Of a stretch of DNA of 64,000 bases, positions 1 to 64,000 are shown piece by piece. The notes beneath the pieces are model-generated. The model was not told the DNA's origin and made no database searches. It saw nothing but the letters and a program-made list of their open reading frames with translations. Origin of the DNA: Blastococcus sp. URHD0036 (lineage in GTDB: Bacteria; Actinomycetota; Actinomycetes; Mycobacteriales; Geodermatophilaceae); contig NZ_JNIK01000003.1 of NCBI RefSeq assembly GCF_000701365.1, positions 124,001 to 188,000 on the forward strand, in the 5' to 3' direction. Position 1 is the first letter of the stretch; each line of letters begins with the position of its first letter. Made by a program: the position numbers and the translations under genes.

Positions 1-54
1 ACCGCGTCGGCGGAGCTCACCGGCGTCGACTTCCCCGCCGCCCTCCCCGTCTAG
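1..54 (+). CDS. C-terminal end of an unidentified protein (partial)
   Basis: Frame 1 is open from the window edge and ends TAG at 52-54, giving the last 17 residues (ending in FPAALPV). The stop is followed at once by a long palindrome, as also seen behind cydB, which supports this being a genuine gene end. The product cannot be identified from so little sequence. Confidence 0.45.
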   Translation, partial: TASAELTGVDFPAALPV

Positions 55-103
55 GAGCGTTTCGCGCGCGAAAGTCCCTGCACTTTCGCGCGCGAAATGC
101 TCC
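54..103. repeat. Long hairpin built from two TTTCGCGCGCGAAA palindromes
   Basis: Arms 54-74 and 83-103 are inverted copies separated by 8 nt. Each arm contains the self-complementary 14-mer TTTCGCGCGCGAAA (60-73 and 84-97) flanked by GGAGC/GCTCC. The only non-Watson-Crick position is a G-T pair. It begins at the last base of a stop codon and lies between that gene and a gene on the other strand, so it may act as a bidirectional terminator. The same core recurs at 5136-5149, so it looks like a dispersed element rather than a one-off terminator. Confidence 0.8.
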
Positions 104-124
104 TCAGGGGACGGCGGGACCGCC

Positions 125-1048
125 TCAGGCGATCGCGGGCATGATCTCCTCGGCGACCCACTGGGTGTGGTCGAGGTACTCCTGCACGGAGGCGACCTCC
201 GCCGGCATCGGGACGCCACTGATCGTGACACCCAGCCCGGCCAGCCAGCCGAGCTGGTCGATCAACTCCTCCTTGGACATCCCGTCGTGGACGTAGGGGT
301 TGTCCTCGACCGTGTGCCCGTCCCCGACGGACCGGGTGCTGACCGAGTAGAAGACCTCGTCCAGCCGGCCGTTGTAGTCCGGCTGCGACCGGATGTAGTC
401 GAGCTTCTCCGGGATCTGCTCCGGCGGGGTGAGGAAGGGCCACCAGCCCGACGCGTGGCGCGCCGTGCGGCGCAGTACCGCATCCGCGTCGCCGCCGAAC
501 CAGATCGGCAGATGCGGCTGCTGCACCGGCCGCGGGGCGAAGGCGACGTCGCGGAAGGACACGTACCTCCCCTCGAACGCCGGCTTCTCCTCCGTCCAGA
601 GCGCGATGATCGCCTGGACGTACTCCTCCGCCCGCGCACCCCGCTCGCCGAACGGAACGCCCAGGAGGTCGAACTCCTCCTTCAGCCACCCCACCCCGAA
701 GGTGACCGTGACCCGGCCGCCGGACAGGAAGTCGATGCTCGACAGTGCCTTCGCGGTGACGATCGGGTGCTGCAGCGGCAGGAGCGCGATGGAGGAGTTG
801 ACCCGGATCCGCTCGGTCGCCCCCGCCAGGTACCCCATGCTCGAGTAGGCGCTGAAGTAGTGCTCGCCCGAGAGCTCGACGTGGTCGGCCGGGATGACGT
901 GGTGCTCGGGCACGGAGATCATCTCGTAGCCCAGGGAGTCCGCCCAGCGGGCCAGGCGGGTCTGGTCGGCGCCGGTGACCCCGTACTCCCACGGCCGGGT
1001 CAGGGCCTTGAGCTGGATGAGGTTGGGCAGGCCGAAGGCGAGCTTCAC
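125..1048 (-). CDS. LLM-class (luciferase-like) flavin/F420-dependent oxidoreductase
   Basis: This 307-residue protein has the single-domain TIM-barrel luciferase-like layout. The N-terminus (KLAFGLPNL) forms strand 1, EHH at about residues 47-49 sits in the cofactor-binding region, and LSGGRVTVTFGVGW around 107-120 is the family signature. The start is GTG at 1048 with GGAGA about 7 nt upstream. Family members of this TIGR03619-like group are often F420-dependent in actinobacteria, but FMN use cannot be excluded from sequence. The substrate is unknown. It stands alone, 77 bp downstream of the M56 gene on the same strand. The family call is firm, the cofactor less so. Confidence 0.85.
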   Translation of the reverse strand: MKLAFGLPNLIQLKALTRPWEYGVTGADQTRLARWADSLGYEMISVPEHHVIPADHVELSGEHYFSAYSSMGYLAGATERIRVNSSIALLPLQHPIVTAKALSSIDFLSGGRVTVTFGVGWLKEEFDLLGVPFGERGARAEEYVQAIIALWTEEKPAFEGRYVSFRDVAFAPRPVQQPHLPIWFGGDADAVLRRTARHASGWWPFLTPPEQIPEKLDYIRSQPDYNGRLDEVFYSVSTRSVGDGHTVEDNPYVHDGMSKEELIDQLGWLAGLGVTISGVPMPAEVASVQEYLDHTQWVAEEIMPAIA

Positions 1049-1125
1049 GAGACATCTCCAAGATCCGGCAACGGGGCCCGGACCCTAGTGACCTCCCTCA
1101 CCTCCGTGGCCCGCCTCGGCCGGTC

Positions 1126-2058
1126 CTAGGCCAGAGCGGGGAGGAGCAGCAGCGCGGTCGGGACGGCGAGCAGCAGCCCGGCCGCGGTCAGGACGGCGGC
1201 GCGGACGGCGTCCGGCAGCGGCGCCGGCGGCTCCAGCAGCCTGCGCACCCGCGCGGCGACGGCGCTGCCGGCGGCCGCCAGCGCTCCCGACGGCACTGCC
1301 GTTCCACCCGCGGTCCCGGCGGCCACGATCGCCCGGGCCAACGTCCTCCGCGGATCGCGCCCCGGGAGCGCGGCGAGGGCGACGTCGTCGGCCCGCATCT
1401 CCACCAGGGTCCGCACCGCCGCGTGGGCCCGCCCGGCCGCCGGCAGGACCGGCAGCGCCGCCTCCCAGGCGAGGAACGGCAGCAGGTAGAGGTGGTGGTG
1501 CTCGCGCAGGTGCGCCCGCTCGTGGGCGACGACGGCGGCGAGCTGGTCGTCGTCGAGCTCGGCGACCATGCCCGCCGACAGCACCAGCAGCGGGCGGGCG
1601 CCCGGGATGCAGAACGCCACCGGCGCGGGGGTGTCCAGCAGCCGGGCGTCGGGCACCGTGGCGGCCGGCCGGACGACGACCTCGAGCAGCTCCCGGTGCC
1701 GGCGGCGGGTCCGCGCGGTCCGCCACCACGACAGCGCCAGCACCCCGAGCAGCTCGACCACGAGGACCCCGGCGAGGGTCAGCGCCACCCAGTGGTCGCC
1801 GCGCACCTCCCCGCTCGCCGGGACCCCGGTGACCACGTGCCACGCCGCCTCCGGCAGCGAGTGGCCCCAGGGCGCCAGGCCGTGCACCAGCAGCGCGCCG
1901 ACGATCGACAGCCCACCGGCCAGGCCGATCGCCTGCCAGCAGATCAGCGCGGCCAGCGGGTCGCGGGCCGGCCAGCGCGCCCGGCCGAGCAGCGCCGGCA
2001 CCGGCCACGCCAGCAGTGCGGCGAGCACCGCGAGGGCGACCGCCGTGGCGGGCAGCAC
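1126..2058 (-). CDS. M56-family (BlaR1/MecR1-like) membrane metalloprotease
   Basis: A 310-residue membrane protein with hydrophobic segments near residues 1-25, 38-60, 90-115 and 285-310. The zinc-protease motif HERAH is at residues 179-183. It is the short form of the family, with no C-terminal penicillin-binding sensor domain, so a beta-lactam signal is not implied. Start GTG 2058 lies one base after the blaI stop (2060-2062), so the two are one transcription and translation unit. In the family, the protease cleaves the BlaI repressor after a membrane signal. Here the divergent target is cytochrome bd, so the signal could be respiratory or redox stress, which is inference. Confidence 0.88.
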   Translation of the reverse strand: MLPATAVALAVLAALLAWPVPALLGRARWPARDPLAALICWQAIGLAGGLSIVGALLVHGLAPWGHSLPEAAWHVVTGVPASGEVRGDHWVALTLAGVLVVELLGVLALSWWRTARTRRRHRELLEVVVRPAATVPDARLLDTPAPVAFCIPGARPLLVLSAGMVAELDDDQLAAVVAHERAHLREHHHLYLLPFLAWEAALPVLPAAGRAHAAVRTLVEMRADDVALAALPGRDPRRTLARAIVAAGTAGGTAVPSGALAAAGSAVAARVRRLLEPPAPLPDAVRAAVLTAAGLLLAVPTALLLLPALA

Positions 2059-2059
2059 G

Positions 2060-2419
2060 TCAGGCCGGGGTGGGGTCCGTGCCGGCCAGAAGCCGGCGCA
2101 GGAGAGCGGCCTCCTCGGCGTCCACGCTGCCGACGAACCGGGCCAGCACCGCCTGCCGGTCCCCGGCCTGCCCCAGCACCTCGTGCATCAGCTCGGCCGC
2201 GTGCTGCTCGCGGGTGGCGGTGGGCCGGAAGCGGCGTGGGCGGGCCTCGTCGTGGGCGACGAAGCCCTTCTGCTCCAGCCGACCCAGGACGGTGTGCACG
2301 GTGGTGAGCGCCAGCCCGCGGTCGGCGAGGGCATCGCGCAGGTCGGTCGCGGCCAGCGGCCCGGCGGCACCCCACAGGTGCTCCATGACCGTGCGCTCGA
2401 GGTCGCCCAGCGAGGCCAT
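2060..2419 (-). CDS. blaI: BlaI/MecI/CopY-family transcriptional repressor
   Basis: A 119-residue winged-helix repressor of the usual BlaI length. The N-terminal DNA-binding domain contains the family signatures LGDLERTVMEHLW and LTTVHTVLGRLEQKGF. The C-terminal helical part is the dimerisation region that the partner protease cuts in characterised systems. It is followed by the M56 protease and is divergent from cydA. Two 17-bp TTCTAC...GTAGAA palindromes between its start and cydA are the obvious binding sites, so it probably represses both its own operon and the cytochrome bd operon. No beta-lactamase gene is nearby. Confidence 0.9.
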   Translation of the reverse strand: MASLGDLERTVMEHLWGAAGPLAATDLRDALADRGLALTTVHTVLGRLEQKGFVAHDEARPRRFRPTATREQHAAELMHEVLGQAGDRQAVLARFVGSVDAEEAALLRRLLAGTDPTPA

Positions 2420-2453
2420 CGGCTCCTCCTGTCCGCCGGATCACACCAGCAAT

Positions 2454-2470
2454 TTCTACGGCGTGTAGAA
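2454..2470. promoter_or_regulatory. BlaI-type operator 1 in the blaI-cydA divergent region
   Basis: Imperfect 17-bp palindrome TTCTACGGCGTGTAGAA with 6-bp perfect outer arms. It lies 35 bp from the blaI start. Its centre is 23 bp from the centre of operator 2, about two helical turns, which suits cooperative dimer binding. Confidence 0.75.
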
Positions 2471-2476
2471 CTCGAC

Positions 2477-2493
2477 TTCTACGCGGCGTAGAA
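2477..2493. promoter_or_regulatory. BlaI-type operator 2 in the blaI-cydA divergent region
   Basis: Perfect 17-bp palindrome TTCTACGCGGCGTAGAA (8+1+8), 37 bp before the cydA start. Half-site TACG/CGTA resembles known actinobacterial BlaI operators built on TAC...GTA dyads. Occupancy would block the cydA promoter. Confidence 0.8.
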
Positions 2494-2529
2494 ATAGTAC
2501 GTCGGATCGCAACGGACGAGGAGACCCCG

Positions 2530-4098
2530 GTGGACCTGATGGGGATGGACACCCTGGACGTGGCCCGCTGGCAGTTCGGGATCACGACCGTCTACCACTT
2601 CCTGATGGTCCCGCTGACCATCGGGCTCGGCGTCCTGGTCGCGGTCATGCACACGATGTGGGTGCGCACCGGCAGGCCCGAGTGGCTGCGGATGACCCGC
2701 TTCTGGGGCCGGATCTACCTCATCAACTTCGCGCTCGGCGTGGCCACCGGCCTGGTCCAGGAGTTCCAGTTCGGCCTCGCCTGGAGCGAGTACTCGCGCT
2801 TCGTCGGCGACGTGTTCGGCTCGCTGCTGGCGCTGGAGGCCCTGCTGGCCTTCTTCCTCGAGTCGACCTTCCTCGGCCTGTGGATCTTCGGCTGGGGCCG
2901 GATCCCGAAGAAGCTGCACCTGGCGGCGCTCTGGGCCGCGGTGATCGGCTCGATCGTGAGCGCGTACTTCATCATCGCGGCCAACTCGTGGATGCAGCAC
3001 CCGGTCGGCGTCGAGGTCGGCGACGACGGACGCCCCGTGCAGGTCGACTTCGGCGCGGTCCTGACCAACAACACCGCGCTGGCCGCCTTCAGCCACGCGA
3101 TCGTCGCCGCGCTGATGGTCGCCGGCGCCCTGCTCGTCGGCATCGGCCTGTGGCACCTGCGGAAGCGCAAGCTCGCCGAGCGGCCGACCACGGACGTCGA
3201 CCACTCCGTGTGGCGGAAGTCGGTCCGGCTCGGCGGGTTCGTGTCGCTGGCCGCCTTCGTGCTCGTCGCCGTCACCGGTGACTGGCAGGGCAAGCTCATG
3301 TACCAGCAGCAGCCGCTGAAGATGAGCTCGGCCGAGGCGCTCTGCGAGACCGAGGCGCCCGCGTCGTTCTCGGTCTTCGCCTTCGGCAAGGCCGGCTCCA
3401 ACGAGTGCGACGACGTCCACTCGTTCACCGTCCCCTACCTGCTCAGCTACCTCGCCCACGGCGACTTCTCCACCGCCGTGCCGGGCGTGAACGAGCTGCA
3501 GGAGGAGTACGCCGCCGTCTACGGCGAGAACTACCCCGACGACCCCTCGTTCGGCGACCGCGCCGGCCGGCCGATCGACTACACCCCGCTGCTCGCGGTC
3601 ACCTACTGGAGCTTCCGGCTGATGATCGGCATGGGGGCGGTCTCGGCCGGGGTCGCGGCCTACGCCCTGTGGGCGACCCGGAAGGGCCGGGTGCCCACCT
3701 CGCGGATCGGTGTCTACGGCTCGCTGCTCGCCGTCGCCGCACCGTTCGTCGCCAACGCGACCGGCTGGATCTTCACCGAGATGGGCCGCCAGCCCTTCGT
3801 CGTCTACCCGAACCCCGACGTCCCGGTCGGCGAGCAGGTGTACTTCTTCACCGCCCAGGCCGTGAGCCCCGGAGTCAGCACCGGCGAGGTGTGGACCTCG
3901 CTGATCGGGCTGACGCTCGTCTACGGCGCACTGGCGGTCGTCGAGCTGTGGCTGATCACCCGCTTCGTCCGCCGCGGGATCACGACCGGCGACGGCGCCC
4001 CGGTGCCGGGCTCGCCGCCGGAGGGCCCGCCGGACGACGACGTCCCCGGCGGCCGCGACTCCCGCGCCGACGACGACGTCCTCTCCTTCGCGTACTGA
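2530..4098 (+). CDS. cydA: Cytochrome bd ubiquinol oxidase subunit I
   Basis: A 522-residue quinol oxidase subunit that reduces O2 in the cytoplasmic membrane using quinol. Haem and quinol residues can be read: His23 in TTVYHF (b595/d ligand), Glu111 in FFLES, His189 in FSHAIVA (b558), Met365 in SFRLMIG (likely b558 ligand), and the quinol-loop pair Lys264/Glu269 in KMSSAE. GRQPF after helix 8 is also conserved. The start is GTG 2530 with GAGGAG at 2518-2523; ATGs at 2539 and 2545 are alternatives. The C-terminus carries an acidic, Pro/Asp-rich tail. First gene of cydA-cydB-cydDC, behind two BlaI operators. Confidence 0.96.
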   Translation: MDLMGMDTLDVARWQFGITTVYHFLMVPLTIGLGVLVAVMHTMWVRTGRPEWLRMTRFWGRIYLINFALGVATGLVQEFQFGLAWSEYSRFVGDVFGSLLALEALLAFFLESTFLGLWIFGWGRIPKKLHLAALWAAVIGSIVSAYFIIAANSWMQHPVGVEVGDDGRPVQVDFGAVLTNNTALAAFSHAIVAALMVAGALLVGIGLWHLRKRKLAERPTTDVDHSVWRKSVRLGGFVSLAAFVLVAVTGDWQGKLMYQQQPLKMSSAEALCETEAPASFSVFAFGKAGSNECDDVHSFTVPYLLSYLAHGDFSTAVPGVNELQEEYAAVYGENYPDDPSFGDRAGRPIDYTPLLAVTYWSFRLMIGMGAVSAGVAAYALWATRKGRVPTSRIGVYGSLLAVAAPFVANATGWIFTEMGRQPFVVYPNPDVPVGEQVYFFTAQAVSPGVSTGEVWTSLIGLTLVYGALAVVELWLITRFVRRGITTGDGAPVPGSPPEGPPDDDVPGGRDSRADDDVLSFAY

Positions 4099-4112
4099 TC
4101 GGGGATCCCACC

Positions 4113-5129
4113 ATGGACCTGCAGACCGTCTGGTTCGCCGCCGTCGCCCTGCTGTGGACCGGCTTCCTCCTGCTGGAGGGCTTCGACTTCGGCGTCGCGG
4201 CCCTGCTCCCGGTGCTCGGCCGCCGGACCGCCGACCGGCACGTGATGCTGCGCAGCATCGGCCCGCTCTGGGACGGCAACGAGGTCTGGCTGATCACCGC
4301 CGTCGGCGCGGTGTTCGCCGCCTTCCCCGGCTGGTACGCCACCTGGCTGCCCGCGCTGTACCTGCCGTTCGTGCTGGTGCTGTTCGGGCTGATCATCCGG
4401 GCGGTCGCCTTCGAGTGGCGGCACTCGCACCACACCGAGGCCTGGGACGCGACGTGGACCCGGGTCATCACCGCCGGCTCGCTGATCGCCGCCCTCGGCA
4501 TCGGTGCCGCGCTCGGGGCCACCACCCTGGGCCTGCCGATCGACGTCGACGGCACCCGGGTCGGCGGTCCCTTCGCCGGCCTCGGCTGGCCGGCCCTCCT
4601 CGGCGCGGTGGCGGTGCTCGGCTACTCGCTGGTGCACGGCGCGGTGTTCCTCGCGCTCAAGACCGACGGCCCGATCCGGGCGGCGGCGCACGCCTTCGCG
4701 CTGCGCTGGGCGCCGGTCGCGGCCGTGCCGCTGCTCGCGTGGGCCGGCCTGGTGCACCTGCGGTACGGCACGACCGCCACCGCGGTGCTCTGGCTGGTCG
4801 CCGCGCTGTCGGTCGTCGTCGCCTGGACGCGGCTGCGGGTCGGCCGCGAGGGGCAGGCCTTCGCCGCCTGGGGCGCGATGCTGGTCGCGGCCGCCGCGAC
4901 GATCTTCGGCGCGGCCTACCCCGTGGTCGTCCCGTCGACGGTCGACGCCGCCTTCGACGTCACGGTCGCGAGCGCCTCGGTCAGCGACTACACGCTCACG
5001 GTGATGACCTGGGCCGCCGGGATCGGGCTGCCGGTGGTGCTCGGTTACCAGGCCTGGACCTACTGGGTGTTCCGGAAGCGGCTGACCGCCGAGCCGCAGC
5101 ACACCGCCGACGCCGAGGTGCCCGCGTGA
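4113..5129 (+). CDS. cydB: Cytochrome bd ubiquinol oxidase subunit II
   Basis: 338 residues starting at ATG 4113, 14 bp after the cydA stop, with GGGG upstream as a weak ribosome site. The N-terminal motif LLLEGFDFGVAAL (Glu22, Asp25) and GNEVWL are diagnostic for CydB. About eight to nine hydrophobic helices follow. It forms the heterodimer with CydA. Its last codons GTG-CCC-GCG-TGA overlap the GTG start of cydDC, so the exporter is translationally coupled to the oxidase. Confidence 0.95.
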   Translation: MDLQTVWFAAVALLWTGFLLLEGFDFGVAALLPVLGRRTADRHVMLRSIGPLWDGNEVWLITAVGAVFAAFPGWYATWLPALYLPFVLVLFGLIIRAVAFEWRHSHHTEAWDATWTRVITAGSLIAALGIGAALGATTLGLPIDVDGTRVGGPFAGLGWPALLGAVAVLGYSLVHGAVFLALKTDGPIRAAAHAFALRWAPVAAVPLLAWAGLVHLRYGTTATAVLWLVAALSVVVAWTRLRVGREGQAFAAWGAMLVAAAATIFGAAYPVVVPSTVDAAFDVTVASASVSDYTLTVMTWAAGIGLPVVLGYQAWTYWVFRKRLTAEPQHTADAEVPA

Positions 5130-8100
5130 GGAGCGTTTCGCGCGCGAAAGGCTCTTCTCGGGGACCGCTGGCGGCGCTCGACGGCGTCCCCGGGGTGCGC
5201 GGCACGCTGGTCCGCTCGGCGCTGGCGGCACTGGCGCAGACGGCGGGTTTCGTGCTGCTGGCGACCGGCCTCGCCCATGCCGTCGCCCGGGCGGCGGGGT
5301 TCGCCGACGGCGGTGTGCTGCCGCCGCTGGTCCTCGCCGCCGCCGGTGCGGCGCTGCGGGCGGGCGCCGGGGCGGTCGGCGAGCTGCTGGCCGCCCGTGA
5401 CGCCCGCCGCGCCGAGCAGGAGCTGCGCGCGCGGCTGCTGACGCGGCTGGCCGGCTCCCCCGCCGCCGTCGAGGCCGCGGGCGGCGCCGGACCGGCCGCG
5501 GTCCTCGCCACCACCCGGCTGGCCGACCTCGCCCCGGGCCTGACCACCTACCTGCCGGCGCTGGCCCAGACCCTCGTCGTGCCCCCGGCCCTGCTGGCCG
5601 TGCTCGCCGCGACCGACCTGCTGTCGGCGGCGCTCGTGGCGGTCACCCTCCCCCTGGTGCCGCTGTTCATGGTCCTGGTCGGGCTGACCACCCGCGACGG
5701 GACGACGGCCTCGGCACGGGCGCTGGACCGCATCGCCGCACACGTCGCCGAGCTGGTCCGCGGCCTGCCGGTGCTGGTCGGGCTCGGCCGCGCCGCCGAC
5801 CAGGTGACCGCGCTGGCCGAGCTGGGCGAGGCCGCCCGGCGCCGGACCCTGGCCACGCTGCGGCTGGCGTTCCTCTCCTCGCTCGTCCTGGAGCTGATCG
5901 CCACGCTGTCGGTGGCGCTGGTCGCGGTCACGGCGGGCATCCGGCTGGTCGACGGTTCCCTCCCGCTGACCGTGGCCCTGACCGCGCTGCTGCTCGCGCC
6001 CGAGGCGTTCGCCCCGCTGCGCGCGCTGGGCTCGGCGCACCACGCCACCGAGGCCGCCACGCTCGCCGCCGCGGAGGCCCGGGCAGTGCTCGCGGCCGAC
6101 GACGGGGAGTCCGTGCCCGCTCCCGCCGGACCCGACGACGACCCGCGCGGCGCCGACGTCGCGGTCCGCGGGCTGACCGTCCGCTTCCCCGGCCGCGGGG
6201 TCCCCGCCTTGCCGCCCGCCGACCTCGACGTGCGACCGGGCGAGCTCGTCGCGCTCCGCGGCCCCAGCGGCTCGGGCAAGTCGACGCTGCTCGCGGCGCT
6301 GGCCGGGGTGCTGCCGCCGTCCGCCGACGTCGCGGGAACGGTGGCCGGGGTGCCCGCCGACGCCGTCGCCTGGGTCCCCCAGCACCCGCGCACCACCGCG
6401 GCCACGGTCGCCGACGAACTGCGCCGCCACGCGGGCGCCGAGCCGGGGATCGACGAGGTCGTCGCCGAGGCACACGTCATCGAGGCGCTGGCCCGGGTGG
6501 ACGCCACCCCGCTGGCCGGCCGGGCGTGCGAGACCCTCTCCCCCGGCGAGCTGCAGCGGGTCGCGCTCGCCCGCGCCCTGGTGCGGGTCCGCCGCGGCGC
6601 CCGGCTGCTCCTCCTCGACGAGCCGACGGCGCACCTCGACGCCGCCGCCACCGAGCGGGTCGCCGCCGTGCTCGCCGCGCTGCGGGGCACCGTCACGGTC
6701 GTCCTGGTGACCCACGACCCCGTCCTGGCCGCGCTCGCCGACCGCACGGTGGAGCTGTCGTCCCCCGCCGGCGCGCCCGCTGCTGCCCCGGCCGTCCCCT
6801 CGACGAGATCTGCACAGTCGTCGGCATCAGCCCCTCATGACGACGAGAGTGCAGATCTCGTCGAGGAGACCGGGCGGGACCAGAGCGGTGGATGGCCGCG
6901 GACGGCGCTGCTGCGCGCAGTGCTCGCCGGGACGGCATCGGCCGGCGCGGGCGTCGCGCTGACCGCGGTGTCGGGCTACCTCATCGTCCGGGCGGCCGGC
7001 ATGCCGCCGATCCTCACGCTGATGGTGGCGATCGTCGGCGTCCGCCTGTTCGGCATCGGGCGCGCCGTGCTGCGCTGGCTGGAGCGGATGACGGCGCACG
7101 ACGCCGCGCTCCGCCAGGCCGCCGACCTGCGGGTGCGGATCTGGCGGGCACTCGCGGCTCAGGGCATCGCCGCGGAGCGGACGCCGGGCACCGCCCTGGC
7201 CCGCGTCGTCGGGGACGTCGGACTGGTCCAGGACCTCACCGTTCGGGTGCTGCCCCCGGCGCTGGTCGCCGGCACGGTCACCGCCGGCACCGTCGCCGCC
7301 CTGGCGCTGCTCTCCCCTCCCGCCGCGGTCGTCGTGGCAGCGGTCGTGGGGATGACGGTGGTGGGGGTGCTGCTGGCGCACCGCCGGGTGGACGCCGGCG
7401 CGGCCCGCGAGGAGGGCGACCTGCGGGTGGCGGCCCTGCGCGAGGCGACGACGGTGCTGGTCGGCGCCCCCGACCTCCGGGCCCACGGCCTCGCCGCCCG
7501 GACCGCGGCCGACCTCGGCGCCCTCGACCTCCGGCGCGGACGGGTGTCGGCCACCGCGGCCCGCGCGGCCGCGCTCGGCACCGCCCTGGTGGGCCTCGGC
7601 ACCGGCGGCGCCGCCGTCGCCGCCGCCGCGGTCGCGGCCGCGCAGGGGGTCGCCGGACCTGCCCTCGCCGTCCTCGCCCTGGCTCCACTCGCTCTGGCCG
7701 AGCCGCTGTCGGGCCTGGTCGGGGCACTGCAGCGGCGCGGCGCCCTCGCCGACGCCCACCGCCGCCTCGACGCGGTGCTGACCGCACCGGTACCCACCGA
7801 CCCCGCCGATCCGGCTCCTGCCCCGGCGCGGCCGCGGGACCTCGTCGTCGACGAGCTGCGCGCGGCTTGGCCGGGCGGCCCCGACGTCCTGCGCGACCTC
7901 GACGCCCGCGCCGGGACCGACGGCTGGCTGGTCGTCCGCGGACCGTCGGGCTCGGGCAAGTCGACCCTGCTCGCCGTCCTCATGGCGGCGCTGCGCCCCC
8001 GCAGCGGGCGGTACGCGCTCGGCGGCGCCGACACCGCCGGCCTCGCGGGGGACGACGTGCGGTCCTCGATGGCCTGGCTGCCGCAGGAGGCGCACGTGTT

Positions 8101-8515
8101 CGCCTCCTCGATCCGCGCCAACCTCGCGCTCGCCGCGCCGCGCGGGGAGCTGACCGGCTCGGCCGGCGAGGCCCGGATGCGCGCCGCCCTGACCGCGGCG
8201 GGCCTCGGCGGGCTCCTGGCGACGCTCCCCGACGGGCTCGACACCCCGGTCGGCGCCGGCGGGACGGCGCTGTCCGGCGGGGAACGGCGGCGGCTGGCCG
8301 CGGCCCGGGCGCTGCTGGCCGAGCGGGACGTGGTCCTGCTGGACGAGCCGACCGCACACCTCGACCCGCCGACCGCTGCCGCGCTGGTCGCCGACCTGCG
8401 GACCGCGCTGGCCGGCCAGGTCGTGGTGTGCGTGACCCACGACGACGCGGTGACCGGGCCGGACGACCGGGTGGTCCACCTCGGGGAGCCGGCGCTCGTC
8501 CGGCCCCGGCTCTAG
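5126..8515 (+). CDS. cydDC: Fused thiol-reductant ABC exporter CydDC
   Basis: 1129 residues containing two complete half-transporters, needed for cytochrome bd assembly (glutathione/cysteine export in the E. coli system). The CydD half has Walker A PSGSGKST near residue 380, signature LSPGELQR near 470 and Walker B LLLLDEP near 493. The CydC half has Walker A near 940, signature LSGGERRR near 1048 and Walker B near 1068. I chose GTG 5126, which overlaps the cydB stop and has GAGGTG 6 nt upstream. The first residues (RSVSRAK) are then encoded by the palindromic repeat at 5131-5154. A second, 69-bp inverted repeat forms the linker between halves (about residues 558-580). The fused form is usual in actinobacteria. 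Confidence 0.93.
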   Translation: MRSVSRAKGSSRGPLAALDGVPGVRGTLVRSALAALAQTAGFVLLATGLAHAVARAAGFADGGVLPPLVLAAAGAALRAGAGAVGELLAARDARRAEQELRARLLTRLAGSPAAVEAAGGAGPAAVLATTRLADLAPGLTTYLPALAQTLVVPPALLAVLAATDLLSAALVAVTLPLVPLFMVLVGLTTRDGTTASARALDRIAAHVAELVRGLPVLVGLGRAADQVTALAELGEAARRRTLATLRLAFLSSLVLELIATLSVALVAVTAGIRLVDGSLPLTVALTALLLAPEAFAPLRALGSAHHATEAATLAAAEARAVLAADDGESVPAPAGPDDDPRGADVAVRGLTVRFPGRGVPALPPADLDVRPGELVALRGPSGSGKSTLLAALAGVLPPSADVAGTVAGVPADAVAWVPQHPRTTAATVADELRRHAGAEPGIDEVVAEAHVIEALARVDATPLAGRACETLSPGELQRVALARALVRVRRGARLLLLDEPTAHLDAAATERVAAVLAALRGTVTVVLVTHDPVLAALADRTVELSSPAGAPAAAPAVPSTRSAQSSASAPHDDESADLVEETGRDQSGGWPRTALLRAVLAGTASAGAGVALTAVSGYLIVRAAGMPPILTLMVAIVGVRLFGIGRAVLRWLERMTAHDAALRQAADLRVRIWRALAAQGIAAERTPGTALARVVGDVGLVQDLTVRVLPPALVAGTVTAGTVAALALLSPPAAVVVAAVVGMTVVGVLLAHRRVDAGAAREEGDLRVAALREATTVLVGAPDLRAHGLAARTAADLGALDLRRGRVSATAARAAALGTALVGLGTGGAAVAAAAVAAAQGVAGPALAVLALAPLALAEPLSGLVGALQRRGALADAHRRLDAVLTAPVPTDPADPAPAPARPRDLVVDELRAAWPGGPDVLRDLDARAGTDGWLVVRGPSGSGKSTLLAVLMAALRPRSGRYALGGADTAGLAGDDVRSSMAWLPQEAHVFASSIRANLALAAPRGELTGSAGEARMRAALTAAGLGGLLATLPDGLDTPVGAGGTALSGGERRRLAAARALLAERDVVLLDEPTAHLDPPTAAALVADLRTALAGQVVVCVTHDDAVTGPDDRVVHLGEPALVRPRL
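5131..5154. repeat. Third copy of the TTTCGCGCGCGAAA palindromic element
   Basis: The 14-mer TTTCGCGCGCGAAA at 5136-5149 is flanked by GAGC (5131-5134) and GCTC (5151-5154). As at position 54 it follows a stop codon directly, here that of cydB. It falls inside the predicted 5' end of cydDC and encodes most of the first ten residues. Confidence 0.75.
6798..6866. repeat. 69-bp inverted repeat inside the cydDC inter-domain linker
   Basis: Arms 6798-6823 and 6841-6866 are 26 nt long with two mismatches and a 17-nt loop. Both contain GAGATCTGCAC or its complement. The element lies exactly between the CydD nucleotide-binding domain and the CydC membrane domain, and the frame stays open through it. 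It would form a very stable mRNA hairpin. Confidence 0.85.
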
Positions 8516-8784
8516 GCGGCGGTGGCCCCCGGCCGGGCGCGGACGACCTCGAAGCCCGGGGCCTCCGGGAGTGCGGGGTCCACGACCACCGGCACGCCCG
8601 GCCAGGCGCCGATGAGGTGCCGGTCGGCCACCGTCGGCCGGATCCCCGGCGGCAGCTGGGCGACCATCCGCGCGTAGAGCTCGGGCCGGATGCGGATCTC
8701 CCGGGGGGCCGCGGCGCCGGTGGTGTACGCGACGGCGACCAGGTCACCGGCGATGTCGGGACCGAACCAGTGGACGCTGCTCAT
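8512..8784 (-). CDS. Hypothetical protein, 90 residues
   Basis: Starts at ATG 8784 with GGGAGG 5 nt upstream; first residues MSSVHWFGPD. It is soluble by appearance, with no membrane segment or recognised motif, and is rich in Pro, Ala and Val. Its stop (8512-8514) overlaps the cydDC stop on the other strand, so the two genes converge with no space between. An upstream extension of the frame to 8967 has low-complexity composition and was not included. Function unknown. Confidence 0.6.
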   Translation of the reverse strand: MSSVHWFGPDIAGDLVAVAYTTGAAAPREIRIRPELYARMVAQLPPGIRPTVADRHLIGAWPGVPVVVDPALPEAPGFEVVRARPGATAA

Positions 8785-8920
8785 GGCGACCTCCCGCGGT
8801 GCTCCTGCCGCACTCTGGTCAACGCCGGGAGGAGCCTCGATGTGCCGTACCCCTGCAGGACGAGACTGGCACCCGGGTACGACGATTTCCCCACCCCGTG
8901 CGGAGGATCGCGGCCCCGGC

Positions 8921-9787
8921 CTAGGCCCGCGCGGGAGCCAGGACGAACGCGGCCGAGGTGACCGCACGGTCGCCGTTGCCCTCGTCGTGCAGGGTGAGCT
9001 GGACGCCGATGCGGTCGCTGCCGTCGCCGCCGCGCGACGTCGTGCCGTCCACCCGGAACGGGCCCACCTTGCCGCGGGCCAGGTGCATGACCGTCTTGCT
9101 CCAGACCTGCAGCCGGTCGGTGCCGGCGGCCTGTGCCGCGAGGTCCACGGCGGCCGCCTCGAGGATCACGTGCTGGGGGCCGATGTGCAGGGCCGCGTCG
9201 GGTGAGGCCAGTTCGACGGTGAGCTCGCCGAGGACCCAGTGCCCGTCGGCGCGGCGGCTGCCGCCGAAGACCTGCCACAGCGGCGGCAGGTCGGGCGAGT
9301 CCTCGATGTGGTCGACCGGGTCGTCGTCGAAGCGGCCCAGCCCGGCCGGCACGTCGCCGATCGAGGCGCCCTGCGACTCGATGAGCGCGATCACCCGGTC
9401 GCGGTCGTCGGCGTCCACGATCTTGGTCCGCGAGTACCCCATGCGGCGGCCCTCGTGCAGGCTCACCGAGTCGACGACGAGCACCCGCCGCACGTCGCGG
9501 GCGTCGTCGAGGACCTGCATCGAGTGGATGACCGGGTTCGGCACCGCCTCCAGGTCGCTGCGGGCGATCCCGCCCGGCGCGCAGATCGACAGCGGCGCGG
9601 TCGCGATCCCGCCCGCGGCGTTGCGCATGTCGGACCGGACGGCGACCGACGGGTCGGCGATGTTCGTGTTCATCGACGCGAACTGGGCGCCGATGTAGCG
9701 GTAGCTGAGCAGCCCGCCCCACCGCCGGCGCAGCTCGTCCCAGTACTCCTCGGCCGGCACCTCGCGGATGTCACGCATGCCGGACAT
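8921..9787 (-). CDS. Double-hotdog acyl-CoA thioesterase-like protein
   Basis: 288 residues with two hotdog-like halves. The first (about 20-120) holds GGIATAPLSICAPGGI, similar to the PaaI-type active-site segment. The second (about 170-285) holds WSKTVMHLARGKVGPF, typical of acyl-CoA thioesterase or polyketide-type hotdog folds. This suggests hydrolysis of an acyl-CoA, substrate unknown. The start is ATG 9787, with ATG 9778 three codons inside as an alternative. The stop is 137 bp from the next gene, and that gap contains nothing recognisable. The fold is fairly likely, the activity inferred. Confidence 0.65.
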   Translation of the reverse strand: MSGMRDIREVPAEEYWDELRRRWGGLLSYRYIGAQFASMNTNIADPSVAVRSDMRNAAGGIATAPLSICAPGGIARSDLEAVPNPVIHSMQVLDDARDVRRVLVVDSVSLHEGRRMGYSRTKIVDADDRDRVIALIESQGASIGDVPAGLGRFDDDPVDHIEDSPDLPPLWQVFGGSRRADGHWVLGELTVELASPDAALHIGPQHVILEAAAVDLAAQAAGTDRLQVWSKTVMHLARGKVGPFRVDGTTSRGGDGSDRIGVQLTLHDEGNGDRAVTSAAFVLAPARA

Positions 9788-9823
9788 CTCTAGGGCATGG
9801 CGCGGGCCGCGTCCAGAGCGGCG

Positions 9824-10465
9824 TCAGGGAGCGGCGGGGACGTCGACCGGGATCTCCGGCCCCAGGGTCGCGCCCTGCAGCAGCGGCAGGTCGTCGCCGG
9901 ACCAGAAGCTGCCCGGGTCGTACCAGTTGCGCGGGCGGTCGGCCGGCAGGAGCCCCATGGCGGTGTAGGTCGAGGCCACCAGCTCGGCGCAGAAGACCGT
10001 CTCGGCCGCCGTGCCGCGGCGCACCCGGCCGTTGAGCCAGCCGGTGACCAGGCCGCGGGTCGTGGGGAACGGCCGGCCGTCGAAGCGGGCGACCGTGCGC
10101 AGGACGGCGTCCTCCATCTCCGCGGTCACCCCGCCGTCGTCGGCCGGGCCGACGAGCTGGCGCAGCCACGCCGACTGGCCGTAGCGCTGCCGCCAGGTGC
10201 GGACGGCGTCGGCGAGGTCGTGCAACTGGACGCCGCGCTGGTGCTGCCCGGTCCACACGTCCGGCAGCGACCGGCCGAGCTCGGCGTGCCACAGCAGCGG
10301 CGGCAGGTCCTCGAGCACCACCGCCATGCCCACGTGGTTGACCGGCGCGTTGGTGACGGCGCGGATCGCACGGTCGGCGATCGAGGCACCGCGGAAGACC
10401 CACACGTCGCCGGTGCGGGTCAGCTCGACGGCCTCGGCGAACGGCAGCGCGCGGGGCGAGGTCAC
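9824..10465 (-). CDS. Permuted papain-like (YiiX/NlpC-P60 type) hydrolase
   Basis: 213 residues. GDVWVFRG near residue 18-25, followed by NHVGMAVV, gives a catalytic His. VFCAELVASTYTAMGLL near 160-176 gives a catalytic Cys, and NWYDPGSFW comes shortly after. The order His then Cys is the circularly permuted form of the NlpC/P60 and papain fold, whose members act as peptidases, amidases or acyltransferases on lipids or peptides. No signal peptide is visible, so it is likely cytoplasmic. Start GTG 10465. It is divergent from the next small gene with only 19 bp between starts, so the promoters must overlap. Family likely, substrate unknown. Confidence 0.7.
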   Translation of the reverse strand: MTSPRALPFAEAVELTRTGDVWVFRGASIADRAIRAVTNAPVNHVGMAVVLEDLPPLLWHAELGRSLPDVWTGQHQRGVQLHDLADAVRTWRQRYGQSAWLRQLVGPADDGGVTAEMEDAVLRTVARFDGRPFPTTRGLVTGWLNGRVRRGTAAETVFCAELVASTYTAMGLLPADRPRNWYDPGSFWSGDDLPLLQGATLGPEIPVDVPAAP

Positions 10466-10484
10466 GCGGCTACGTTAGGCGACC

Positions 10485-10745
10485 GTGGCCCCTGCGAAGC
10501 GGAACCGGAAACCCGTCTGGAAGCTCCTCGGACTCGCCGGCCTGGCCGGAGTCGCGGCGACCGGGGCGGTCCTGGCCCGCAACGAGCGCCAGCGCCGGGC
10601 CTACACGCCCGACGACGTCCGTAACCGGCTGCACGAGCGGCACGCCACCCTGGCCGCCGACCCGGAGCCCGCCGACCCGCCGCTCGCGTCGCCGTCCCGC
10701 CCGGGTGCCGTCGGCCGCCTGCGGCAGCTCCTGCGCCGACGCTGA
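10485..10745 (+). CDS. Small membrane-anchored hypothetical protein, 86 residues
   Basis: Starts at GTG 10485. A basic N-terminus (AKRNRKPVWK) is followed by one hydrophobic helix (LLGLAGLAGVAATGAVLA, about residues 14-31). A charged tail with an Arg-rich C-terminus (LRQLLRRR) follows. Topology would be a single-pass membrane protein with a cytoplasmic tail. The last bases are also the left edge of the tandem duplication that follows. Function unknown. Confidence 0.65.
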   Translation: MAPAKRNRKPVWKLLGLAGLAGVAATGAVLARNERQRRAYTPDDVRNRLHERHATLAADPEPADPPLASPSRPGAVGRLRQLLRRR

Positions 10746-10870
10746 CCGCCCGCCCACGGGCACGGACGCTCGGCCACCGCCACACCGGCGGGAGTCCTCC
10801 GGCGCTTCCCGGCCCCCACGGCGAGGTCGACGCTGACGCGCGCCACGGGGGACGTCCCCAGGAGGCAGTC
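10741..10870. repeat. Direct repeat, copy 1 (leader of the first NTF2-like gene)
   Basis: 130 bp that match 11379-11508 base for base with only about six differences and no gap. Each copy ends immediately before an ATGTCCGAGCACCCC start. It presumably carries the promoter and ribosome site (AGGAGG-like) of each gene. Confidence 0.9.
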
Positions 10871-11263
10871 ATGTCCGAGCACCCCAACGTCGCACGGCTC
10901 CGCGGTGGCTACGAGGCCTTCGGCAAGGGCGACTTCGCCGCCCTCGACGACCTCTTCGCCGAGGACATCCGGTGGACGATCCCGGGCCGGAGCCAGCTGT
11001 CGGGCACGTTCGAGGGCCGCCAGGCCGTCTACAACATGTTCGGCCGGCTCTTCGAGGTCACGGAGGGCAGCTTCCGCGTCGAGCCGCGGAAGATCTTCGC
11101 CGACGACACGGACGCGGTGGTGGTCGCGACGTCCACCGCGCACCGCGGGCAGACCTCGCTGGAGGTCCTCGTCGCCCACGTCTGCCGGCTGCGGGACGGC
11201 CGGATCGTGGAGTTCCAGGAGGCGTCCACCGACCAGCAGGCGATGGACGACCTCATCGGCTGA
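10871..11263 (+). CDS. NTF2/SnoaL-like protein, copy 1
   Basis: 130 residues of the nuclear-transport-factor-2/SnoaL fold: an N-terminal helix (YEAFGKGDFAALDDLFAEDIRW), then the cone-shaped beta sheet with GTFEGRQAVYNMFG, ending VEFQEASTDQQAMDDL. Such proteins are small isomerases, hydrolases or binding proteins, and nothing here fixes the activity. The ribosome site is AGGAGG at about 10860. It is the first of two tandem copies of identical length. The protein pair is only about half identical although the DNA on both sides is almost identical between copies. Confidence 0.85.
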   Translation: MSEHPNVARLRGGYEAFGKGDFAALDDLFAEDIRWTIPGRSQLSGTFEGRQAVYNMFGRLFEVTEGSFRVEPRKIFADDTDAVVVATSTAHRGQTSLEVLVAHVCRLRDGRIVEFQEASTDQQAMDDLIG

Positions 11264-11269
11264 GGGCCG

Positions 11270-11376
11270 TCACCCGGCACCGGCCGGGAGCGCCGGCCCC
11301 TCGTCCTCGAGCACCACCCCCGAGGCGCCCAGTTCCCGGGCGGCGCCGAGCAGCCCGACCAGCGTGGCGGCGGCCG
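11270..11376 (-). pseudogene. Remnant of the 3' end of eutC
   Basis: 11281-11375 matches the last part of eutC (11915-12009) with about five differences in 95 bp. In the minus frame it still reads ATLVGLLGAARELGASG and a stop, the EutC C-terminus, but lacks any start or the remaining 85% of the gene. It is the leftover right edge of the first duplication unit. Confidence 0.88.
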
Positions 11377-11378
11377 CC

Positions 11379-11508
11379 GCTGACCGCCCGCCCGCGGGCA
11401 CGGACGCTCGGCCACCGCCACACCGGCGGGAGTCCTCCGGCGCTTCCCGGCCACCACCGCGAGGTCGACGCTGACGCGCGCCACGGGGGACGTCCCGAGG
11501 AGGCACCC
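11379..11508. repeat. Direct repeat, copy 2 (leader of the second NTF2-like gene)
   Basis: Near-identical to 10741-10870. It joins the eutC remnant through the short run GCGGCCGCCGCTGACCGCC, which marks the junction of the tandem duplication. Confidence 0.9.
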
Positions 11509-11901
11509 ATGTCCGAGCACCCCAACCTCCAGCGCATGCGCATGGCGTACGAGGCCTTCGACAAGGGTGATCTCGCCGCGCTGGACGACTTCTGGCAGCC
11601 CGACGTCCGCTGGCACGAGCCGGGTGACAACGAGCTGTCCGGCACCTACGAGGGGCGTGATGCCGTCCTGGGCCTGTTCGCCCGCACGATGGAGCTCACC
11701 GAGGGGAGCTTTAGCGTGGAACTCCTGCAGGCCTGCGCCGACGACGAGCACGGACTCGCGCTCGTCCGGCTGACCGGCCATCGCGGGGACCGCCACTTGT
11801 CAACGCTCAGCGCCCACATCGTGCGCTACTCCGATGGAAAGGTCGCGGAGTTCTGGGAGGCGCCGACTGACCAGGCGGCCGGGGACGCGTTCTTCGGCTG
11901 A
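11509..11901 (+). CDS. NTF2/SnoaL-like protein, copy 2
   Basis: 130 residues, same length and fold as the copy at 10871 (starts MSEHPN, then YEAFDKGDLAALDDF, GTYEGRDAVLGLF, ends VAEFWEAPTDQAAGDAFFG). It differs at about half of its residues. Several codons are less GC-rich than the neighbourhood (TTTAGC, GATGGAAAG, TTGTCA), hinting that this coding segment has a different recent history from its flanks. The stop TGA 11899-11901 lies 2 bp from the convergent eutC stop. The function cannot be predicted. Confidence 0.85.
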   Translation: MSEHPNLQRMRMAYEAFDKGDLAALDDFWQPDVRWHEPGDNELSGTYEGRDAVLGLFARTMELTEGSFSVELLQACADDEHGLALVRLTGHRGDRHLSTLSAHIVRYSDGKVAEFWEAPTDQAAGDAFFG

Positions 11902-11903
11902 GC

Positions 11904-12641
11904 TCAGCCTCCGGCGGCCGGGAGCGCCGGCCCCTCGTCCTTGAGCACCACCCCCGAGGCGCCCAGCTCCCGGGCGGCTCCGAGCAACGCGACCAGCGTG
12001 GCGGCGGCCTCGGCGTACCCGAGCCCGTGCGGGGGCCGCACGTTGGAGATGCAGTTGCGCTCGCTGTCCGCGCGACCCGGCTGCGGATCCCAGGTGAGGT
12101 AGAGGCCCAGGCTGTCGGCGCTGGACAGCCCGGGCCGCTCGCCGATGGCGACGACGACGATCCGGGCGCCGAGGGCCGCGCCGATCGGGTCGCCCAGCGC
12201 CACCCGGGCCTGGGTGGCGAGCACGAGCGGGCCCACCGTCCAGCCGCCGAGCCGGTCCAGCACCGCGGTGACCAGACCCGGGCCGTGGTCGTGCACCGCC
12301 CGGGGGGAGAGCCCGTCGGCGAGGACGATCGCCACGTCGCACTCCCCCGCCGGCAGCTCGGTCCCCTCGGCGAGCCGGCGGCCGAGGTCCGGGCGCTGCA
12401 GGTAGGTGCTGCGGTCGGGCGCAGCCGAGTGCACCTCGAGCAGCTCGTGACCGGGCAGCGCCGCGCGCAGGGCGGCGGGGTCCAGCGGCGTGTGGACGGC
12501 GTCGCGCGCGGCGGCGTGCGCCGCCTTGAACTCCAGCAGCCGGGCGGTGGGCAGCCCGTCCCCCGCGCGCCCCAGTGCCACCCGCGCCCGGGTCGCCGAC
12601 CGCAGCACCGCCCACGGGTCGCCGCCGGGGACGACGCTCAT
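11904..12641 (-). CDS. eutC: Ethanolamine ammonia-lyase, small subunit
   Basis: 245 residues with EutC features: TPARLLEFKAAHAAARDAVHTPL-type N-terminal part, DVAIVLADGLS, ARIVVVAIGERPGLSS, and SERNCISNVRPPHGL near the C-terminus. With EutB it forms the adenosylcobalamin enzyme that converts ethanolamine to acetaldehyde and ammonia. The start ATG overlaps the eutB stop (ATGA), so the two subunits are made in step. No EutA reactivase or microcompartment gene is in the window, so this is the simple nitrogen/carbon scavenging type. Confidence 0.95.
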   Translation of the reverse strand: MSVVPGGDPWAVLRSATRARVALGRAGDGLPTARLLEFKAAHAAARDAVHTPLDPAALRAALPGHELLEVHSAAPDRSTYLQRPDLGRRLAEGTELPAGECDVAIVLADGLSPRAVHDHGPGLVTAVLDRLGGWTVGPLVLATQARVALGDPIGAALGARIVVVAIGERPGLSSADSLGLYLTWDPQPGRADSERNCISNVRPPHGLGYAEAAATLVALLGAARELGASGVVLKDEGPALPAAGG

Positions 12642-14062
12642 CGGGGCGCCCCCACCGCGGCCGCCAGGAGTGCCTTCGCCTGCGGTGCGTCCGGCGTCAG
12701 CTCGCGGACCCGGCCGGCGTCGTCCACCAGGTCCATCCGCTGCAGCCACGCCTCGAACTCCGGCGCCGGTCGCAGGTCCAGCACCTGCCGGGCGGTGAGC
12801 ACGTCCTGGAACGACAGCGACTGGTAGTGCAGCATCACGTCGTCCGAGCCCGGGACGGCGATCACGAACGAACAGCCCGCGGCCCCGAGCAGCAGGGTGA
12901 GGGTGTCGGTGTCGTCGCCGTCGACGTCGGTGTGGTTCGTGTAGCAGACGTCGACGCCCATGGGCAGGCCGAGCAGCTTGCCGCAGAAGTGGTCCTCCAG
13001 GCCGGCGCGGATCACCTGCTTGCCGTCGTAGAGGTACTCCGGGCCGATGAAGCCCACCACGGTGTTGACCAGCAGCGGGTCGAACGCCCGGGCCACCCCG
13101 TACGCCCGGCACTCCAGCGTCTGCTGGTCGACCGGCGCGCCGCCGATCCCGCGGTGGGCGTCGGCCGACAGCGCCGAGCCCTGCCCGGTCTCGAAGTAGG
13201 TGACGTTGCTCCCCACCGTCCCCCGGCCCAGCTCGAGCGCTCCCGCACGGGCCTCGCGCAGCTGGTCCAGGGTGACGCCGAAGCCCTCGTTGCCGCCCTG
13301 GGTGCCGGCCACCGACTGGAACACCAGGTCGACCGGCGCCCCGGCGTCCAGCGCGCGCAGGGTCGTGGTCACGTGCGCGAGGACGCACGACTGCGTGGGG
13401 ATCTCGTACCGGGCGATGACCGCGTCGACCAGTTCGAGCAGGGCGACGGTCTGCGCCGGCGAGTCGGTCGCCGGGTTGATCCCGATGACCGCGTCGCCGC
13501 AGCCGTGCAGCAGCCCGTCGAGGATCGAGGCGGTCACCCCGACGGCGTCGTCCGTGGGGTGGTTGGGCTGCAGCCGGGAGGCCAGCCGGCCCGGCAGGCC
13601 CAGCGTGGAGCGCAGGCCCGTGACCACCCGGGTCCGCCGGCCGACGGCGACCAGGTCGGCGTTGCGCATGAGCTTGGAGACGGCGGCCACCATCTCGGGG
13701 GTGAGCCCGCGGGCCAGGCCGGAGATCGCGGCCTCGTCGCCCTCCGCGGCGCGGACCAGCAGCCACTCGCGGAACGCCCCGACCGTCAGCGCGGCGACCG
13801 GGGCGAAGGCGGCCGGGTCGTGGGTGTCGAGGACCAGCCGGGTGACGTCGTCCTCGTCGTAGCCGACGACCTGCTCGTCGAGGAACGTCGCCAGCGGGAG
13901 GTCGGCCAGCACCGTCTGCGCGGCCACCCGCTCGGCCTCCGACTCCGCCGCGCACCCGGCGAGCACGTCACCGGAGCGCGCGGGCGTGGCCTTCGCCATG
14001 AGCTCGACCAGGGACGGGAACTCGTACGTGTGCCCGGCCAGGGTCGCCCGGCGGGCGGTCAC
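12638..14062 (-). CDS. eutB: Ethanolamine ammonia-lyase, large subunit
   Basis: 474 residues, normal EutB length. The segments GDAVIGINPATDSP, VFQSVAGTQGGNEGFGV, TVGSNVTYFETGQGSALSA and MGVDVCYTNHTDVDGDD are the conserved catalytic and substrate-binding blocks of the TIM-barrel subunit. It starts at GTG 14062, overlapping the TGA of the permease by 4 nt (GTGA), and its own stop overlaps eutC. This makes an uninterrupted three-gene coupled operon: permease, eutB, eutC. Confidence 0.96.
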   Translation of the reverse strand: MTARRATLAGHTYEFPSLVELMAKATPARSGDVLAGCAAESEAERVAAQTVLADLPLATFLDEQVVGYDEDDVTRLVLDTHDPAAFAPVAALTVGAFREWLLVRAAEGDEAAISGLARGLTPEMVAAVSKLMRNADLVAVGRRTRVVTGLRSTLGLPGRLASRLQPNHPTDDAVGVTASILDGLLHGCGDAVIGINPATDSPAQTVALLELVDAVIARYEIPTQSCVLAHVTTTLRALDAGAPVDLVFQSVAGTQGGNEGFGVTLDQLREARAGALELGRGTVGSNVTYFETGQGSALSADAHRGIGGAPVDQQTLECRAYGVARAFDPLLVNTVVGFIGPEYLYDGKQVIRAGLEDHFCGKLLGLPMGVDVCYTNHTDVDGDDTDTLTLLLGAAGCSFVIAVPGSDDVMLHYQSLSFQDVLTARQVLDLRPAPEFEAWLQRMDLVDDAGRVRELTPDAPQAKALLAAAVGAPR

Positions 14063-15498
14063 CGCAGGTCCTCCTCGGCTGCTGCCAGCGCCGCGAACTC
14101 CTCCTCCGGTGCCGCGGCGACGAGGTGGTGGCGGCTGTAGAGCGCGAAGTAGGCGAGGAACAGCGCGTACGCCCCCAGCGTCAGGACGGCGGCCAGCGGG
14201 TCGACGAGGAAGGTCGCGACCACGGCCAGAGCGGCCAGCACGAGCGCCACCGTCGTCGTCGCCGTCCCGCCCGGGGTGCGGTAGGGCCGGTCGAGGCCGG
14301 GCTCCCGACGGCGCAGCACGATGTGGCTGACCATCATGAGGACATAGGACACGGTCGCGCCGAAGACCGCCATGTTGAGCAGCACCGCCCCCTGCCCGGT
14401 GAGGGTGAGCAGGAAGCCGATCGCGCCGGGCACGACCAGGGCGAGCACCGGCGCCTTGCGGGCGTTGGTCACCGACAGCGCCCGCGGCAGGTAGCCGGCC
14501 CGCGAGAGGGCGAAGGTCTGCCGGCTGTAGGCGTAGACGATGGAGAAGAAGCTCGCGACCAGGCCGACGAGCCCCATGTAGTTGACGACGGTCCGCAGGC
14601 CCCCCTCCTGCAGGGCGTCCACCGGCGGGTTCGCGCTCTCCGAGATCACCTGCGCACCGCCGGCGCCGGTCGTGACCACCAGCATCAGGATCGCCAGCAC
14701 ACCCAGCACGCCCATCGCCGCCACGATGCCGCGCGGCATCGACCGGGCCGGGTCCTTGGCCTCCTCGGCGGCCAGCGGCACGCACTCGACGGCGAGGAAG
14801 AACCAGATCGCGAAGGGGAAGGCCGCCCAGATGCCGAGCACCCCGAACGGCAGGAACTCCGACGCCCCGGCGGCGTCGGTGGGCGCGATGTCGGTGAGGT
14901 TGGCGCCGTCGACGTCCCCCACGGCACCGACGAGGAACAGCACCAGGCCGACGACGGCGACCGCCGCGATCGCCAGCATCACCTTGAGCGCCTCCCCCAC
15001 GCCCATCAGGTGGATGCCGATGAAGAGGGCGTAGACCGCGAGGTACACCCACCAGCCGTCGGTGATCCCGAACAGTCCGAGGGACTCCACGTAGCCGCCG
15101 ATGAAGGTGGCGATCGCCGCGGGGGCGATCGCGTACTCGATGAGGACGGCGACACCGGCGGCGTACCCGCCCCAGGGACCCAGGGCGCGGCGGGCGAAGG
15201 TGTAGCCCCCGCCGGCGGTGGGCAACGCGGCGCCCAGCTCGGCGAGCCCGAGCACCATCGCCGTGTACATCACCCCCATCAGCACCGTGGCGATGAGCAG
15301 TCCGCCGAAGCCGCCCTCGGCCAGCCCGAAGTTCCAGCCCGCGTAGTCGCCGGAGATCACCGCGGCGACGCCCAACCCGGCCAGCAGCACCCAGCCGGCG
15401 GTCCCCGACCGCAGCTGCCGCGCGGCGAGGTAGCCGGGATCGACCGCCCCGCCGCCCGTGGCGGGCGGGGTGGTGCGGGCGTGCGGTTCCGCGGTCAT
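14059..15498 (-). CDS. eat: Ethanolamine permease (APC superfamily)
   Basis: 479 residues with about 12 hydrophobic helices. The N-terminal GVAAVISGDYAGWNFGLAEGG and GLAELGAALPTAGGGYTFARRALGP are characteristic of the Eat group of APC transporters, as is FFLAVECVPLAAEEAKDPARSMPRG. It imports ethanolamine for the lyase encoded next. Start ATG 15498 has GGAGG 8 nt upstream. First gene of the coupled operon and divergent from a GAF-ANTAR gene. Confidence 0.9.
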   Translation of the reverse strand: MTAEPHARTTPPATGGGAVDPGYLAARQLRSGTAGWVLLAGLGVAAVISGDYAGWNFGLAEGGFGGLLIATVLMGVMYTAMVLGLAELGAALPTAGGGYTFARRALGPWGGYAAGVAVLIEYAIAPAAIATFIGGYVESLGLFGITDGWWVYLAVYALFIGIHLMGVGEALKVMLAIAAVAVVGLVLFLVGAVGDVDGANLTDIAPTDAAGASEFLPFGVLGIWAAFPFAIWFFLAVECVPLAAEEAKDPARSMPRGIVAAMGVLGVLAILMLVVTTGAGGAQVISESANPPVDALQEGGLRTVVNYMGLVGLVASFFSIVYAYSRQTFALSRAGYLPRALSVTNARKAPVLALVVPGAIGFLLTLTGQGAVLLNMAVFGATVSYVLMMVSHIVLRRREPGLDRPYRTPGGTATTTVALVLAALAVVATFLVDPLAAVLTLGAYALFLAYFALYSRHHLVAAAPEEEFAALAAAEEDLR

Positions 15499-15694
15499 GG
15501 CGGCCTCCGGGATCGGGCCCCCGGGCCCGGGAGGAGCCAGCGTGTCGCCGGCCGGGAAGGGGGTCAACGGGCGGCGACGGAACGGAACACGCTGTTCACA
15601 CCCGCAGCCCCGGCGTCGCGAGAACGTCGTAAACTCCCCGGCGGTCCAAGGGTGGGCCGCCTCAGCACCGTTCCGATCAGGAGCAGTACGACCC

Positions 15695-16429
15695 GTGGTG
15701 GACACCCTCGGGGACAGCTCCGTCCCCGATGACGCCGACCTCCTCGCCCTCCTCGCAGCAGCGGGCGACCTCAACGCCTTCCTGGCCGACCTTGTCCGGC
15801 TCGCCGCGCGGCAGACGCCCAGCGCCGACGCCTGCGGCCTCACCCTCTCCCGCAGGTCGGGTGCGGTCACCGTGGCCTGCACCGACGAGCTCGCCGAGCG
15901 CGCCGACGAGCGCCAGTACGAGCTGGACGACGGCCCGTGCCTGCAGGCGATGCGCGAGAGCGTCGTCGTCCGGGTGGCGGACATGGCCGCCGACGACCGC
16001 TGGGGGCCCTACCCCTCGCTGGCCGCGCAGGTCGGGGTCCGGTCCTCCCTGTCCCTGCCGCTGGTAGTCGAGGAGCGCAGCCGCGGTGCGCTCAACTTCT
16101 ACTCGACCGAGCCGGGGTCCTTCACCGACCGGGACGAGGAGGTCGCCACGCGGTGGGCCGCCCAGGCGACCGGCGCCCTCGCCGTGGCGCTGCGGATCGC
16201 CGACGGCGACGACCGCGCCGAGCAGCTGCTCGGTGGGCTGGACTCCCGCACCACGATCGGCCAGGCCATCGGACTGCTCATGGCGCAGGAGCGGTGCCGC
16301 GCCGAGGAGGCGTTCCGGCTGCTGACGCTGGCCTCCCAGCGGCGGAACGTGAAGCTGCGCGAGGTCGCCGCCGGGATCGTCGAGGGCTTCGAGGCCGCCC
16401 TCCCCGAGGGGGGTGCAGGCCGCTGGTGA
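15695..16429 (+). CDS. GAF-ANTAR RNA-binding antiterminator-type regulator
   Basis: 244 residues. The GAF domain (about 20-170) contains DDGPCLQAMRESVVVRVADMAADDRWGPY. The C-terminal ANTAR domain (about 185-237) has IGQAIGLLMAQ and the conserved basic/aromatic helix pattern. ANTAR domains bind paired hairpins in nascent mRNA and prevent termination; the GAF part would sense a small molecule. The start is GTG 15695, or the adjacent GTG 15698, with AGGAG at 15679-15683. It is divergent from the ethanolamine operon. In Firmicutes the ANTAR protein EutV controls eut genes, so a link is plausible but unproven, as such proteins are abundant in actinobacteria. Confidence 0.85.
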   Translation: MVDTLGDSSVPDDADLLALLAAAGDLNAFLADLVRLAARQTPSADACGLTLSRRSGAVTVACTDELAERADERQYELDDGPCLQAMRESVVVRVADMAADDRWGPYPSLAAQVGVRSSLSLPLVVEERSRGALNFYSTEPGSFTDRDEEVATRWAAQATGALAVALRIADGDDRAEQLLGGLDSRTTIGQAIGLLMAQERCRAEEAFRLLTLASQRRNVKLREVAAGIVEGFEAALPEGGAGRW

Positions 16430-16433
16430 GCGG

Positions 16434-17336
16434 TCAGAAGCCGCGCCAGCGACCGTCGGTGGCGTTGGCGCGGGGCTGGGAGCGGAGCACGTTGCCCTCG
16501 GTCGGCCCCCGCTCGTCGTCCGACGCCAGAGCGAACACCCGCAGCAGCGGACCCACCAGGGCGTCGTACACCGCGGGGAACAGCCGGAAGCCGGCGACCA
16601 CCACCGGGTTGGCGATCCCCGACTGCACGAGCCGGCGGGGCCGCTCCAGGCGGGCCAGCACCGCGCGCGCCACCCGGTCGGCGGAGTAGACCGGGATGGG
16701 CGGGCGGCCGGCCCGGCCGGCGTAGGTGGCGCCCTGGTAGTAGATCGGGGTGTTCACGCCGCCCGGCGAGACCGCGGAGACGTGCACGCCGGGCAGGTCC
16801 CGGGTCTCCTGCTGCAGCGTGCGGACCAGGCCGAGCTGGCCCCACTTGGCCGCCACGTAGCTGCCCATCAGCGGAGCGGTCACCTCGGCCAGCAGCGAGC
16901 TGATGACGATCAGGTGCCCGGCCCGCTGCTCGCGGAAGACCGGCAGGACGGTGCGGGCGAGGTTGGCGGTGCCGTGCAGCGCGGTGTCGACGACGGCCTC
17001 GTAGATCTCCCCCGGCACGTCCTCGACCCGCCCGTAGGCCATGACCTGGGCGGCGTGCACGACGACGTCCAGCCGGCCGAAGCGTGCGACCGCCGTCTGC
17101 ACCGCGTTCTCCACCGCGTCGGCGTCGGTGACGTCGGCCGGGCAGACCAGCACCTGCGCGGCGCCGGCCTCCCGCGCCTCGCGGGCGGTCTCCTCCAGCG
17201 CCTCGCGGCCCCGTGCGACGAGGAGCAGGGAGCTGCCGCGGCGGGCGAACCGCTGGACGGTTGCGCGGCCGATGCCGCTGGAGGCTCCGGTGACGAGCAC
17301 GGACAGGGGTGCGGTGCGGTCCGCGGGGCCGGTCAT
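16434..17336 (-). CDS. SDR-family oxidoreductase
   Basis: 300 residues of classical short-chain dehydrogenase. The cofactor motif TGASSGIG is near residues 17-24, DVTDAD near 65-70 suggests NADP/NAD adenine contact, and VISSLLAEV carries the catalytic Ser. SYVAAKWG provides Tyr and Lys. The C-terminal tail ending in GRW-type residues is common in actinobacterial SDRs acting on lipids. It starts at ATG 17336 and converges with the ANTAR gene. Substrate unknown. Confidence 0.88.
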   Translation of the reverse strand: MTGPADRTAPLSVLVTGASSGIGRATVQRFARRGSSLLLVARGREALEETAREAREAGAAQVLVCPADVTDADAVENAVQTAVARFGRLDVVVHAAQVMAYGRVEDVPGEIYEAVVDTALHGTANLARTVLPVFREQRAGHLIVISSLLAEVTAPLMGSYVAAKWGQLGLVRTLQQETRDLPGVHVSAVSPGGVNTPIYYQGATYAGRAGRPPIPVYSADRVARAVLARLERPRRLVQSGIANPVVVAGFRLFPAVYDALVGPLLRVFALASDDERGPTEGNVLRSQPRANATDGRWRGF

Positions 17337-17346
17337 GGGTCGTGCC

Positions 17347-17751
17347 CTACCCGGTCGTGGACGTCTCACTCGGCAGCACCCCGAGCAACCAGCCCGGCCC
17401 GGCGACCCCGGCGTCCGCCGGCAGCCGGGCGCGCAGCCCCCGGTCGGCGGTGACCACCAGCAGCGGCTCCGCGGCCGCCCGGGCGTACTCGGCCAGGGCG
17501 TCGTCCCCGCTCCCGGTCGCCCGGACCAGCCGTACGCCGGGCGGTTCGGCGACCCCGCGCGCCGCCCCCTCGACGACGGCGACCACGGCGGTGCAGGGCA
17601 GCGGTGCACCGTCCGGTCCGGCCAGCGTGCACCCGGGCAGGCCGGCGAACCGGGCCAGCAGCCGTGCCGTCGCGCCGGCCCGGTCGCGCCACCACCCGTC
17701 GGGCCGCGAGCCGAGCACGTTGGCGACGTCGACCAGCAGCACCGTCACCAC
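17347..17751 (-). CDS. PIN/NYN-domain-like putative nuclease
   Basis: 134 residues. The N-terminal VLLVDVANVLGSRPDGWW has the acidic DxxN pattern of NYN/PIN nucleases. GDDALAEYA and VVTADRGLRARL provide the other acidic and conserved positions. This fold cleaves RNA in YacP-like and toxin proteins. There is no antitoxin-like partner next to it, so a toxin role is not suggested. Start GTG 17751. Ten bases separate it from the SDR gene downstream, so they are probably cotranscribed. Confidence 0.65.
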   Translation of the reverse strand: MVTVLLVDVANVLGSRPDGWWRDRAGATARLLARFAGLPGCTLAGPDGAPLPCTAVVAVVEGAARGVAEPPGVRLVRATGSGDDALAEYARAAAEPLLVVTADRGLRARLPADAGVAGPGWLLGVLPSETSTTG

Positions 17752-17791
17752 ACCCTCCGATCCGTCGTCCCCTGCCCCTACCCTCCCCGGC

Positions 17792-18220
17792 GTGGAGAAG
17801 GTGGACTACACGGACACGTTCATCGCGGTCGCCGAGGACTGCCCGGCCGAGGCCGGCACGGTGCCCCCGGACACGGCGAAGCCGTCGGTCGCCGCGGTGA
17901 CCCACCGGCTGCTGGCCGTCCGGCCGTACGAGCTCACCTCGGCAGACGTCCTCTTCACCGTCCACGCGGAGCGGCACGGCATCCCCGAGGAGGAGCGCCC
18001 CGCCGCCCGGCAGGCGTTCTTCGCGAAGGACCAGGCCTGCCTGCGGGCATCGCCGCTCGGCAAGCGGTACGGCTGGGGCCTGCACGCCGACGCCGAGGGG
18101 CGGCTGGCGCTGGTCGGCCGGGAGACCCCGGAATACGCCGAGTTCGCCGGCGGGCGGGTCCCGGACGCGGGGACGCCGGTCACCGTGGTCCGGGCGATGC
18201 GCAGCAGCCGGGCGCGCTGA
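17792..18220 (+). CDS. DUF6157-family protein
   Basis: 142 residues matching the conserved pattern of the DUF6157 family: DTFIAVAEDCP near the start, ADVLFTVHAERHGI, and QACLRASPLGKRYGWG in the second half. No signal peptide or membrane helix, so cytoplasmic. Start GTG 17792 (MEKVDYTD). It is divergent from the PIN-like gene, with 40 bp between starts. Biochemical role unknown for the family as far as I know. Confidence 0.8.
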   Translation: MEKVDYTDTFIAVAEDCPAEAGTVPPDTAKPSVAAVTHRLLAVRPYELTSADVLFTVHAERHGIPEEERPAARQAFFAKDQACLRASPLGKRYGWGLHADAEGRLALVGRETPEYAEFAGGRVPDAGTPVTVVRAMRSSRAR

Positions 18221-18261
18221 CCCCCTGCCGTTCGTCGGACGGCGCTCCTAGAGTCCGCGGC

Positions 18262-18531
18262 ATGTGCCGCAACATCCGCCCGCTGTCGAACTTCGCGCCT
18301 CCCGCGACCGACGAGGAGGTCGCGGCGGCCGCGCTGCAGTACGTCCGCAAGATCAGCGGGACGACGAAGCCCGCGCGGGTCAACGCCGAGGCCTTCGACC
18401 GCGCCGTGGCGGAGGTGGCCGAGGCCTCCGCGCGACTGCTGGAGGCGCTGGTCAGCACCGCACCGCCGAAGGACCGGGAGGTCGAGGCGGCCAAGGCGAA
18501 GGCCCGGGCCGCGATCCGCTACGGCACCTGA
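18262..18531 (+). CDS. DUF2277-family protein
   Basis: 89 residues beginning MCRNIRPLSNFAPPATDEEV, the hallmark opening of DUF2277, followed by ALQYVRKISGTTKP and a helical C-terminus (APPKDREVEAAKAKARAA). Starts at ATG 18262. These small proteins are widespread in actinobacteria and have no established function. A conserved N-terminal Cys could bind metal, which is speculation. Confidence 0.88.
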   Translation: MCRNIRPLSNFAPPATDEEVAAAALQYVRKISGTTKPARVNAEAFDRAVAEVAEASARLLEALVSTAPPKDREVEAAKAKARAAIRYGT

Positions 18532-18612
18532 GGCATTGATCGGTTGCGCGCAACGGGCGTGAGCGCGGGGCCCGGCGGGTAGGTGGAGGGCTCCCCACTC
18601 TTGGAGTTCCCC

Positions 18613-19149
18613 ATGGCGCGCAACACGCTCTCCCGCTCCCTGCACGACCTCGGACTGGCTGCCTGGTTCGGCGGCACGCTCGCCAACGCCGTCGCCCTGA
18701 ACCCAGCTGCGGGCGAGGCCGGTGGCGGCAGCACCGGCGCCGTCGCCAACGCCGGCTGGAACCGCTGGACCCCGGTCAACGCCGCCGCCATCGGCGCCCA
18801 CATCGTCGGCAGCGTGGGCCAGCTGGCCGGCAACAACGGCCGGGTCGCCCAGCAGCAGGGCGTGGCCGGCATGTCGGTGCTCAAGACCGCCCTGACCGTC
18901 GCCGCGCTCGGCGTCACCGCCTACAGCCGCGGCCTCGGTCAGATCGTGAACAGCGGCGGCGCGAGCCCCGCGAGGTCCGGCACCAAGCCCAGCAAGCGCA
19001 CGCGCGCCGACGTCGCCGCGGCCCAGGAACAGCTCGACCGGCTGCAGTGGGTGATCCCGGCTCTGACCGGCGCGCTCGTGGCCGTGAGCTCCTACGCCGG
19101 CGAGCAGCAGCGGCCCAGCGAGGTCGCGCGCGGCATCGCCGCCCGCTGA
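18613..19149 (+). CDS. Putative membrane protein, 178 residues
   Basis: Starts MARNTLSRSLHDLGLAAWFGG at ATG 18613 with GGAG 8 nt upstream; an in-frame extension to 18583 lacks a ribosome site. Hydrophobic stretches at about 12-30, 58-75, 95-112 and 150-165 suggest up to four membrane helices, with a basic Ser/Lys-rich loop (GTKPSKRTRAD). It is 25 bp upstream of the PGPGW-type gene and probably cotranscribed with it. Similar proteins occur in related actinobacteria; role unknown. Confidence 0.7.
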   Translation: MARNTLSRSLHDLGLAAWFGGTLANAVALNPAAGEAGGGSTGAVANAGWNRWTPVNAAAIGAHIVGSVGQLAGNNGRVAQQQGVAGMSVLKTALTVAALGVTAYSRGLGQIVNSGGASPARSGTKPSKRTRADVAAAQEQLDRLQWVIPALTGALVAVSSYAGEQQRPSEVARGIAAR

Positions 19150-19174
19150 CCGCACCACCACGGGGAGGAACTCC

Positions 19175-19678
19175 ATGACCCACAGCACCGACACCCGCGC
19201 CGTCACGTTCTCCGGCAACACGGCGGACGAGCACGTCTCCCACCAGGGCCGGGGCGCGAGCGTCTGCCCCGACTGCTCCGACGGCCTGGGCAAGCCGCGG
19301 CCGGTGGAGCCCGGTTCGTTCCGCGACAAGCTGCAGCGCAACCGGCCGGCGTACCTGGCCTGGCGGATCGGCGTCTTCGTCGCCGGCCTGCTCTTCGTGC
19401 TGCTGGGCATCGCGCTGTCCGCGCTGCCCGGTCCGCTGACGATCCCGCCGGTCCTGCTGGGCCTGTGGGTCTGGTCGACGGAGTTCGACTGGGCCCGGCG
19501 GCTGTTCGCCACGTTCCGTCGCAAGGCGTCCGACGCGTGGAAGCACGCCAAGCAGCACCCGGTGAGCTCGACGGTCGTGACCGTCGGCGGCCTCGTGCTG
19601 GCCGGCGTCGCCTTCTGGGCGGTCGGGCACTTCCACCTGGTCGCCGAGGCCAAGAGCGCGCTCGGCATCGGCAGCTGA
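19175..19678 (+). CDS. PGPGW/TIGR02611-type small membrane protein
   Basis: 167 residues. The N-terminal 50 residues are soluble and contain CPDCSDG, a possible half zinc site. Two hydrophobic segments follow (about 68-90 and 130-150), with LPGPLTIPPVLLGLWVWS between, close to the PGPGW signature, and ARRLFATFRRKA as the basic cytoplasmic stretch. A GGGAGG site precedes ATG 19175. Family function unknown. It ends just before a strong palindromic terminator shared with the convergent map gene. Confidence 0.75.
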   Translation: MTHSTDTRAVTFSGNTADEHVSHQGRGASVCPDCSDGLGKPRPVEPGSFRDKLQRNRPAYLAWRIGVFVAGLLFVLLGIALSALPGPLTIPPVLLGLWVWSTEFDWARRLFATFRRKASDAWKHAKQHPVSSTVVTVGGLVLAGVAFWAVGHFHLVAEAKSALGIGS

Positions 19679-19681
19679 CGT

Positions 19682-19722
19682 CGGAGTGCGGGAGTGCAGG
19701 ATTCCTGCACTCCCGCCCTCCG
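19682..19722. terminator. Bidirectional palindromic terminator
   Basis: Arms 19682-19701 and 19703-19722, 20 bp with one mismatch around a single central base. It contains GGAGTGCAGGA and its complement. It fills the space between the convergent stops at 19678 and 19724. No T-tract, as usual in high-GC actinobacteria. Confidence 0.8.
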
Positions 19723-19723
19723 G

Positions 19724-20506
19724 TCAGACGGTGGTGAGGACCACCGGGCCGTCGTCGGTCACCGCGACGGTGTGCTCGACGTGCGCGGCCCGCCGGCCGT
19801 CGGCCGTGACCACCGCCCAGCCGTCCTTCTTGTGCTTGTAGCGCTCCTCGCCGGCGAGCAGCATCGGCTCGATCGCCAGCGTGCTGCCCGCCTGGAGCCG
19901 CACCCGGTCCAGCCCCGTCATCGGCTTGTTCGGCACGAACGGCGGCTCGTGCATCGACCGGCCGATCCCGTGGCCCCCGTGGTCGGGCAGGTGGGCGAAC
20001 CCGTACCTGCGGGCCACCGAGTCGATCGCCGTCGCCACGTCGAGCAGCGTCGCCCCGGGGACCGACGCGGCGATGCCCGCGGCCAGTGCCTCCTCCGTGG
20101 CCCGGACCAGCCGTGCGTCGTCCTCACTCGTCTGCTCGCCCACCAGCAGCGTGATCGCCGCGTCGCCGTTCCAGCCGTCGACGATCGCGCCGCAGTCGAT
20201 GCTCAGCACGTCGCCCTCGTGCAGCCGCCGGCCGCTGGGCCGGCCGTGCACGACGACCTCGTTGGGCGACAGGCACAGCGCGCCGTTGTAGGCGGTCGGG
20301 GCCCACGCCGGCTTGTAGCCCAGGAACGACGACGTGGCGCCGGCCTCGCGGATGCAGGTCTGCGCCAGGTCGTCGAGGTCGCGCAGCTTCACGCCCGGGA
20401 CGGTCGCCGCACGCACCGCCGCCAGGGTCTCGGCGACCACCCGGCCGGCGTCGCGCATGGCGTCCAGCTCGAGGGTCGTGCGCGGGGGCAGGGTCGTCGT
20501 CTCCAC
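19724..20506 (-). CDS. map: Type I methionine aminopeptidase
   Basis: 260 residues of the pita-bread fold that removes initiator methionine. The five metal ligands can be read: Asp in SIDCGAI, Asp in NGDAAI, His in [10 protein letters not shown], Glu in AIEPML and Glu in HVEHTV. The start is GTG 20506 with GGGAG 4-5 nt upstream. It stands alone rather than in the ribosomal-protein cluster where one actinobacterial map gene usually sits, so it may be a second copy. It lacks the N-terminal zinc/SH3 extension. Confidence 0.93.
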
Positions 20507-20667
20507 GCTCCCACGGTACGAGGCGGGTGCAGTCGCCCCCGGAGGGATGGACCGCGGTGGACGTCCCAGGGTCCGGCGTCCGGAACGGTGAGTCGGCGCC
20601 GGATAGCGGGCATAAACCGGCCCCGGACCGGTGGCGGCCGCGGGAACGGGGACGGAGAGGAGTGGCG

Positions 20668-21201
20668 ATGACGGCGACGGACACCGGACGCGGGACCCAG
20701 GACCGGGACGGCGGGGGCCACGACGACAGCCCCGCCGGGCGGGACGAGAGCCGTGCCGAGCGGATCGACCGCGAGCTCATGGAACTGCTCAACGAGCTGC
20801 GGGTCGCGCTCCCCGGCGTCCAGTTCCTCTTCGCGTTCCTGCTCGTCGTGCCGTTCCAGCAGGGCGGGTCGCGGATGACCGACTTCCAGCGCGACGTCTA
20901 CTTCGTGACCCTCATGGCCGCCGTCGTGGCCACCGCCCTGCTGATCGCCCCGGCCGCGCAGCACCGGGCACTGTTCCGCCAGCACGACAAGGAGGGCCTG
21001 CTGCGGCGGAGCAACCGCAACGCGTTCCTCGGGCTGACCGTGCTGGCGCTGGCCCTCGCGTCCGCCGTCCTGCTCGTTACTGACGTGCTCTTCAGCCTGC
21101 CGCAGGCGGTCGTCGCCGCGGCCGTCGTCGCGGTCCTGGTCGGCTGGATGTGGATCGGCAGCCCGATCGTGCAGCGCATGCGCGACGGGCGCGGCCGCTA
21201 G
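20668..21201 (+). CDS. DUF6328-like membrane protein
   Basis: 177 residues. A charged, disordered N-terminus (to about 30) is followed by [25 protein letters not shown], the family signature, and then three or four hydrophobic helices. The pattern [19 protein letters not shown] forms a conserved basic loop. The ribosome site GGAGAGGAG precedes ATG 20668. The function of this family is unknown. The inverted repeat at 21215-21276 lies just downstream. Confidence 0.75.
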
Positions 21202-21214
21202 CCCGCCACCGCGA

Positions 21215-21276
21215 TGCGGGTGTTCCGCTCCCGTTGCGGGTCCTGCAGGACCGCCAGAGGACGAGGAACACCCGCA
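21215..21276. repeat. Nested inverted repeat between the DUF6328 and ABC ATPase genes
   Basis: Outer arms TGCGGGTGTTCC (21215-21226) and GGAACACCCGCA (21265-21276), 12 bp perfect. The interior contains the palindrome TCCTGCAGGA at 21241-21250. It is 14 bp past the upstream stop and 16 bp before the next start, so it could be a terminator or a leader structure affecting the ATPase gene. Confidence 0.75.
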
Positions 21277-21292
21277 CAGGGAGCCGCGACCG

Positions 21293-22048
21293 ATGAGTCC
21301 GCTCCTCCCCGGGCGTCTGCCTGTCGAACCCGGGGCGCGGCCGGGCGCACCCCGGAGGTGGCTGGTGGCGGTGGACGTCCCGGAGCCGGCCGTCGAGGTC
21401 GAACGACTCGTCGTGGTCGTCGACGGCGTCCGGGTCCTCGACGGGCTGGAGCTGCACGTCCCGGCCGGCCGCATCCACGCCGTCTGCGGACCCGGCGGGG
21501 CCGGGAAGACGACGCTGCTCCGGGTCCTGTCGACCCTGCTCGTGCCCACCAGCGGGACGGCGCGGGTGCTCGGCGCCGACGTCGTCACCCAGGCCGCCGA
21601 GGTGCGTTCCCGCGTGGGCAGCACCGGGCGCTCGGCCGGGTTCGACCCGCAGGTGAGCGGCGGCGCGAACCTGCTGCAGCTCGCCCGGCTGCTCGGCTAC
21701 TCGCGGCCGGCGGCCCTGCAGCGCACCCACCAGCTGCTCGCTGGGTTCGGGCTCTCCGACGCGGCCGGCCGGTCGATGGCCACGTACACGCCGGCCATGC
21801 GCCGGCGCCTCGACCTGGCCGCCAGCATCGTCGTCCGCCCCGACCTGGTGCTCCTCGACGAGCCGACGCAGGACCTGGACCCGCACTGCCGGGCCGAGGT
21901 GTCGGCGGTGCTGCGCGCCCTCGTCCGCGCCGGGACGACGGTGCTGCTCGCCACCCGGGACCCCGACGAGGCCTGCCGCCTCGCCGACCGCGTGTCGGTC
22001 CTGGTGGCCGGTCGCGTCGTCGTCGAGGGGACGCCGGCCGCCCGGTGA
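21293..22048 (+). CDS. Orphan DrrA-like ABC ATPase with altered catalytic motifs
   Basis: 251 residues (ATG 21293; GTG 21371 would give a shorter form). It aligns by eye with DrrA/antibiotic-export ATPases. Walker A is GPGGAGKTT and Walker B is [12 protein letters not shown]. Other motifs are off-consensus. The signature, normally [12 protein letters not shown], reads [12 protein letters not shown]. The Q-loop Gln appears replaced by Arg (STGRSAG). The H-loop position is LATRDPDEA, with Arg. No permease gene is next to it. It may therefore be a non-hydrolysing or decayed copy, or have a regulatory role. Family certain, activity doubtful. Confidence 0.8.
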
Positions 22049-22074
22049 CGGCCGGACGGCCGGGCCCGTAGGAG

Positions 22075-22533
22075 GTGGGCTACAACGGGACGGTGTCGAC
22101 TCCCCTGCTCCGCACCGCCCGTTTCGCCGAGCTGACCCCGTTCGAGGTCTACGCGCTCTGCCGGCTGCGGGTCGACGTCTTCGTCGTCGAGCAGGAGTGC
22201 CCCTACCCCGAGCTCGACGGGCGGGACGTCGAGCCGGCCACGCTGCACCTGTGGGCCGAGGTCGACGGTGCGGTGGCGGCGACCATCCGGGTGCTGGACG
22301 ACGGCGCGACGCGGGCGATCGGCCGGGTGGCAACCGCCGCGGGGCACCGCGGCGCCGGCCTGGCCGCGCAACTGATCGAGGCAGGCATCGAGCTGTGCGA
22401 CGGGTTCCCCATCACGCTGGGGGCCCAGGCCCACCTCGAGGGCTGGTACGAGCGCTTCGGCTTCCGGCGCAGCGGCCCCGGCTACGACGAGGACGGCATC
22501 CCGCACGTCCCGATGCGCCGCGAGCCTGCCTGA
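22075..22533 (+). CDS. GNAT-family N-acetyltransferase (ElaA-like)
   Basis: 152 residues from GTG 22075; GTG 22093 (STPLLRTARFAEL) is an equally reasonable start. The opening FAELTPFEVYALCRLRVDVFVVEQECPYPELDG is typical of ElaA. The acetyl-CoA binding motif is VATAAGHRGAGLAAQLI (about 95-111), then AHLEGWYERFGFRR and the C-terminal HVPMRR. Acceptor unknown. Lies in a same-strand run with the ATPase and the next hypothetical gene. Confidence 0.85.
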   Translation: MGYNGTVSTPLLRTARFAELTPFEVYALCRLRVDVFVVEQECPYPELDGRDVEPATLHLWAEVDGAVAATIRVLDDGATRAIGRVATAAGHRGAGLAAQLIEAGIELCDGFPITLGAQAHLEGWYERFGFRRSGPGYDEDGIPHVPMRREPA

Positions 22534-22564
22534 CCACCGGCCCGGTCGCGGGCACCATCCGCCC

Positions 22565-22870
22565 GTGAACGCTGCCGAGCTGCTGCACGCCGCCGCCGAC
22601 CGGCTGGAACTCCTCGCCGCCCGGACGACGCCCGGCGACTGGCGGCTCACCGGACTCCTGGCCAGCCGGCCCGAGGTCGTGGCCCTCCGCCCGGACGGCA
22701 GCACCGAGCACGTCGCCGAGGCCCGCGCCGCCTCCGGCGCCTGGATCGCCGCCCTCTCCCCCGCCGTGGCGGCGCCGCTCGCGGCCGCGCTCCGGGCCGC
22801 CGCCGAGGAGCCGGCCGGCACCGCACACCTCACTGACCTGGCCCGACTCCTCCTCGCGCGGCTCCCTTAG
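22565..22870 (+). CDS. Hypothetical protein, 101 residues
   Basis: Begins MNAAELLHAAADRLELLAARTTPGDWR from GTG 22565. It is mostly helical and Ala/Leu-rich with no membrane segment or known motif. TPGDWRLTGLLASRPEVVAL resembles small proteins found near mobile or phage genes in other actinobacteria, but no such genes are here. The stop codon overlaps the left arm of the MarR operator downstream. Confidence 0.55.
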   Translation: MNAAELLHAAADRLELLAARTTPGDWRLTGLLASRPEVVALRPDGSTEHVAEARAASGAWIAALSPAVAAPLAAALRAAAEEPAGTAHLTDLARLLLARLP

Positions 22871-22894
22871 ACGTCGAACCCTGAGACGTCTAAG
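22866..22894. promoter_or_regulatory. Candidate MarR autoregulatory operator
   Basis: Perfect 10-bp inverted repeat CTTAGACGTC (22866-22875) and GACGTCTAAG (22885-22894) with a 9-bp spacer, ending 8 bp before the marR-type start. Dyads of this sort over the promoter are the usual MarR binding sites. Confidence 0.75.
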
Positions 22895-22902
22895 CTCGGA
22901 CC

Positions 22903-23319
22903 GTGAGTCCACAGCCCGTCTCCGACCTGCTGTTCCGGACGGCGAAGGCACTGGCGCGGGCCCTGGACGACGCACTCGTCGCCGCCGGGGGCAGCACCTC
23001 GACCTGGCAGGTGCTGCGCGCCGTCCGCACCGCCGAGTCGGGCAGCCAGGCCGAGCTGGCCGACGTCGTGGGGGTCCGACAGCCCACGCTCACCCACCAC
23101 CTCGACGGGCTGGAGCGGGCCGGGCTGGTGACGAGATGGCGGGACCCGGACAACCGGCGCGTGCAGCGGGTGCTGCTGACCGCGGCCGGGGAGGACCTCT
23201 TCGTCCGGCTCCGCCGCGCCGCCGCGGCGTTCGAGGGCGCACTGACCGCCGACCTCGAGGACGGCGACGTGGCGACGCTGCGCCGGCTGCTGGGGGTCCT
23301 GGCCGACGGCGGCGCCTAG
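22903..23319 (+). CDS. MarR-family transcriptional regulator
   Basis: 138 residues. The winged-helix domain is clear: STWQVLRAVRTAESGSQAELADVVGVRQPTLTHHLDGLERAGLVTR, then the wing RDPDNRRVQRVLLTAAG, and a C-terminal dimer helix. Start GTG 22903. A perfect dyad lies directly in front, so it probably represses itself. No obvious efflux or catabolic target is immediately downstream; the next gene is convergent, 3 bp away. Confidence 0.9.
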   Translation: MSPQPVSDLLFRTAKALARALDDALVAAGGSTSTWQVLRAVRTAESGSQAELADVVGVRQPTLTHHLDGLERAGLVTRWRDPDNRRVQRVLLTAAGEDLFVRLRRAAAAFEGALTADLEDGDVATLRRLLGVLADGGA

Positions 23320-23322
23320 GCC

Positions 23323-23856
23323 TCAGGCCGCGACGGGGGCCAGGTCCGCGGCGCCGAACGCGGCGTCGAACCGGTCGCACCAGATGACGACGCTGGTGAA
23401 CGCGACGGCGTCCACACCCGGAGGGACGACGTAGTTCTGGTCGCCGACGTTGCCCTTGAGCGCGCCGAGGTCGACGAACTCGTCGTCGAAGGCCGCCTCG
23501 GTGCCGTCGGCCGGGTTCTGCGACAGGTACACGTACAGCGCCGGCCCGTTCGAGGTCTCGAACCCCTCCAGCCGCACGATCACCTGCCCGTCGGGCAGTT
23601 GCACGACGCGGGCGGTGCCGACCGTGTCGTGCTCGCGGGAGACGAAGCTCCCGGTGGCCAGGTCGACCGGCTCCGCGGGCGCGGCGGGCGCGGACGGCGC
23701 GGACGACGCCGTGGCCGGCACGCTGACCGAGGGCAGCGCCTCGGACACCTCGTCGTCGATGAACAGCTTCTGCGGCTGGAACCAGACCAGCACGAAGGCC
23801 GCCAGCGCTCCGACCACGAGCGCCGCTGTCAGCCACAGCCAGGTCCTCCGCCGCAT
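23323..23856 (-). CDS. Membrane-anchored DM13-domain protein
   Basis: 177 residues: one N-terminal signal-anchor helix (about 5-25), an Ala/Pro/Ser linker (about 45-65), then a DM13 domain (about 70-175). Key residues are GFETSNGPALYVYLSQ, NYVVPPGVD and the conserved VVIWCDRFDAAFGAADL near the end. DM13 is thought to be a redox or haem-like extracellular domain. Start ATG 23856; a GTG two codons upstream is possible. Convergent with the MarR gene. Confidence 0.82.
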   Translation of the reverse strand: MRRRTWLWLTAALVVGALAAFVLVWFQPQKLFIDDEVSEALPSVSVPATASSAPSAPAAPAEPVDLATGSFVSREHDTVGTARVVQLPDGQVIVRLEGFETSNGPALYVYLSQNPADGTEAAFDDEFVDLGALKGNVGDQNYVVPPGVDAVAFTSVVIWCDRFDAAFGAADLAPVAA

Positions 23857-23935
23857 CGCCACGGCCGCGCACCCTAGAGCGGTCGGCGACCCCTCGGGCG
23901 AGTTCGCGACGCGGTAGCCGGGGTAGGGCCCGCCG

Positions 23936-24319
23936 ATGGCGAACGACACGACGCCCGGCGGCTTCGCCGGCTCGCTGGGCATCCGGGTGGACGACACCGA
24001 CGACGGCGGCGCCCGGCTGACCCTCGAGGTCACCGGCGAGCACCTCAACCCGGCCGGCACCCTGCACGGCGGCGTGCTCGCCACCCTCGTCGACACCGCG
24101 ATGGGGCAGGCCGTGCGCACGGTCAGCTGCGAGGGCGACGTCCCGGCGACCAGCCAGCTGACGGTGACCTACCTGCGGCCCGGGAAGCCGGGGACGGTGT
24201 CGGTGCGCGCCTCGGTCCGCACCCGGGGCGAGCACCTCACCGTCTGCGAGGCCGACGTGGAGCAGGACGGCACGGCGATCGCCCACGCCGTCGCCACGTT
24301 CGCCCTGCTGCACTCCTGA
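23936..24319 (+). CDS. PaaI-family hotdog thioesterase
   Basis: 127 residues of a single hotdog domain. NPAGTLHGGVLATLVDTAMG (about 38-57) is the PaaI/YbgC-type active-site motif, and TVTYLRPGKPGTVSVRASVRTRGEHL completes the sheet. It probably hydrolyses acyl- or aryl-CoA esters, and the physiological substrate cannot be read. Starts at ATG 23936. Divergent from the DM13 gene with about 80 bp between. Confidence 0.88.
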   Translation: MANDTTPGGFAGSLGIRVDDTDDGGARLTLEVTGEHLNPAGTLHGGVLATLVDTAMGQAVRTVSCEGDVPATSQLTVTYLRPGKPGTVSVRASVRTRGEHLTVCEADVEQDGTAIAHAVATFALLHS

Positions 24320-24384
24320 CGCCGGCGGGCGGCCCTCCTGAGCGGGCCGCGGCGCGACGCCGCCGACTGGGGGACGATCGGTCC

Positions 24385-24666
24385 ATGACCACCGCCACCT
24401 GGAACGGAACCGTCATCGCCGAGTCCGACGACATCGTCACCGTCGAGGGCAACGCCTACTTCCCGCGCGCCTCGGTCCGGGATGACGTGCTGCGCCCCTC
24501 GGGCACCCACACCACCTGCCCCTGGAAGGGCGAGGCGTCCTACTTCACCCTCGAGGTCGACGGTCAGACCAACGCCGACGCGGCGTGGTTCTACCCGGAG
24601 CCGAAGCCGGCCGCGGCGGAGATCACCGACCGCGTCGCCTTCTGGAAGGGCGTCGAGGTCCGCTAG
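24385..24666 (+). CDS. DUF427-family protein
   Basis: 93 residues, the usual size. The family pattern is complete: WNGTVIAESDDIVTVEGNAYFP, the central CPWKGEASYFTLEVDG, and AAWFYPEPKPAAAEITDRVAFWKGVEV. These small beta-rich proteins are common in actinobacteria and have no settled function. It starts at ATG 24385 and converges with the next hypothetical gene, 5 bp apart. Confidence 0.9.
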   Translation: MTTATWNGTVIAESDDIVTVEGNAYFPRASVRDDVLRPSGTHTTCPWKGEASYFTLEVDGQTNADAAWFYPEPKPAAAEITDRVAFWKGVEVR

Positions 24667-24671
24667 CGCAG

Positions 24672-25094
24672 TCAGTTCGGGCGGGACCCGGCGAGGTCGC
24701 GGGCAGAGGCCGCCGCCGCCGGGTCCAGCGTCCGCGACCGCTCCTGCCGCTCGATCAGCCCGTGGTAGGCCGCCCAGGCCTCCGCCGGCGGGACGTCGAG
24801 AGCCGCCGCGATCTGCTCCCAGGTGGCGCCACCGCGCAGCGCCGCCCGGAAGCCGACCAGCTGGCTGTCGTGGGCCTTGCGCGCGATCACCTCGCCGAGC
24901 GCGAGCAGCTCGAGGGACTCGGGGACGTCGAGCGTGGTCTCGGCGTCCCGGAAGGAGCTCCAGTCGTCGGGATCGTCGCTGGCGACGGTGTTCAGGGTCG
25001 TGGCCCCGCTGTCGCGACGGCTGAGGAAGTCCAGGCGGGTGGCGGCGGTGGTGAGGGAGAACTCCCGCTCGAGTTCCTCGGGGGTGATGTGCAT
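24672..25094 (-). CDS. Hypothetical protein with a helix-turn-helix-like segment
   Basis: 140 residues from ATG 25094, or ATG 25106 four codons earlier. Helical throughout. ATWEQIAAALDVPPAEAWAAY near residues 90-110 has the spacing of a helix-turn-helix, and LGEVIARKAHDSQLVGFRAALRGG precedes it. It may be a small DNA-binding protein, but no family is recognised with certainty. Confidence 0.6.
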   Translation of the reverse strand: MHITPEELEREFSLTTAATRLDFLSRRDSGATTLNTVASDDPDDWSSFRDAETTLDVPESLELLALGEVIARKAHDSQLVGFRAALRGGATWEQIAAALDVPPAEAWAAYHGLIERQERSRTLDPAAAASARDLAGSRPN

Positions 25095-25203
25095 GGCCTC
25101 CACCATGCCCCGGCGTCCCGTCCCGCGGCGACCCGGAGGGCATGCGACAGCGGACACGCTGACCGGGCACGACCCTCCGTCGTCACCTCCTAGGCTGCGC
25201 GGC

Positions 25204-25668
25204 GTGCCGAGCTCCCGGAGGTCGCTCCCCCGGCTTCCGGGCGCCGGGCGCCGGCTGATCCGCGAGCTGTCGGCGTTTGGCGTGGTCGGCGGGATCTGCT
25301 TCGTCCTCGACCTGCTGCTGTTCCAGCTGCTGTACGCGCAGGCCGGTGTGCCACCGGTCGCGGCCAAGGCGATCGCCACGCTCGGCTCGTCCACCGTCGC
25401 CTTCGCCGGCCACCGGCTCGTCACCTACCGCCGCCGGCCGCGCACCTCGGTCCGCCGCGGCTATCCCCTGTTCGCGCTGGTCAACGGGACGACGCTGCTG
25501 CTGGGGCTCGGCATCATCGCGTTCGTGCGGTACGTGCTCGGCCAGGAGGACGCACTGGTCCTGCAGGCCGCGAACGTCTTCTCGATCGCACTCGGGACCG
25601 CGCTGCGCTTCGTGGCCTACCGCCGATGGGTGTTCCCCGAGACGGCGGCCGGAGCCGTTCCGCGGTAG
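25204..25668 (+). CDS. GtrA-family membrane protein
   Basis: 154 residues with four hydrophobic helices. ELSAFGVVGGICFVLDLLLFQLL opens the domain, TLGSSTVAFAGHRLVTYRRR contains the conserved small-residue helix and basic turn, and ALGTALRFVAYRRWVFPE ends it. GtrA proteins are proposed flippases for polyprenyl-linked sugars in cell-wall modification. It starts at GTG 25204. It ends at a strong terminator shared with the convergent ferritin-like gene. Confidence 0.88.
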   Translation: MPSSRRSLPRLPGAGRRLIRELSAFGVVGGICFVLDLLLFQLLYAQAGVPPVAAKAIATLGSSTVAFAGHRLVTYRRRPRTSVRRGYPLFALVNGTTLLLGLGIIAFVRYVLGQEDALVLQAANVFSIALGTALRFVAYRRWVFPETAAGAVPR

Positions 25669-25682
25669 ACCCGCAGACGGCG

Positions 25683-25717
25683 GGAGGCCCGCACCCCGGT
25701 GCGGGGTGCGGGCCTCC
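25683..25717. terminator. Bidirectional hairpin terminator
   Basis: Perfect 15-bp arms GGAGGCCCGCACCCC (25683-25697) and its complement (25703-25717) with a 5-nt loop, between convergent stops at 25668 and 25736. Confidence 0.88.
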
Positions 25718-25735
25718 GGGCGGGAGAGCGGGGCG

Positions 25736-26707
25736 TCAGCTCTCGACGCCCACGGCCTCCTTGGCCACCGCGGCCAGGGCGACCTGGGCCGCGCTGACGA
25801 CGCTCGACCGGTTCTTGTGCGTCTCCTCGTACCGGATCACGACGTTGATGTCGTGCGGCGAGCGGAGCGCCTTGGCGGCCTTCGCCGCGTCGGCGGTCGC
25901 GAGCGAGTCGAAGCCCTTGATCGGGAGCTCGTCGGCGGTGACGTCGCCGAGCTCCTCGCGGGCGGCTTTGGCGGCGTCGGCCGCGTCGCGGTTGCCCTCG
26001 CGACGGGCGATCCGCTCGGCGCGGCGCAGCGCGGCGGCCCGGCCGACGGTCAGCGTCTCACGGACGGCACCGGTGAACGAGCTGGCCTTGCCGGCCACCT
26101 CGCCCAGCTTGTCGCCGGCCTCGTCACGCACCTGCTGGGCGCTGTCGAACACCTCGTTGACCCGGTTGGCGACGAACCGCACCGGGGCGTTGGCGGCGCG
26201 GGCGGCCGTTCCGGCGACGCGCTGCAGCGGGGTCGGCACCAGGGCGGCGGGGCCGCCCAGGGCCTCCTCGGCCAGGACCACGGTCAGCCACTCGACGGTG
26301 GCCTTGTGCGCCGTGATCAGCCGCTCGGCCAGGTGCTCGACCCGCGGCAGCTCGGCCTTGGCGGCCAGCACCTTGACGTAGGTGGCGCGGTCGAGCAGCT
26401 GGTGCTCGAGCTGCAGGTCGGTCAGCAGGGCCTCCTCCAGCGGAGCGGACTGCTCGAAGGTGGCCTTGAGGACGGCGGAGAGCCGGCCCAGCGCCGGGGT
26501 GACGACGTCGGGGACGCCACCCAGCGCGCGCAGCTGCTCGGTGATGAGGCGGGTCCGCTCGGCAGCGTGGTCGGCGTTCTGCACCAGCTCACGCCGCACG
26601 GCGTCGGTGCGCGCCTGCGACACGCGGGTGCGGGCGACCTGCTCCTCGGTCTGCGTGAGCAGCACGAGGGCGCGGAGCTGGTTGACGATCTTGGTGTTGT
26701 CGGTCAT
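25736..26707 (-). CDS. Ferritin-like helical-bundle protein
   Basis: 323 residues from ATG 26707. Residues 1-150 are four long amphipathic helices. EHQLLDRATYVKVLAAKAEL and AERLITAHKATVEWLTVVLAEEAL resemble the ferritin-like di-iron bundle of DUF892/rubrerythrin-type proteins, but a clean EXXH pair is not obvious. Residues 150-323 are Ala/Arg-rich helices, possibly coiled coil. Predicted cytoplasmic. A stress or membrane-associated role is possible but unproven. Confidence 0.6.
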   Translation of the reverse strand: MTDNTKIVNQLRALVLLTQTEEQVARTRVSQARTDAVRRELVQNADHAAERTRLITEQLRALGGVPDVVTPALGRLSAVLKATFEQSAPLEEALLTDLQLEHQLLDRATYVKVLAAKAELPRVEHLAERLITAHKATVEWLTVVLAEEALGGPAALVPTPLQRVAGTAARAANAPVRFVANRVNEVFDSAQQVRDEAGDKLGEVAGKASSFTGAVRETLTVGRAAALRRAERIARREGNRDAADAAKAAREELGDVTADELPIKGFDSLATADAAKAAKALRSPHDINVVIRYEETHKNRSSVVSAAQVALAAVAKEAVGVES

Positions 26708-26815
26708 AGGGGAACTCCAGACATCGGGGATGACCTGACGTCTCGTGGGTGCCCCTCCCACGCCGAGCGCTAACTTCTGCAAGCGGATTGCTAGCAGTGA
26801 CGTCGGCCACGTCGG

Positions 26816-26829
26816 GTCGACATGTCGAC
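26816..26829. repeat. 14-bp perfect palindrome at the TetR gene stop
   Basis: GTCGACATGTCGAC (26816-26829) directly abuts the stop of the TetR gene and lies within the leader of the ferritin-like gene. It may be part of a terminator or an operator for the downstream gene. Confidence 0.55.
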
Positions 26830-27570
26830 TCAGGACGGCGCCGCAGCGTCCGCGATGCCCAGCTGGCGGGCCACCCGGCGCAGCTCCGACTCGAACATCG
26901 GCTCAGGGTCGTCCAGCGCGAACCGCAGGTGCCCGAAGACCTCCATGCAGACCATGCCGTAGAGGGTGATCCAGCAGGACAGGAACACCGACATGACGCC
27001 GAGCGGCAGCGCGACGGGCAGCTTCGCGCACCAGGTCTGCAGCTGCCGGCGCAGTTCCGGCGTCAGCTCGTCCTCCCCCGGCACCGGGAACGGCTGCTCC
27101 ACGTAGATCTGCGCCATCAGGGCGGCGAAGACGCCGCCGAACCGCCGGCCGGCCAGCTCGGCGGGACCTTCCCCCGCCTCGTCGGGCACGACCCCTTGGG
27201 CGGCGCTGCCGAACAGCAGGCCGAACTCGACGCGGTGGGTGATGGCCCAGTGCCGGAACGCACGGGCGGCGGCCAGCAGCTGCACGCCCGGACGGGCGGG
27301 GACGACGGCGTCCCGGGCGGCCTCGAGGTGGTCGCTGAGCTCGTCGTAGAGATCGGCGACCAGCTGCTCGACGAGGTCCTCGCGGCTGGGGAAGTAGCGG
27401 TAGAGCGCGGGAGCGGACAGGCCCATCTCGCGCGCGATGGCCCGGAGCGCCAGACCGTCCGGTCCCGACGCGACGAGCACCTGGCGGGCGGTCGCCCGGA
27501 TCTCGCGGAGAGTGTCGGCCCGGGCCCGCTCGCGCCGGGTGCCGGCCTCGGGGGGCATGTGGTCGGACAT
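26830..27570 (-). CDS. TetR-family regulator of the adjacent MMPL exporter
   Basis: 246 residues. The helix-turn-helix is near residues 25-70: IRATARQVLVASGPDGLALRAIAREMGLSAPALYRYFPSREDL. The C-terminal part is the TetR_C type with WAITHRVEFGLLFGSA. Start ATG 27570 with AGGGGG upstream. It is divergent from the MMPL gene, 94 bp apart, with a 14-bp palindrome in between, the classic arrangement for a repressor of its neighbouring exporter. Confidence 0.92.
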   Translation of the reverse strand: MSDHMPPEAGTRRERARADTLREIRATARQVLVASGPDGLALRAIAREMGLSAPALYRYFPSREDLVEQLVADLYDELSDHLEAARDAVVPARPGVQLLAAARAFRHWAITHRVEFGLLFGSAAQGVVPDEAGEGPAELAGRRFGGVFAALMAQIYVEQPFPVPGEDELTPELRRQLQTWCAKLPVALPLGVMSVFLSCWITLYGMVCMEVFGHLRFALDDPEPMFESELRRVARQLGIADAAAPS

Positions 27571-27613
27571 CAGACCCCCTTGACGCAAGTGAACGGTGTA
27601 TGCAGAGTTATCG

Positions 27614-27627
27614 GCGTTAGCTAACGC
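27614..27627. promoter_or_regulatory. TetR operator between the regulator and MMPL genes
   Basis: Perfect palindrome GCGTTAGCTAACGC. It is nested between AGTGAAC (27588-27594) and GTTCACT (27629-27635), a second, wider dyad. It lies 38 bp before the MMPL start. Confidence 0.78.
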
Positions 27628-27664
27628 TGTTCACTCACTCTACCGGCCGCTCCGGGAGGACACC

Positions 27665-29878
27665 GTGTTCGAGACCCTCGGCCGAGTGATGTACCGGCGC
27701 CGCCGGGCCGTCGTCGTCCTCGCCCTGCTGTTCCTCGTGGTGGCCGGTGTCTGGGGGACCGGGGTCTTCGGCAAGCTGACCGGCGCCGGGTTCGAGGACC
27801 CCGGCAGCGAGAGCTCGCAGGCCGCCGACGTGGCCGAGCAGGAGCTGGGTCGCGACGCCGCGGACGTCGTCGTCCTCTACCGGAGCGACGCGCTGACCGT
27901 CGACGACCCGGCCTTCCGCACCGCGGTCGAGGACTCCCTCGCCGACCTCCCGCAGGACCTGCTCGCCCGGACCACGACCTACTGGGGCACCGGCGCCGAC
28001 GCGCTGGTCAGCGACGACCGGCAGGGCACTTACGCCGTCCTCCAGCTCGCCGACGGGACCGAGGACGACGAGGCCGTCGCCGCGATCGAGGACGACCTCG
28101 CGGCGGACGGCCTGACCACCTCCCTGGGCGGGGACGCGGTGGTCAACCGGGACATCACCGAGCGCGTAGGCGCCGACATTGCGCGCGCGGAGACCATCTC
28201 GCTGCCGGTGCTGGCGGTGCTGCTGGTGGTCATCTTCGGCAGCCTCGCCGCGGCCGCCCTCCCCCTGGCCATCGGCGGGACGGCGATCCTCGGCGCCTTC
28301 ACCGCCCTGCACGTGGTCAGCGGCTTCACCGACGTCTCGGTGTTCGCCGTCAACGTCGTCACGATCCTCGGCCTGGGCCTGGCCATCGACTACGGCCTGT
28401 TCGTCGTCAGCCGGTTCCGCGAGGAGATGGCCCGGCAGCCGACCGTCGAGGACGCCGTCGCCAGGACGATGGCGACGGCCGGCCGGACGGTCGCCGTCTC
28501 GGGCGCCACGGTCGCGATCTCCCTCGCCGGGCTGATCATCTTCCCGCAGGTGTTCCTGCGCTCCATGGGCTTCGGCGGGATGAGCGCCGTCCTGGTCGCG
28601 ATGCTGGCCGCACTGACCCTGCTGCCGGCCCTGCTCGGGATGCTCGGCCCGCGGGTCGAGGCGCTGTCGGTCCGCCCGTTCCTGCGCCGGCTGACCCGCC
28701 GTCCACCGCCGGTGCCCGGCGCGGTCGTCGCCGACGAGCGCGGCACCTGGTACCGGGTCGCACGCAGCGTCATGCGCCGGCCGCTGGTCTACGCCGTCGC
28801 GGTGGTCACGCTGCTCCTGGTGCTGGCGCTGCCCTTCCTCCGTGTGCAGTTCGGCGCCATCGACGTCCGCGTGCTGGCGGCGGGCACCGAGAGCCGGGTG
28901 GTCTCCGAGACGCTCGACGCCGACTTCCCGGCCGGTCCCGACACCCCGATCACGGCGATCGTCTCGCTCCCCGACCCGGTCGACTCCCCCGCCGGGGAGG
29001 CCGCGCTCCAGGAGTACGTGGCCGCGGTGGCGGCGGTCCCCGGGGTGGACGGCGCCACGGTCACCGGCGCCGAGGGCGACACGGCGCGGGTCGCGGTCGC
29101 CTACGGCGGCGACCCGGTCGACGCCGACGCCCGCGCGCTGGTCGAGGCCGTCCGGGACGTGCCGGTGCCCGACGGCGGCACGGCGCTGATCGGCGGTCAG
29201 AGCGCGGTCATGACCGACCTGCTGGACAGCCTCGCCTCGCTGCTGCCGTGGATGGCCCTGCTGGTGGTCAGCACGACCCTGGTGCTGCTCTTCCTCGCGT
29301 TCGGCTCGGTGGTGCTGCCGGTCAAGGCCGTGCTCATGAACGTGCTGTCCCTCGGCGCCTCGTTCGGGGCGCTCGTGTGGATCTTCCAGGAGGGCCACCT
29401 CTCGGGGTTCCTGGACTTCACGCCCACCGGCTTCGTCGAGGCGACCCAGCCGATCCTGGTCCTGGCCATCGTCTTCGGCCTGTCCATGGACTACGAGGTC
29501 TTCCTGATGTCCCGGATCCGGGAGCAGTACGACCTCACCGGCGACAACACCGCCGCCGTCGCCACGGGGCTGCAGCGCACCGGCGGGATCATCACCAGCG
29601 CGGCGCTGCTGCTCGTCGTGGTGATCGCCGCGTTCTCGCTGTCGGGGATCACGTTCATCAAGATGATCGGCGTCGCGATGCTCATCGCGATCCTCGTCGA
29701 CGCGACGGTGGTCCGGCTGCTGCTGGTGCCGGCCACGATGCGGCTGCTGGGTGCGGCCAACTGGTGGGCGCCGCGACCGCTGCGCCGGGTCTACGCCCGG
29801 TACGGCATCCGCGAGGGCAACGGCGCGGGCCCGCCGGCCCCGGAGCCGGCTCCTCCCGCGCTCGCGCCCGTCCCCTGA
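27665..29878 (+). CDS. MMPL-family RND-type exporter
   Basis: 737 residues with the two-repeat RND layout. TM1 is near residue 15-35 and a first extracellular loop spans about 40-165. TM2-6 follow, with the conserved GLGLAIDYGLFVVSRFREE. A second loop runs about 385-530, and then the second bundle has FGLSMDYEVFLMSRIREQYD. The paired Asp-Tyr motifs are the proton-relay residues of MMPL proteins. It probably exports a lipid or hydrophobic compound across the membrane. Start GTG 27665 with GGGAGGA; regulated by the divergent TetR. Confidence 0.93.
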   Translation: MFETLGRVMYRRRRAVVVLALLFLVVAGVWGTGVFGKLTGAGFEDPGSESSQAADVAEQELGRDAADVVVLYRSDALTVDDPAFRTAVEDSLADLPQDLLARTTTYWGTGADALVSDDRQGTYAVLQLADGTEDDEAVAAIEDDLAADGLTTSLGGDAVVNRDITERVGADIARAETISLPVLAVLLVVIFGSLAAAALPLAIGGTAILGAFTALHVVSGFTDVSVFAVNVVTILGLGLAIDYGLFVVSRFREEMARQPTVEDAVARTMATAGRTVAVSGATVAISLAGLIIFPQVFLRSMGFGGMSAVLVAMLAALTLLPALLGMLGPRVEALSVRPFLRRLTRRPPPVPGAVVADERGTWYRVARSVMRRPLVYAVAVVTLLLVLALPFLRVQFGAIDVRVLAAGTESRVVSETLDADFPAGPDTPITAIVSLPDPVDSPAGEAALQEYVAAVAAVPGVDGATVTGAEGDTARVAVAYGGDPVDADARALVEAVRDVPVPDGGTALIGGQSAVMTDLLDSLASLLPWMALLVVSTTLVLLFLAFGSVVLPVKAVLMNVLSLGASFGALVWIFQEGHLSGFLDFTPTGFVEATQPILVLAIVFGLSMDYEVFLMSRIREQYDLTGDNTAAVATGLQRTGGIITSAALLLVVVIAAFSLSGITFIKMIGVAMLIAILVDATVVRLLLVPATMRLLGAANWWAPRPLRRVYARYGIREGNGAGPPAPEPAPPALAPVP

Positions 29879-29924
29879 CGGCTCCGTCCGGACGCGCCGC
29901 TGCCCGGGCGCGCCCGGCCGGGGG

Positions 29925-30071
29925 TCAGCGGGTGCGCGCCGGTGCGGGGACGGCGGGCTTGCGGCGGGTCTCCAGCCGGAGGACGGGCTGGGTCAGGGAG
30001 AGCAGCTCGACGCCGCAGGAGGTGCAGTAGGCGCCACGCTGGTCGTGGGTGCCGCAGGTGGGGCAGGACAC
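29925..30071 (-). CDS. Tiny zinc-ribbon protein, 48 residues
   Basis: Begins VSCPTCGTHDQRGAYCTSCG from GTG 30071 with GGAGGAGACC upstream. Two CxxC knuckles give a complete zinc ribbon of the double zinc-ribbon type. The C-terminus is basic and Pro-rich (RRKPAVPAPARTR). It shares its opening (SCPTC) and its basic tail with the 41-residue gene at 30705, on the other side of the NUDIX gene. Confidence 0.7.
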   Translation of the reverse strand: MSCPTCGTHDQRGAYCTSCGVELLSLTQPVLRLETRRKPAVPAPARTR

Positions 30072-30193
30072 GGGGTCTCCTCCGCTCGGGAGTCCGTCGG
30101 GACTCGGCCGCGAACCATGACACGCCCGCCGGCCCGCGCCGTATCGGGTGGGACCCGTGGGACGACTCGTCGACGAACCGTCATCCAGGGCCG

Positions 30194-30655
30194 TCAGCCC
30201 GCGAGCAGCGCCGCCAGCCGGTCGAGGAACGGCACCTGCCCCTTCACCAGCTTGACCCGTGCCGCGGCGAGGTCGAACCAGGCGGCCCGGTCGATCTCCG
30301 GGAACTCCTGCATCCGCCCGGACCGGGGCGGCCACTCCAGGGAGAAGGTGTTGCTGCGGCAGGCGGTCGCGTCGAGGTCGCCCTCCACGGTCCACACCGC
30401 GAGCACCTTGCCGGAGGCGCGGAGCTCGCCGAGCGGCACGAGGTCCCCCGCCGGCACCGGGCTGCCCAGTTCCTCGGCGAACTCCCGCCGCGCCGCGGCC
30501 TCGGGATCCTCCTCCGCGGCGTACTCCCCCTTGGGGATCGACCAGGCGCCGTCGTCCTTGCGCGCCCAGAACGGCCCGCCCATGTGGCCCAGCAGCACCT
30601 CGGCGCCGGCCGGCCCGCGCCGGTGCAGCAGGATCCCCGCACTCCGCCTCGGCAC
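30194..30655 (-). CDS. NUDIX hydrolase
   Basis: 153 residues. The Nudix box GX5EX7REXXEEXG is present as GEYAAEEDPEAAARREFAEELG (about 43-64; written here as its core REFAEELG). The N-terminal RRSAGILLHRRG and the WSIPKGEY segment are typical of the NTP-pyrophosphohydrolase group that includes MutT-like and diadenosine-polyphosphate hydrolases. Start GTG 30655. It lies between two tiny Cys-motif genes on the same strand. Confidence 0.9.
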   Translation of the reverse strand: MPRRSAGILLHRRGPAGAEVLLGHMGGPFWARKDDGAWSIPKGEYAAEEDPEAAARREFAEELGSPVPAGDLVPLGELRASGKVLAVWTVEGDLDATACRSNTFSLEWPPRSGRMQEFPEIDRAAWFDLAAARVKLVKGQVPFLDRLAALLAG

Positions 30656-30704
30656 GCCGTCAGCCTGACACGGCGGCCAGCGGCCGGCGGTCAGCGGTCA
30701 GCGG

Positions 30705-30830
30705 TCAGCCGGTCCGGGCGCCGCTCCGGGTGGGGCGCGTCCAGCTGGAGCGCACGCGGACGATGGTCGCGGCGCGCGCCCGGTCGCAGGCGGCGCAGCG
30801 TCGGGTGGGCGTGCAGGTCGGGCAGGACAT
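30705..30830 (-). CDS. Tiny Cys-motif protein, 41 residues
   Basis: Starts MSCPTCTPTRRCAACDRARA at ATG 30830 with GGAGG at 5-9 nt upstream. Two CxxC pairs make a compact zinc knuckle, followed by a basic tail. The resemblance to the 48-residue gene at 29925 suggests a small paralogous family. The end of the gene and the following bases carry three copies of GGTCAGC (30689-30709), so the C-terminus may be recent. Confidence 0.6.
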   Translation of the reverse strand: MSCPTCTPTRRCAACDRARAATIVRVRSSWTRPTRSGARTG

Positions 30831-30917
30831 CACGGCCTCCGGGAAGTGGGGTGCCGCAGACCGTGGCAGCGCCCCGCCCGCTCCCCGGCGGCCGACGCGC
30901 GGGTGGGACCAGACGTC

Positions 30918-30972
30918 ATCTGCGCGACATCCGCCGCTCGCCTGCGCCGACGACCGTCGCCCGTGCGCAGAT
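30918..30972. repeat. Inverted repeat upstream of the helicase gene
   Basis: ATCTGCGC (30918-30925) and GCGCAGAT (30965-30972). Between and beside the arms are CGACGA blocks, so it resembles a diverged copy of the element in cydDC (arms with GATCTGCAC and CGACGA). The surrounding 30831-31113 contains no supported gene. Confidence 0.5.
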
Positions 30973-31081
30973 CGGCAGGGCGCGCCCCGTGCTGCACCGG
31001 TGGAGGTCAACGGGACGCATCTCACCGTCACGCCGGTTTCCTCCGTCACAGCCGTCCCACCCTCGGTCGTGGCCTGACCGG

Positions 31082-31101
31082 ACCGGTCCGTCCGGACCGG
31101 T
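31082..31101. promoter_or_regulatory. Palindrome in front of the helicase gene
   Basis: Arms ACCGGTCC (31082-31089) and GGACCGGT (31094-31101), ending 12 bp before ATG 31114. It could be an operator or a 5'-leader hairpin that touches the ribosome site GACAGGA. Confidence 0.5.
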
Positions 31102-31113
31102 AGACAGGACGCC

Positions 31114-34100
31114 ATGAGCACCACTCCGGTCCGCCCGGCACCCGCCGCCGGGAGCGCGCGGCCGAGCGTGGCGATCACGGCGACGAGCACGCCGGTGCTG
31201 TCCTACGCGCTGGCGCACAACCGGGTGCCGGTGGTGTCCCGGCTGACGCTGACCAACCACGGGGGCCCCGCACGGGCGGCCACCGTCCGCCTGCAGGTGC
31301 TCGACGCCGAGGGGCCGATCGGGAGCGCGGTCGAGCGGCTGGTCGACCTGGACGCCGGCCGGACGACGGTGCTCGGCGACGTCGGCCTGGTGATGGACCC
31401 CGCCGCGATGCTGCAGATCGAGGAGCAGCGCCCCGGTTCCATCGAGATCGACGTCCTGGTCGACGGCGAGGACGTCGGCGGGACCGCGCTGCCCGTGCAG
31501 GTCCTCGCCGCCAGCCAGTGGCTGGCCACCCCCGCGCCGCTGGCCCTGGAGATGCTCGCCGCCCACGTGCTGCCCAACCACCCGGCGGTCGGCCACCTCC
31601 TCGACGAGGCCGCGGCGCTGCTGGCCGAGCGCACCGGCGACCCGTCGGTGCAGGGCTACCAGGCCGGCCCCGAGCGGGTCGACCAGATCGTCTCCGCCCT
31701 CGCCGACGCGATGGCCGCTCGGGACATCCGCTACAGCGAGCCCCCCGCCAGCTGGGCCGACGTCGGCCAGAAGGTCCGCTCCCCCGGCGACGTCCTCGAC
31801 GGGCGGGTCGGCACCTGCCTGGACACCGTGGTGGTGCTGGCCGCGGCGCTGGAGCACGCCGGCATCCGGCCGCTGCTGTGGATCGCCGAGGGGCATTCGT
31901 TCCTCGGCTACTGGCGCGAGGAGCGCAGCGCGGAGAGCGCCGCCACCACGGACGTCGCGCCGCTGGTCAACCTCGTGGACCTGGGCTACGTCCGGCTCGT
32001 GGAGACCACGCTGCTCACCCACCGCGGCGACGGGACCCCGGCCCGCACCGCCGAGGAGCTGCACTCCGCCGCCTACGCGGCCTGGCTGACCGGCGGACCG
32101 GGCCGGGGCCCCGAGGGGCTGGACCGGATCGTCGGCGTGACCGACGTGTACCGGGCCCGGCGGGACGGGATCATCCCGCTCCCCGCCCGCACCCGGGGCA
32201 CCGACGGCACGGTGCACGTCATCGAGTACCGGCCGCCGGTGCACGGCGCCGCTCCCCGGCCGGCCGGCACGAGCGGGGGCGACGACCGGCCGGCCCGCCG
32301 GCACGGCCGGCCCGAGGCCCCGGCGCGGGTGCAGCAGTGGAAGAACGCGCTGCTCGACCTCTCCCTGCGCAACCGGCTGATCAACTACACGGAGCGGTCC
32401 GGACTGCCGCTGACCGTGCCGGCCGGGGCCCTGGCCGCGCTGGAGGACCTGCTCACCGGCGGCACCGCCGTCTCCCTCGTCCCCTCCGACCGGCTCGCCG
32501 CCGTGCACCGGGAGCGCGGCGCGGCCAGCGCCCGCGAGCTGCCCGAGGAGCTGCTGGCCGAGACGCTGACCGAGCGCAGGACCGTGCACGCCGAGGTCAC
32601 CGAGGGGGGCTACCTCCCCCGGCTGCGCGGGCTGGCCTACAAGGCCAAGACCCTGCGCGAGGAGACCGGCGCCAACAACCTGTACCTCGCCCTGGGCAGC
32701 CTGGTGTGGGAGCTGGACGGCCGGCCGCTGCGCTCCCCGCTGGTCCTGGTCCCGGTGGTGCTCACTGCCGCCTCGCGCGGCGGCGGCTACCGGCTGACCC
32801 TCGACGACACCGGCACCAGCACGCCCAACTACTGCCTGCTGGAGAAGCTGCGCCAGGTGCACGGCCTGGTCGTGCCCGGCCTGGCCGAGCCGGAGGGCGA
32901 CGGCGCCGGCATCGCGCTGGACCGCGCGCTCGACGCGATGCGGACGGCGCTGGCCGACGCCGGGCTCCCCCACCGAGTCGAGCCGACCGCCGACGTCGCG
33001 GTCCTGCAGTTCGCCAAGTACCGGCTGTGGCGCGACCTGGACGAGCACTGGGCCGACTTCGCCGAGAACCCGCTGGTCTCCCACCTGCTGCACGAGCCGA
33101 CCGAGGCGTTCGCCGACCCGGCGCCCGACACCGCCGGCGGGGTCGACCTGGACGAGCTGGCCGCGCGGTGCCCCGTCCCGGCCGACGCCTCCCAGCTGCG
33201 CGCGATCGCCGAGGCCGGCGCCGGCCGCACCTTCGTGCTGGAGGGCCCGCCCGGGACCGGCAAGTCGCAGACCATCACGAACCTCCTCACCCGAGCCGTG
33301 GCCGACGGCAAGCGGGTGCTGTTCGTGGCCGAGAAGCGGGCCGCGCTCGACGTGGTGGCCCGCCGGCTCGACGCCGTGGGCATGGGGCCGTTCGCGCTCG
33401 ACCTGCACGACAAGGGCAGCAAGCCCGCCGGCGTCCGGGCGCAGGTGAAGGCGGCGCTGGAGCACGCCGTCGCCGTCGACCAGCAGGGACTGCGCGCCGA
33501 CGCCGACGACCTGCACGCCGCCCGCCGCACGCTGGCCCGGTACGCCGAGCGGCTGCACGCGCCCAACGCCGCCGGGCTGTCGGCCTACTCGGCCCGGACG
33601 GCGCTGCTGGCCGTCGACGACGACACCCCGGTGCTGCCCGTCCCGGCGCCGGTCGTCGCGGCCGCGGCCGACGCCGACCTCGCCGCCGTCCGGCACGCCC
33701 TGGCGCTGCTGCCCGACGTCGCGGACCTGACCCGGCCCTCTCCCAAGCACGCGTGGGCGTTCGTCGACACCCCGGCGGTCGACCTGCTCGCCGCCCAGCA
33801 GGCCGCGGCGGCCGTCGACGCCGCGATCCGCGCGCTGCCCGCCGAGGAGCACCTGGCCCGCGCGCTGCGGGAGGTGTGCTCGCCGGCCGACCTCGACGGG
33901 CTGGCCCACCTGCTCTCCGGGCCCCCCACCACGCTGGACGTGCTCGACGAGGTCCCGACCGGCCGCTGGACGGCGGCGACCACGCAGGTGCTCGCCGAGG
34001 TCGCGGCCTTTGCCACGGGCGTGCACCCCGGCCTCGACGTCGCCACCCCCGAGGCGCTCGGGCTGCCGCTGGCCGACCTGTACGTGGAGGCCCAGACCGC

Positions 34101-37100
34101 CCAGGCCGCGACCTGGCTCGCCCGCCGGCGCGGCCTGGCCGCGGTCCGCGAGAAGCTGGCGCCGGTGCTCCGGCCGGACGTGAAGCTCCGGCTGCGCGAC
34201 GTCCCCGACCTCGCCGCGGCGCTGTGGCGGCTGCAGAGCGCCGCGGCCCAGCTGGCCGCGCGGGCCGCGGTGATCCCCGGCCTGTCGGTGCCGCCGGACT
34301 GGAACCCCTTCCTGGCGCCGGACGTGCTCGAGGGTCAGGTCGCCTGGCTGCGCCGGTCCGGGACCCTGGTGGACGACGCCAGCGGTTTCGCGGTGCAGCT
34401 GCGCCGCTACGTCGTCGCCGGTCCGGGACCGGACGCCTCCGCCGCGGAGGCGGTCGTCCGGCTGCGGGACACCCTGACCACCCTGCTCTCCGTCTGCGGC
34501 AGCGACGCCCGCCGGCTGGCCGCCTGGTGCGGCGACGACGGCCTGGTCTTCCGCTGGACCATGACCCGGCCCGAGCGCGGGGTCGAGCACACCGGCCTCA
34601 TGTCGCTGCGCCGCTGGGCGTCGTTCCTGGACACCCTCGAGCCGCTGCGCACGGTGGGCCTCACCGAGGCCCGGACCGTCCTGGTGCGGGGCGAGCTGCC
34701 CGCCGACGACGCGCTGCGCGCCTTCGAGCACGGGGTGGCGGTCACCTCGGTCGCCGAGCGCCGCGACGCCTCGGGTCTGGACACCTTCGACGCGCAGGCG
34801 CACGAGAAGGCGATCGGCCGGTTCGCCGCCGCCTCCCGCGCGGTCCGCCGTCACCTGACCGCGGCGCTGCCCGCCGGGCTGCTCGCCGCCCGCCCCTTCG
34901 ACGCGCACTCCGGCGACGGCCGGGTGGGCGCGCTGCAGCGGGAGCTCGCGAAGTCGCGCCGGGGCCTCGGCGTGCGGGGTCTGCTCGAGAAGTACGCCGA
35001 CCTGGTCACCGCCGTCACGCCCTGCGTCCTGGTCAGCCCCGACTCCGTGGCCCGCTTCTTCCCGGCCCGGGCCGGGCTGTTCGACCTCGTCGTCTTCGAC
35101 GAGGCGTCGCAGATCCGGGTGGCGGACGCGGTCGGTGCCCTCGGGCGCGCCCGCGCCGCCGTCGTCGTCGGGGACAGCCGGCAGATGCCGCCCACCTCGT
35201 TCGCCGAGCCCGCCGGCGGGAGCGACGACGACCCGGCCGACCTGCTGGGCACGACGGTCGAGGACGAGGAGTCGATCCTCTCCGAGTGCGTGCAGGCCCG
35301 GGTGCCGCGGCAGTGGCTGTCCTGGCACTACCGCAGCCAGGACGAGTCGCTCATCGCCTTCAGCAACACCAACTACTACGAGAACCGGCTGTCGTCCTTC
35401 CCGGCGCCCACGCACGGGCGGGCCTCCGCGGAGCCGGACGGGCGGGGCGTCTCCCTGGTGCGGGTCGAGGGCACGTTCCACCGCTCCGGCGCGGGGCGGC
35501 TGCTGCGCACCAACCCCATGGAGGCCAAGGCCGTCGTCGCCGAGATCCGCCGGCGGTTCGACCTCTCGGCGGACGCCGTCCCCTCGATCGGCGTCGTCAC
35601 GTTCAACGCCCAGCAGCGGGCCTACATCGAGGGGCTGCTCCGCGACGCCGACGACGACCGGCTGGCCGAGGCACTGGACCGCACCGACGGCGAGGGCCTG
35701 TTCGTCAAGAACCTGGAGAACGTGCAGGGCGACGAGCGTGACGTCGTCTTCTTCTCCACCGGGTTCAGCCCCGACGACCGCGGCGTGCTGCCGCTGAACT
35801 TCGGCCCGCTCAACCGGGTGGGCGGTGAGCGCCGGCTCAACGTCGCGATCACCCGCGCCCGCCGCCAGGTCGTCGTCTTCTCCTCGTTCGACCCCGCCCA
35901 GCTGCGTGCCGAGCAGACCTCGTCGGTGGGCGTGAAACACCTCCGGGCCTACCTCGACCTGGCCGCGACGGGCCCCGACGCCCTGCCGCGCGACGCCCGC
36001 CCGCTGACCACGCTCGACCGGCACCGCGAGGAGATCGCCGACGCGCTGCGCGGGCGCGGCCTGGACGTGCGTACCGACGTCGGCCTGTCGGAGTTCCGGA
36101 TCGACCTGTCGGTCAGCGCACCGGAGGCACCCGACGCCCCGGTCGTGGCCGTGCTCCTCGACGGGCCGGCGTGGGCCCGGCGGCGGACGGTCGGCGACCG
36201 CGACGGCCTGCCCGTCGAGGTGCTCGGCGGGATGCTGCGGTGGCCGGCGGTGGAGCGCATCTGGCTGCCCTCCTGGCTGCGCGACCGCGAGGCGGTGCTC
36301 GACCGGCTGGTCGCCGTGACCCGGGCGGCCGCGCCGTCGCCGCTGACCTCCCCCGCGCCACCTGCTGACACCCCGCCGGCCGCGGAGCCGGCCTCGCCGA
36401 GCCTGCCGCCGGTGCGACCGGTCCTGGCCGTCGTCGACGACGCACCGGCCGCGCCGCCGGCCCCGCCTGCTCCGCCCTCGGCTCCGCCGATGGCCGTGCT
36501 GCGGTCCTCCGCCGCGCTGCCCTCCCCCGGGGTGGACCCCGGTCCCGCGCCGGTCCGCGCCGAGCTGACGGTGATCAGCTCCGAGCCGACGCCCCAGGTC
36601 GTACCCGAGCCCGAGCCCGAGGTCGTGCCCGAGGCCGAGGCCGCTCCGGCGCGGCCGGCCCGCCGGCCCGCCGCCCGCCGGGCGGAGGCCCCTGCGCTGG
36701 AGGGCGAGCAGCCCTTCACGGCGTGGACCCCGAAGCCGGCCGGGGAGCGCAAGGTGCTCGACCAGCTCGCCGACCCCCGCACCGCCCGCGCCGTCCGCCG
36801 GGTGCTGCTGGCCGGCGTGAAGGCCGAGGGCCCGGTGCACCGGGACCGGCTGACCCGCCTGGCGGCCGGCGCCTACGGGCTCTCCCGGGTGACCGAGGTC
36901 CGGCGCGACGCGCTGCTCGGGCTGCTGCCCCCGGAGACGCTGGCCGGCGAGGTCGTCTGGCCCGAGGGGCTGGACCGCGCGAGCTGGACGGCGTTCCGCC
37001 GCCAGGCCGCGGGCACCGACCGCCCGCTGGAGCACGTGGCCCCCGAGGAGATCGGCAACGCGATGGTGGCGCTGTGCCGGGCCGCGGCCGGCATGACGCG

Positions 37101-37347
37101 CGACGAGCTGGTCGTGCGCACCGCGGAGGTCTTCGGCTACCGCCGCCGCACCCCGTCGCTGACCCCGCTCCTCGACCGTGCGCTGGACCTCGCGCTGACC
37201 GCCGGTCGCCTGGTCCGCACCGACGACGGCACGCTCGTCGCCTCCCCGGCGCCGGGCACCGACTGCCCCACCCCGGACGCTCGTGCTCTGCCCACTCCCA
37301 CGGGGCAGAGCACAGGGACGCCGGGAGACGTGTCCCCCGCCCGGTGA
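31114..37347 (+). CDS. Giant DUF4011/SF1 helicase/REase-like/DUF3320 protein
   Basis: 2077 residues. Domains in order: an N-terminal region with a transglutaminase-like centre (Cys235 in GTCLDT, His261 in GHSFLGYW); DUF4011 (about 405-620, with LDLSLRNRLINY); SF1/Upf1-type helicase with Walker A GPPGTGKSQT near 711-720, DEAS motif II near 1328 and motif VI NVAITRARRQV near 1572; a Vsr/MTES_1575-type nuclease-fold segment (about 1630-1735, FRIDLSV and VAVLLDG); a long Pro/Ala linker; DUF3320 (about 1870-2055). The tail from about 2057 is encoded by an inverted repeat. It stands alone. Related architectures are discussed as nucleic-acid defence or repair proteins; role here is inferred. Confidence 0.88.
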   Translation: MSTTPVRPAPAAGSARPSVAITATSTPVLSYALAHNRVPVVSRLTLTNHGGPARAATVRLQVLDAEGPIGSAVERLVDLDAGRTTVLGDVGLVMDPAAMLQIEEQRPGSIEIDVLVDGEDVGGTALPVQVLAASQWLATPAPLALEMLAAHVLPNHPAVGHLLDEAAALLAERTGDPSVQGYQAGPERVDQIVSALADAMAARDIRYSEPPASWADVGQKVRSPGDVLDGRVGTCLDTVVVLAAALEHAGIRPLLWIAEGHSFLGYWREERSAESAATTDVAPLVNLVDLGYVRLVETTLLTHRGDGTPARTAEELHSAAYAAWLTGGPGRGPEGLDRIVGVTDVYRARRDGIIPLPARTRGTDGTVHVIEYRPPVHGAAPRPAGTSGGDDRPARRHGRPEAPARVQQWKNALLDLSLRNRLINYTERSGLPLTVPAGALAALEDLLTGGTAVSLVPSDRLAAVHRERGAASARELPEELLAETLTERRTVHAEVTEGGYLPRLRGLAYKAKTLREETGANNLYLALGSLVWELDGRPLRSPLVLVPVVLTAASRGGGYRLTLDDTGTSTPNYCLLEKLRQVHGLVVPGLAEPEGDGAGIALDRALDAMRTALADAGLPHRVEPTADVAVLQFAKYRLWRDLDEHWADFAENPLVSHLLHEPTEAFADPAPDTAGGVDLDELAARCPVPADASQLRAIAEAGAGRTFVLEGPPGTGKSQTITNLLTRAVADGKRVLFVAEKRAALDVVARRLDAVGMGPFALDLHDKGSKPAGVRAQVKAALEHAVAVDQQGLRADADDLHAARRTLARYAERLHAPNAAGLSAYSARTALLAVDDDTPVLPVPAPVVAAAADADLAAVRHALALLPDVADLTRPSPKHAWAFVDTPAVDLLAAQQAAAAVDAAIRALPAEEHLARALREVCSPADLDGLAHLLSGPPTTLDVLDEVPTGRWTAATTQVLAEVAAFATGVHPGLDVATPEALGLPLADLYVEAQTAQAATWLARRRGLAAVREKLAPVLRPDVKLRLRDVPDLAAALWRLQSAAAQLAARAAVIPGLSVPPDWNPFLAPDVLEGQVAWLRRSGTLVDDASGFAVQLRRYVVAGPGPDASAAEAVVRLRDTLTTLLSVCGSDARRLAAWCGDDGLVFRWTMTRPERGVEHTGLMSLRRWASFLDTLEPLRTVGLTEARTVLVRGELPADDALRAFEHGVAVTSVAERRDASGLDTFDAQAHEKAIGRFAAASRAVRRHLTAALPAGLLAARPFDAHSGDGRVGALQRELAKSRRGLGVRGLLEKYADLVTAVTPCVLVSPDSVARFFPARAGLFDLVVFDEASQIRVADAVGALGRARAAVVVGDSRQMPPTSFAEPAGGSDDDPADLLGTTVEDEESILSECVQARVPRQWLSWHYRSQDESLIAFSNTNYYENRLSSFPAPTHGRASAEPDGRGVSLVRVEGTFHRSGAGRLLRTNPMEAKAVVAEIRRRFDLSADAVPSIGVVTFNAQQRAYIEGLLRDADDDRLAEALDRTDGEGLFVKNLENVQGDERDVVFFSTGFSPDDRGVLPLNFGPLNRVGGERRLNVAITRARRQVVVFSSFDPAQLRAEQTSSVGVKHLRAYLDLAATGPDALPRDARPLTTLDRHREEIADALRGRGLDVRTDVGLSEFRIDLSVSAPEAPDAPVVAVLLDGPAWARRRTVGDRDGLPVEVLGGMLRWPAVERIWLPSWLRDREAVLDRLVAVTRAAAPSPLTSPAPPADTPPAAEPASPSLPPVRPVLAVVDDAPAAPPAPPAPPSAPPMAVLRSSAALPSPGVDPGPAPVRAELTVISSEPTPQVVPEPEPEVVPEAEAAPARPARRPAARRAEAPALEGEQPFTAWTPKPAGERKVLDQLADPRTARAVRRVLLAGVKAEGPVHRDRLTRLAAGAYGLSRVTEVRRDALLGLLPPETLAGEVVWPEGLDRASWTAFRRQAAGTDRPLEHVAPEEIGNAMVALCRAAAGMTRDELVVRTAEVFGYRRRTPSLTPLLDRALDLALTAGRLVRTDDGTLVASPAPGTDCPTPDARALPTPTGQSTGTPGDVSPAR
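37283..37313. repeat. Inverted repeat in the 3' end of the helicase gene
   Basis: Perfect 11-bp arms GTGCTCTGCCC (37283-37293) and GGGCAGAGCAC (37303-37313), 9-nt loop. It lies within the last 22 codons, past the DUF3320 domain. Confidence 0.8.
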
Positions 37348-37382
37348 CGAGCGCCGGCCGGGTGCTCGGCGAGGATGAGCCG

Positions 37383-38627
37383 GTGAGCTTCTCCGCCGAC
37401 GTCGCCGACGCGGTCGCCCGGCTGGCCGGCGTCGCCGACCGGACCCCGCTGCAACGCAACGCCCGACTGTCGGCCGCGACCGGCGCCGAGGTCTGGCTCA
37501 AGCGCGAGGACCTGCAGGTCGGCCGGTCCTACAAGGTGCGCGGCGCCTACACGACCATCAGCCGGCTCGACGACGCCGCCCGCGCCGCCGGGGTGGTCTG
37601 CGCCAGCGCCGGCAACCACGGACAGGGCGTGGCCCACGCCTGCGCCGTCCTGGGCGTCCGGGGCTACGTCTTCGTGCCCGGCACCACCCCGCGGCAGAAG
37701 CGGCAGCGGATCACCGCCCTCGGCAGGGGCCGGGTCGAGCTGGTCGTCTCGGGCGACACCTACGACGACGCGGCCGCCGCCGCGGCCCGGCACGCCGCCG
37801 CCACCGGGGCGACCCTGGTGCCCGCCTTCGACGCACCCGGCACCATCGCCGGCCAGGCCACGGTCGCCGTCGAGCTGCTGGAGCAACTGGCGCAGCGGCC
37901 GGACGTCGTCGTCCTCCCGGTCGGCGGCGGAGGCCTGCTCGCCGGTGCCGGCACCTGGTTGCGGGAGCACTGCCCGGACACCCGGCTGGTCGGCGTCGAG
38001 CCGGCCGGCGCAGCGAACATGACCGCCGCCCTGGCCGCCGGGCACCCGGTCGAGCTGCCGGAGATCGACACCTTCGTCGACGGCGCCGCCGTCCGCCGGG
38101 CCGGCGACCTGACCTTCCCCATGGTCCGGGACAGCGGGGCCGAGCTCGTCGCCGTCCCCGAGGGGCAGATCTGCACCGAGATGCTCGACCTCTACCAGGT
38201 CGACGGTGTCATCGCCGAGCCCGCGGGGGCGCTGGCGACCGCGGCCCTGGCCGGCGGTCAGGTGACCGTCGGGCCCGGGCAGACGGTCGTGTGCCTGCTC
38301 TCCGGCGGCAACAACGACGTCAGCCGCTACGCGGAGGTGGTCGAGCGGTCGCTGGTGCACCGCGGGCTGAAGCACTACTTCCTGGTCGAGTTCCCGCAGG
38401 AGCCCGGAGCGCTGCGCCGCTTCCTCGACGAGGTCCTCGGCCCCGACGACGACATCGTGCTGTTCGAGTACGTCAAGCGCGACAACCGGGAGACCGGGGC
38501 CGCGCTCACCGGCATCGAGGTCGGCAACGCCACGGACCTGACGGCCCTGCTGGCCCGCATCGAGACGAGCCCGCTGCGCATCCAGCACCTCGCCCCCGGG
38601 ACGACGGCCTACCGCTTCCTCGTCTGA
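37383..38627 (+). CDS. ilvA: Threonine ammonia-lyase (PLP-dependent)
   Basis: 414 residues. The PLP lysine is Lys51 in SYKVRGAY, the phosphate loop is GGGGLLAG, and ASAGNHGQG binds substrate. The C-terminal 75 residues (HYFLVEFPQEPGALRRFLDEVL) form one ACT-like regulatory domain, the short form usual in actinobacteria, rather than the longer two-domain enzyme. It makes 2-oxobutanoate for isoleucine synthesis. Start GTG 37383 with GAGGA upstream. Confidence 0.94.
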   Translation: MSFSADVADAVARLAGVADRTPLQRNARLSAATGAEVWLKREDLQVGRSYKVRGAYTTISRLDDAARAAGVVCASAGNHGQGVAHACAVLGVRGYVFVPGTTPRQKRQRITALGRGRVELVVSGDTYDDAAAAAARHAAATGATLVPAFDAPGTIAGQATVAVELLEQLAQRPDVVVLPVGGGGLLAGAGTWLREHCPDTRLVGVEPAGAANMTAALAAGHPVELPEIDTFVDGAAVRRAGDLTFPMVRDSGAELVAVPEGQICTEMLDLYQVDGVIAEPAGALATAALAGGQVTVGPGQTVVCLLSGGNNDVSRYAEVVERSLVHRGLKHYFLVEFPQEPGALRRFLDEVLGPDDDIVLFEYVKRDNRETGAALTGIEVGNATDLTALLARIETSPLRIQHLAPGTTAYRFLV

Positions 38628-38696
38628 GCGGCCCCTGCCCGCGTCTCCTTCGCCGCGGGTGAGGCAGCTCCGGCCCGCCCCGACGACGATGCCGCC

Positions 38697-39524
38697 ATGG
38701 GTCAGGGACCGCGGGTCGCGGCACGCACGCACGTCGCCCTGCTCGCCGGCGCCGTCCTCGTCGCCGGACTCCTGCTGGCCGCCTGCGGCTCCGACGACGT
38801 CGACCCCGCCGCCGCCACGGCCGGGCTGCCCGACCTCGGGCAGTCGCTCGCGGCCCAGCAGTGGCTGCTCGACGCCGGCGACAGCTCGGTGACCGGCACG
38901 ACGGGCCCGGTGACCCTCGAGATCGACGGCGGCACCGCGTCGGGGACCGCCCCGTGCAACACCTACCGGGGGCCGGTCGCCCTCGACGGCGACAGCGGCG
39001 TGCGCATCGGCCCGCTGGCCACCACCCTCATGGGCTGCGAGCCCGCCGTGATGACGGCCGAGCGCGAGTACCTCGACGCGCTCGAGCGGGTCCGCACCGC
39101 CGACGTCCCCGACCAGGACCGGCTGGTCCTCACCGCCGACGGCGTGCGGCTGTCGTACACGGCCATCGACGCGCAGGACCTGCTCGTCGGCACCTGGGAG
39201 CTCACCGGCGTGCGGACCCCCGGCGCGATCCAGAGCATGCTCGTCGGCACCGAGCCGACCGCCCGGTTCGCCGACGACGGCACGCTCGCCGTCGAGACCG
39301 GCTGCAACACGCTCGGGACCACGTGGACCCTCGACGGGCGCTCGATCACGGTGGAGCCGCCGGCCGGGACGCTTCGGATCTGCCCGGAGCCGGCGGGGGT
39401 GATGGAGCAGGAGGCGGCCATCGCCGCCGCCCTGCCCGACGCCGCGACCGTCGAGGTCACCCCGGTCGCGCTGACCCTCCTCGACGCCGACGGCCTCATC
39501 GTGCTGACCGCCCAGCGGGCCTGA
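38697..39524 (+). CDS. META-domain lipoprotein
   Basis: 275 residues. A signal peptide ends in the lipobox LLAAC (Cys30), so it is a surface lipoprotein. Two META-type domains follow (about 45-155 and 165-272), with GTAPCNTYRGPV and ETGCNTLGTTWTLDG as the paired Cys-Asn-Thr motifs. META domains occur in heat-shock protein HslJ and in secreted proteins of unclear role. Starts at ATG 38697. Its stop lies 6 bp from the convergent phytochrome gene. Confidence 0.85.
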   Translation: MGQGPRVAARTHVALLAGAVLVAGLLLAACGSDDVDPAAATAGLPDLGQSLAAQQWLLDAGDSSVTGTTGPVTLEIDGGTASGTAPCNTYRGPVALDGDSGVRIGPLATTLMGCEPAVMTAEREYLDALERVRTADVPDQDRLVLTADGVRLSYTAIDAQDLLVGTWELTGVRTPGAIQSMLVGTEPTARFADDGTLAVETGCNTLGTTWTLDGRSITVEPPAGTLRICPEPAGVMEQEAAIAAALPDAATVEVTPVALTLLDADGLIVLTAQRA

Positions 39525-39530
39525 CCGGGG

Positions 39531-41756
39531 TCAGGAGGTCCGGCCGAGGCCCAGCACGGTGACGTCGTCGGTACCCGGCGGGTCGAGAGCGGCGAGCACG
39601 GCGTCGAGCACGGCCGACACGTCGGCGCCGCCGACCGCCGCGGCCGCCTCCAGTGCGGCCAGCCCGTCGTCCACCGGCTCGCCGCGGCGCTCCACCAGGC
39701 CGTCGCTGAACAGCAGCAGCCGCTCGTCGCCGGTCAGCCGCACCCGCTCCTGGGGGTAGACGGCGTCGTCGAGGATGCCCAGGGCGGGGCCCCGGCCGGC
39801 CCGCAGGAGCCCGATCGCGGTGGAGAGGACCGGCAGGTGCCCGGCGCTGGCGACGTCGACCTCGCCGGTCGCCGGGTCCAGCTCCGCGACCACCACGGTC
39901 GCCATCTCCCCCGGCAGGAGCGCGGTGAGCAGCCGGTTCAGCTCCGCCAGCGCCGCGCCGGGCCCGAGGTCGCGCAGCAGCATCGCGCGCAGGGCGTGCC
40001 GGAGCTGGGCGGTGACGGCGGCGGCGGACAGCCCGTGTCCGGCGACGTCGCCCAGCACCAGCGACACCCGGCCGCTGGGCAGCGGGACGAGGTCGTACCA
40101 GTCCCCGCCCACGACGTCGTCGGCGCTGGGCAGGTAGCGGGCGGCGAGGTCCACGCCGGGCACCTTGGGCAGTTCGTCGAGCAGCAGGGTCCGCTGGAGC
40201 GCCGCGGCCATCCGGTTCTCCTGCTCCGCGCGGGCCCGCCCGGCGACGGCGACCTGCTCGCCCAGCGACCGGGCCGCCGCGACCTCGTGCGCCTGCCACG
40301 GCCGCGCGGTGCCGCGCACGATCTCGGTCCACGCCGCGAACGAGCGCCGGGGGGACAGCCGGCCGCTCGCGGCGATCTCCGTCTTGTGCGGGTTGCCGCC
40401 CCACGTCACCTCGCGCGGCGTCTCCGGCCGGAACCAGGCGAGGAAGTCCCCGCCGTCCAGCCCGACGGCGAGCACCCCGCTGGCCGTGCCGGCGAGGTCG
40501 GCGGCCTCCGGCAGCACCTGGGGCATCGCGTCGGTGACCGGCGCTCCGGCCGCCAGCAGCGCCGCCACCAGGGGGCCCACCCGCTCGGCCGGCGGGGTCT
40601 CCCCCAGCAGGCGGAGCCGCCCGTCCAGGCGGACGGCCGCCCCCGCCGCGGGGAACAGCTCCAGCACCGTGGGCCGTCCGCTGCCGTCGTCGTCGGTGAG
40701 GGTGGGCAGGAGCGTCCGGCCGGCCCGGCCGACGGCGGCGACGAGGTCCGCGGAGCGCTGCGCGACGCCGACGACGTCCCCCTGCTCCCCCGCCGCGACC
40801 GTGGTGTGCAGCAGCAGCGAGGCGGTGCGGCCGAGGAACTCGGCGGCGACCCGGTCGGGATAGCTCGGCCGGCGGGGCCCGTCGTAGTGGTGGCAGGCGA
40901 TGAGCCCCCACAGCCGGCCGCGGTCGATGAGCGACACCGACATCGAGGCGACGACGCCCATGTTGGCCAGGTACTCCAGGTGCACCGGCGAGACGCTGCG
41001 CAGCACGGAGCCGGAGAGGTCCAGCGGCCGCCCGGTGCCGGGCACGGCCGCGGGCTCGAGCGGTACCCGGGTGTAGCGGGCGTCGGGGATCAGCCGCAGC
41101 CAGTTCGTCGCGTACAGCGCCCGCGCCTGGGCCGGGATGTCGCTGGCCGGGTACCAGAGGCCGAGGAAGGGCTCGAGGTCCGCCCGCCGGTCCTCGGCGA
41201 CCACCTCGCCGTTCCACTCACGGTCGAAGCGGTAGACCATGACCCGGTCGAAGCCGGTGAGCGCCCGGACGTCGCGGGCGAGCACGGCGGTGAGCTCCTC
41301 GAGCGTGGCCGCGCCCGACAACCGCTGCAGCACCGAGGGCAGCCGCCGGTGCCACGTGGGGCCGGCTTCCGCGGCGCCCTCGAGGAGCTCCCACTCGGTG
41401 ACCAGCAGCCCGTCGGTGCGGTGCACGACCAGGTCCACCTCGCCGCCCGGCAGCGTCAGCCGCAGCGGGTTCAGGTCGGCCAGGTCCCCGGCCAGGCCGG
41501 CGCGCAGCCGCTCCAGGCCCCCGGGGGGCAGCAGGTCGGCGAGCGACCGGCCGGCCACCTGACCGCCGAACACGGTGTCGGCGTTCGCCGAGGCCCCCAC
41601 CACCGCCAGGTCGGGCTCGGTCACGGCCAGGAGCGCCCCGTGCGGCTGCACGGCGCCGGGGACGGCGATCGGCTCGTCCGCGCAGCGCAGCAGCGCCTCG
41701 GACAGCAGCGCCTCGGAGAGCACGGCGTCGGGCAGGGAGCTGTCGGCCGGAGTCAC
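39531..41756 (-). CDS. Bacteriophytochrome with SpoIIE-type PP2C phosphatase output
   Basis: 741 residues: PAS (about 25-115), GAF (about 140-310), PHY (about 320-510), PP2C/SpoIIE phosphatase (about 540-738). The biliverdin-attaching Cys is Cys25 in LRCADEP, at the position used by Deinococcus BphP. Asp206 in PASDIP, a His in SPVHLEYLANMGV and LIACHH complete the chromophore pocket. PRRSFAAW matches the PHY tongue motif PRxSF. The phosphatase has GGDWYD, GDVAGHG and a terminal GTDD for metal binding. No kinase domain exists. Light should therefore control dephosphorylation of a partner, probably the STAS protein encoded just upstream (29 bp). Haem oxygenase is not in the window. Confidence 0.93.
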   Translation of the reverse strand: MTPADSSLPDAVLSEALLSEALLRCADEPIAVPGAVQPHGALLAVTEPDLAVVGASANADTVFGGQVAGRSLADLLPPGGLERLRAGLAGDLADLNPLRLTLPGGEVDLVVHRTDGLLVTEWELLEGAAEAGPTWHRRLPSVLQRLSGAATLEELTAVLARDVRALTGFDRVMVYRFDREWNGEVVAEDRRADLEPFLGLWYPASDIPAQARALYATNWLRLIPDARYTRVPLEPAAVPGTGRPLDLSGSVLRSVSPVHLEYLANMGVVASMSVSLIDRGRLWGLIACHHYDGPRRPSYPDRVAAEFLGRTASLLLHTTVAAGEQGDVVGVAQRSADLVAAVGRAGRTLLPTLTDDDGSGRPTVLELFPAAGAAVRLDGRLRLLGETPPAERVGPLVAALLAAGAPVTDAMPQVLPEAADLAGTASGVLAVGLDGGDFLAWFRPETPREVTWGGNPHKTEIAASGRLSPRRSFAAWTEIVRGTARPWQAHEVAAARSLGEQVAVAGRARAEQENRMAAALQRTLLLDELPKVPGVDLAARYLPSADDVVGGDWYDLVPLPSGRVSLVLGDVAGHGLSAAAVTAQLRHALRAMLLRDLGPGAALAELNRLLTALLPGEMATVVVAELDPATGEVDVASAGHLPVLSTAIGLLRAGRGPALGILDDAVYPQERVRLTGDERLLLFSDGLVERRGEPVDDGLAALEAAAAVGGADVSAVLDAVLAALDPPGTDDVTVLGLGRTS

Positions 41757-41785
41757 CGGCCGACCCTACGAGCCGGTGCCCGACC

Positions 41786-42136
41786 TCACGAGCCGACGCC
41801 CCCGCCCGCGAAGCCGGCCTTCTCCACGATCGGCACCGCCTGCTGCAGGTCGAGCAGGTCGAGGACCAGCCGGACCGGGCGGTTGCCGGTCGGGCAGACC
41901 ACCTGGAGGGCGACGCCGAGCCGGTCGGCCGCGCGCGCGGTGCGGACCAGCTGTCGCGCGCCGGAGGAGTCGAGGAAGGTGGTCTCGGTCAGGTCGACCA
42001 CCAGCGAGGCCGGCCCGGCCTCCAGGACACCGGTCACCGCCTCCGCCAGCTGCGGGGCCGTCGCGATGTCGAGCTCCCCGCGCACCCGCAGGGCCGGCCG
42101 TCCGTGGACGGTCGTGCGCTGGACTTCGAACAGCAC
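41786..42136 (-). CDS. STAS-domain anti-anti-sigma factor-like protein
   Basis: 116 residues from GTG 42136 (AGG 5 nt upstream); ATG 42229 would add an Arg-rich extension. GELDIATAPQLAEAV and FLDSSGARQLV are the STAS landmarks. Ser58 in DSSG is at the SpoIIAA phosphorylation position. The phosphatase in the next gene, 29 bp downstream on the same strand, would be the natural partner. In partner switching the dephosphorylated STAS protein binds an anti-sigma kinase and frees a sigma factor. Confidence 0.92.
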   Translation of the reverse strand: MLFEVQRTTVHGRPALRVRGELDIATAPQLAEAVTGVLEAGPASLVVDLTETTFLDSSGARQLVRTARAADRLGVALQVVCPTGNRPVRLVLDLLDLQQAVPIVEKAGFAGGGVGS

Positions 42137-42265
42137 GGACCTCAGCCTCTCGCCGGTTCGCGGCCGCACCGACCGGACCGCGGACACACCGGAGAACACC
42201 CTATTTCGCCACCCTCGCCCTGTCGCCACCGGTTCCCCGGAAGCGTGCCGCGGCGCAGGGACGCG

Positions 42266-42300
42266 CAGGCGCCGGGTCCGCCACTCGGACCCGGCGCCTG
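42266..42300. terminator. Hairpin terminator of the P450 pair
   Basis: Perfect 15-bp arms CAGGCGCCGGGTCCG (42266-42280) and complement (42286-42300), loop CCACT. It lies 12 bp past the stop of the minus-strand P450 gene and separates it from the STAS-phytochrome operon. Confidence 0.88.
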
Positions 42301-42311
42301 ACGCAGGGGGA

Positions 42312-43718
42312 CTACTCGGAGATGCGGGCGGTCTCCCGGCGGACGGTGACCGGCTCGGCCAGGCGCTGCTCGTCGACCACCTTCTGCAGCTTGGCGACGG
42401 TCTCCACCAGGCCCGGGCCGAGGCGCTTGCCGGGCGTGAACGTCGCCGGCAGGTGCTTGAGACCGTTGATGACGCCGACGGTGTCGTAGTGCACGGCGCC
42501 GTCGGGGTCGCAGACGAAGTCCGGCATCCGGTCCAGGACCGCCTTGAGCATCGTCTTGAAGGTCGCCCGCGCCACGTTCGAACCGATGCACCGGTGCACG
42601 CCCAGGCCGAAGCTGGCGTGCCGGTTGCCCTTGCGGTCCAGCTGGATCTCGTGCGGGTTCTCGAAGACCTTCTCGTCGCGGTTGGCCATCGCCCACGACA
42701 GCCAGAGCCGGTCGCCCTCGCGGAACTGGACGCCGTGGATCTCCTCGTCCTTGGCCACCGTGCGCCCGTCGCCGGGGGCCGGGGTGTAGAAGCGCAGGAA
42801 CTCCTCCGTGGCGCTGTCGCGCAGCTCCTCCCACTCCGCGATCAGCCGGGAGCGCTGGTCGGGGTGCTCCGACAGCCACTCCAGCGAGTGGGCGGTCAGC
42901 GCCGTCGTGGTGTCGAAGCCGCCACCGATGAGCAGGCCGACGGCGCCCATGACGGCCATGTCGTCGGGGTTGGTGCCGCCGATGTCGGCCTTGATCAGGG
43001 CGTCGACCAGGCCGGGACGCGGGTTGGCGCGGATGCCGGCGATGTAGCCGAACGACCGCATCCCCATCTCCTGCTGCTTCTGCTGCACGATCACGGCCTC
43101 GGGGGTGCCGGGCTTGGTGTAGACGGCGGCGTGGATGGGCTCGACGTAGGTCTCGTAGTCGTCCATCGGGAAGCCGAGCATCGCCATCGTCAGCACGGCC
43201 GGGACGATGTTGGCGAGGTCGTCGACGAAGTCGATCCGGCCGGTCTCGATGACCTCGTCCAGGGAGGCGCGGGTGATCTCGTCGATGACCGGCTGCCAGC
43301 GCGCCACGGCCGCCGGCGACAGGTAGGGGTTGAGCGCGTTGCGGTAGTGCCGCTGGGCCGGCGGGTCCATGCCGAGGAACATGCCGCCGAGCCGCCCGGG
43401 CCCGCCGTACTGCAGCTGACGCATCTCCAGCGGCGGCGGCGGGATCGAGATGCCCGTGTACCGCTCACCACCGCGCTCGTTGTAGGGGTCGTCGTCGTTG
43501 GACAGCACGTCGGCCCGGCGGGCGGTGTCGAACAGCTCCTGGTTGCCGGTGACGAACCAGTAGCCGCCGTGGGTGTCGTTCCAGGCGATCGGCTTGGTGG
43601 CGTGGAGCTCGTCGGCCAGCCGCTCGAACTCGGTCCGGTACTGGTCCCCGTGCCGGTCGAGCTCGATCCGCAGCGCGCTGCGGTCCTCGCCGGATCGGAT
43701 GGTGTCGTCGACGGTCAT
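42312..43718 (-). CDS. Cytochrome P450, tandem copy 1
   Basis: 468 residues. The I-helix oxygen motif is GGGFDTTTALTAHSLEW, the ExxR motif is EEFLRFY region, and the haem-binding loop is FGLGVHRCIGS with Cys377. Soluble bacterial type, so it needs ferredoxin and reductase, which are not encoded nearby. Start ATG 43718 with GGGAG upstream. It is 83 bp downstream of a close paralogue. The sequence pair is nearly identical in long stretches but diverges around residues 75-105 and 195-235, which are substrate-contact zones in P450s. Substrate unknown. Confidence 0.95.
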   Translation of the reverse strand: MTVDDTIRSGEDRSALRIELDRHGDQYRTEFERLADELHATKPIAWNDTHGGYWFVTGNQELFDTARRADVLSNDDDPYNERGGERYTGISIPPPPLEMRQLQYGGPGRLGGMFLGMDPPAQRHYRNALNPYLSPAAVARWQPVIDEITRASLDEVIETGRIDFVDDLANIVPAVLTMAMLGFPMDDYETYVEPIHAAVYTKPGTPEAVIVQQKQQEMGMRSFGYIAGIRANPRPGLVDALIKADIGGTNPDDMAVMGAVGLLIGGGFDTTTALTAHSLEWLSEHPDQRSRLIAEWEELRDSATEEFLRFYTPAPGDGRTVAKDEEIHGVQFREGDRLWLSWAMANRDEKVFENPHEIQLDRKGNRHASFGLGVHRCIGSNVARATFKTMLKAVLDRMPDFVCDPDGAVHYDTVGVINGLKHLPATFTPGKRLGPGLVETVAKLQKVVDEQRLAEPVTVRRETARISE

Positions 43719-43801
43719 GCAGGTACTCCCGGGTGATGGGTCGGTGCCGGAGGGGTGGAGGTCGGGCCGCGGTCGCTCCGGGACGGCGGCCTGGGGGATG
43801 G

Positions 43802-45202
43802 TCAGGTGAGGCGCGCGGCCTCGCGCTGGACGGTGACGGGCTCGGCGAGCCGCTGCTCGTCGACCACCGTCTGCAGCCGCTGCACGGTCTCCTCGATGCC
43901 CGGGCCGAGGCGCGTGCCGGGGGTGAAGGTGGCCGGCAGGTGCTTCATGCCGTTGATGACGCCGACGGTGTCGTAGTGCACCGCGCCCTCGGGGTCGCAG
44001 ACGAAGTCGGGCATCCGGTCGAGGACCGCCTTGAGCATCGTCTTGAAGGTGGCCCGGGCGACGTTGGAGCCGATGCACCGGTGGACGCCGAGGCCGAAGC
44101 TGGCGTGCCGGTTGCCCTTGCGGTCCAGCTTGACCTCGTGCGGGTCCTCGAAGACGGTGGCGTCGCGGTTGGCCATCGCCCACGACAGCCAGAGGCGCTC
44201 GCCCTCCTTGAACTCCACACCGTGGATCTCCGCGTCGATCGCGATCGTCCGCCCGTCGCCCGGGGCCGGCGTGTAGAAGCGGAGGAACTCCTCGGTGGCG
44301 CTGTCGCGCAGCTCCTCCCACTCGGCGATCAGCCGCGAGCGCTGGTCCGGGTGCTCGCTCAGCCACTCCAGCGAGTGCGCGGTCAGGGCCGTCGTGGTGT
44401 CGAACCCGCCGCCGATGAGCAGCGACACGGCGCCGTAGACGTCGAAGTCCTCGGGCTTGCGGCCGGTGATCTCGGCGTTGATGAGCGCGTTCACCAGACC
44501 GGGCCGCGGGTTGGCCCGGATGTCGGCGATGTAGCCGAAGGTCCGCATCGCCATCGCGATGCTCTGCTCGACCACGCGCTCCATCTCGGGCGTGCCGGGC
44601 TTGGTGTACACCTGCGCGTGGGTCGGCTCGACGTAGGTCTCGTAGTCGGCCATGGGGAAGCCGAGCATCGCCATCGTGAGCACCGCCGGGACGATGTTGG
44701 CGAGGTCGTCGACGAAGTCGATCCGACCGGTCTCGATCACCTCGTCGATCGCGGCCCGGGTGATCTCGTCGATCACCGGCTGCCACCGGGCGACGGCCGC
44801 CGGCGACAGGTAGGCGTTCAGCGCGTTGCGGTAGTGCCGCTGCACCGGCGGGTCGAGCATCAGGAAGTTGCCGCCGAGCGCCCCGGGCGGCCCGGCCATC
44901 GCCTTGGCCTGCTCCCGGTCGAGGGTCGGGATGGTGATGCCCCCGTAGCCCTTCCGGTCGCCGTGCGGGTCGCTGTCGTTGGACAGCACGTCCGCCCGCC
45001 GGGCGGTGTCGAACAGCTCCTGGTTGCCGGAGACGAACCAGTAGCCGCCGTGGGTGTCGTTCCAGGCGATGGGGGCCGTGGCGTGCAGGTCGTCGGCGAG
45101 CTCGGCGAACTCGGTCCGGTAGCGGTCACCGTGCCGGTCGATCTCGATGACCCGCGGCGCCCGATCCGCGGCGGGTGCGGTGCTCGTCTCGTCGACGCTC
45201 AC
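43802..45202 (-). CDS. Cytochrome P450, tandem copy 2
   Basis: 466 residues from GTG 45202 (GAGAGGAA upstream). Same motifs as the downstream copy: GGGFDTTTALT in the I helix and FGLGVHRCIGS with Cys376. The region equivalent to the B-C loop differs (TLDREQAKAMAG against PLEMRQLQYGG). This is first in the two-gene operon, with a candidate promoter region at 45203-45432. The duplicates may have divided substrates or act on successive positions. Confidence 0.95.
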   Translation of the reverse strand: MSVDETSTAPAADRAPRVIEIDRHGDRYRTEFAELADDLHATAPIAWNDTHGGYWFVSGNQELFDTARRADVLSNDSDPHGDRKGYGGITIPTLDREQAKAMAGPPGALGGNFLMLDPPVQRHYRNALNAYLSPAAVARWQPVIDEITRAAIDEVIETGRIDFVDDLANIVPAVLTMAMLGFPMADYETYVEPTHAQVYTKPGTPEMERVVEQSIAMAMRTFGYIADIRANPRPGLVNALINAEITGRKPEDFDVYGAVSLLIGGGFDTTTALTAHSLEWLSEHPDQRSRLIAEWEELRDSATEEFLRFYTPAPGDGRTIAIDAEIHGVEFKEGERLWLSWAMANRDATVFEDPHEVKLDRKGNRHASFGLGVHRCIGSNVARATFKTMLKAVLDRMPDFVCDPEGAVHYDTVGVINGMKHLPATFTPGTRLGPGIEETVQRLQTVVDEQRLAEPVTVQREAARLT

Positions 45203-45268
45203 GACGGTTCCTCTCGTTGGCACGCTGCGGAGAGCCGGGTGCACCCCGACCCGTGACCGCCTTCACAG

Positions 45269-45292
45269 TTCGATGGAAGAGTATCGATCGAA
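45269..45292. promoter_or_regulatory. Candidate operator upstream of the P450 pair
   Basis: TTCGAT (45269-45274) and ATCGAA (45287-45292) form a 24-bp dyad 67 bp before the P450 start, in the 230-bp divergent region. Short arms, so only moderately convincing. Confidence 0.4.
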
Positions 45293-45432
45293 ACGTCAGC
45301 CGCAAACCCTTGGCCCCTCGACTCTCCGCACGGAGCTCGTCCGCCTCGCGACGCGCCGTCCGCGGGGTGGGGTCACCGGCGCCGCGCCCACCTGGCAGGC
45401 TGCGCGTGTCCGTCGGACCCGGAGGGAGCGGT

Positions 45433-45861
45433 ATGGACATCGCGTTCACCGTCACCCTGCCGGTCGACACCGGCAGCGTCCCGTTCGTCCGCGGCCTCTG
45501 CCGGCAGGCGCTCGAGCACCTGCGCGTGCCGCCGTCGGTCGTCGACGAGGTCGCCCTAGCGCTGACCGAGGCGTGCGCCAACGTCGTCCAGCACAGCGGT
45601 GGGGACGCCCGCTACGAGGTCGGCGTCGCCATCGACGACGACCGCTGCCGCATCACGGTGTGGGACGACGGCGAGGGCCTCGACCCGCGGGCGGCGCCGA
45701 ACACCGCCACCGGTCGCGAGCTGGCCGAGGGCGGGACCGGGCTGCTGCTGATGAAGGCGCTCGTGGACCGCCTGGACTTCCGGCACGACCCGGACGGGCG
45801 GCACCGGGTGACGCTGGTGAAGCAGCTGGGCAGCCGTCCGGCGCTGCGCCTGCTCGACTGA
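45433..45861 (+). CDS. RsbW-like ATP-binding protein (anti-sigma kinase type)
   Basis: 142 residues of the GHKL ATPase fold alone. The N box is ALTEACANVVQHSGG, the G1 box is WDDGEGLDPR, and EGGTGLLLMKALVD is the G2 region. Single-domain proteins of this type are serine kinases for STAS proteins and sequester sigma factors. It is 3.3 kb from the STAS-phytochrome phosphatase pair, with the P450s between. Start ATG 45433 with GGAGGGAG upstream. The link to that pair is plausible but not shown. Confidence 0.88.
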   Translation: MDIAFTVTLPVDTGSVPFVRGLCRQALEHLRVPPSVVDEVALALTEACANVVQHSGGDARYEVGVAIDDDRCRITVWDDGEGLDPRAAPNTATGRELAEGGTGLLLMKALVDRLDFRHDPDGRHRVTLVKQLGSRPALRLLD

Positions 45862-45867
45862 CGTAGC

Positions 45868-46098
45868 TCAGCGGGCGCGCACTGCGCCCTTCTCCTCGAG
45901 CTCCAGGAGCGCGGCCAGCCGGGCGGCGCGCGCCGCGGCGTCGCGGGCTGCCGCGTCCGAACCCTGGGCGCGGGCACAGAGGCTGGCCAGCTGACGGACG
46001 ACGATCCGCCGCCACGCCTCGCGGCGCCGCTCGGCGCGGTCGACCGCGGGTACCGGTCCGCCGACGACCGTCGTCGCCGTCTCTGCGAGTACCTGCAC
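45868..46098 (-). CDS. Small helical protein A, paralogue of the one at 48379
   Basis: 76 residues from GTG 46098 with GGAGGTCGGC upstream. The core REAWRRIVVRQLASLCARA, then DAAARDAAARAARLAALLEL, matches the 62-residue protein at 48379 position by position. Arg/Ala-rich, probably two helices forming a coiled coil. Last gene of the operon that runs leftward from 52121, after the TetR gene. The family is not one I recognise. Confidence 0.65.
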   Translation of the reverse strand: MQVLAETATTVVGGPVPAVDRAERRREAWRRIVVRQLASLCARAQGSDAAARDAAARAARLAALLELEEKGAVRAR

Positions 46099-46144
46099 GC
46101 CGACCTCCGAGAGCTGTGCGATGCGTTATCGCCTCGAAGATAGG

Positions 46145-46801
46145 TCAATGACTTTCGAAGCGTCCAGTCCTGGCGTCCACGAGCAGCGCGATCGCCTGGA
46201 CGAGGGCCTGCTTCTGCGCCGCGAACTCCGCCGCCCGGCCGGCCCCGTAGGCCGGCGGGTTCGCGCTGATCATGAGGTGGCTCATGGCCATGCCGCGCAG
46301 CGCGTGGAAGAGCACCGGGCCCAGGTCGTCCTCGTCCGTCGCCGGGCTGCCGCCGGTCAGGACCTCGCCGGCCAGCCGGTGCAGGTCGGCGTCGACCGAG
46401 CCGCTGATCCGCTGCATGGTCGTGAGCGTCTGGTCCGACGTCCGGGGGTCGTGCGCGAGCGTGAGCAGGACCTGCATGAACGCCAGGTACTCCCGCGAGC
46501 CGTAGTAGGCGTCGAGCACCGCGAGGTACTCCCCGACCCGCTCCGCCACCGTCGCGCCGCGGATCTCCGCCGCGTGCAGCAGGCCGCGGAGCCGCTCGTT
46601 GCCCTCCTCCAGCACCGCGAGCATCAGCGCCTCGCGGGTGCCGAAGTGGTGCTGGATGGTGCCCCAGGTGACCCCGGCCCGCTCGGCGATCGCATTCGAG
46701 CTGGCCCGGTAGATCCCGCGCTCGAGGATGCACTGGATCGCGGCCTCGACCACCGCGGCCCGGGCCGGCTGCTCGGGGGTCGGTCCCTGGCTCGCGGTCA
46801 C
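46145..46801 (-). CDS. TetR-family regulator within the CoA-transferase/thiolase operon
   Basis: 218 residues. The DNA-binding part is AAIQCILERGIYRASSNAIAERAGVTWGTIQHHFGTREAL (about 20-60), with the ligand domain after it. GTG start 46801, 25 bp after the thiolase-like gene, so it is likely cotranscribed with the genes it may control. The candidate target is the dyad CATAGTGGCTACTATG at 52190-52205 in front of the operon. Confidence 0.9.
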   Translation of the reverse strand: MTASQGPTPEQPARAAVVEAAIQCILERGIYRASSNAIAERAGVTWGTIQHHFGTREALMLAVLEEGNERLRGLLHAAEIRGATVAERVGEYLAVLDAYYGSREYLAFMQVLLTLAHDPRTSDQTLTTMQRISGSVDADLHRLAGEVLTGGSPATDEDDLGPVLFHALRGMAMSHLMISANPPAYGAGRAAEFAAQKQALVQAIALLVDARTGRFESH

Positions 46802-46826
46802 GGTCGCCGAGGGTACGACCCGCTGG

Positions 46827-47978
46827 TCACCGCCGGAGGACGACGCCCGTGCGGCCGGCGCTGACGAGCGCCACGTGCGGATCGGCCAGCTGGTTGGGCG
46901 ACTGCCCGCGCAGCTGGCGCACCGCCTCGAGGGTGAGGTTCATCCCGTGGATGTAGGCCTCGCCGATGAGCCCGCCGTTGGTGTTGCAGGGCAGGTCGCC
47001 GGTGGGCCCGAGGTGCCCGTCGGCCACGAAGTCCTTCGCCTCGCCGTGGCCGCAGAACCCGAGCGCCTCCAGCTGCAGGAAGAACATCGGGGTGAACGCG
47101 TCGTAGATCATCGCGACGTCGACGTCGGACCGCTCGATCCCGGCGGTGCGGAACAGGCTCTCCCCGACTGCCGCGGCGCCGTCGAAGCGGGTGAGGTCGG
47201 GGCGGTAGTGGTTGCTCGCGACCTCCTCCTCGAAGAGGGCGACGGACGCGGCAGCGGCGATCTCCACCGGCGCCGGGGTGTCGGCCGCCCGGTCGGCGGT
47301 GGTGACGACCATCGCGACCGCGCCGTCGGTCTCCTGGCAGCAGTCGAACAGCCGGATGGCCGGCTCGGCGATCCACCGCGAGTTCTGGTGGTCGTCCAGC
47401 GTGATCGGCCGCTCGGCGAAGTAGGCGGCGGGGTTGGTGGCCGCGTACGCGCGGAACTGGACGACGGCCCGGCCGAAGTCGGCGCTGGTCGTGCCGGTCT
47501 CGTGCATGTACCGGGTGGACTCGAACGACATCCAGGACGCCGGGGTGAGCACGCCGAACGGGGTGGCCCACTGCATCGCCGTCGTCCCCGAGTGCCCGCT
47601 GACCGGCTCCGGGGCGACGCGCGCCCGGCCGAAGCGCTTCCCCGACCGCGAGCGGCAGGCCCGGTAGACGACCACCGTCTCCGCGGCGCCGGAGAGCACG
47701 GCCGCGGCGGCGTGCTGGAACATCCCCTGGCTGCCGCCCCCGCCGTAGGGGATCCGGCTGGACCAGCGGACGGCGGGGATGCCGAGCGAGCGCACGAGCT
47801 CGGTCTCCTCGACCGGGTCGACGGTGAAGCTGACCAGCCCGTCGACGTCGTCGGTCGTGAGACCGGCATCGGCGAGGGCGGCGACGATCGCCTCGGCGGC
47901 CAGCCGGGTCTCGCTGCGGCCGGCGTCCTTGGAGAACTCGGTCGCACCGACGCCGACGATGGAGGCGGACCCGTTCAC
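46827..47978 (-). CDS. Thiolase-like (SCP-x/Ltp2-type) enzyme 1
   Basis: 383 residues of thiolase fold, starting at GTG 47978, which overlaps the upstream stop by 4 nt. The opening ASIVGVGATEFSKDAGRSE and C-terminal CNTNGGLIGEAYIHGMN are typical of lipid-transfer/thiolase-like proteins. Where a thiolase has its nucleophilic Cys I see YGGGGSQGMFQ, with Ser. Together with a DUF35 partner in the preceding gene this resembles the Ltp2-ChsH2 retro-aldolase of steroid side-chain degradation. A true thiolase is less likely. Substrate unknown. Confidence 0.8.
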   Translation of the reverse strand: MNGSASIVGVGATEFSKDAGRSETRLAAEAIVAALADAGLTTDDVDGLVSFTVDPVEETELVRSLGIPAVRWSSRIPYGGGGSQGMFQHAAAAVLSGAAETVVVYRACRSRSGKRFGRARVAPEPVSGHSGTTAMQWATPFGVLTPASWMSFESTRYMHETGTTSADFGRAVVQFRAYAATNPAAYFAERPITLDDHQNSRWIAEPAIRLFDCCQETDGAVAMVVTTADRAADTPAPVEIAAAASVALFEEEVASNHYRPDLTRFDGAAAVGESLFRTAGIERSDVDVAMIYDAFTPMFFLQLEALGFCGHGEAKDFVADGHLGPTGDLPCNTNGGLIGEAYIHGMNLTLEAVRQLRGQSPNQLADPHVALVSAGRTGVVLRR

Positions 47979-48382
47979 GAGAGCTCCCTGACTGCGAACA
48001 CCGGGACGTCGCCCTCGGCCGTCGGCGCGAACGTCACCTGCACCGGCAGCCCGACGCGGACCTCGGCGGGCTCGACGCCCACCAGGTTCGACAGGATGCG
48101 CGGCCCCTCGTCGAGGGTCACGAGCACGGCCACGACCGGGTAGCTGAACGACGGGTGCTGGGGGTGGTGCAGCAGCGACCAGCTGTAGACCTCGCCGGTA
48201 CCGGCGACGTCGACGAAGGACAGCGCCGTCGCGTGGCAGGCCGGGCACATCGCGCGCGGCGGGTGCTGCCAGCGGCCGCAGGCGTCGCAGCGCTGGACCG
48301 CCAGCCGGCCCTCGGCGGCGGCCGACCAGAACCCGTCGTTCTCCTCCGTGCGCAGGGGGGCGGGCCGCAGCGGTTCCGTCAC
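47975..48382 (-). CDS. DUF35/OB-fold zinc-ribbon partner protein 1
   Basis: 135 residues. Zinc ribbon CDACGRWQHPPRAMCPACH (about 32-50) followed by an OB fold (GTGEVYSWSLLHHP, VLVTLDEGPRILSNLVG). Such proteins bind acyl-CoA and pair with thiolase-like enzymes. GTG 48382 overlaps the stop of the small gene before it, and its own stop overlaps the thiolase start, so three coupled junctions run in a row. Confidence 0.9.
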   Translation of the reverse strand: MTEPLRPAPLRTEENDGFWSAAAEGRLAVQRCDACGRWQHPPRAMCPACHATALSFVDVAGTGEVYSWSLLHHPQHPSFSYPVVAVLVTLDEGPRILSNLVGVEPAEVRVGLPVQVTFAPTAEGDVPVFAVRELS

Positions 48383-48567
48383 GGCTTCCTTCCTGCCGCG
48401 TCCGCGCCGACGTCCGCCAGCAGCTGCGCCAGCCGGGCGGAACGCTCCGCGGCGTCCCGGGCGGCGGGGCCGGACCCGGCAGCCCGGCGCTCCAGCACCT
48501 GCAGCTGCGTCAGGACGACGCGGCGGCGGGCCTCCCGCGTCCGGTCGGCCGGCGGGCCGGCGGTCAC
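48379..48567 (-). CDS. Small helical protein B, paralogue of the one at 45868
   Basis: 62 residues from GTG 48567, which overlaps the CoA-transferase stop (GTGA); its own stop overlaps the DUF35 start in the same way. DRTREARRRVVLTQLQVL then AARDAAERSARLAQLLADV gives two charged amphipathic helices, as in protein A. Its exact placement between two enzyme genes with 4-nt overlaps on both sides argues that it is really translated, perhaps as a small subunit. Confidence 0.68.
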   Translation of the reverse strand: MTAGPPADRTREARRRVVLTQLQVLERRAAGSGPAARDAAERSARLAQLLADVGADAAGRKP

Positions 48568-51032
48568 CGGGTCCCCTCCGGCAGGGCGGTGTCGTCGACG
48601 GCCCCGGAGTCGATGAGCTTGTCGATCTCCTCGGCCCCGTAGCCGGCCCGCTCCAGGATCAGCCGCGAGTGCTCGCCGGGCCAGACCGGCCCGCTGCGCA
48701 GCACGCCCGGGGTGTCGGACAGCTGGAAGTACAGCCCGGCGGCCTGGGTGGAGCCGACCCGGCGGTGCGGGAACGCCGGGGACAGCAGCTGCGCCGACCG
48801 CGGGTCCTCGCCGGAGAACAGCCGGTCGGCGAAGTGGACGTCGGGCACCTCGCAGGGCACGCCGGCGGCGTCGAGGGCGGCGAACCACTCCGCCGACGAG
48901 CGGGTGGCGAACGACGTGGCGAGCAGCTCGGCGAGGACGGTGTCCTCGGCCGCGCGGCCCGCCCGGGTGGCGAACCGCGGGTCCGCCGCGAGGTCGGGCC
49001 GTTCCAGGCCGGTGCACAGCGCCGACCAGGCCGCGTCGTCGAGGGCGGCGATGCAGATCCAGTCGTCGGCGGTGCGGTACAGCCGGTAGAGGGCGTTCCA
49101 GCCGTACTGCTCGCCGTCGGGCCGCTGGCGGTCGCCGCGGTGGGCGCCGTCGGGGGTGATCCACGCGGTCGAGGTGTGCAGCAGGTGCGCGTACAGGATC
49201 GAGGTCCGCACGAACTGGCCCTCGCCGGTGCGCTCCCGGTCCATGAGCGCCTCGATGATGCCCAGCGCCGACAGCAGGCCGTTGCCGGTGTCGCCGAGCG
49301 AGGTGCTCGACCAGATGGGCCGGCCGCCGTCGTCGAGACCGCCGTCCAGCCAGCTGGTGCCGCCCAGCGCGGCGCCGGTCTGGTCGTTGCCCGGGTTCTG
49401 CTGCCGCGGGCCCTGCTCGTGGCCGATCGTGTGGCAGTAGACCAGCCGCGGGTTGATCTGCTTGAGCGACTCGTAGTCGATCCCGAGCCGCTGGGCGGCG
49501 GCGTAGCGCATGTTGTGCTGGACGACGTCGGCCTGCTCGACCAGCCGCTTGAGCACCGCGAGGCCGGCCGGGTCCTTGAGGTCGAGGGCGATCGACTCCT
49601 TGTCCCGGTTGCACATCTGCGCGATGTGGTTGGAGTACCAGAACTTCTCGGTCAGCGAGTTGACCTTGATCACCCGGGCGCCGAGCTGGGCCAGCATCTG
49701 GGTGCCGAACGGCCCCGCGACGGCCACCCCGAGGTCGAGCACCGTGATGCCCTCCAGGGGCGAGGCCAGCGGCCGGCCGGCCGACACCTCGGCCGCCGGG
49801 GCACCCTCGCGGATCAGCCGGTCGGCCTCCGCGCGCACCTCGTCGGTGTGCTGGCCGCGGGCCGGCGCGGGGCGCGGTGCGGGCTGGGGGTGCCGCTCGA
49901 GGTCCACGACCCGCCCGACCTGCCGGACGACGCCGAACTCCGGGTCCGGGACGTCGACCACGCAGCCGTCGTCGACCAGCAGCGGGTCCAGCAGCGCCTC
50001 CTCCGGCGACCGCACCGGCTGCAGCGGGGTGCCGACCTGCGCGGCGAGCCGGACCCACTCCGCGACCGGGTGCTTCGCCACCGTCTCGACCATCTGGTCG
50101 TAGAAGTGGAAGAGCACGACCATGTCGTGCGGCGAGGGCGTGACCCGGTAGGAGGCCTTCTTCGGCGCCGGGACCGAGGGCAGCGGCTGCATGCCGGCCT
50201 CGTCGGCGTTGATCACGAACTCCGGCAGCGGCACCCAGTTGTGCAGCCACCGGCCGTCGGCGCCGCGGAAGAAGCCGCGCGGCGTCCGCGGGTCGGGGAT
50301 CCAGGTGAGGAAGTCCTCGACCTCCGGGTCCTCGACCTTCACCCACGCTCCGGGGGTGGTGACCATGACGCCCTGGAGCAGTGTCGCGTCGACCCGCTGG
50401 CCGCGGCCGGTGACCTGGCGGGCGCGCAGGGCTGCGGCGATGCCGACGCTGGCGATGTAGAAGGTGCCGAGGTCGACCCACGGCGTGCCGCTGAACAGCG
50501 GGCCGTCGCGGTCCGGGCCGTTCCACACGTTCTCCGGCTGCTCGACCCCGGGCAGGATGCCCGCGCCGCCCGAGAGCCGGCTGATGGTGGTGCCGAGGGT
50601 GCCGCGCACCTCGTACTGGTGGCCGGTCCGCGCGGCGACCAGGGCGCCGATGCCCGGCCGGTCGGCGTCGGGGCCCTCGGAGCCGTAGCCGGTGATCGAG
50701 CAGTACACCAGCCGCGGGTTGAGCGCCGAGAGCGTGTCGAAGTCGATGCCCAGCCGCTGCGTCGTCCCCGGCGCGAAGCTCTCGACGAGCACGTCGGCCT
50801 CGCGCGCCAGCGCCAGGAACCGCTCGCGGTCGGCGTCGACCGTGAGGTCGAGGACGGCGCTGCGCTTGCCGCGGTGCCACACCTTGTAGCCCGACAGGTC
50901 CCCGAAGGGATCACCCTCGGGGCGCTCGATGCGGGTGACCTCGGCGCCGTGGTCGGCCAGCAGCATCGCCGTCATCGGGCCGCTGATGCCCCAGGAGAGG
51001 TCGAGGACCTTGAGTCCGTCGTGGACGCCCAT
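48564..51032 (-). CDS. Tandem-domain CaiB/BaiF (family III) CoA-transferase
   Basis: 822 residues: two complete CaiB-like domains in tandem (about 1-380 and 405-815). Family III enzymes move CoA between acyl groups through an Asp thioester in a motif like PGYD. The second domain has NPGNDQTG with Asp550. The first reads RPGIGALVAA, with Gly129 where Asp is expected, so it is probably structural. Family III enzymes normally form interlocked dimers, and this fusion would make that internal. Start ATG 51032, 3 bp after the amidohydrolase stop. It may activate or recycle the CoA ester of the pathway substrate. Confidence 0.9.
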   Translation of the reverse strand: MGVHDGLKVLDLSWGISGPMTAMLLADHGAEVTRIERPEGDPFGDLSGYKVWHRGKRSAVLDLTVDADRERFLALAREADVLVESFAPGTTQRLGIDFDTLSALNPRLVYCSITGYGSEGPDADRPGIGALVAARTGHQYEVRGTLGTTISRLSGGAGILPGVEQPENVWNGPDRDGPLFSGTPWVDLGTFYIASVGIAAALRARQVTGRGQRVDATLLQGVMVTTPGAWVKVEDPEVEDFLTWIPDPRTPRGFFRGADGRWLHNWVPLPEFVINADEAGMQPLPSVPAPKKASYRVTPSPHDMVVLFHFYDQMVETVAKHPVAEWVRLAAQVGTPLQPVRSPEEALLDPLLVDDGCVVDVPDPEFGVVRQVGRVVDLERHPQPAPRPAPARGQHTDEVRAEADRLIREGAPAAEVSAGRPLASPLEGITVLDLGVAVAGPFGTQMLAQLGARVIKVNSLTEKFWYSNHIAQMCNRDKESIALDLKDPAGLAVLKRLVEQADVVQHNMRYAAAQRLGIDYESLKQINPRLVYCHTIGHEQGPRQQNPGNDQTGAALGGTSWLDGGLDDGGRPIWSSTSLGDTGNGLLSALGIIEALMDRERTGEGQFVRTSILYAHLLHTSTAWITPDGAHRGDRQRPDGEQYGWNALYRLYRTADDWICIAALDDAAWSALCTGLERPDLAADPRFATRAGRAAEDTVLAELLATSFATRSSAEWFAALDAAGVPCEVPDVHFADRLFSGEDPRSAQLLSPAFPHRRVGSTQAAGLYFQLSDTPGVLRSGPVWPGEHSRLILERAGYGAEEIDKLIDSGAVDDTALPEGTR

Positions 51033-51035
51033 CGA

Positions 51036-52121
51036 CTAGGACAGGTTCCAGATGCGCATGGCGTTGCCGGAGAGCATCGCCTCGCGTTCGTCCTTCGGGA
51101 CACCGGCGAACTGCTTGTCGACGACGGCCCGCGAGTTCGGCCACGAGGTGACCGGGTGCGGGAAGTCGGTGGACCACATCAGGTTCTCGACGCCGATGTA
51201 GTCGCGCATCCGCTCCACGCCGAGCTTCTCGTCGATGAAGGTGAAGTTCATGTTCCGGCGCATGTACTCGCTCGGCAGCATCGTCGTCCCGGGGTACTCG
51301 TAGCCCTGGCGGGTGACCATGTCGTCGACCATCTCCATGTACCAGGCGACCCACGCGATGCCCGGCTCGACGAACACCAGCTGCAGGTCCGGGAACCGCT
51401 CGAGCAGCCCGGTCATGGTCCACATGCCGAAGGACTCCGCCGTCATCAGCGGGGTCATCGACACCATGATCCCCTTGAGCGGCGTGGGGTCGCGGTCGGC
51501 GAGCTCGCTGAGCGTCGTCTTCAGCCCGATGTGCAGGGCGATCGGCAGCCCGGTCTCCTGGATCAGGGACAGCAGCGGGGCGTAGCGGTCGTGGTAGTAG
51601 TCCAGCTGCCCCAGCTCGCTCGGGAACACCGGCAGCTGCAGCGACTTCGCCCCCATTCCGACCACCCGCTCGACCTCGGCCATCGCCAGCTCGATGTCGT
51701 GGATCGGCACCTGGTAGCTCATCACCAGCCGCTTGGGGTCGACGTCGGCGAAGGCGTGGATGCAGTCGTTGAACGCCCGCAGCGCCGGACCGACGCCGCC
51801 GTCCTTGATCTTGCTGAGGTACCGGAAGGCGCTGACCTCGCTGTAGAGCACCTCGACGTCGACGCCGTCGGTGTCCATGTCCTTCAGCCGCTCGGTGGGA
51901 TCGAAGTAGCTGGGCCGGGAGAAGGCGGAGTTGGCGGTGGACGCCTTGTCCTTGGGCTTCGCGCCGGCCTGGTTGGCCGCGCCGGCGCCGGTCTTCATCC
52001 GGTTCTCGTGCTCGGAGGCCGCCTCGTCGTAGACCGCGTGGTACTTCGCGGGCATGAAGGACTTGATCTGGTCGTGCGAGACGCGCACGTGGGAGTCGGC
52101 AGAGATCAGGCGCTCGGTCAT
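51036..52121 (-). CDS. Amidohydrolase-2 family (ACMSD-like) metal hydrolase/decarboxylase
   Basis: 361 residues. The N-terminal LISADSHVRV is the strand-1 metal motif (a DSH variant of the usual HxH). ALHIG around residue 200 and STDFPHPVTSWPNS near 320 supply His and Asp ligands of the TIM barrel. Such enzymes hydrolyse or decarboxylate ring-cleavage and related products. First gene of an operon (amidohydrolase, CoA-transferase, small B, DUF35, thiolase, TetR, small A), behind a 16-bp operator-like dyad. Confidence 0.87.
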   Translation of the reverse strand: MTERLISADSHVRVSHDQIKSFMPAKYHAVYDEAASEHENRMKTGAGAANQAGAKPKDKASTANSAFSRPSYFDPTERLKDMDTDGVDVEVLYSEVSAFRYLSKIKDGGVGPALRAFNDCIHAFADVDPKRLVMSYQVPIHDIELAMAEVERVVGMGAKSLQLPVFPSELGQLDYYHDRYAPLLSLIQETGLPIALHIGLKTTLSELADRDPTPLKGIMVSMTPLMTAESFGMWTMTGLLERFPDLQLVFVEPGIAWVAWYMEMVDDMVTRQGYEYPGTTMLPSEYMRRNMNFTFIDEKLGVERMRDYIGVENLMWSTDFPHPVTSWPNSRAVVDKQFAGVPKDEREAMLSGNAMRIWNLS

Positions 52122-52189
52122 GGGGGGTCTCCTCGTCGCCGGGGTTCCGGGGGCGCTCTCCTGCCCGCAGAGGGACCGGCGCCGGTCGC

Positions 52190-52205
52190 CATAGTAGCCA
52201 CTATG
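52190..52205. promoter_or_regulatory. Operator-like dyad of the amidohydrolase operon
   Basis: CATAGT (52190-52195) and ACTATG (52200-52205) separated by 4 bp, 69 bp before the start at 52121. An AT-rich island in very GC-rich DNA. Probable binding site for the TetR encoded in the same operon. Confidence 0.6.
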
Positions 52206-52252
52206 TGATCCGCTGGCGAGACCTGCGCCACACGGATCCGGGGGCCGGCCCC

Positions 52253-53221
52253 TCACCCGAGAGCGGGCAGCACCTCCGCGGCCACCCGCTCGAGGTAGGG
52301 CCACGCCAGCTCCGGGGGGATGCCCCCGCACATCGGGTGCATCGACAGGTAGCCGTTGGCCCGGATCAGCTCGACGGCACCGGCGACGTCGACGATGCGG
52401 TGCGAGCCCTCGGACTCCCGCAGCTCGTCCACCGTCGCGCCGCGCGACAGCGACGCGGTCGTGGTGTCCCCCGCGTTCCAGGCGGCGTACATGGTGGCGT
52501 CGTGCACGAGGTAGGGCCCGATCTCCGCCCAGGCCCGGTCCACGTCGTCGGCGACGAAGACGGCGTTCGGCACCGCGGGGTCCGACAGGAGCACCGGCCG
52601 GGGGTCGTGCCCGTGGTGCGCGGCCGCCTCCTGGTAGGCCGTCTCCAGCGCAGGGTCGTCGTTCTGCGCGAACAGGCTCAGGCCGAGCCGGCCGGCGCGG
52701 CGCGCGGCGGCCTCCGTCCCGCCGCCGACGGCGAGCGTGGCGACCAGGTCGGGGGCGTTCGGCGTGACGGTGCCCCGGCGCCCCCCGCGGTCGATCTCCT
52801 CGCCCCGCAGCGCCGCGACGAGGAGGTCGAGCTTCTCGTCCAGCAGCTTCCCGCGACCGGCCCACGGGACGCCGAAGAGCGCGTACTCCTCGGGCCGGTA
52901 CCCCAGAGCGAGGACGTGCGAGACCCGGCCGCCGCTGAGCCGGTCGAGGACGGCGATGTCCTCGGCGACCCGCACCGGGTCGTGCAGGGTCGCCACCAGC
53001 GCGGCGACGGTGAACCTCAGGGTCGTCGTGCGCGCGGCCATCGCCGCCGCGACCAGCAGCGGCGAGGGCAGGTAGCCGTCGGGAGAGGCGTGGTGCTCGG
53101 ACAGGGTGACGGCCACGCACCCGTTGCGCTCCCCCCACTCGGCCATGTCGAGGGCCGCGGCGTAGAGGTCCCGCGCACGGCTCTCGTCCGGGGTGCGCAG
53201 GTCGAAGCGGATCGCGTACAC
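52253..53221 (-). CDS. LLM-class flavin-dependent oxidoreductase
   Basis: 322 residues of luciferase-like fold. SEHHASPDGYLPSPLLVAAAMAA and VAEDIAVLDRLSGGRVSHVLALGYRPEEYALFGV are diagnostic. Start GTG 53221 with GAGGG upstream; the frame is open further up, but that part belongs to the overlapping neighbour. Last gene of the operon ALDH, SDR, NTF2-like, LLM, separated from the NTF2-like stop by 8 bp. It likely performs a monooxygenation or F420-linked step on a pathway intermediate. Confidence 0.87.
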   Translation of the reverse strand: MYAIRFDLRTPDESRARDLYAAALDMAEWGERNGCVAVTLSEHHASPDGYLPSPLLVAAAMAARTTTLRFTVAALVATLHDPVRVAEDIAVLDRLSGGRVSHVLALGYRPEEYALFGVPWAGRGKLLDEKLDLLVAALRGEEIDRGGRRGTVTPNAPDLVATLAVGGGTEAAARRAGRLGLSLFAQNDDPALETAYQEAAAHHGHDPRPVLLSDPAVPNAVFVADDVDRAWAEIGPYLVHDATMYAAWNAGDTTTASLSRGATVDELRESEGSHRIVDVAGAVELIRANGYLSMHPMCGGIPPELAWPYLERVAAEVLPALG

Positions 53222-53229
53222 GCCGGCCC

Positions 53230-53733
53230 TCAGAGCACCGTGTACGAGGGGTCGGTCGTGTCGCGGGTGCCCGTGGTGCCGAACATCGGGTTCTCCAGTG
53301 GCCGCATGCAGTCGATGGCGTGCAGGTACCGCCGTGCGGTGATCACCCAGGCGCCGTCCCGTTTCGCCCACCGGTCGACGTAGCGGCCGCTCGAGGCGAT
53401 CTCGAGCGGACCGTCCGGCCCGCTGAGCCGGAAACGGGCGTCGACGTAGCACTCGCTGCCCGCCGTCGCCCCCGTGACCGTGACTGTGACGTTGGAGATC
53501 CGGTGCACGTGGGCGTCCATGCCGGCGTGCGAGGCCAGCGCGAAGTCGACGAACCCCGGGCCGGTGCCGCGGTACATGTCGCCGTAGTCGGCCTCGGCGT
53601 CCGGCGCGAACACCGACCGGCCGAGGTCGGCATCGCACCGGTCCATGGCCCGGCAGTAGGTGGTGAGCTGCCGCTCGATCGCGCGCTCGGCCAGCAGTCG
53701 GGTCAGCGGGCCGTCGTCCAGGGAGTCGGCCAT
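53230..53733 (-). CDS. NTF2/SnoaL-like protein in the SDR operon
   Basis: 167 residues. AERAIERQLTTYCRAMDRCD opens the fold, FAPDAEADYG is the strand preceding the pocket, and SGRYVDRWAKRDGAWVITARRYLHAID closes it. Members of this size include aromatic hydroxylase small subunit-like and isomerase or dehydratase proteins. The ATG overlaps the SDR stop by one base (TGATG), so translation is coupled. Confidence 0.88.
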   Translation of the reverse strand: MADSLDDGPLTRLLAERAIERQLTTYCRAMDRCDADLGRSVFAPDAEADYGDMYRGTGPGFVDFALASHAGMDAHVHRISNVTVTVTGATAGSECYVDARFRLSGPDGPLEIASSGRYVDRWAKRDGAWVITARRYLHAIDCMRPLENPMFGTTGTRDTTDPSYTVL

Positions 53734-54557
53734 CAGAAGATGCTGCAGCCTGCGTCGACCGGGAGCGTCACGCCGGTCACGAACCGCGCCTCGTCGGAGG
53801 CCAGGAACAGCATCCCGTTGGCCTGGTCCACCGGGTCGACCATGCCCACCGGCCCGAGGTCGAGCAGGTGGTTCCAGAGCATCGGCGCGACCTTGGGGTC
53901 GGCCTCGATGGGGTGCGGCCCCTCCGTGGACTCCATCTGGTTCATCGGGGTGTCGGTCGCCGTCGGGTGCAGCGAGTTCACCCGGATCTTGTGCTTGGCC
54001 AGCTCGGTGGCGAAGGCGCGCATGAGGCCGACCACGCCGTGCTTGGCGGCGACGTAGGGCACGAGGAACGGCAGGCCCTTGAGCCCGGCGACCGAGCTCA
54101 CCAGGACGATCGACCCACCACCGGCCTGCACCAGGTGCGGCACGGCGGCCATCACCGTGTTCCAGGTCCCGGTCAGGTTGACGTCGATGACCTCCTGCCA
54201 GATCGCCGGGGTCACCTTGTCGTAGGGCTGGATGACGACGATGGCGGCGTTGGCGACGACGACGTCCAGGTGCCCGAGCTCGGCGACCCCCGCGTCCACC
54301 GCCGCCGTCAGGCCCTCGAGGTCGCGGATGTCGGCGACGCGGTGCACGATCCGCCGGTCGAGGGCCTCGACCAGGCGGACCGTTTCCGCGAGGTCCTCGG
54401 TCGTCGCGGCGGGGTACTGGGTGTTGTCGAACCCGGCGCAGACGTCGACGGCGATGACGTCGGCGCCCTCCTGTGCCAGCCGGACGGCGTGCGCCCGGCC
54501 CTGACCTCGCGCCGCCCCGGTGACCAGTGCGACCTTGCCCTGCATGCGTCCGGACAC
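53733..54557 (-). CDS. Mycofactocin-coupled-type SDR oxidoreductase
   Basis: 274 residues. KVALVTGAARGQGRAHAVRLA near the start, then VDVCAGFDN and a short insertion (NTQYPAATTEDLAETVRLVE), match the TIGR03971 group of dehydrogenases with non-exchangeable nicotinamide that need the redox peptide mycofactocin. The catalytic Ser is in LVSSVAG and Tyr/Lys in YVAAKHG. I chose GTG 54557 (GAGGAG upstream); ATG 54545 is an alternative. It should oxidise an alcohol to the ketone or aldehyde used by the next enzyme. Confidence 0.88.
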   Translation of the reverse strand: MSGRMQGKVALVTGAARGQGRAHAVRLAQEGADVIAVDVCAGFDNTQYPAATTEDLAETVRLVEALDRRIVHRVADIRDLEGLTAAVDAGVAELGHLDVVVANAAIVVIQPYDKVTPAIWQEVIDVNLTGTWNTVMAAVPHLVQAGGGSIVLVSSVAGLKGLPFLVPYVAAKHGVVGLMRAFATELAKHKIRVNSLHPTATDTPMNQMESTEGPHPIEADPKVAPMLWNHLLDLGPVGMVDPVDQANGMLFLASDEARFVTGVTLPVDAGCSIF

Positions 54558-54588
54558 GTGCCACTCCTCGTGGTGGTGGGGCTCGGGG

Positions 54589-56040
54589 CTAGAGCGGCAT
54601 CCAGACGTTCTTGGCCTGGACGAACTCCCGGATGCCCCAGATGCCGCCCTGCCGGCCGTAGCCGGAGCGCTTGACGCCACCGAAGGGCGCACCCACCGGC
54701 AGGTCGACGAACCCGTTGATCCAGACCGTGCCGGCGTCGAGGTCGCGCGCCATGCGGTGCGTCCGGCGCAGGTCGTTGGTCTCGATGTGCGCGGCGAGGC
54801 CGTACTGGGAGTCGTTGGCGATGGCCACCGCCTCCTCCTCGGTCTCGAAGCGCATGAAGGCGGTGACCGGCCCGAAGATCTCCTCCTGGGCGATCTCGGC
54901 GGAGTTCTCGACGTCGGCGAAGATCGTCGGCGCGAGGAAGTAGCCGTCGGCCAGCTCGCCGCCCACCCGCTCGCCGCCGGTGACCAGGCGGCCGGTGCCG
55001 CACTCCTTGGCCCGCTCGACGAAGCCGAGGATCCGGTCGGCGTGCCCCTGGCTGATGACCGGCCCGACCATGGTGCCCGCGGCGAACGGGTCGCCCATCG
55101 GCACCTGCTTGGCCATCGCCGCTGACATCTCCACGAGCTGGTCGTAGACCGGCGCCTCGACCAGCACCCGGCTGCCGGCGATGCACGCCTGGCCGGTGCC
55201 GAGCAGGGTGCGCTGCGCGGCCGCCTGCAGGTCGGCGTCGGCGAAGACGATCCGCGCCGACTTGCCGCCCAGCTCGAAGGCGGTGGGGGTGAGGTTCGGC
55301 GCGGAGGCGGAGATGATCCGGCTGGCCGTGCCACCGCTGCCGGTGAAACAGATCTTGTTGACGTCGGGGTGGCTGGTGAGCGCCGTCCCGGCGACCGCCC
55401 CGCCGGGGACGACGTTGATGACGCCGGGCGGGAAGCCCACCTCGAGCGCGAGCTCGGCCAGCGCCAGGCACGTGTAGGGCGCCATCTCCGGGGGCTTGAT
55501 CACGATGGTGTTGCCGGCCGCCAGGGCCGGGGCCAGCCACTGCCCGAAGGAGACGAACGGCCCGTTCCAGGGGACGATCACCGCGACCACGCCGTACGGC
55601 TCGTCCAGCGTGTAGTCGAACGCGGGGCCGGGGAAGGTCGCGACCACCTCGCCGCCGATCTTGTCCGCGTAGCCGGCGTTGAACTCGAAGAGCTCGGCGA
55701 CCCAGTTGGTGAAGTACGGGGTGAACGCGAGCGGGTAGGCGTTCTCCACGGTGATGACCGGAGCCAGGCTCGTGCTGGTCCGGACGGCGGCGGCGAACGC
55801 CAGCATCAGCCGGCGGCGCTCGTTGCCCGGCATCCGCTTCCAGGCCGGGAGCGCGGCGCGGGCGGCGGCCACCGCGGCGTCGACCTCCCCCTGGCCGGCG
55901 AGCGGGACGGCGTAGGTCACCTCCCCGGTGGCGGCGTAGCGGTGCTCGTAGACCTCGCCGTCGTGCGTCGTGATCTTGTCCGCGCCGATGAGGAAGCCGG
56001 GCTCGGGCAGGACGGAGCGGTCGACGACTGCGGGGGGCAT
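54589..56040 (-). CDS. Aldehyde dehydrogenase
   Basis: 483 residues, NAD(P)-dependent ALDH superfamily. The catalytic Cys286 is in GQACIAGS, the general base Glu in FELGGKSARIV, and the Rossmann motif FTGSGGTAS. PWNGPF is the conserved substrate-entry Asn. It converts an aldehyde to the acid that would feed the acyl-CoA steps. First gene of its operon, with a divergent region containing two good dyads. Confidence 0.94.
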   Translation of the reverse strand: MPPAVVDRSVLPEPGFLIGADKITTHDGEVYEHRYAATGEVTYAVPLAGQGEVDAAVAAARAALPAWKRMPGNERRRLMLAFAAAVRTSTSLAPVITVENAYPLAFTPYFTNWVAELFEFNAGYADKIGGEVVATFPGPAFDYTLDEPYGVVAVIVPWNGPFVSFGQWLAPALAAGNTIVIKPPEMAPYTCLALAELALEVGFPPGVINVVPGGAVAGTALTSHPDVNKICFTGSGGTASRIISASAPNLTPTAFELGGKSARIVFADADLQAAAQRTLLGTGQACIAGSRVLVEAPVYDQLVEMSAAMAKQVPMGDPFAAGTMVGPVISQGHADRILGFVERAKECGTGRLVTGGERVGGELADGYFLAPTIFADVENSAEIAQEEIFGPVTAFMRFETEEEAVAIANDSQYGLAAHIETNDLRRTHRMARDLDAGTVWINGFVDLPVGAPFGGVKRSGYGRQGGIWGIREFVQAKNVWMPL

Positions 56041-56109
56041 GGAGATCTCCAGGTACGAGGCCGGGTGGCACGAGGCCCATCAGGGCAAAGATGACTAGTG
56101 AAGGGTCTA

Positions 56110-56123
56110 CCCGACCGGTCGGG
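56110..56123. promoter_or_regulatory. Palindromic operator candidate in the ALDH upstream region
   Basis: Perfect 14-bp palindrome CCCGACCGGTCGGG, 70 bp before the ALDH start and 87 bp before the divergent NTF2-like gene. Confidence 0.55.
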
Positions 56124-56176
56124 CGACCACAAGGCAGTGGCGCCATTGACCGTGACGCGCGTCGCGACCTAGCGTG

Positions 56177-56191
56177 CTGAACACCGTTCAG
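56177..56191. promoter_or_regulatory. TetR-like operator candidate before the NTF2-like gene
   Basis: CTGAAC and GTTCAG arms with a 3-bp spacer, 19 bp before GTG 56211. TGAAC/GTTCA dyads are common TetR targets in actinobacteria. Confidence 0.6.
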
Positions 56192-56210
56192 TCCCCGATC
56201 GAGGAGCACC

Positions 56211-56762
56211 GTGTCCAGCACCGACCCCCAGTACGCCGCCCTGGCCGCCCGGCTCCAGGAGCTCGAGGACGTCCGTGAGATCACCGAGGTCTTCTACGAG
56301 TTCCACCACGCCTGCACCGGCGGCTTCAACGGCCTGCAGGCCGGCCGCATGGAGGCGCTCGACTGCCTCACCGACGACGCGACGATCGAGGTCGCGCAGC
56401 TGCACGAGCCCGGGAAGGGCCCGCGCGGGCGCGAGGCCGTCTACGAGTACTGGCACTACTTCTACGGCGACGACGGCCCGCTCCCCTACGTGTTCCAGAC
56501 CAGCGTCGCGGACAAGGTCGTCGTCACCGGGGACACCGCGGTGCAGTACTCGAACATGCTCGGGATGTTCTGGCACCGGGAGAACCAGCCGGTGATCTCG
56601 CTGTCCAAGCGGGTCAACGACTTCGTCCGCACCGAGAAGGGCTGGCGGATCCGCAAGACCACGATCGAGGGCGGTTTCTCGGCCCCGCTCGAGGAGTTCC
56701 GCGGCAAGCTCAACCCGCTGCCCGCCCAGGAGCCGCGCACGCCCTGGACGTACCAGGACTGA
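56211..56762 (+). CDS. NTF2/SnoaL-like protein
   Basis: 183 residues from GTG 56211 with GAGGAG upstream. LEDVREITEVFYEFHHAC forms the first helix, then DCLTDDATIEVAQLHEPGKGPRG and KRVNDFVRTEKGWRIRKTTIEGGFS. The only plus-strand gene inside the catabolic block before 62.7 kb. It may share control with the ALDH operon through the divergent region. The fold is clear, the activity unknown. Confidence 0.85.
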   Translation: MSSTDPQYAALAARLQELEDVREITEVFYEFHHACTGGFNGLQAGRMEALDCLTDDATIEVAQLHEPGKGPRGREAVYEYWHYFYGDDGPLPYVFQTSVADKVVVTGDTAVQYSNMLGMFWHRENQPVISLSKRVNDFVRTEKGWRIRKTTIEGGFSAPLEEFRGKLNPLPAQEPRTPWTYQD

Positions 56763-56767
56763 CGCCC

Positions 56768-56800
56768 GGGACGGGGGAGGCGGCCCGCCTCCCCCGTCCC
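56768..56800. terminator. Bidirectional hairpin terminator
   Basis: GGGACGGGGGAGG (56768-56780) and its complement (56788-56800), 13 bp perfect with a 7-nt loop, between convergent stops at 56762 and 56805. Confidence 0.85.
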
Positions 56801-56804
56801 CGGA

Positions 56805-58079
56805 TCAGCTCGCCGGACCCACCCGCGGGCCGGGGGTGAACCGGACCGGGAAGGTCGTGGGGGCGTAGACGTTGCCCGCGTCCTCGAACCGCGGCACCTC
56901 GTCGACGGTCAGCTCGAAGTCCGGCAGCCGGTCGAGGACCCGGTCGATCATGACCTGGAACATCGTCCGCGCCAGGTTCGAGCCCAGGCAGCGGTGGATG
57001 CCGACACCGAAGGCCATGTGCCGGTTGGGCCACCGCTCGACGTCGACGGTGTCCGGGTCGGCGAACTCCGCGGGGTCGTAGTTGGCCGCGGCCCACATCA
57101 GCATCACCCGCTCGCCGGCCCGCATCTGCTGGCCGTGGAACTCGGCGTCGCGCGACAGCGTCCGGGCCAGACCCTGGGTGGGCGTGCCGACCCGCAGGAA
57201 CTCCTCGGTCGCCCGCTCGAGCAGCTCCCGCCGGTCGATGAGCTTCTGCCGCAGCGCCGGGTCCCGGGCGATCCGCTCGAGACTGTTGCCGGTGAGTCCG
57301 CTGGTGGTGTCCATGCCGCCGAGCATCACGAGGAACACGTAGCGGACCTGCTCCATGAAGCCGATGGTCTCGCCGTTCACCTGGCAGGTGATGATCGCGG
57401 TCAGGACGTCGTCGGGCTTCTCCTCGAGCGCGGCCCGCTCCTCGAGGGCCTTCGCGACCTCCCCGAAGAGCGCCATCTGCGACTCCCCGGCCTCGGTCCG
57501 GTCGCCGTGGATGATCGTGTGGATCCAGTGCACGAACTCCGGCCAGCGGCTCTCGTCCATCCCGAGGATGCGCAGGGCCATCAGGGCCGGCAGCGGCGTG
57601 CTGAGCTGCTGGACGAGGTCGCCCTCCCCCGACTCGATGAACTGGTCGATCAACTCGTCGGCCGCCGCCCGGATGCCCGGCTCCATGTTCGCGACGGCCT
57701 TGGGTGACAGCAGGCCGAGGACCGGCTTGCGGTACTGCTGGGTCTCCGGCGGGTCGATCTCGATCGGGATGGGACCGGTGCCGGCCGCCAGCGCCTCCTG
57801 CCCGTCCTTGGGCAGCCCGGTGCCGGGCGAGGAGAGGAACAGGTCGTCGTCCTTCGTGGCCTCGAAGACCGGCGTGTAGCCGGTGAGCATCCAGAAGCCG
57901 CCGTTGCGCTCGTCCCAGGCGACCGGGGCGGTCTGCAGGAGCTCGCGGTAGATGTCGTAGTTCTGCTCGGAGAAGCGCTCGCCGTGTACGTCCAGGTCGA
58001 TGACCGGCCGCGGCGGCACACCCTCCCCGGGGGATCGCGTCGTCACGGGACACAGCCCGGCGGTCTCCGACGTGGTCAT
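56805..58079 (-). CDS. Cytochrome P450 (third in the window)
   Basis: 424 residues. I-helix LGGMDTTSGLTGNSLE, haem loop FGVGIHRCLGSNLA with Cys364, ATEEFLR as ExxR. It is not a close relative of the tandem pair. Start ATG 58079 with GGAGGG. It stands alone behind an AT-rich promoter region with a small dyad at 58146-58156, so it may be controlled separately from the flanking operons. Confidence 0.95.
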   Translation of the reverse strand: MTTSETAGLCPVTTRSPGEGVPPRPVIDLDVHGERFSEQNYDIYRELLQTAPVAWDERNGGFWMLTGYTPVFEATKDDDLFLSSPGTGLPKDGQEALAAGTGPIPIEIDPPETQQYRKPVLGLLSPKAVANMEPGIRAAADELIDQFIESGEGDLVQQLSTPLPALMALRILGMDESRWPEFVHWIHTIIHGDRTEAGESQMALFGEVAKALEERAALEEKPDDVLTAIITCQVNGETIGFMEQVRYVFLVMLGGMDTTSGLTGNSLERIARDPALRQKLIDRRELLERATEEFLRVGTPTQGLARTLSRDAEFHGQQMRAGERVMLMWAAANYDPAEFADPDTVDVERWPNRHMAFGVGIHRCLGSNLARTMFQVMIDRVLDRLPDFELTVDEVPRFEDAGNVYAPTTFPVRFTPGPRVGPAS

Positions 58080-58145
58080 GACTGGCCCTCCAGGACTGGT
58101 TCTGGCCGCGCCCGGCAACGACGGTGCGGCTCGCATCCCAACATT

Positions 58146-58156
58146 ACAATGATTGT
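58146..58156. promoter_or_regulatory. Short dyad in the P450 promoter region
   Basis: ACAATGATTGT, an 11-bp odd palindrome in an AT-rich patch 67 bp before the P450 start. Likely promoter or operator; short, so tentative. Confidence 0.45.
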
Positions 58157-58220
58157 CGAATAGTCGGACGAGGCGCAAGGTGCGGGTCGCCGCACGCGAC
58201 CGGGGCTCCCGCGCGAGGCC

Positions 58221-58271
58221 TTGGCCCTCCACCGGCCACCCGACCGGGAGGAGTGGCCGGTAGAGGGCCAA
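58221..58271. terminator. Strong hairpin terminator of the acyl-CoA dehydrogenase operon
   Basis: Arms 58221-58239 and 58253-58271, 19 bp with a single mismatch and a 13-nt loop; core CGGCCAC/GTGGCCG. It lies 36 bp past the minus-strand stop at 58307. Confidence 0.85.
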
Positions 58272-58306
58272 CGCCCCGGTGGACCCGGTCCGCTCCCGCG
58301 GTCGGC

Positions 58307-58741
58307 TCAGTCCTCCGGTGGCCGCAGGACGGTGCGGTCGCCCTCCGACCAGATCCCGGTGGCGGTGCGGACGGCGATCCGCCACCCGGCCGGCGTGCGC
58401 ACCAGCTCGTCGGCGTACCAGGCACCGGTCCGGTAGATGCGCGACGGCCGGCCCGCCCGCCGCAGCGTGACGATCGCCGAGCACCGGGACCGGGCGGTGT
58501 CCCCGGCGACCTCGACGTCGTGGTTGCCGATCAGGTGCTGGGTGGAGTCGACGTGCGCGTGCGACACCCGCATCCGCTCGACCATCTCGCCGACGCCGGA
58601 CACGGTGAACGCGCCGTAGTCGGCACGGAGGTCGTCGGCGAAGACCTCGCGCAGCCCCTCCCAGTCCCGGGTGTCCAGCGCCCACGCGTACCCGTTGAGC
58701 ACCCGGATCACGGCCAGGACGTCGGCGGCGTCCCCGCTCAC
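58307..58741 (-). CDS. NTF2/SnoaL-like protein ending the dehydrogenase operon
   Basis: 144 residues from GTG 58741, whose codon overlaps the stop of the acyl-CoA dehydrogenase gene (GTGA). VLNGYAWALDTRDWEGLREVFADDLRADYG starts the fold, and HLIGNHDVEVAGDTARSRC and WYADELVRTPAGWRI follow. It could be a hydratase or isomerase of the pathway, as no MaoC or crotonase gene is visible in the window, but that is inference. Confidence 0.87.
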   Translation of the reverse strand: MSGDAADVLAVIRVLNGYAWALDTRDWEGLREVFADDLRADYGAFTVSGVGEMVERMRVSHAHVDSTQHLIGNHDVEVAGDTARSRCSAIVTLRRAGRPSRIYRTGAWYADELVRTPAGWRIAVRTATGIWSEGDRTVLRPPED

Positions 58742-59907
58742 CCGATCGGCCGGCTGCGCGGCAGCCCCAGCCGCCGCTCGGCGACGATCTCCCGCATGAC
58801 CTCGCTGCTGCCGCCGTAGATCGTGCTGACCGGCGCCTTGCGCAGGGCCCACTCGACGGCGCCGTGCAGCGGCCCGGCGTCCCCGGCGAGCAGCGCCTGC
58901 TCCCCGAGCAGGTCGGTGAGGACGTCGACGCGGCGTTGCTCGGCCTCGCTGGAGTGCAGCTTCTGCATCGAGCCCTCGATGCCCGGCATCCCGCCGGTCG
59001 AGGCCACCCAGCGGACCTTGAGGCCCAGCAGCCGGCCGACCTCCTCGTCGATGGCGAGCCGGGCCAGCTGCTCGGCGACGGTCGGGTCGTCCAGCAGCGG
59101 TGCGCCGTCGGCGCCCGGTGCCGAGCGGGCCCACGCCGCGACCTGCTCGACCAGCGTCGGCCCACCCGGGGCCGTGGCGGTGCCGCGCTCGTGCACCAGG
59201 GCCACGCGCATGACGCCCCAGCCGCCGTCGACGTCGCCGATGCGCAGGGTGTCGGGCACCCGCACGTCGCTGTAGAAGGTGGCGTTGGTGCGCTGGCCGC
59301 CGAGGGTGTGCACCGGCTGGACCTCGACGCCGGGGTCGTCGAGCCGCGCCAGCAGGAGGGTCAGGCCCTTGTGCTTGGACACCTCGGTGTTCGTGCGGGT
59401 CAGCAGGAACACGTGGGTGGCCATGTGGGCGGTGCTGGTGAACATCTTCGAGCCGTTGACCACCCACTCGTCGCCGTCGCGGACGGCCCGCATCTTCGCC
59501 GCCGCGACGTCCGATCCGGAGCCGGGCTCGGTGTAGCCGAGCACGATGACGACCTCGCCGCGCAGCGCCGCGGGGACGATCTCCTGCTTGGCCTCCTCGG
59601 TGGCCACGTGCAGGATCGTGCGGGCCACCATCTCGGTGGTGACCCAGCCGTCCATCCGCAGGCCGCGGGCGCCGATCTCCTGGAAGACCGCCAGCGCGTA
59701 GGCGGGGTCGACGTCGGTGCCGCCGTACTGAGCCGGCCAACCGGCGCCCAGCAGCCCCTGTGCCCCGAGCAGAGCGTGCAGCTCGGGGTTGTGGTGCGTG
59801 CCGGTGGTGTGCTCCAGGTCGACCCAGGCGGGATCGACGTGCTCGTCGGCCCAGGCAGTGGCCGCCTTGCGGAACTCGGCGAGGGAGTCGTGCTCGGTGA
59901 AGTCCAT
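58738..59907 (-). CDS. Acyl-CoA dehydrogenase, FadE-type subunit 1
   Basis: 389 residues. LGYTEPGSGSDVAAAKMRAVRDGDEWVVNGSKMFTS is the FAD/substrate segment. Near the C-terminus STIYGGSSEVMREIVAERRLGL aligns with the usual YEGTSEI, with Gly replacing the catalytic Glu. That change is seen in heteromeric FadE/ChsE enzymes, where the base comes from elsewhere. Its ATG overlaps the preceding gene's stop by one base, so the two subunits are coupled. Confidence 0.9.
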   Translation of the reverse strand: MDFTEHDSLAEFRKAATAWADEHVDPAWVDLEHTTGTHHNPELHALLGAQGLLGAGWPAQYGGTDVDPAYALAVFQEIGARGLRMDGWVTTEMVARTILHVATEEAKQEIVPAALRGEVVIVLGYTEPGSGSDVAAAKMRAVRDGDEWVVNGSKMFTSTAHMATHVFLLTRTNTEVSKHKGLTLLLARLDDPGVEVQPVHTLGGQRTNATFYSDVRVPDTLRIGDVDGGWGVMRVALVHERGTATAPGGPTLVEQVAAWARSAPGADGAPLLDDPTVAEQLARLAIDEEVGRLLGLKVRWVASTGGMPGIEGSMQKLHSSEAEQRRVDVLTDLLGEQALLAGDAGPLHGAVEWALRKAPVSTIYGGSSEVMREIVAERRLGLPRSRPIG

Positions 59908-60935
59908 CAGGCTGCCTCTCCGGCGAACAGGTCGGCGGCGAGGGCGCGCAGTTCGTACCGGGGAGCACCCAGTGCGAGCTGCCAGGCCTTGGCCCGCCGG
60001 TAGTAGAGCTGGATGTCGTACTCGAGGGTGTAGCCGTAGCCGCCGTGGAAGTGCAGGCTCGCCGCGGCCGTGGCGAACGCCGTCTCCCCGGCGAAGAGCA
60101 GGGCCATGCGAGCCAGCGCCGCGGCCTTCACCGATCCGGCGTCGCGGGCCCAGGCCGCCTCGTGCACGAGGAGCTCCGCGCCGTCGCCGGCGGTCGCCAG
60201 GTCGGCCAGCCGGTGCTGGACGGTCTGGAACCAGGCGATCGGGACACCGAAGGCGTGCCGGTCCTTGACGTAGTCGACGCCGATCCGCAGCGCCTCCTGG
60301 CGCAGCCCCTCCAGCGCCGCCGCGGTGAGCACCCGCCACAGCGAGACCGCGTCGGCGTGCGCCCGGCGCGCCTCGTCGCCGGTGGCGAGCACCAGCCGCT
60401 GGGACCAGACCGCGGTCGACACCTCGGCGATCGCCGCGCCCCCGAGGTCGGGCAGCGGCTCGACCGCCACCCCCTCGCGCCGCGACAGGACGACGAGCTC
60501 CTCGCCGTCCAGGGCCACGACGACGTCGGCCACCGCCGCCCCCGCGACGGGGCCGGCGGTGCCGTCGCGCAGCGGCCGCAGGGCGACCGTCGGCAGGACG
60601 GTCCCCTCCCCCACCCCGGCCAGCAGGTCGGCGCCCGCGGCCGGGCCGGCGAGCAGCGCCGCCGCCGTCAGCACCTCGGGCAGGACGACCGGGGCGACCC
60701 GGCGGCCGGCCTCGATCGCGACGACGACGAGGTCGGACACCGTCGCCCCGCCGCCGCCGAGCTCCTCGGCCACGCCCATGGTCGGGATGCCCGACTGCAC
60801 GAGCACCCGCCAGAGCGCCGCGTCGTGCCCGACGGCCTCCGCCGCCCGGACGCGCTCGGGCGTCGCCTGCTTTTCGAACAGCTCGGCGACCGACCCGCGC
60901 AGCGCCTGCTGGTCCTCGGTGAGGGAGAGGTCCAC
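59907..60935 (-). CDS. Acyl-CoA dehydrogenase, FadE-type subunit 2
   Basis: 342 residues from GTG 60935, 2 bp after the DUF35 gene. N-terminal SLTEDQQALRGSVAELFEK and C-terminal HFHGGYGYTLEYDIQLYYRRAKAWQLALG show the family. The middle beta domain is short and the usual catalytic-loop motif is absent, as in the partner subunits of alpha2-beta2 dehydrogenases acting on steroid side chains. It probably works with the product of the next gene. Confidence 0.88.
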   Translation of the reverse strand: MDLSLTEDQQALRGSVAELFEKQATPERVRAAEAVGHDAALWRVLVQSGIPTMGVAEELGGGGATVSDLVVVAIEAGRRVAPVVLPEVLTAAALLAGPAAGADLLAGVGEGTVLPTVALRPLRDGTAGPVAGAAVADVVVALDGEELVVLSRREGVAVEPLPDLGGAAIAEVSTAVWSQRLVLATGDEARRAHADAVSLWRVLTAAALEGLRQEALRIGVDYVKDRHAFGVPIAWFQTVQHRLADLATAGDGAELLVHEAAWARDAGSVKAAALARMALLFAGETAFATAAASLHFHGGYGYTLEYDIQLYYRRAKAWQLALGAPRYELRALAADLFAGEAA

Positions 60936-60937
60936 CG

Positions 60938-61417
60938 TCAGGCCACCGTGGCCGGCTGGTTCTCCGCGCTCAGCGCGGCGTCCGCGTCGTCGGGCTCGGC
61001 GGCGTCGGCCGCGGCGAACCGGAAGACGGTGACGTCCTCGCCCGGGATCTCCTCGAACACGATCCGCAGCGGCATCCCGATGTAGAGGTCCTCGGGGGCG
61101 ATGCCGGTCGTGTTGCCCAGGACGATGCAGCTGCGCGGCTCCTCGGCGAGCTTCGCCAGCACCACCGCGTAGGGGACGTCGTCGTTGAACGCCCCGGGGC
61201 CGCGGTGGACCAGGCTGAAGCTCCACACCGTCGCGTCCCGACTGACCGGCGTCCAGGTCTGGGCCTCCGACAGGCAGGACCGGCAGGCCGGGTACGGCAC
61301 CCAGTTGTAGTGGCCGCAGTTGTCGCACTTCGGCACCCGGAACTCGCCGGCCGCCAGGCCGTCCCAGAACTCCTTGTTGCGGGGCTCGATCTGGGGCAGG
61401 GGCTTGAGGTAGGTCAT
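60938..61417 (-). CDS. DUF35/OB-fold zinc-ribbon partner protein 2
   Basis: 159 residues. Zinc ribbon CDNCGHYNWVPYPACRSCL (about 31-49), then the OB fold (VWSFSLVHRGPG, CIVLGNTTG). Acidic C-terminal tail after residue 135. Start ATG 61417 with CAGGAG. Partner of the thiolase-like gene 43 bp upstream. Same pairing as 47975/46827 but in the opposite gene order. Confidence 0.9.
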   Translation of the reverse strand: MTYLKPLPQIEPRNKEFWDGLAAGEFRVPKCDNCGHYNWVPYPACRSCLSEAQTWTPVSRDATVWSFSLVHRGPGAFNDDVPYAVVLAKLAEEPRSCIVLGNTTGIAPEDLYIGMPLRIVFEEIPGEDVTVFRFAAADAAEPDDADAALSAENQPATVA

Positions 61418-61460
61418 CGTCGCTCTCCTGAGGTCTGAGGGGTGGGGAGGCCGCGGCCGG

Positions 61461-62630
61461 TCACTCGGTCGCCATGACGAGGACGCCGGCCATGCCGTGC
61501 ACCGCCCAGCCCTGCTGCAGCGAGACGCCGAGCTTGGCGTCGGGGACCTGCCGCTCGCCGCACTCGCCGCGCAGCTGACGGACCACCTCGATGGTGTGCA
61601 TGCCCGCCGGGTCACCGGCGTGGCTGTTGGAGAGCAGGCCGCCGTCGGTGTTGGTCGGCATCTTCCCGCCGAGGGCGCAGTGCCCCTCCTTGACGTAGTC
61701 CGCGCCCTCGCCGAGCTTGCAGAAGCCCATCTCCTCGAGGTCGCGGATCGTGGTGATGGTGAAGCAGTCGTAGAGACCGGCGACGTCGATGTCCTCGCGG
61801 TCGATGCCGGCGATGGCGAAGGCGCGGTCGGTCGCCCGGCGCACCGCCTTGCCCTCCTCGGGGAACCACGGGTCGTTGATCGTCACGTAGAAGTCCGTGT
61901 AGGTGGACTCCGCGCCGCCGAGGACCAGGACCGGCTTCTTCTTGCTGGAGCGGGCCCGCTCGATGGAGGTCATGACGACCGCGTAGCCGCCGTCGTTGTC
62001 CAGCGAGCAGTCGAGGAGGTTCAGCGGCTCGCAGATGGGGCGGCTGTTCAGCACGTCCTCGACGGTGATGTCGCCCTTGCGGCCCATGATCGAGTCGGGG
62101 TTGAGCGTGGCGTGGTGCCGGGTGAAGACGGCGACCTCGGCCAGGTCGGCGTGGGTGACGCCGAACTCGTGCATGTACCGCTGGGCCCACAGCGCGTACC
62201 ACGTCGTCATGTAGGCGCCCGACTGGTAGAAGCTCCAGTCCGGCACCCGGGGGGCGCGGTCGGGCATCGCGGTGCCGCGCGGGCCGACCAGGGAGCCGGC
62301 CTTCCCGTAGAAGAGGACGACGACCTCGCACATGCCGTTCTCGATCGCCAGCGCCGCCTTGGCCAGGGCGCCGGAGGCCCCGCCGGTCTCCATCAGGCCC
62401 AGCGGGCGCTCGCCCAGCTGGTTGGCCCAGAACTGGTGCGCCGTGGTGCCCGGCAGGTGGTCGGACATGCTCAGCGGGATGATCCCGTCGACCTCCTCGA
62501 TCGGGATCCCGGCGTCGTCGAGCGCACCCTTGATCGCCTCCAGCTGGAGGGAGAACGACGTGCGGTCGGGCAGCTTGCCCTGCTTGGTCGTGTAGACGCC
62601 GGCGATGGCCGCCTGCCTGGGTCGCGCCAC
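61461..62630 (-). CDS. Thiolase-like (SCP-x/Ltp2-type) enzyme 2
   Basis: 389 residues from GTG 62630 (GAGAGGTGG upstream). ARPRQAAIAGVYTTKQGKLP opens the fold, METGGASGALAKAALAIENG occupies the place of the thiolase Cys loop, where Ala and Ser are seen instead of Cys, and MPTNTDGGLLSNSHAGDPAG is the C-terminal active-site block. With its DUF35 partner it is more likely a retro-aldolase than a thiolase. First gene of a five-gene operon, divergent from the next acyl-CoA dehydrogenase. Confidence 0.84.
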   Translation of the reverse strand: MARPRQAAIAGVYTTKQGKLPDRTSFSLQLEAIKGALDDAGIPIEEVDGIIPLSMSDHLPGTTAHQFWANQLGERPLGLMETGGASGALAKAALAIENGMCEVVVLFYGKAGSLVGPRGTAMPDRAPRVPDWSFYQSGAYMTTWYALWAQRYMHEFGVTHADLAEVAVFTRHHATLNPDSIMGRKGDITVEDVLNSRPICEPLNLLDCSLDNDGGYAVVMTSIERARSSKKKPVLVLGGAESTYTDFYVTINDPWFPEEGKAVRRATDRAFAIAGIDREDIDVAGLYDCFTITTIRDLEEMGFCKLGEGADYVKEGHCALGGKMPTNTDGGLLSNSHAGDPAGMHTIEVVRQLRGECGERQVPDAKLGVSLQQGWAVHGMAGVLVMATE

Positions 62631-62776
62631 GGGTTTCCACCTCTCGATGCCCGCCGTCACCGGCGGGTCGGATGAGACACTTGCTACCGAACTTGTATCG
62701 CACGTATCGTCCGCCCGGCAAGGGCCCGGCGTGGTTCGCAGCGCGGTTCCGGCCCCAGACACCTCGAGGAGGCGGC

Positions 62777-63910
62777 ATGGCCTTCGGCCTGTCGGACGAC
62801 CAGGAGCTGTTCCGCTCGACCTGCCGGCGCGCGCTCGAGGCCCGCGCCCCCGTCGAGCGGGTGCGCGAGCTGATCGGCGACCCGCTGGGGTTCGACCGCG
62901 CGACGTGGACCGCCGTCGCGGAGCTCGGTTGGTACGCGATGTTCGTGCCCGAGGAGCTCGGCGGCGGCAGCGTCTCCGGCGAGGCGCTGGTCGACGCGGC
63001 GATCGTGGCCGAGGAGCTCGGCCGGCTGGTGCACCCCGGCCCGGCGCTGGTCACGAACGTGGTCGCGGCCGGCCTCGCCCGGGCGGCCTCCCCGGAGCTG
63101 GCCGAGCGGGTGCTCCCGGGCATCGCCGCCGGCGAGCTGATCGCGACCTGGGCGTACGCCGGTCCTGACGACGCCCTGCCCCGGCGGCTCCCGGTCAGCG
63201 CCACGCCGGACGGGGACGGCTACCGCCTCGACGGCGTCGCCTCCTACGTGCCCGACGCCGCGGCCGCCGACCTCCTGCTCGTCAGCGCGGCGACCGACGA
63301 GGGACCGGCGCAGTTCCTCCTCCCCCGCGACACCCCGGGCGTCGAGGTCGAGCCGCTGGAGACCCTCGACCTGGCCCGGCGCCTGGCCACGGTCCGCCTC
63401 TCCGGCGTGCGGGCCGGCGCCGGCACCCTGGTCGGTGCGGCGGGGAGCGCCGGCGCCGACATCGAGCACCAGCTGCGGGTCGCCCTCGTCCTGCAGTGCG
63501 CCGAGACCACCGGAGCGACCGCGCGCGGACTGGAGATGACCGTGCAGTACGCCAAGGACCGGGTCGCCTTCGGCCGGCCGATCGGCTCGTACCAGGCGCT
63601 GAAGCACCGCATGGCCGACCACCGGATGTGGCTGGAGGGCTCCGCGGCGATCACCGCGCACGCGGCCCGCTCGGTGCAGGAGGACCGGCCCGACGCGGCG
63701 ATCGCGCCCCGGGTGGCCGCGGCGCACGTCGGCAGGCGCAGCACCGCCACCCTGCACGACTGCATCCAGCTGCACGGCGGCATCGGCATGACGTGGGAGT
63801 ACGACCTGCACCTGTACTTCCGCCGGGTCATCAGCAACGAGGTGCTCCTGGGCAGCCCCGAGACGCACCAGCGCGCACTCGTGGACATCGCGGAAGGAGT
63901 GGCGGCATGA
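62777..63910 (+). CDS. Acyl-CoA dehydrogenase, FadE-type subunit 3
   Basis: 377 residues. FGLSDDQELFRSTCRRALEARAP opens the family fold, and ECHGGIGMTWEYDLHLYFRR-like HGGIGMTWEYDLHLYFRR closes it. The canonical YEGTSE loop is missing (LLGSPETHQRAL instead), as for subunit 2. ATG 62777 with GAGGAGG upstream. Its stop overlaps the next start (ATGA), and that next gene appears to be the second subunit. Confidence 0.9.
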   Translation: MAFGLSDDQELFRSTCRRALEARAPVERVRELIGDPLGFDRATWTAVAELGWYAMFVPEELGGGSVSGEALVDAAIVAEELGRLVHPGPALVTNVVAAGLARAASPELAERVLPGIAAGELIATWAYAGPDDALPRRLPVSATPDGDGYRLDGVASYVPDAAAADLLLVSAATDEGPAQFLLPRDTPGVEVEPLETLDLARRLATVRLSGVRAGAGTLVGAAGSAGADIEHQLRVALVLQCAETTGATARGLEMTVQYAKDRVAFGRPIGSYQALKHRMADHRMWLEGSAAITAHAARSVQEDRPDAAIAPRVAAAHVGRRSTATLHDCIQLHGGIGMTWEYDLHLYFRRVISNEVLLGSPETHQRALVDIAEGVAA

Positions 63911-64000
63911 CCGACGTCATCGAGGTCCCGCAGCAGGAGGCGCCGGAGCAGGAGAGCGTGGCCGAGTTCCGGGTCCGCGCCCGCGCCTGGCTGACCGCCC
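63907..64000 (+). CDS. Probable acyl-CoA dehydrogenase partner subunit (partial, runs off the window)
   Basis: ATG 63907 overlaps the previous stop. The visible 31 residues end VAEFRVRARAWLTA, an N-terminal helix typical of FadE-type acyl-CoA dehydrogenases (xxFRxxxRxWL). The rest lies outside. Position and coupling suggest it forms a heteromer with the gene before it. Confidence 0.7.
   Translation, partial: MTDVIEVPQQEAPEQESVAEFRVRARAWLTA

Follow-up and report, generated by a model that had tools for sequence, protein, structure and literature searches.

A predicted light-controlled partner switch comprising a phytochrome phosphatase, a STAS protein and an RsbW-like kinase in the Geodermatophilaceae

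We consider it likely that three genes of the soil actinobacterium Blastococcus sp. URHD0036, which encode a phytochrome phosphatase (phyA), a STAS antagonist and an RsbW-like kinase, constitute a light-controlled partner switch. The genes lie in the window, the 64,000-nucleotide stretch of DNA that was analyzed, which is part of contig C3 in a 5.18-Mb genome of 99.97% completeness. In the mechanism that we propose, biliverdin would be bound by phyA at Cys25; red/far-red photoconversion would cause the tongue of the PHY domain to refold and would alter the fixed-length helical linker of the dimer, and the altered linker would change the activity of the SpoIIE-type phosphatase. The substrate of the phosphatase would be the neighboring STAS protein, which the RsbW-like kinase, the product of the divergent gene, would phosphorylate at Ser57. 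The unphosphorylated STAS protein would bind the kinase, which would then let go of its client; the most probable client is an alternative sigma factor whose gene lies elsewhere.

The phytochrome phosphatase and its chromophore supply

The phyA gene (positions 39531 to 41756, minus strand) encodes a 741-residue PAS-GAF-PHY-SpoIIE protein with matches over the Pfam cutoffs for the PAS_2 domain (residues 25 to 123; 41388 to 41684), the GAF domain (residues 152 to 312; 40821 to 41303), the PHY domain (residues 361 to 503; 40248 to 40676) and a SpoIIE-type PPM phosphatase domain (residues 560 to 737; 39546 to 40079), all on the minus strand. The initial annotation of this DNA had described a photosensor that retains its chromophore residues and carries a phosphatase in place of a histidine kinase, and both parts of that description held when examined in detail. 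The protein has Cys25, the expected site of biliverdin attachment (codon at 41682 to 41684, minus strand); the PASDIP (residues 203 to 208, including Asp206), SPVH (His259) and ACHH (His289) motifs of the GAF domain; and, in the PHY domain, the PRxSF tongue motif as PRRSF (residues 469 to 473). A PAS-GAF-PHY module with an N-terminal Cys, a DIP motif, a His pair and a PRxSF tongue, as in phyA, is what is expected of a bacteriophytochrome.

Orthologs of phyA, here termed A, were found in 55 genomes of the family, and the 52 that were intact in one frame were aligned, the other 3 being left out. Asp206, His259, His289 and the PRxSF motif were present in all 52 aligned sequences, and the position of Cys25 was occupied by Cys in 51 of them, the exception (L093) having Ser. 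In the three genomes left out (G409, G402 and G427; loci L071, L072 and L111), phyA is split over more than one frame, which may be real or a sequencing error; the STAS and HATPase genes are still there.

The output domain was equally well conserved, with the GGDWYD, GD, GHG, SDG and DD motifs found in 52/52 A orthologs. Asp552, which lies just ahead of the start of the Pfam SpoIIE match, and Asp570, Asp685, Asp730 and Asp731, which lie inside it, were kept in every one of these rows; the metal ligands of SpoIIE itself are named in PMC3517971, and the equivalence of the phyA residues to them was assigned by motif, not by structure alignment. With a SpoIIE domain and metal-binding Asp residues, phyA has the makeup of a SpoIIE/RsbU-type PPM phosphatase. 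The NCBIfam BphP equivalog model, which is of the histidine-kinase type, gave 296.6 bits against a cutoff of 1040, and its match stopped at residue 517, before the SpoIIE output domain. When the phyA model was searched with Foldseek, all 50 matches listed were phytochrome structures, covering the sensor part. In total, the genome has 2 PHY matches and 18 SpoIIE matches.

The AlphaFold2 model of the phyA monomer (mean pLDDT, 89.3; pTM, 0.76) has a predicted continuous helix at residues 489 to 524 (40185 to 40292, minus strand), running from the PHY domain toward the phosphatase; phyA may dimerize. The distance from Trp487 to the GGDWYD motif was 63 residues in 52/52 A rows and in 23 of the 24 rows outside A, which comprised 21 B sequences (B being the second phytochrome described below), two more distant PP2C phytochromes (L013 and L014) and L092, the exception. 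Alignment A2, where identity goes down to 41%, showed the same spacing in 40 of its 42 rows, the remaining two being one residue shorter (62 residues) near GGD. At locus L092 (L092:8478-13449; G490:C18), no phosphatase domain was found in the phytochrome frame, but a second, adjoining frame has a SpoIIE-like match. Control of PPM phosphatases by a coiled-coil or helical linker has been reported for the RsbU type (PMC12143880), in a text where the word "phytochrome" is absent. The nearly constant spacing of the phyA type contrasts with PadC, for which linkers of several different lengths occur and 54% of them differ by multiples of seven (PMC9587094).

The second phytochrome of the genome, B (G000:C12:76572-78818), is also a PAS_2-GAF-PHY-SpoIIE protein and is 47% identical to A. 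It directly follows the genome's single heme oxygenase match, the stop of which overlaps the probable GTG start of B; of the 21 B loci fetched, 20 have a heme oxygenase ahead of B. No STAS or HATPase gene was found beside B at the heme oxygenase-B pair (G000:C12:75934-78818; L053:7935-10864). Thirteen of the 55 A genomes had no B match; at the usual flank of B, fragments of B were seen in two of them (G421 and G456) and none in the other 11, and an intact B was seen at that flank in none of the 13. When the genome's own heme oxygenase was used as the query, a heme oxygenase was found in 13/13 of these A-only genomes, at 64 to 73% identity. The Pfam heme oxygenase model was rejected as a test of biliverdin supply: it missed 7 of the 13 genomes, and because the genome's own protein matched in each of the 13, these misses represent a failure of sensitivity. 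Among the 22 family genomes with neither an A nor a B match, heme oxygenase was matched in 2, both of them incomplete genomes, one match being partial and one full length; it was found in none of the 7 that passed 90% completeness, the 15 others being less complete. The retention of heme oxygenase where B is lacking fits a requirement of A for biliverdin and, at the level of gene content, suggests that A uses this chromophore.

These data also bear on the nature of the signal. It is unlikely that phyA is a STAS phosphatase whose main signal is temperature, redox or biliverdin/heme supply instead of light. One natural A sequence, L093, with its Ser in place of the binding Cys, would suit such a role; however, the invariance of Asp206, His259, His289 and the PRxSF motif in the aligned A rows argues against it, and the presence of heme oxygenase in every A-only genome favors the use of a bilin, though not light as the signal. 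Light is the preferred input of the proposed switch.

The STAS and kinase genes and their inheritance with phyA

The STAS gene (41786 to 42136, minus strand) was identified by Pfam and encodes a 116-residue STAS-only protein of the anti-anti-sigma type. It lies upstream of phyA, with a gap of 29 bp in the window. A longer frame (41786 to 42229, minus strand) is also over the Pfam cutoff, and the GTG at 42136 begins the conserved part. Counted from that GTG, the STAS motif reads D56-S57-S58-G59. When the protein was aligned to solved chains, Ser57 (codon at 41966 to 41968, minus strand) fell opposite residue 58 of SpoIIAA (chain 1th8_B) and opposite the sole Ser of the DSTG motif of RsbV; in chain 1tid_B, the S58A mutant, it aligned with Ala. 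The Ser57 position was Ser in 55/55 STAS orthologs, and the position that follows was variable: the motif was DSSG in 53 orthologs, DSTG in L056 and DSAG in L128. A phosphorylatable Ser thus follows a conserved Asp. RsbW phosphorylates RsbV at Ser56 and contacts this residue through Glu49 (PMC7340262). Because of the alignment to SpoIIAA residue 58 and to the RsbV DSTG Ser, the predicted phosphosite is Ser57, not Ser58; the initial annotation was right that a phosphorylatable Ser has been kept but placed it at Ser58.

The third gene (45433 to 45861, plus strand) falls beyond the region of 39531 to 42136 to which that annotation was confined. It encodes a 142-residue RsbW-like HATPase_c_2 protein, a predicted serine kinase/anti-sigma factor, and was assigned by its Pfam match, its co-occurrence with A and its place beside the A locus. 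Its ATG start is preceded by a ribosome-binding-like sequence, GGAGGGAG, and its closest solved relative is RsbW (6m36). The E..N box and the DxGxG motif were present in 53/53 orthologs and the GxGL motif in 50 of the 53, so that the nucleotide-binding boxes expected of a partner-switch kinase are intact.

A loci of 9 to 20 kb each were fetched for all 55 A genomes. A comparison of genomes for conservation of the operon had been proposed as a check in the initial annotation; when it was carried out, every one of the 55 A loci of the Geodermatophilaceae had the STAS gene upstream of phyA and in the same orientation. The HATPase gene was divergent from the STAS gene in 53 of the 55 loci and immediately beside it in 50, where the gap, measured between match ends, was 56 to 85 bp. 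The spacers of these 50 loci contain a largely conserved TAC.CT sequence, which resembles a -10 box directed toward STAS-phyA. The annotation had read the locus as a two-gene operon; the adjacency of STAS and phyA was borne out, but the unit was incomplete, since the kinase gene belongs to it, and most relatives have a three-gene cassette.

Two genomes from two genera, G419 and G424, have an intact phyA and STAS gene and no HATPase match; therefore, the kinase is either not indispensable or replaceable. A flavodoxin-like gene, named by eye, adjoins the STAS gene in both (L061:11574-12267 and L120:7975-8900). As a substitute for the kinase it was ruled out, since 13 further A loci also have it.

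In the genus of the window (3 genomes), the STAS and HATPase genes are separated by two cytochrome P450 genes, with gaps of 3.3, 3.3 and 7.7 kb. In the window, these genes (42312 to 43718 and 43802 to 45244, both on the minus strand; the second was identified by Pfam and locus comparison) are a tandem pair related to each other, and the genes onward to 51032 (TetR, thiolase-like, ChsH2-like OB-fold and CoA-transferase III) resemble a catabolic cluster. When one gene of the pair served as the phmmer query (E ≤ 1e-60) against the 55 A loci, P450 genes were found in just those 3, which rules them out as members of the cassette. It might be argued that in this genus STAS and phyA have joined a P450 operon and control the P450 pair or are controlled together with it, since the two P450 genes, STAS and phyA are consecutive on the minus strand; however, the restriction of the P450 genes to one genus, together with a HATPase-STAS gap of at most 85 bp in 50 other A loci, makes this reading very improbable. 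The three-gene cassette, with the P450 pair lying inside it in one genus, is the arrangement that we prefer.

Across 112 genomes of the family, 90 had a match to the A protein at E ≤ 1e-60 and 55 had A itself, with at most nine candidates per genome scored as A or B. The genomes with a STAS match at E ≤ 1e-15 were the 55 A genomes and no others, and a HATPase match at the same threshold was found in 53 genomes, every one of them an A genome; neither was matched in the 57 genomes without A. These counts come from related genomes and do not represent independent events. The same pattern was seen within genera: three A-bearing genera include ten genomes that are at least 95% complete and lack A (G406, G426, G428, G430, G449, G450, G455, G457, G458 and G459), and none of the ten had a STAS or HATPase match at E ≤ 1e-15. 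A loose first search returned about 20 to 50 candidates per good genome for STAS and likewise for HATPase; therefore, further STAS and HATPase genes of lower similarity are probably present in these genomes. Linkage of STAS to phyA does not by itself demonstrate light control; taken together, the conserved residues and the co-occurrence in the 112 genomes support the earlier proposal that a light-sensing phosphatase may act on the adjoining STAS protein.

Relatives beyond the A group were taken as the best 80 loci from a scan of named genomes, among which the highest-identity relatives of phyA were from Blastococcus and Geodermatophilus; 64 had a PP2C output, all of them from Actinomycetota, and 16 did not. 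With the caveat that some flanks were short, STAS and/or HATPase genes lay within about 1 kb of the phytochrome in 7/7 A rows and in 9 of the 48 other PP2C phytochromes, leaving 39 with neither, and in 0/9 B rows and 0/16 non-PP2C phytochromes. In a tree built by a quick method, with SH-aLRT support only and with long branches flagged, A grouped with Quadrisphaera, Cellulomonas and Nocardioides/Aeromicrobium/Kineococcus sequences and B with mycobacterial, Cellulomonas and Georgenia sequences; one PP2C row (L070) was paired with a non-PP2C row through long branches. Both STAS and HATPase genes were nearby, in differing order, in Mycobacterium asiaticum (L160), M. gordonae (L169), Nocardioides (L165) and Cellulomonas (L175), hinting that such cassettes may have been assembled repeatedly.

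The client of the kinase

The initial annotation had placed a sigma factor at the end of the pathway, a step for which we found no local support: phmmer searches with five sigma queries from the genome itself found no sigma gene at E ≤ 1e-6 in any of the 55 stretches of 9 to 20 kb fetched around A. In Bacillus partner switches the sigma gene is in the same cluster, an arrangement that is not required of all partner switches. The genome has eight SigBFG matches, and the single one over the cutoff (C13:131255-131926) is on a contig other than that of the window, about 1.4 kb away from a SpoIIE match other than that of phyA.

It is possible, if the less probable case, that the cassette is a light-controlled partner switch whose client is not a sigma factor and that some other protein is the target of the kinase or of the STAS protein. 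The lack of a sigma match in the A loci and the location of the sole SigBFG match over the cutoff would agree with such an output, and STAS proteins with outputs below transcription exist, SypA being one example (PMC10120452). On the other side, the closest solved relative of the kinase is RsbW, and sigma factors are the targets of canonical members of this kind (PMC8256260). Our preferred client would still be an alternative sigma factor with its gene outside the cassette.

Relationship to known systems

The proposed switch resembles the RsbU/RsbV/RsbW and SpoIIE/SpoIIAA/SpoIIAB systems of Bacillus subtilis in having a PPM phosphatase, a STAS antagonist with a phosphorylatable Ser and a HATPase kinase. 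Unlike those systems, its sensor is a complete phytochrome module, and no sigma gene was found near the cassette. Likewise, phyA shares the PAS-GAF-PHY module, with the Cys, DIP, His and PRxSF elements, with bacteriophytochromes of histidine-kinase or GGDEF output (DrBphP and PadC), a class in which it has solved relatives by both sequence and fold; however, its output is a Ser/Thr phosphatase. Most bacterial phytochromes that have been studied at the bench signal via histidine kinases or cyclic-di-GMP enzymes.

The PAS-GAF-PHY-SpoIIE/PPM architecture already appears in the legend to Fig. 2 of PMC9587094, a distance tree of effectors; the phytochromes there have a domain architecture identical to that of phyA, and STAS or kinase neighbors are not mentioned in that part of the source. 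Flavin-based blue-light receptors associated with STAS or SpoIIE domains (PMC4844311) also bring light into STAS/PPM signaling; unlike phyA, they use flavin and blue light and no bilin. Among the titles and abstract openings of the matches listed in a literature search, the coverage of which mostly excludes subscription journals and preprints, no paper on a phytochrome with STAS and kinase partners was found. The domain architecture and the partner-switch mode are therefore known, and what appears to be new is a phytochrome as the sensor in a cassette with STAS and kinase genes.

A sensor, its likely substrate and its likely kinase have been identified together, in a unit small enough to be reconstituted. 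The cassette could directly test whether the coiled-coil linker rule described for RsbU-type phosphatases (PMC12143880) also transmits a photon signal, and a red-light-controlled protein phosphatase may find optogenetic use. For the Geodermatophilaceae, we judge it somewhat more probable than not that a self-contained red/far-red partner switch is inherited as a unit, alongside the partnerless phytochrome phosphatase B, and that red light would be read in these bacteria via the dephosphorylation of a protein serine instead of a His-Asp relay or cyclic di-GMP.
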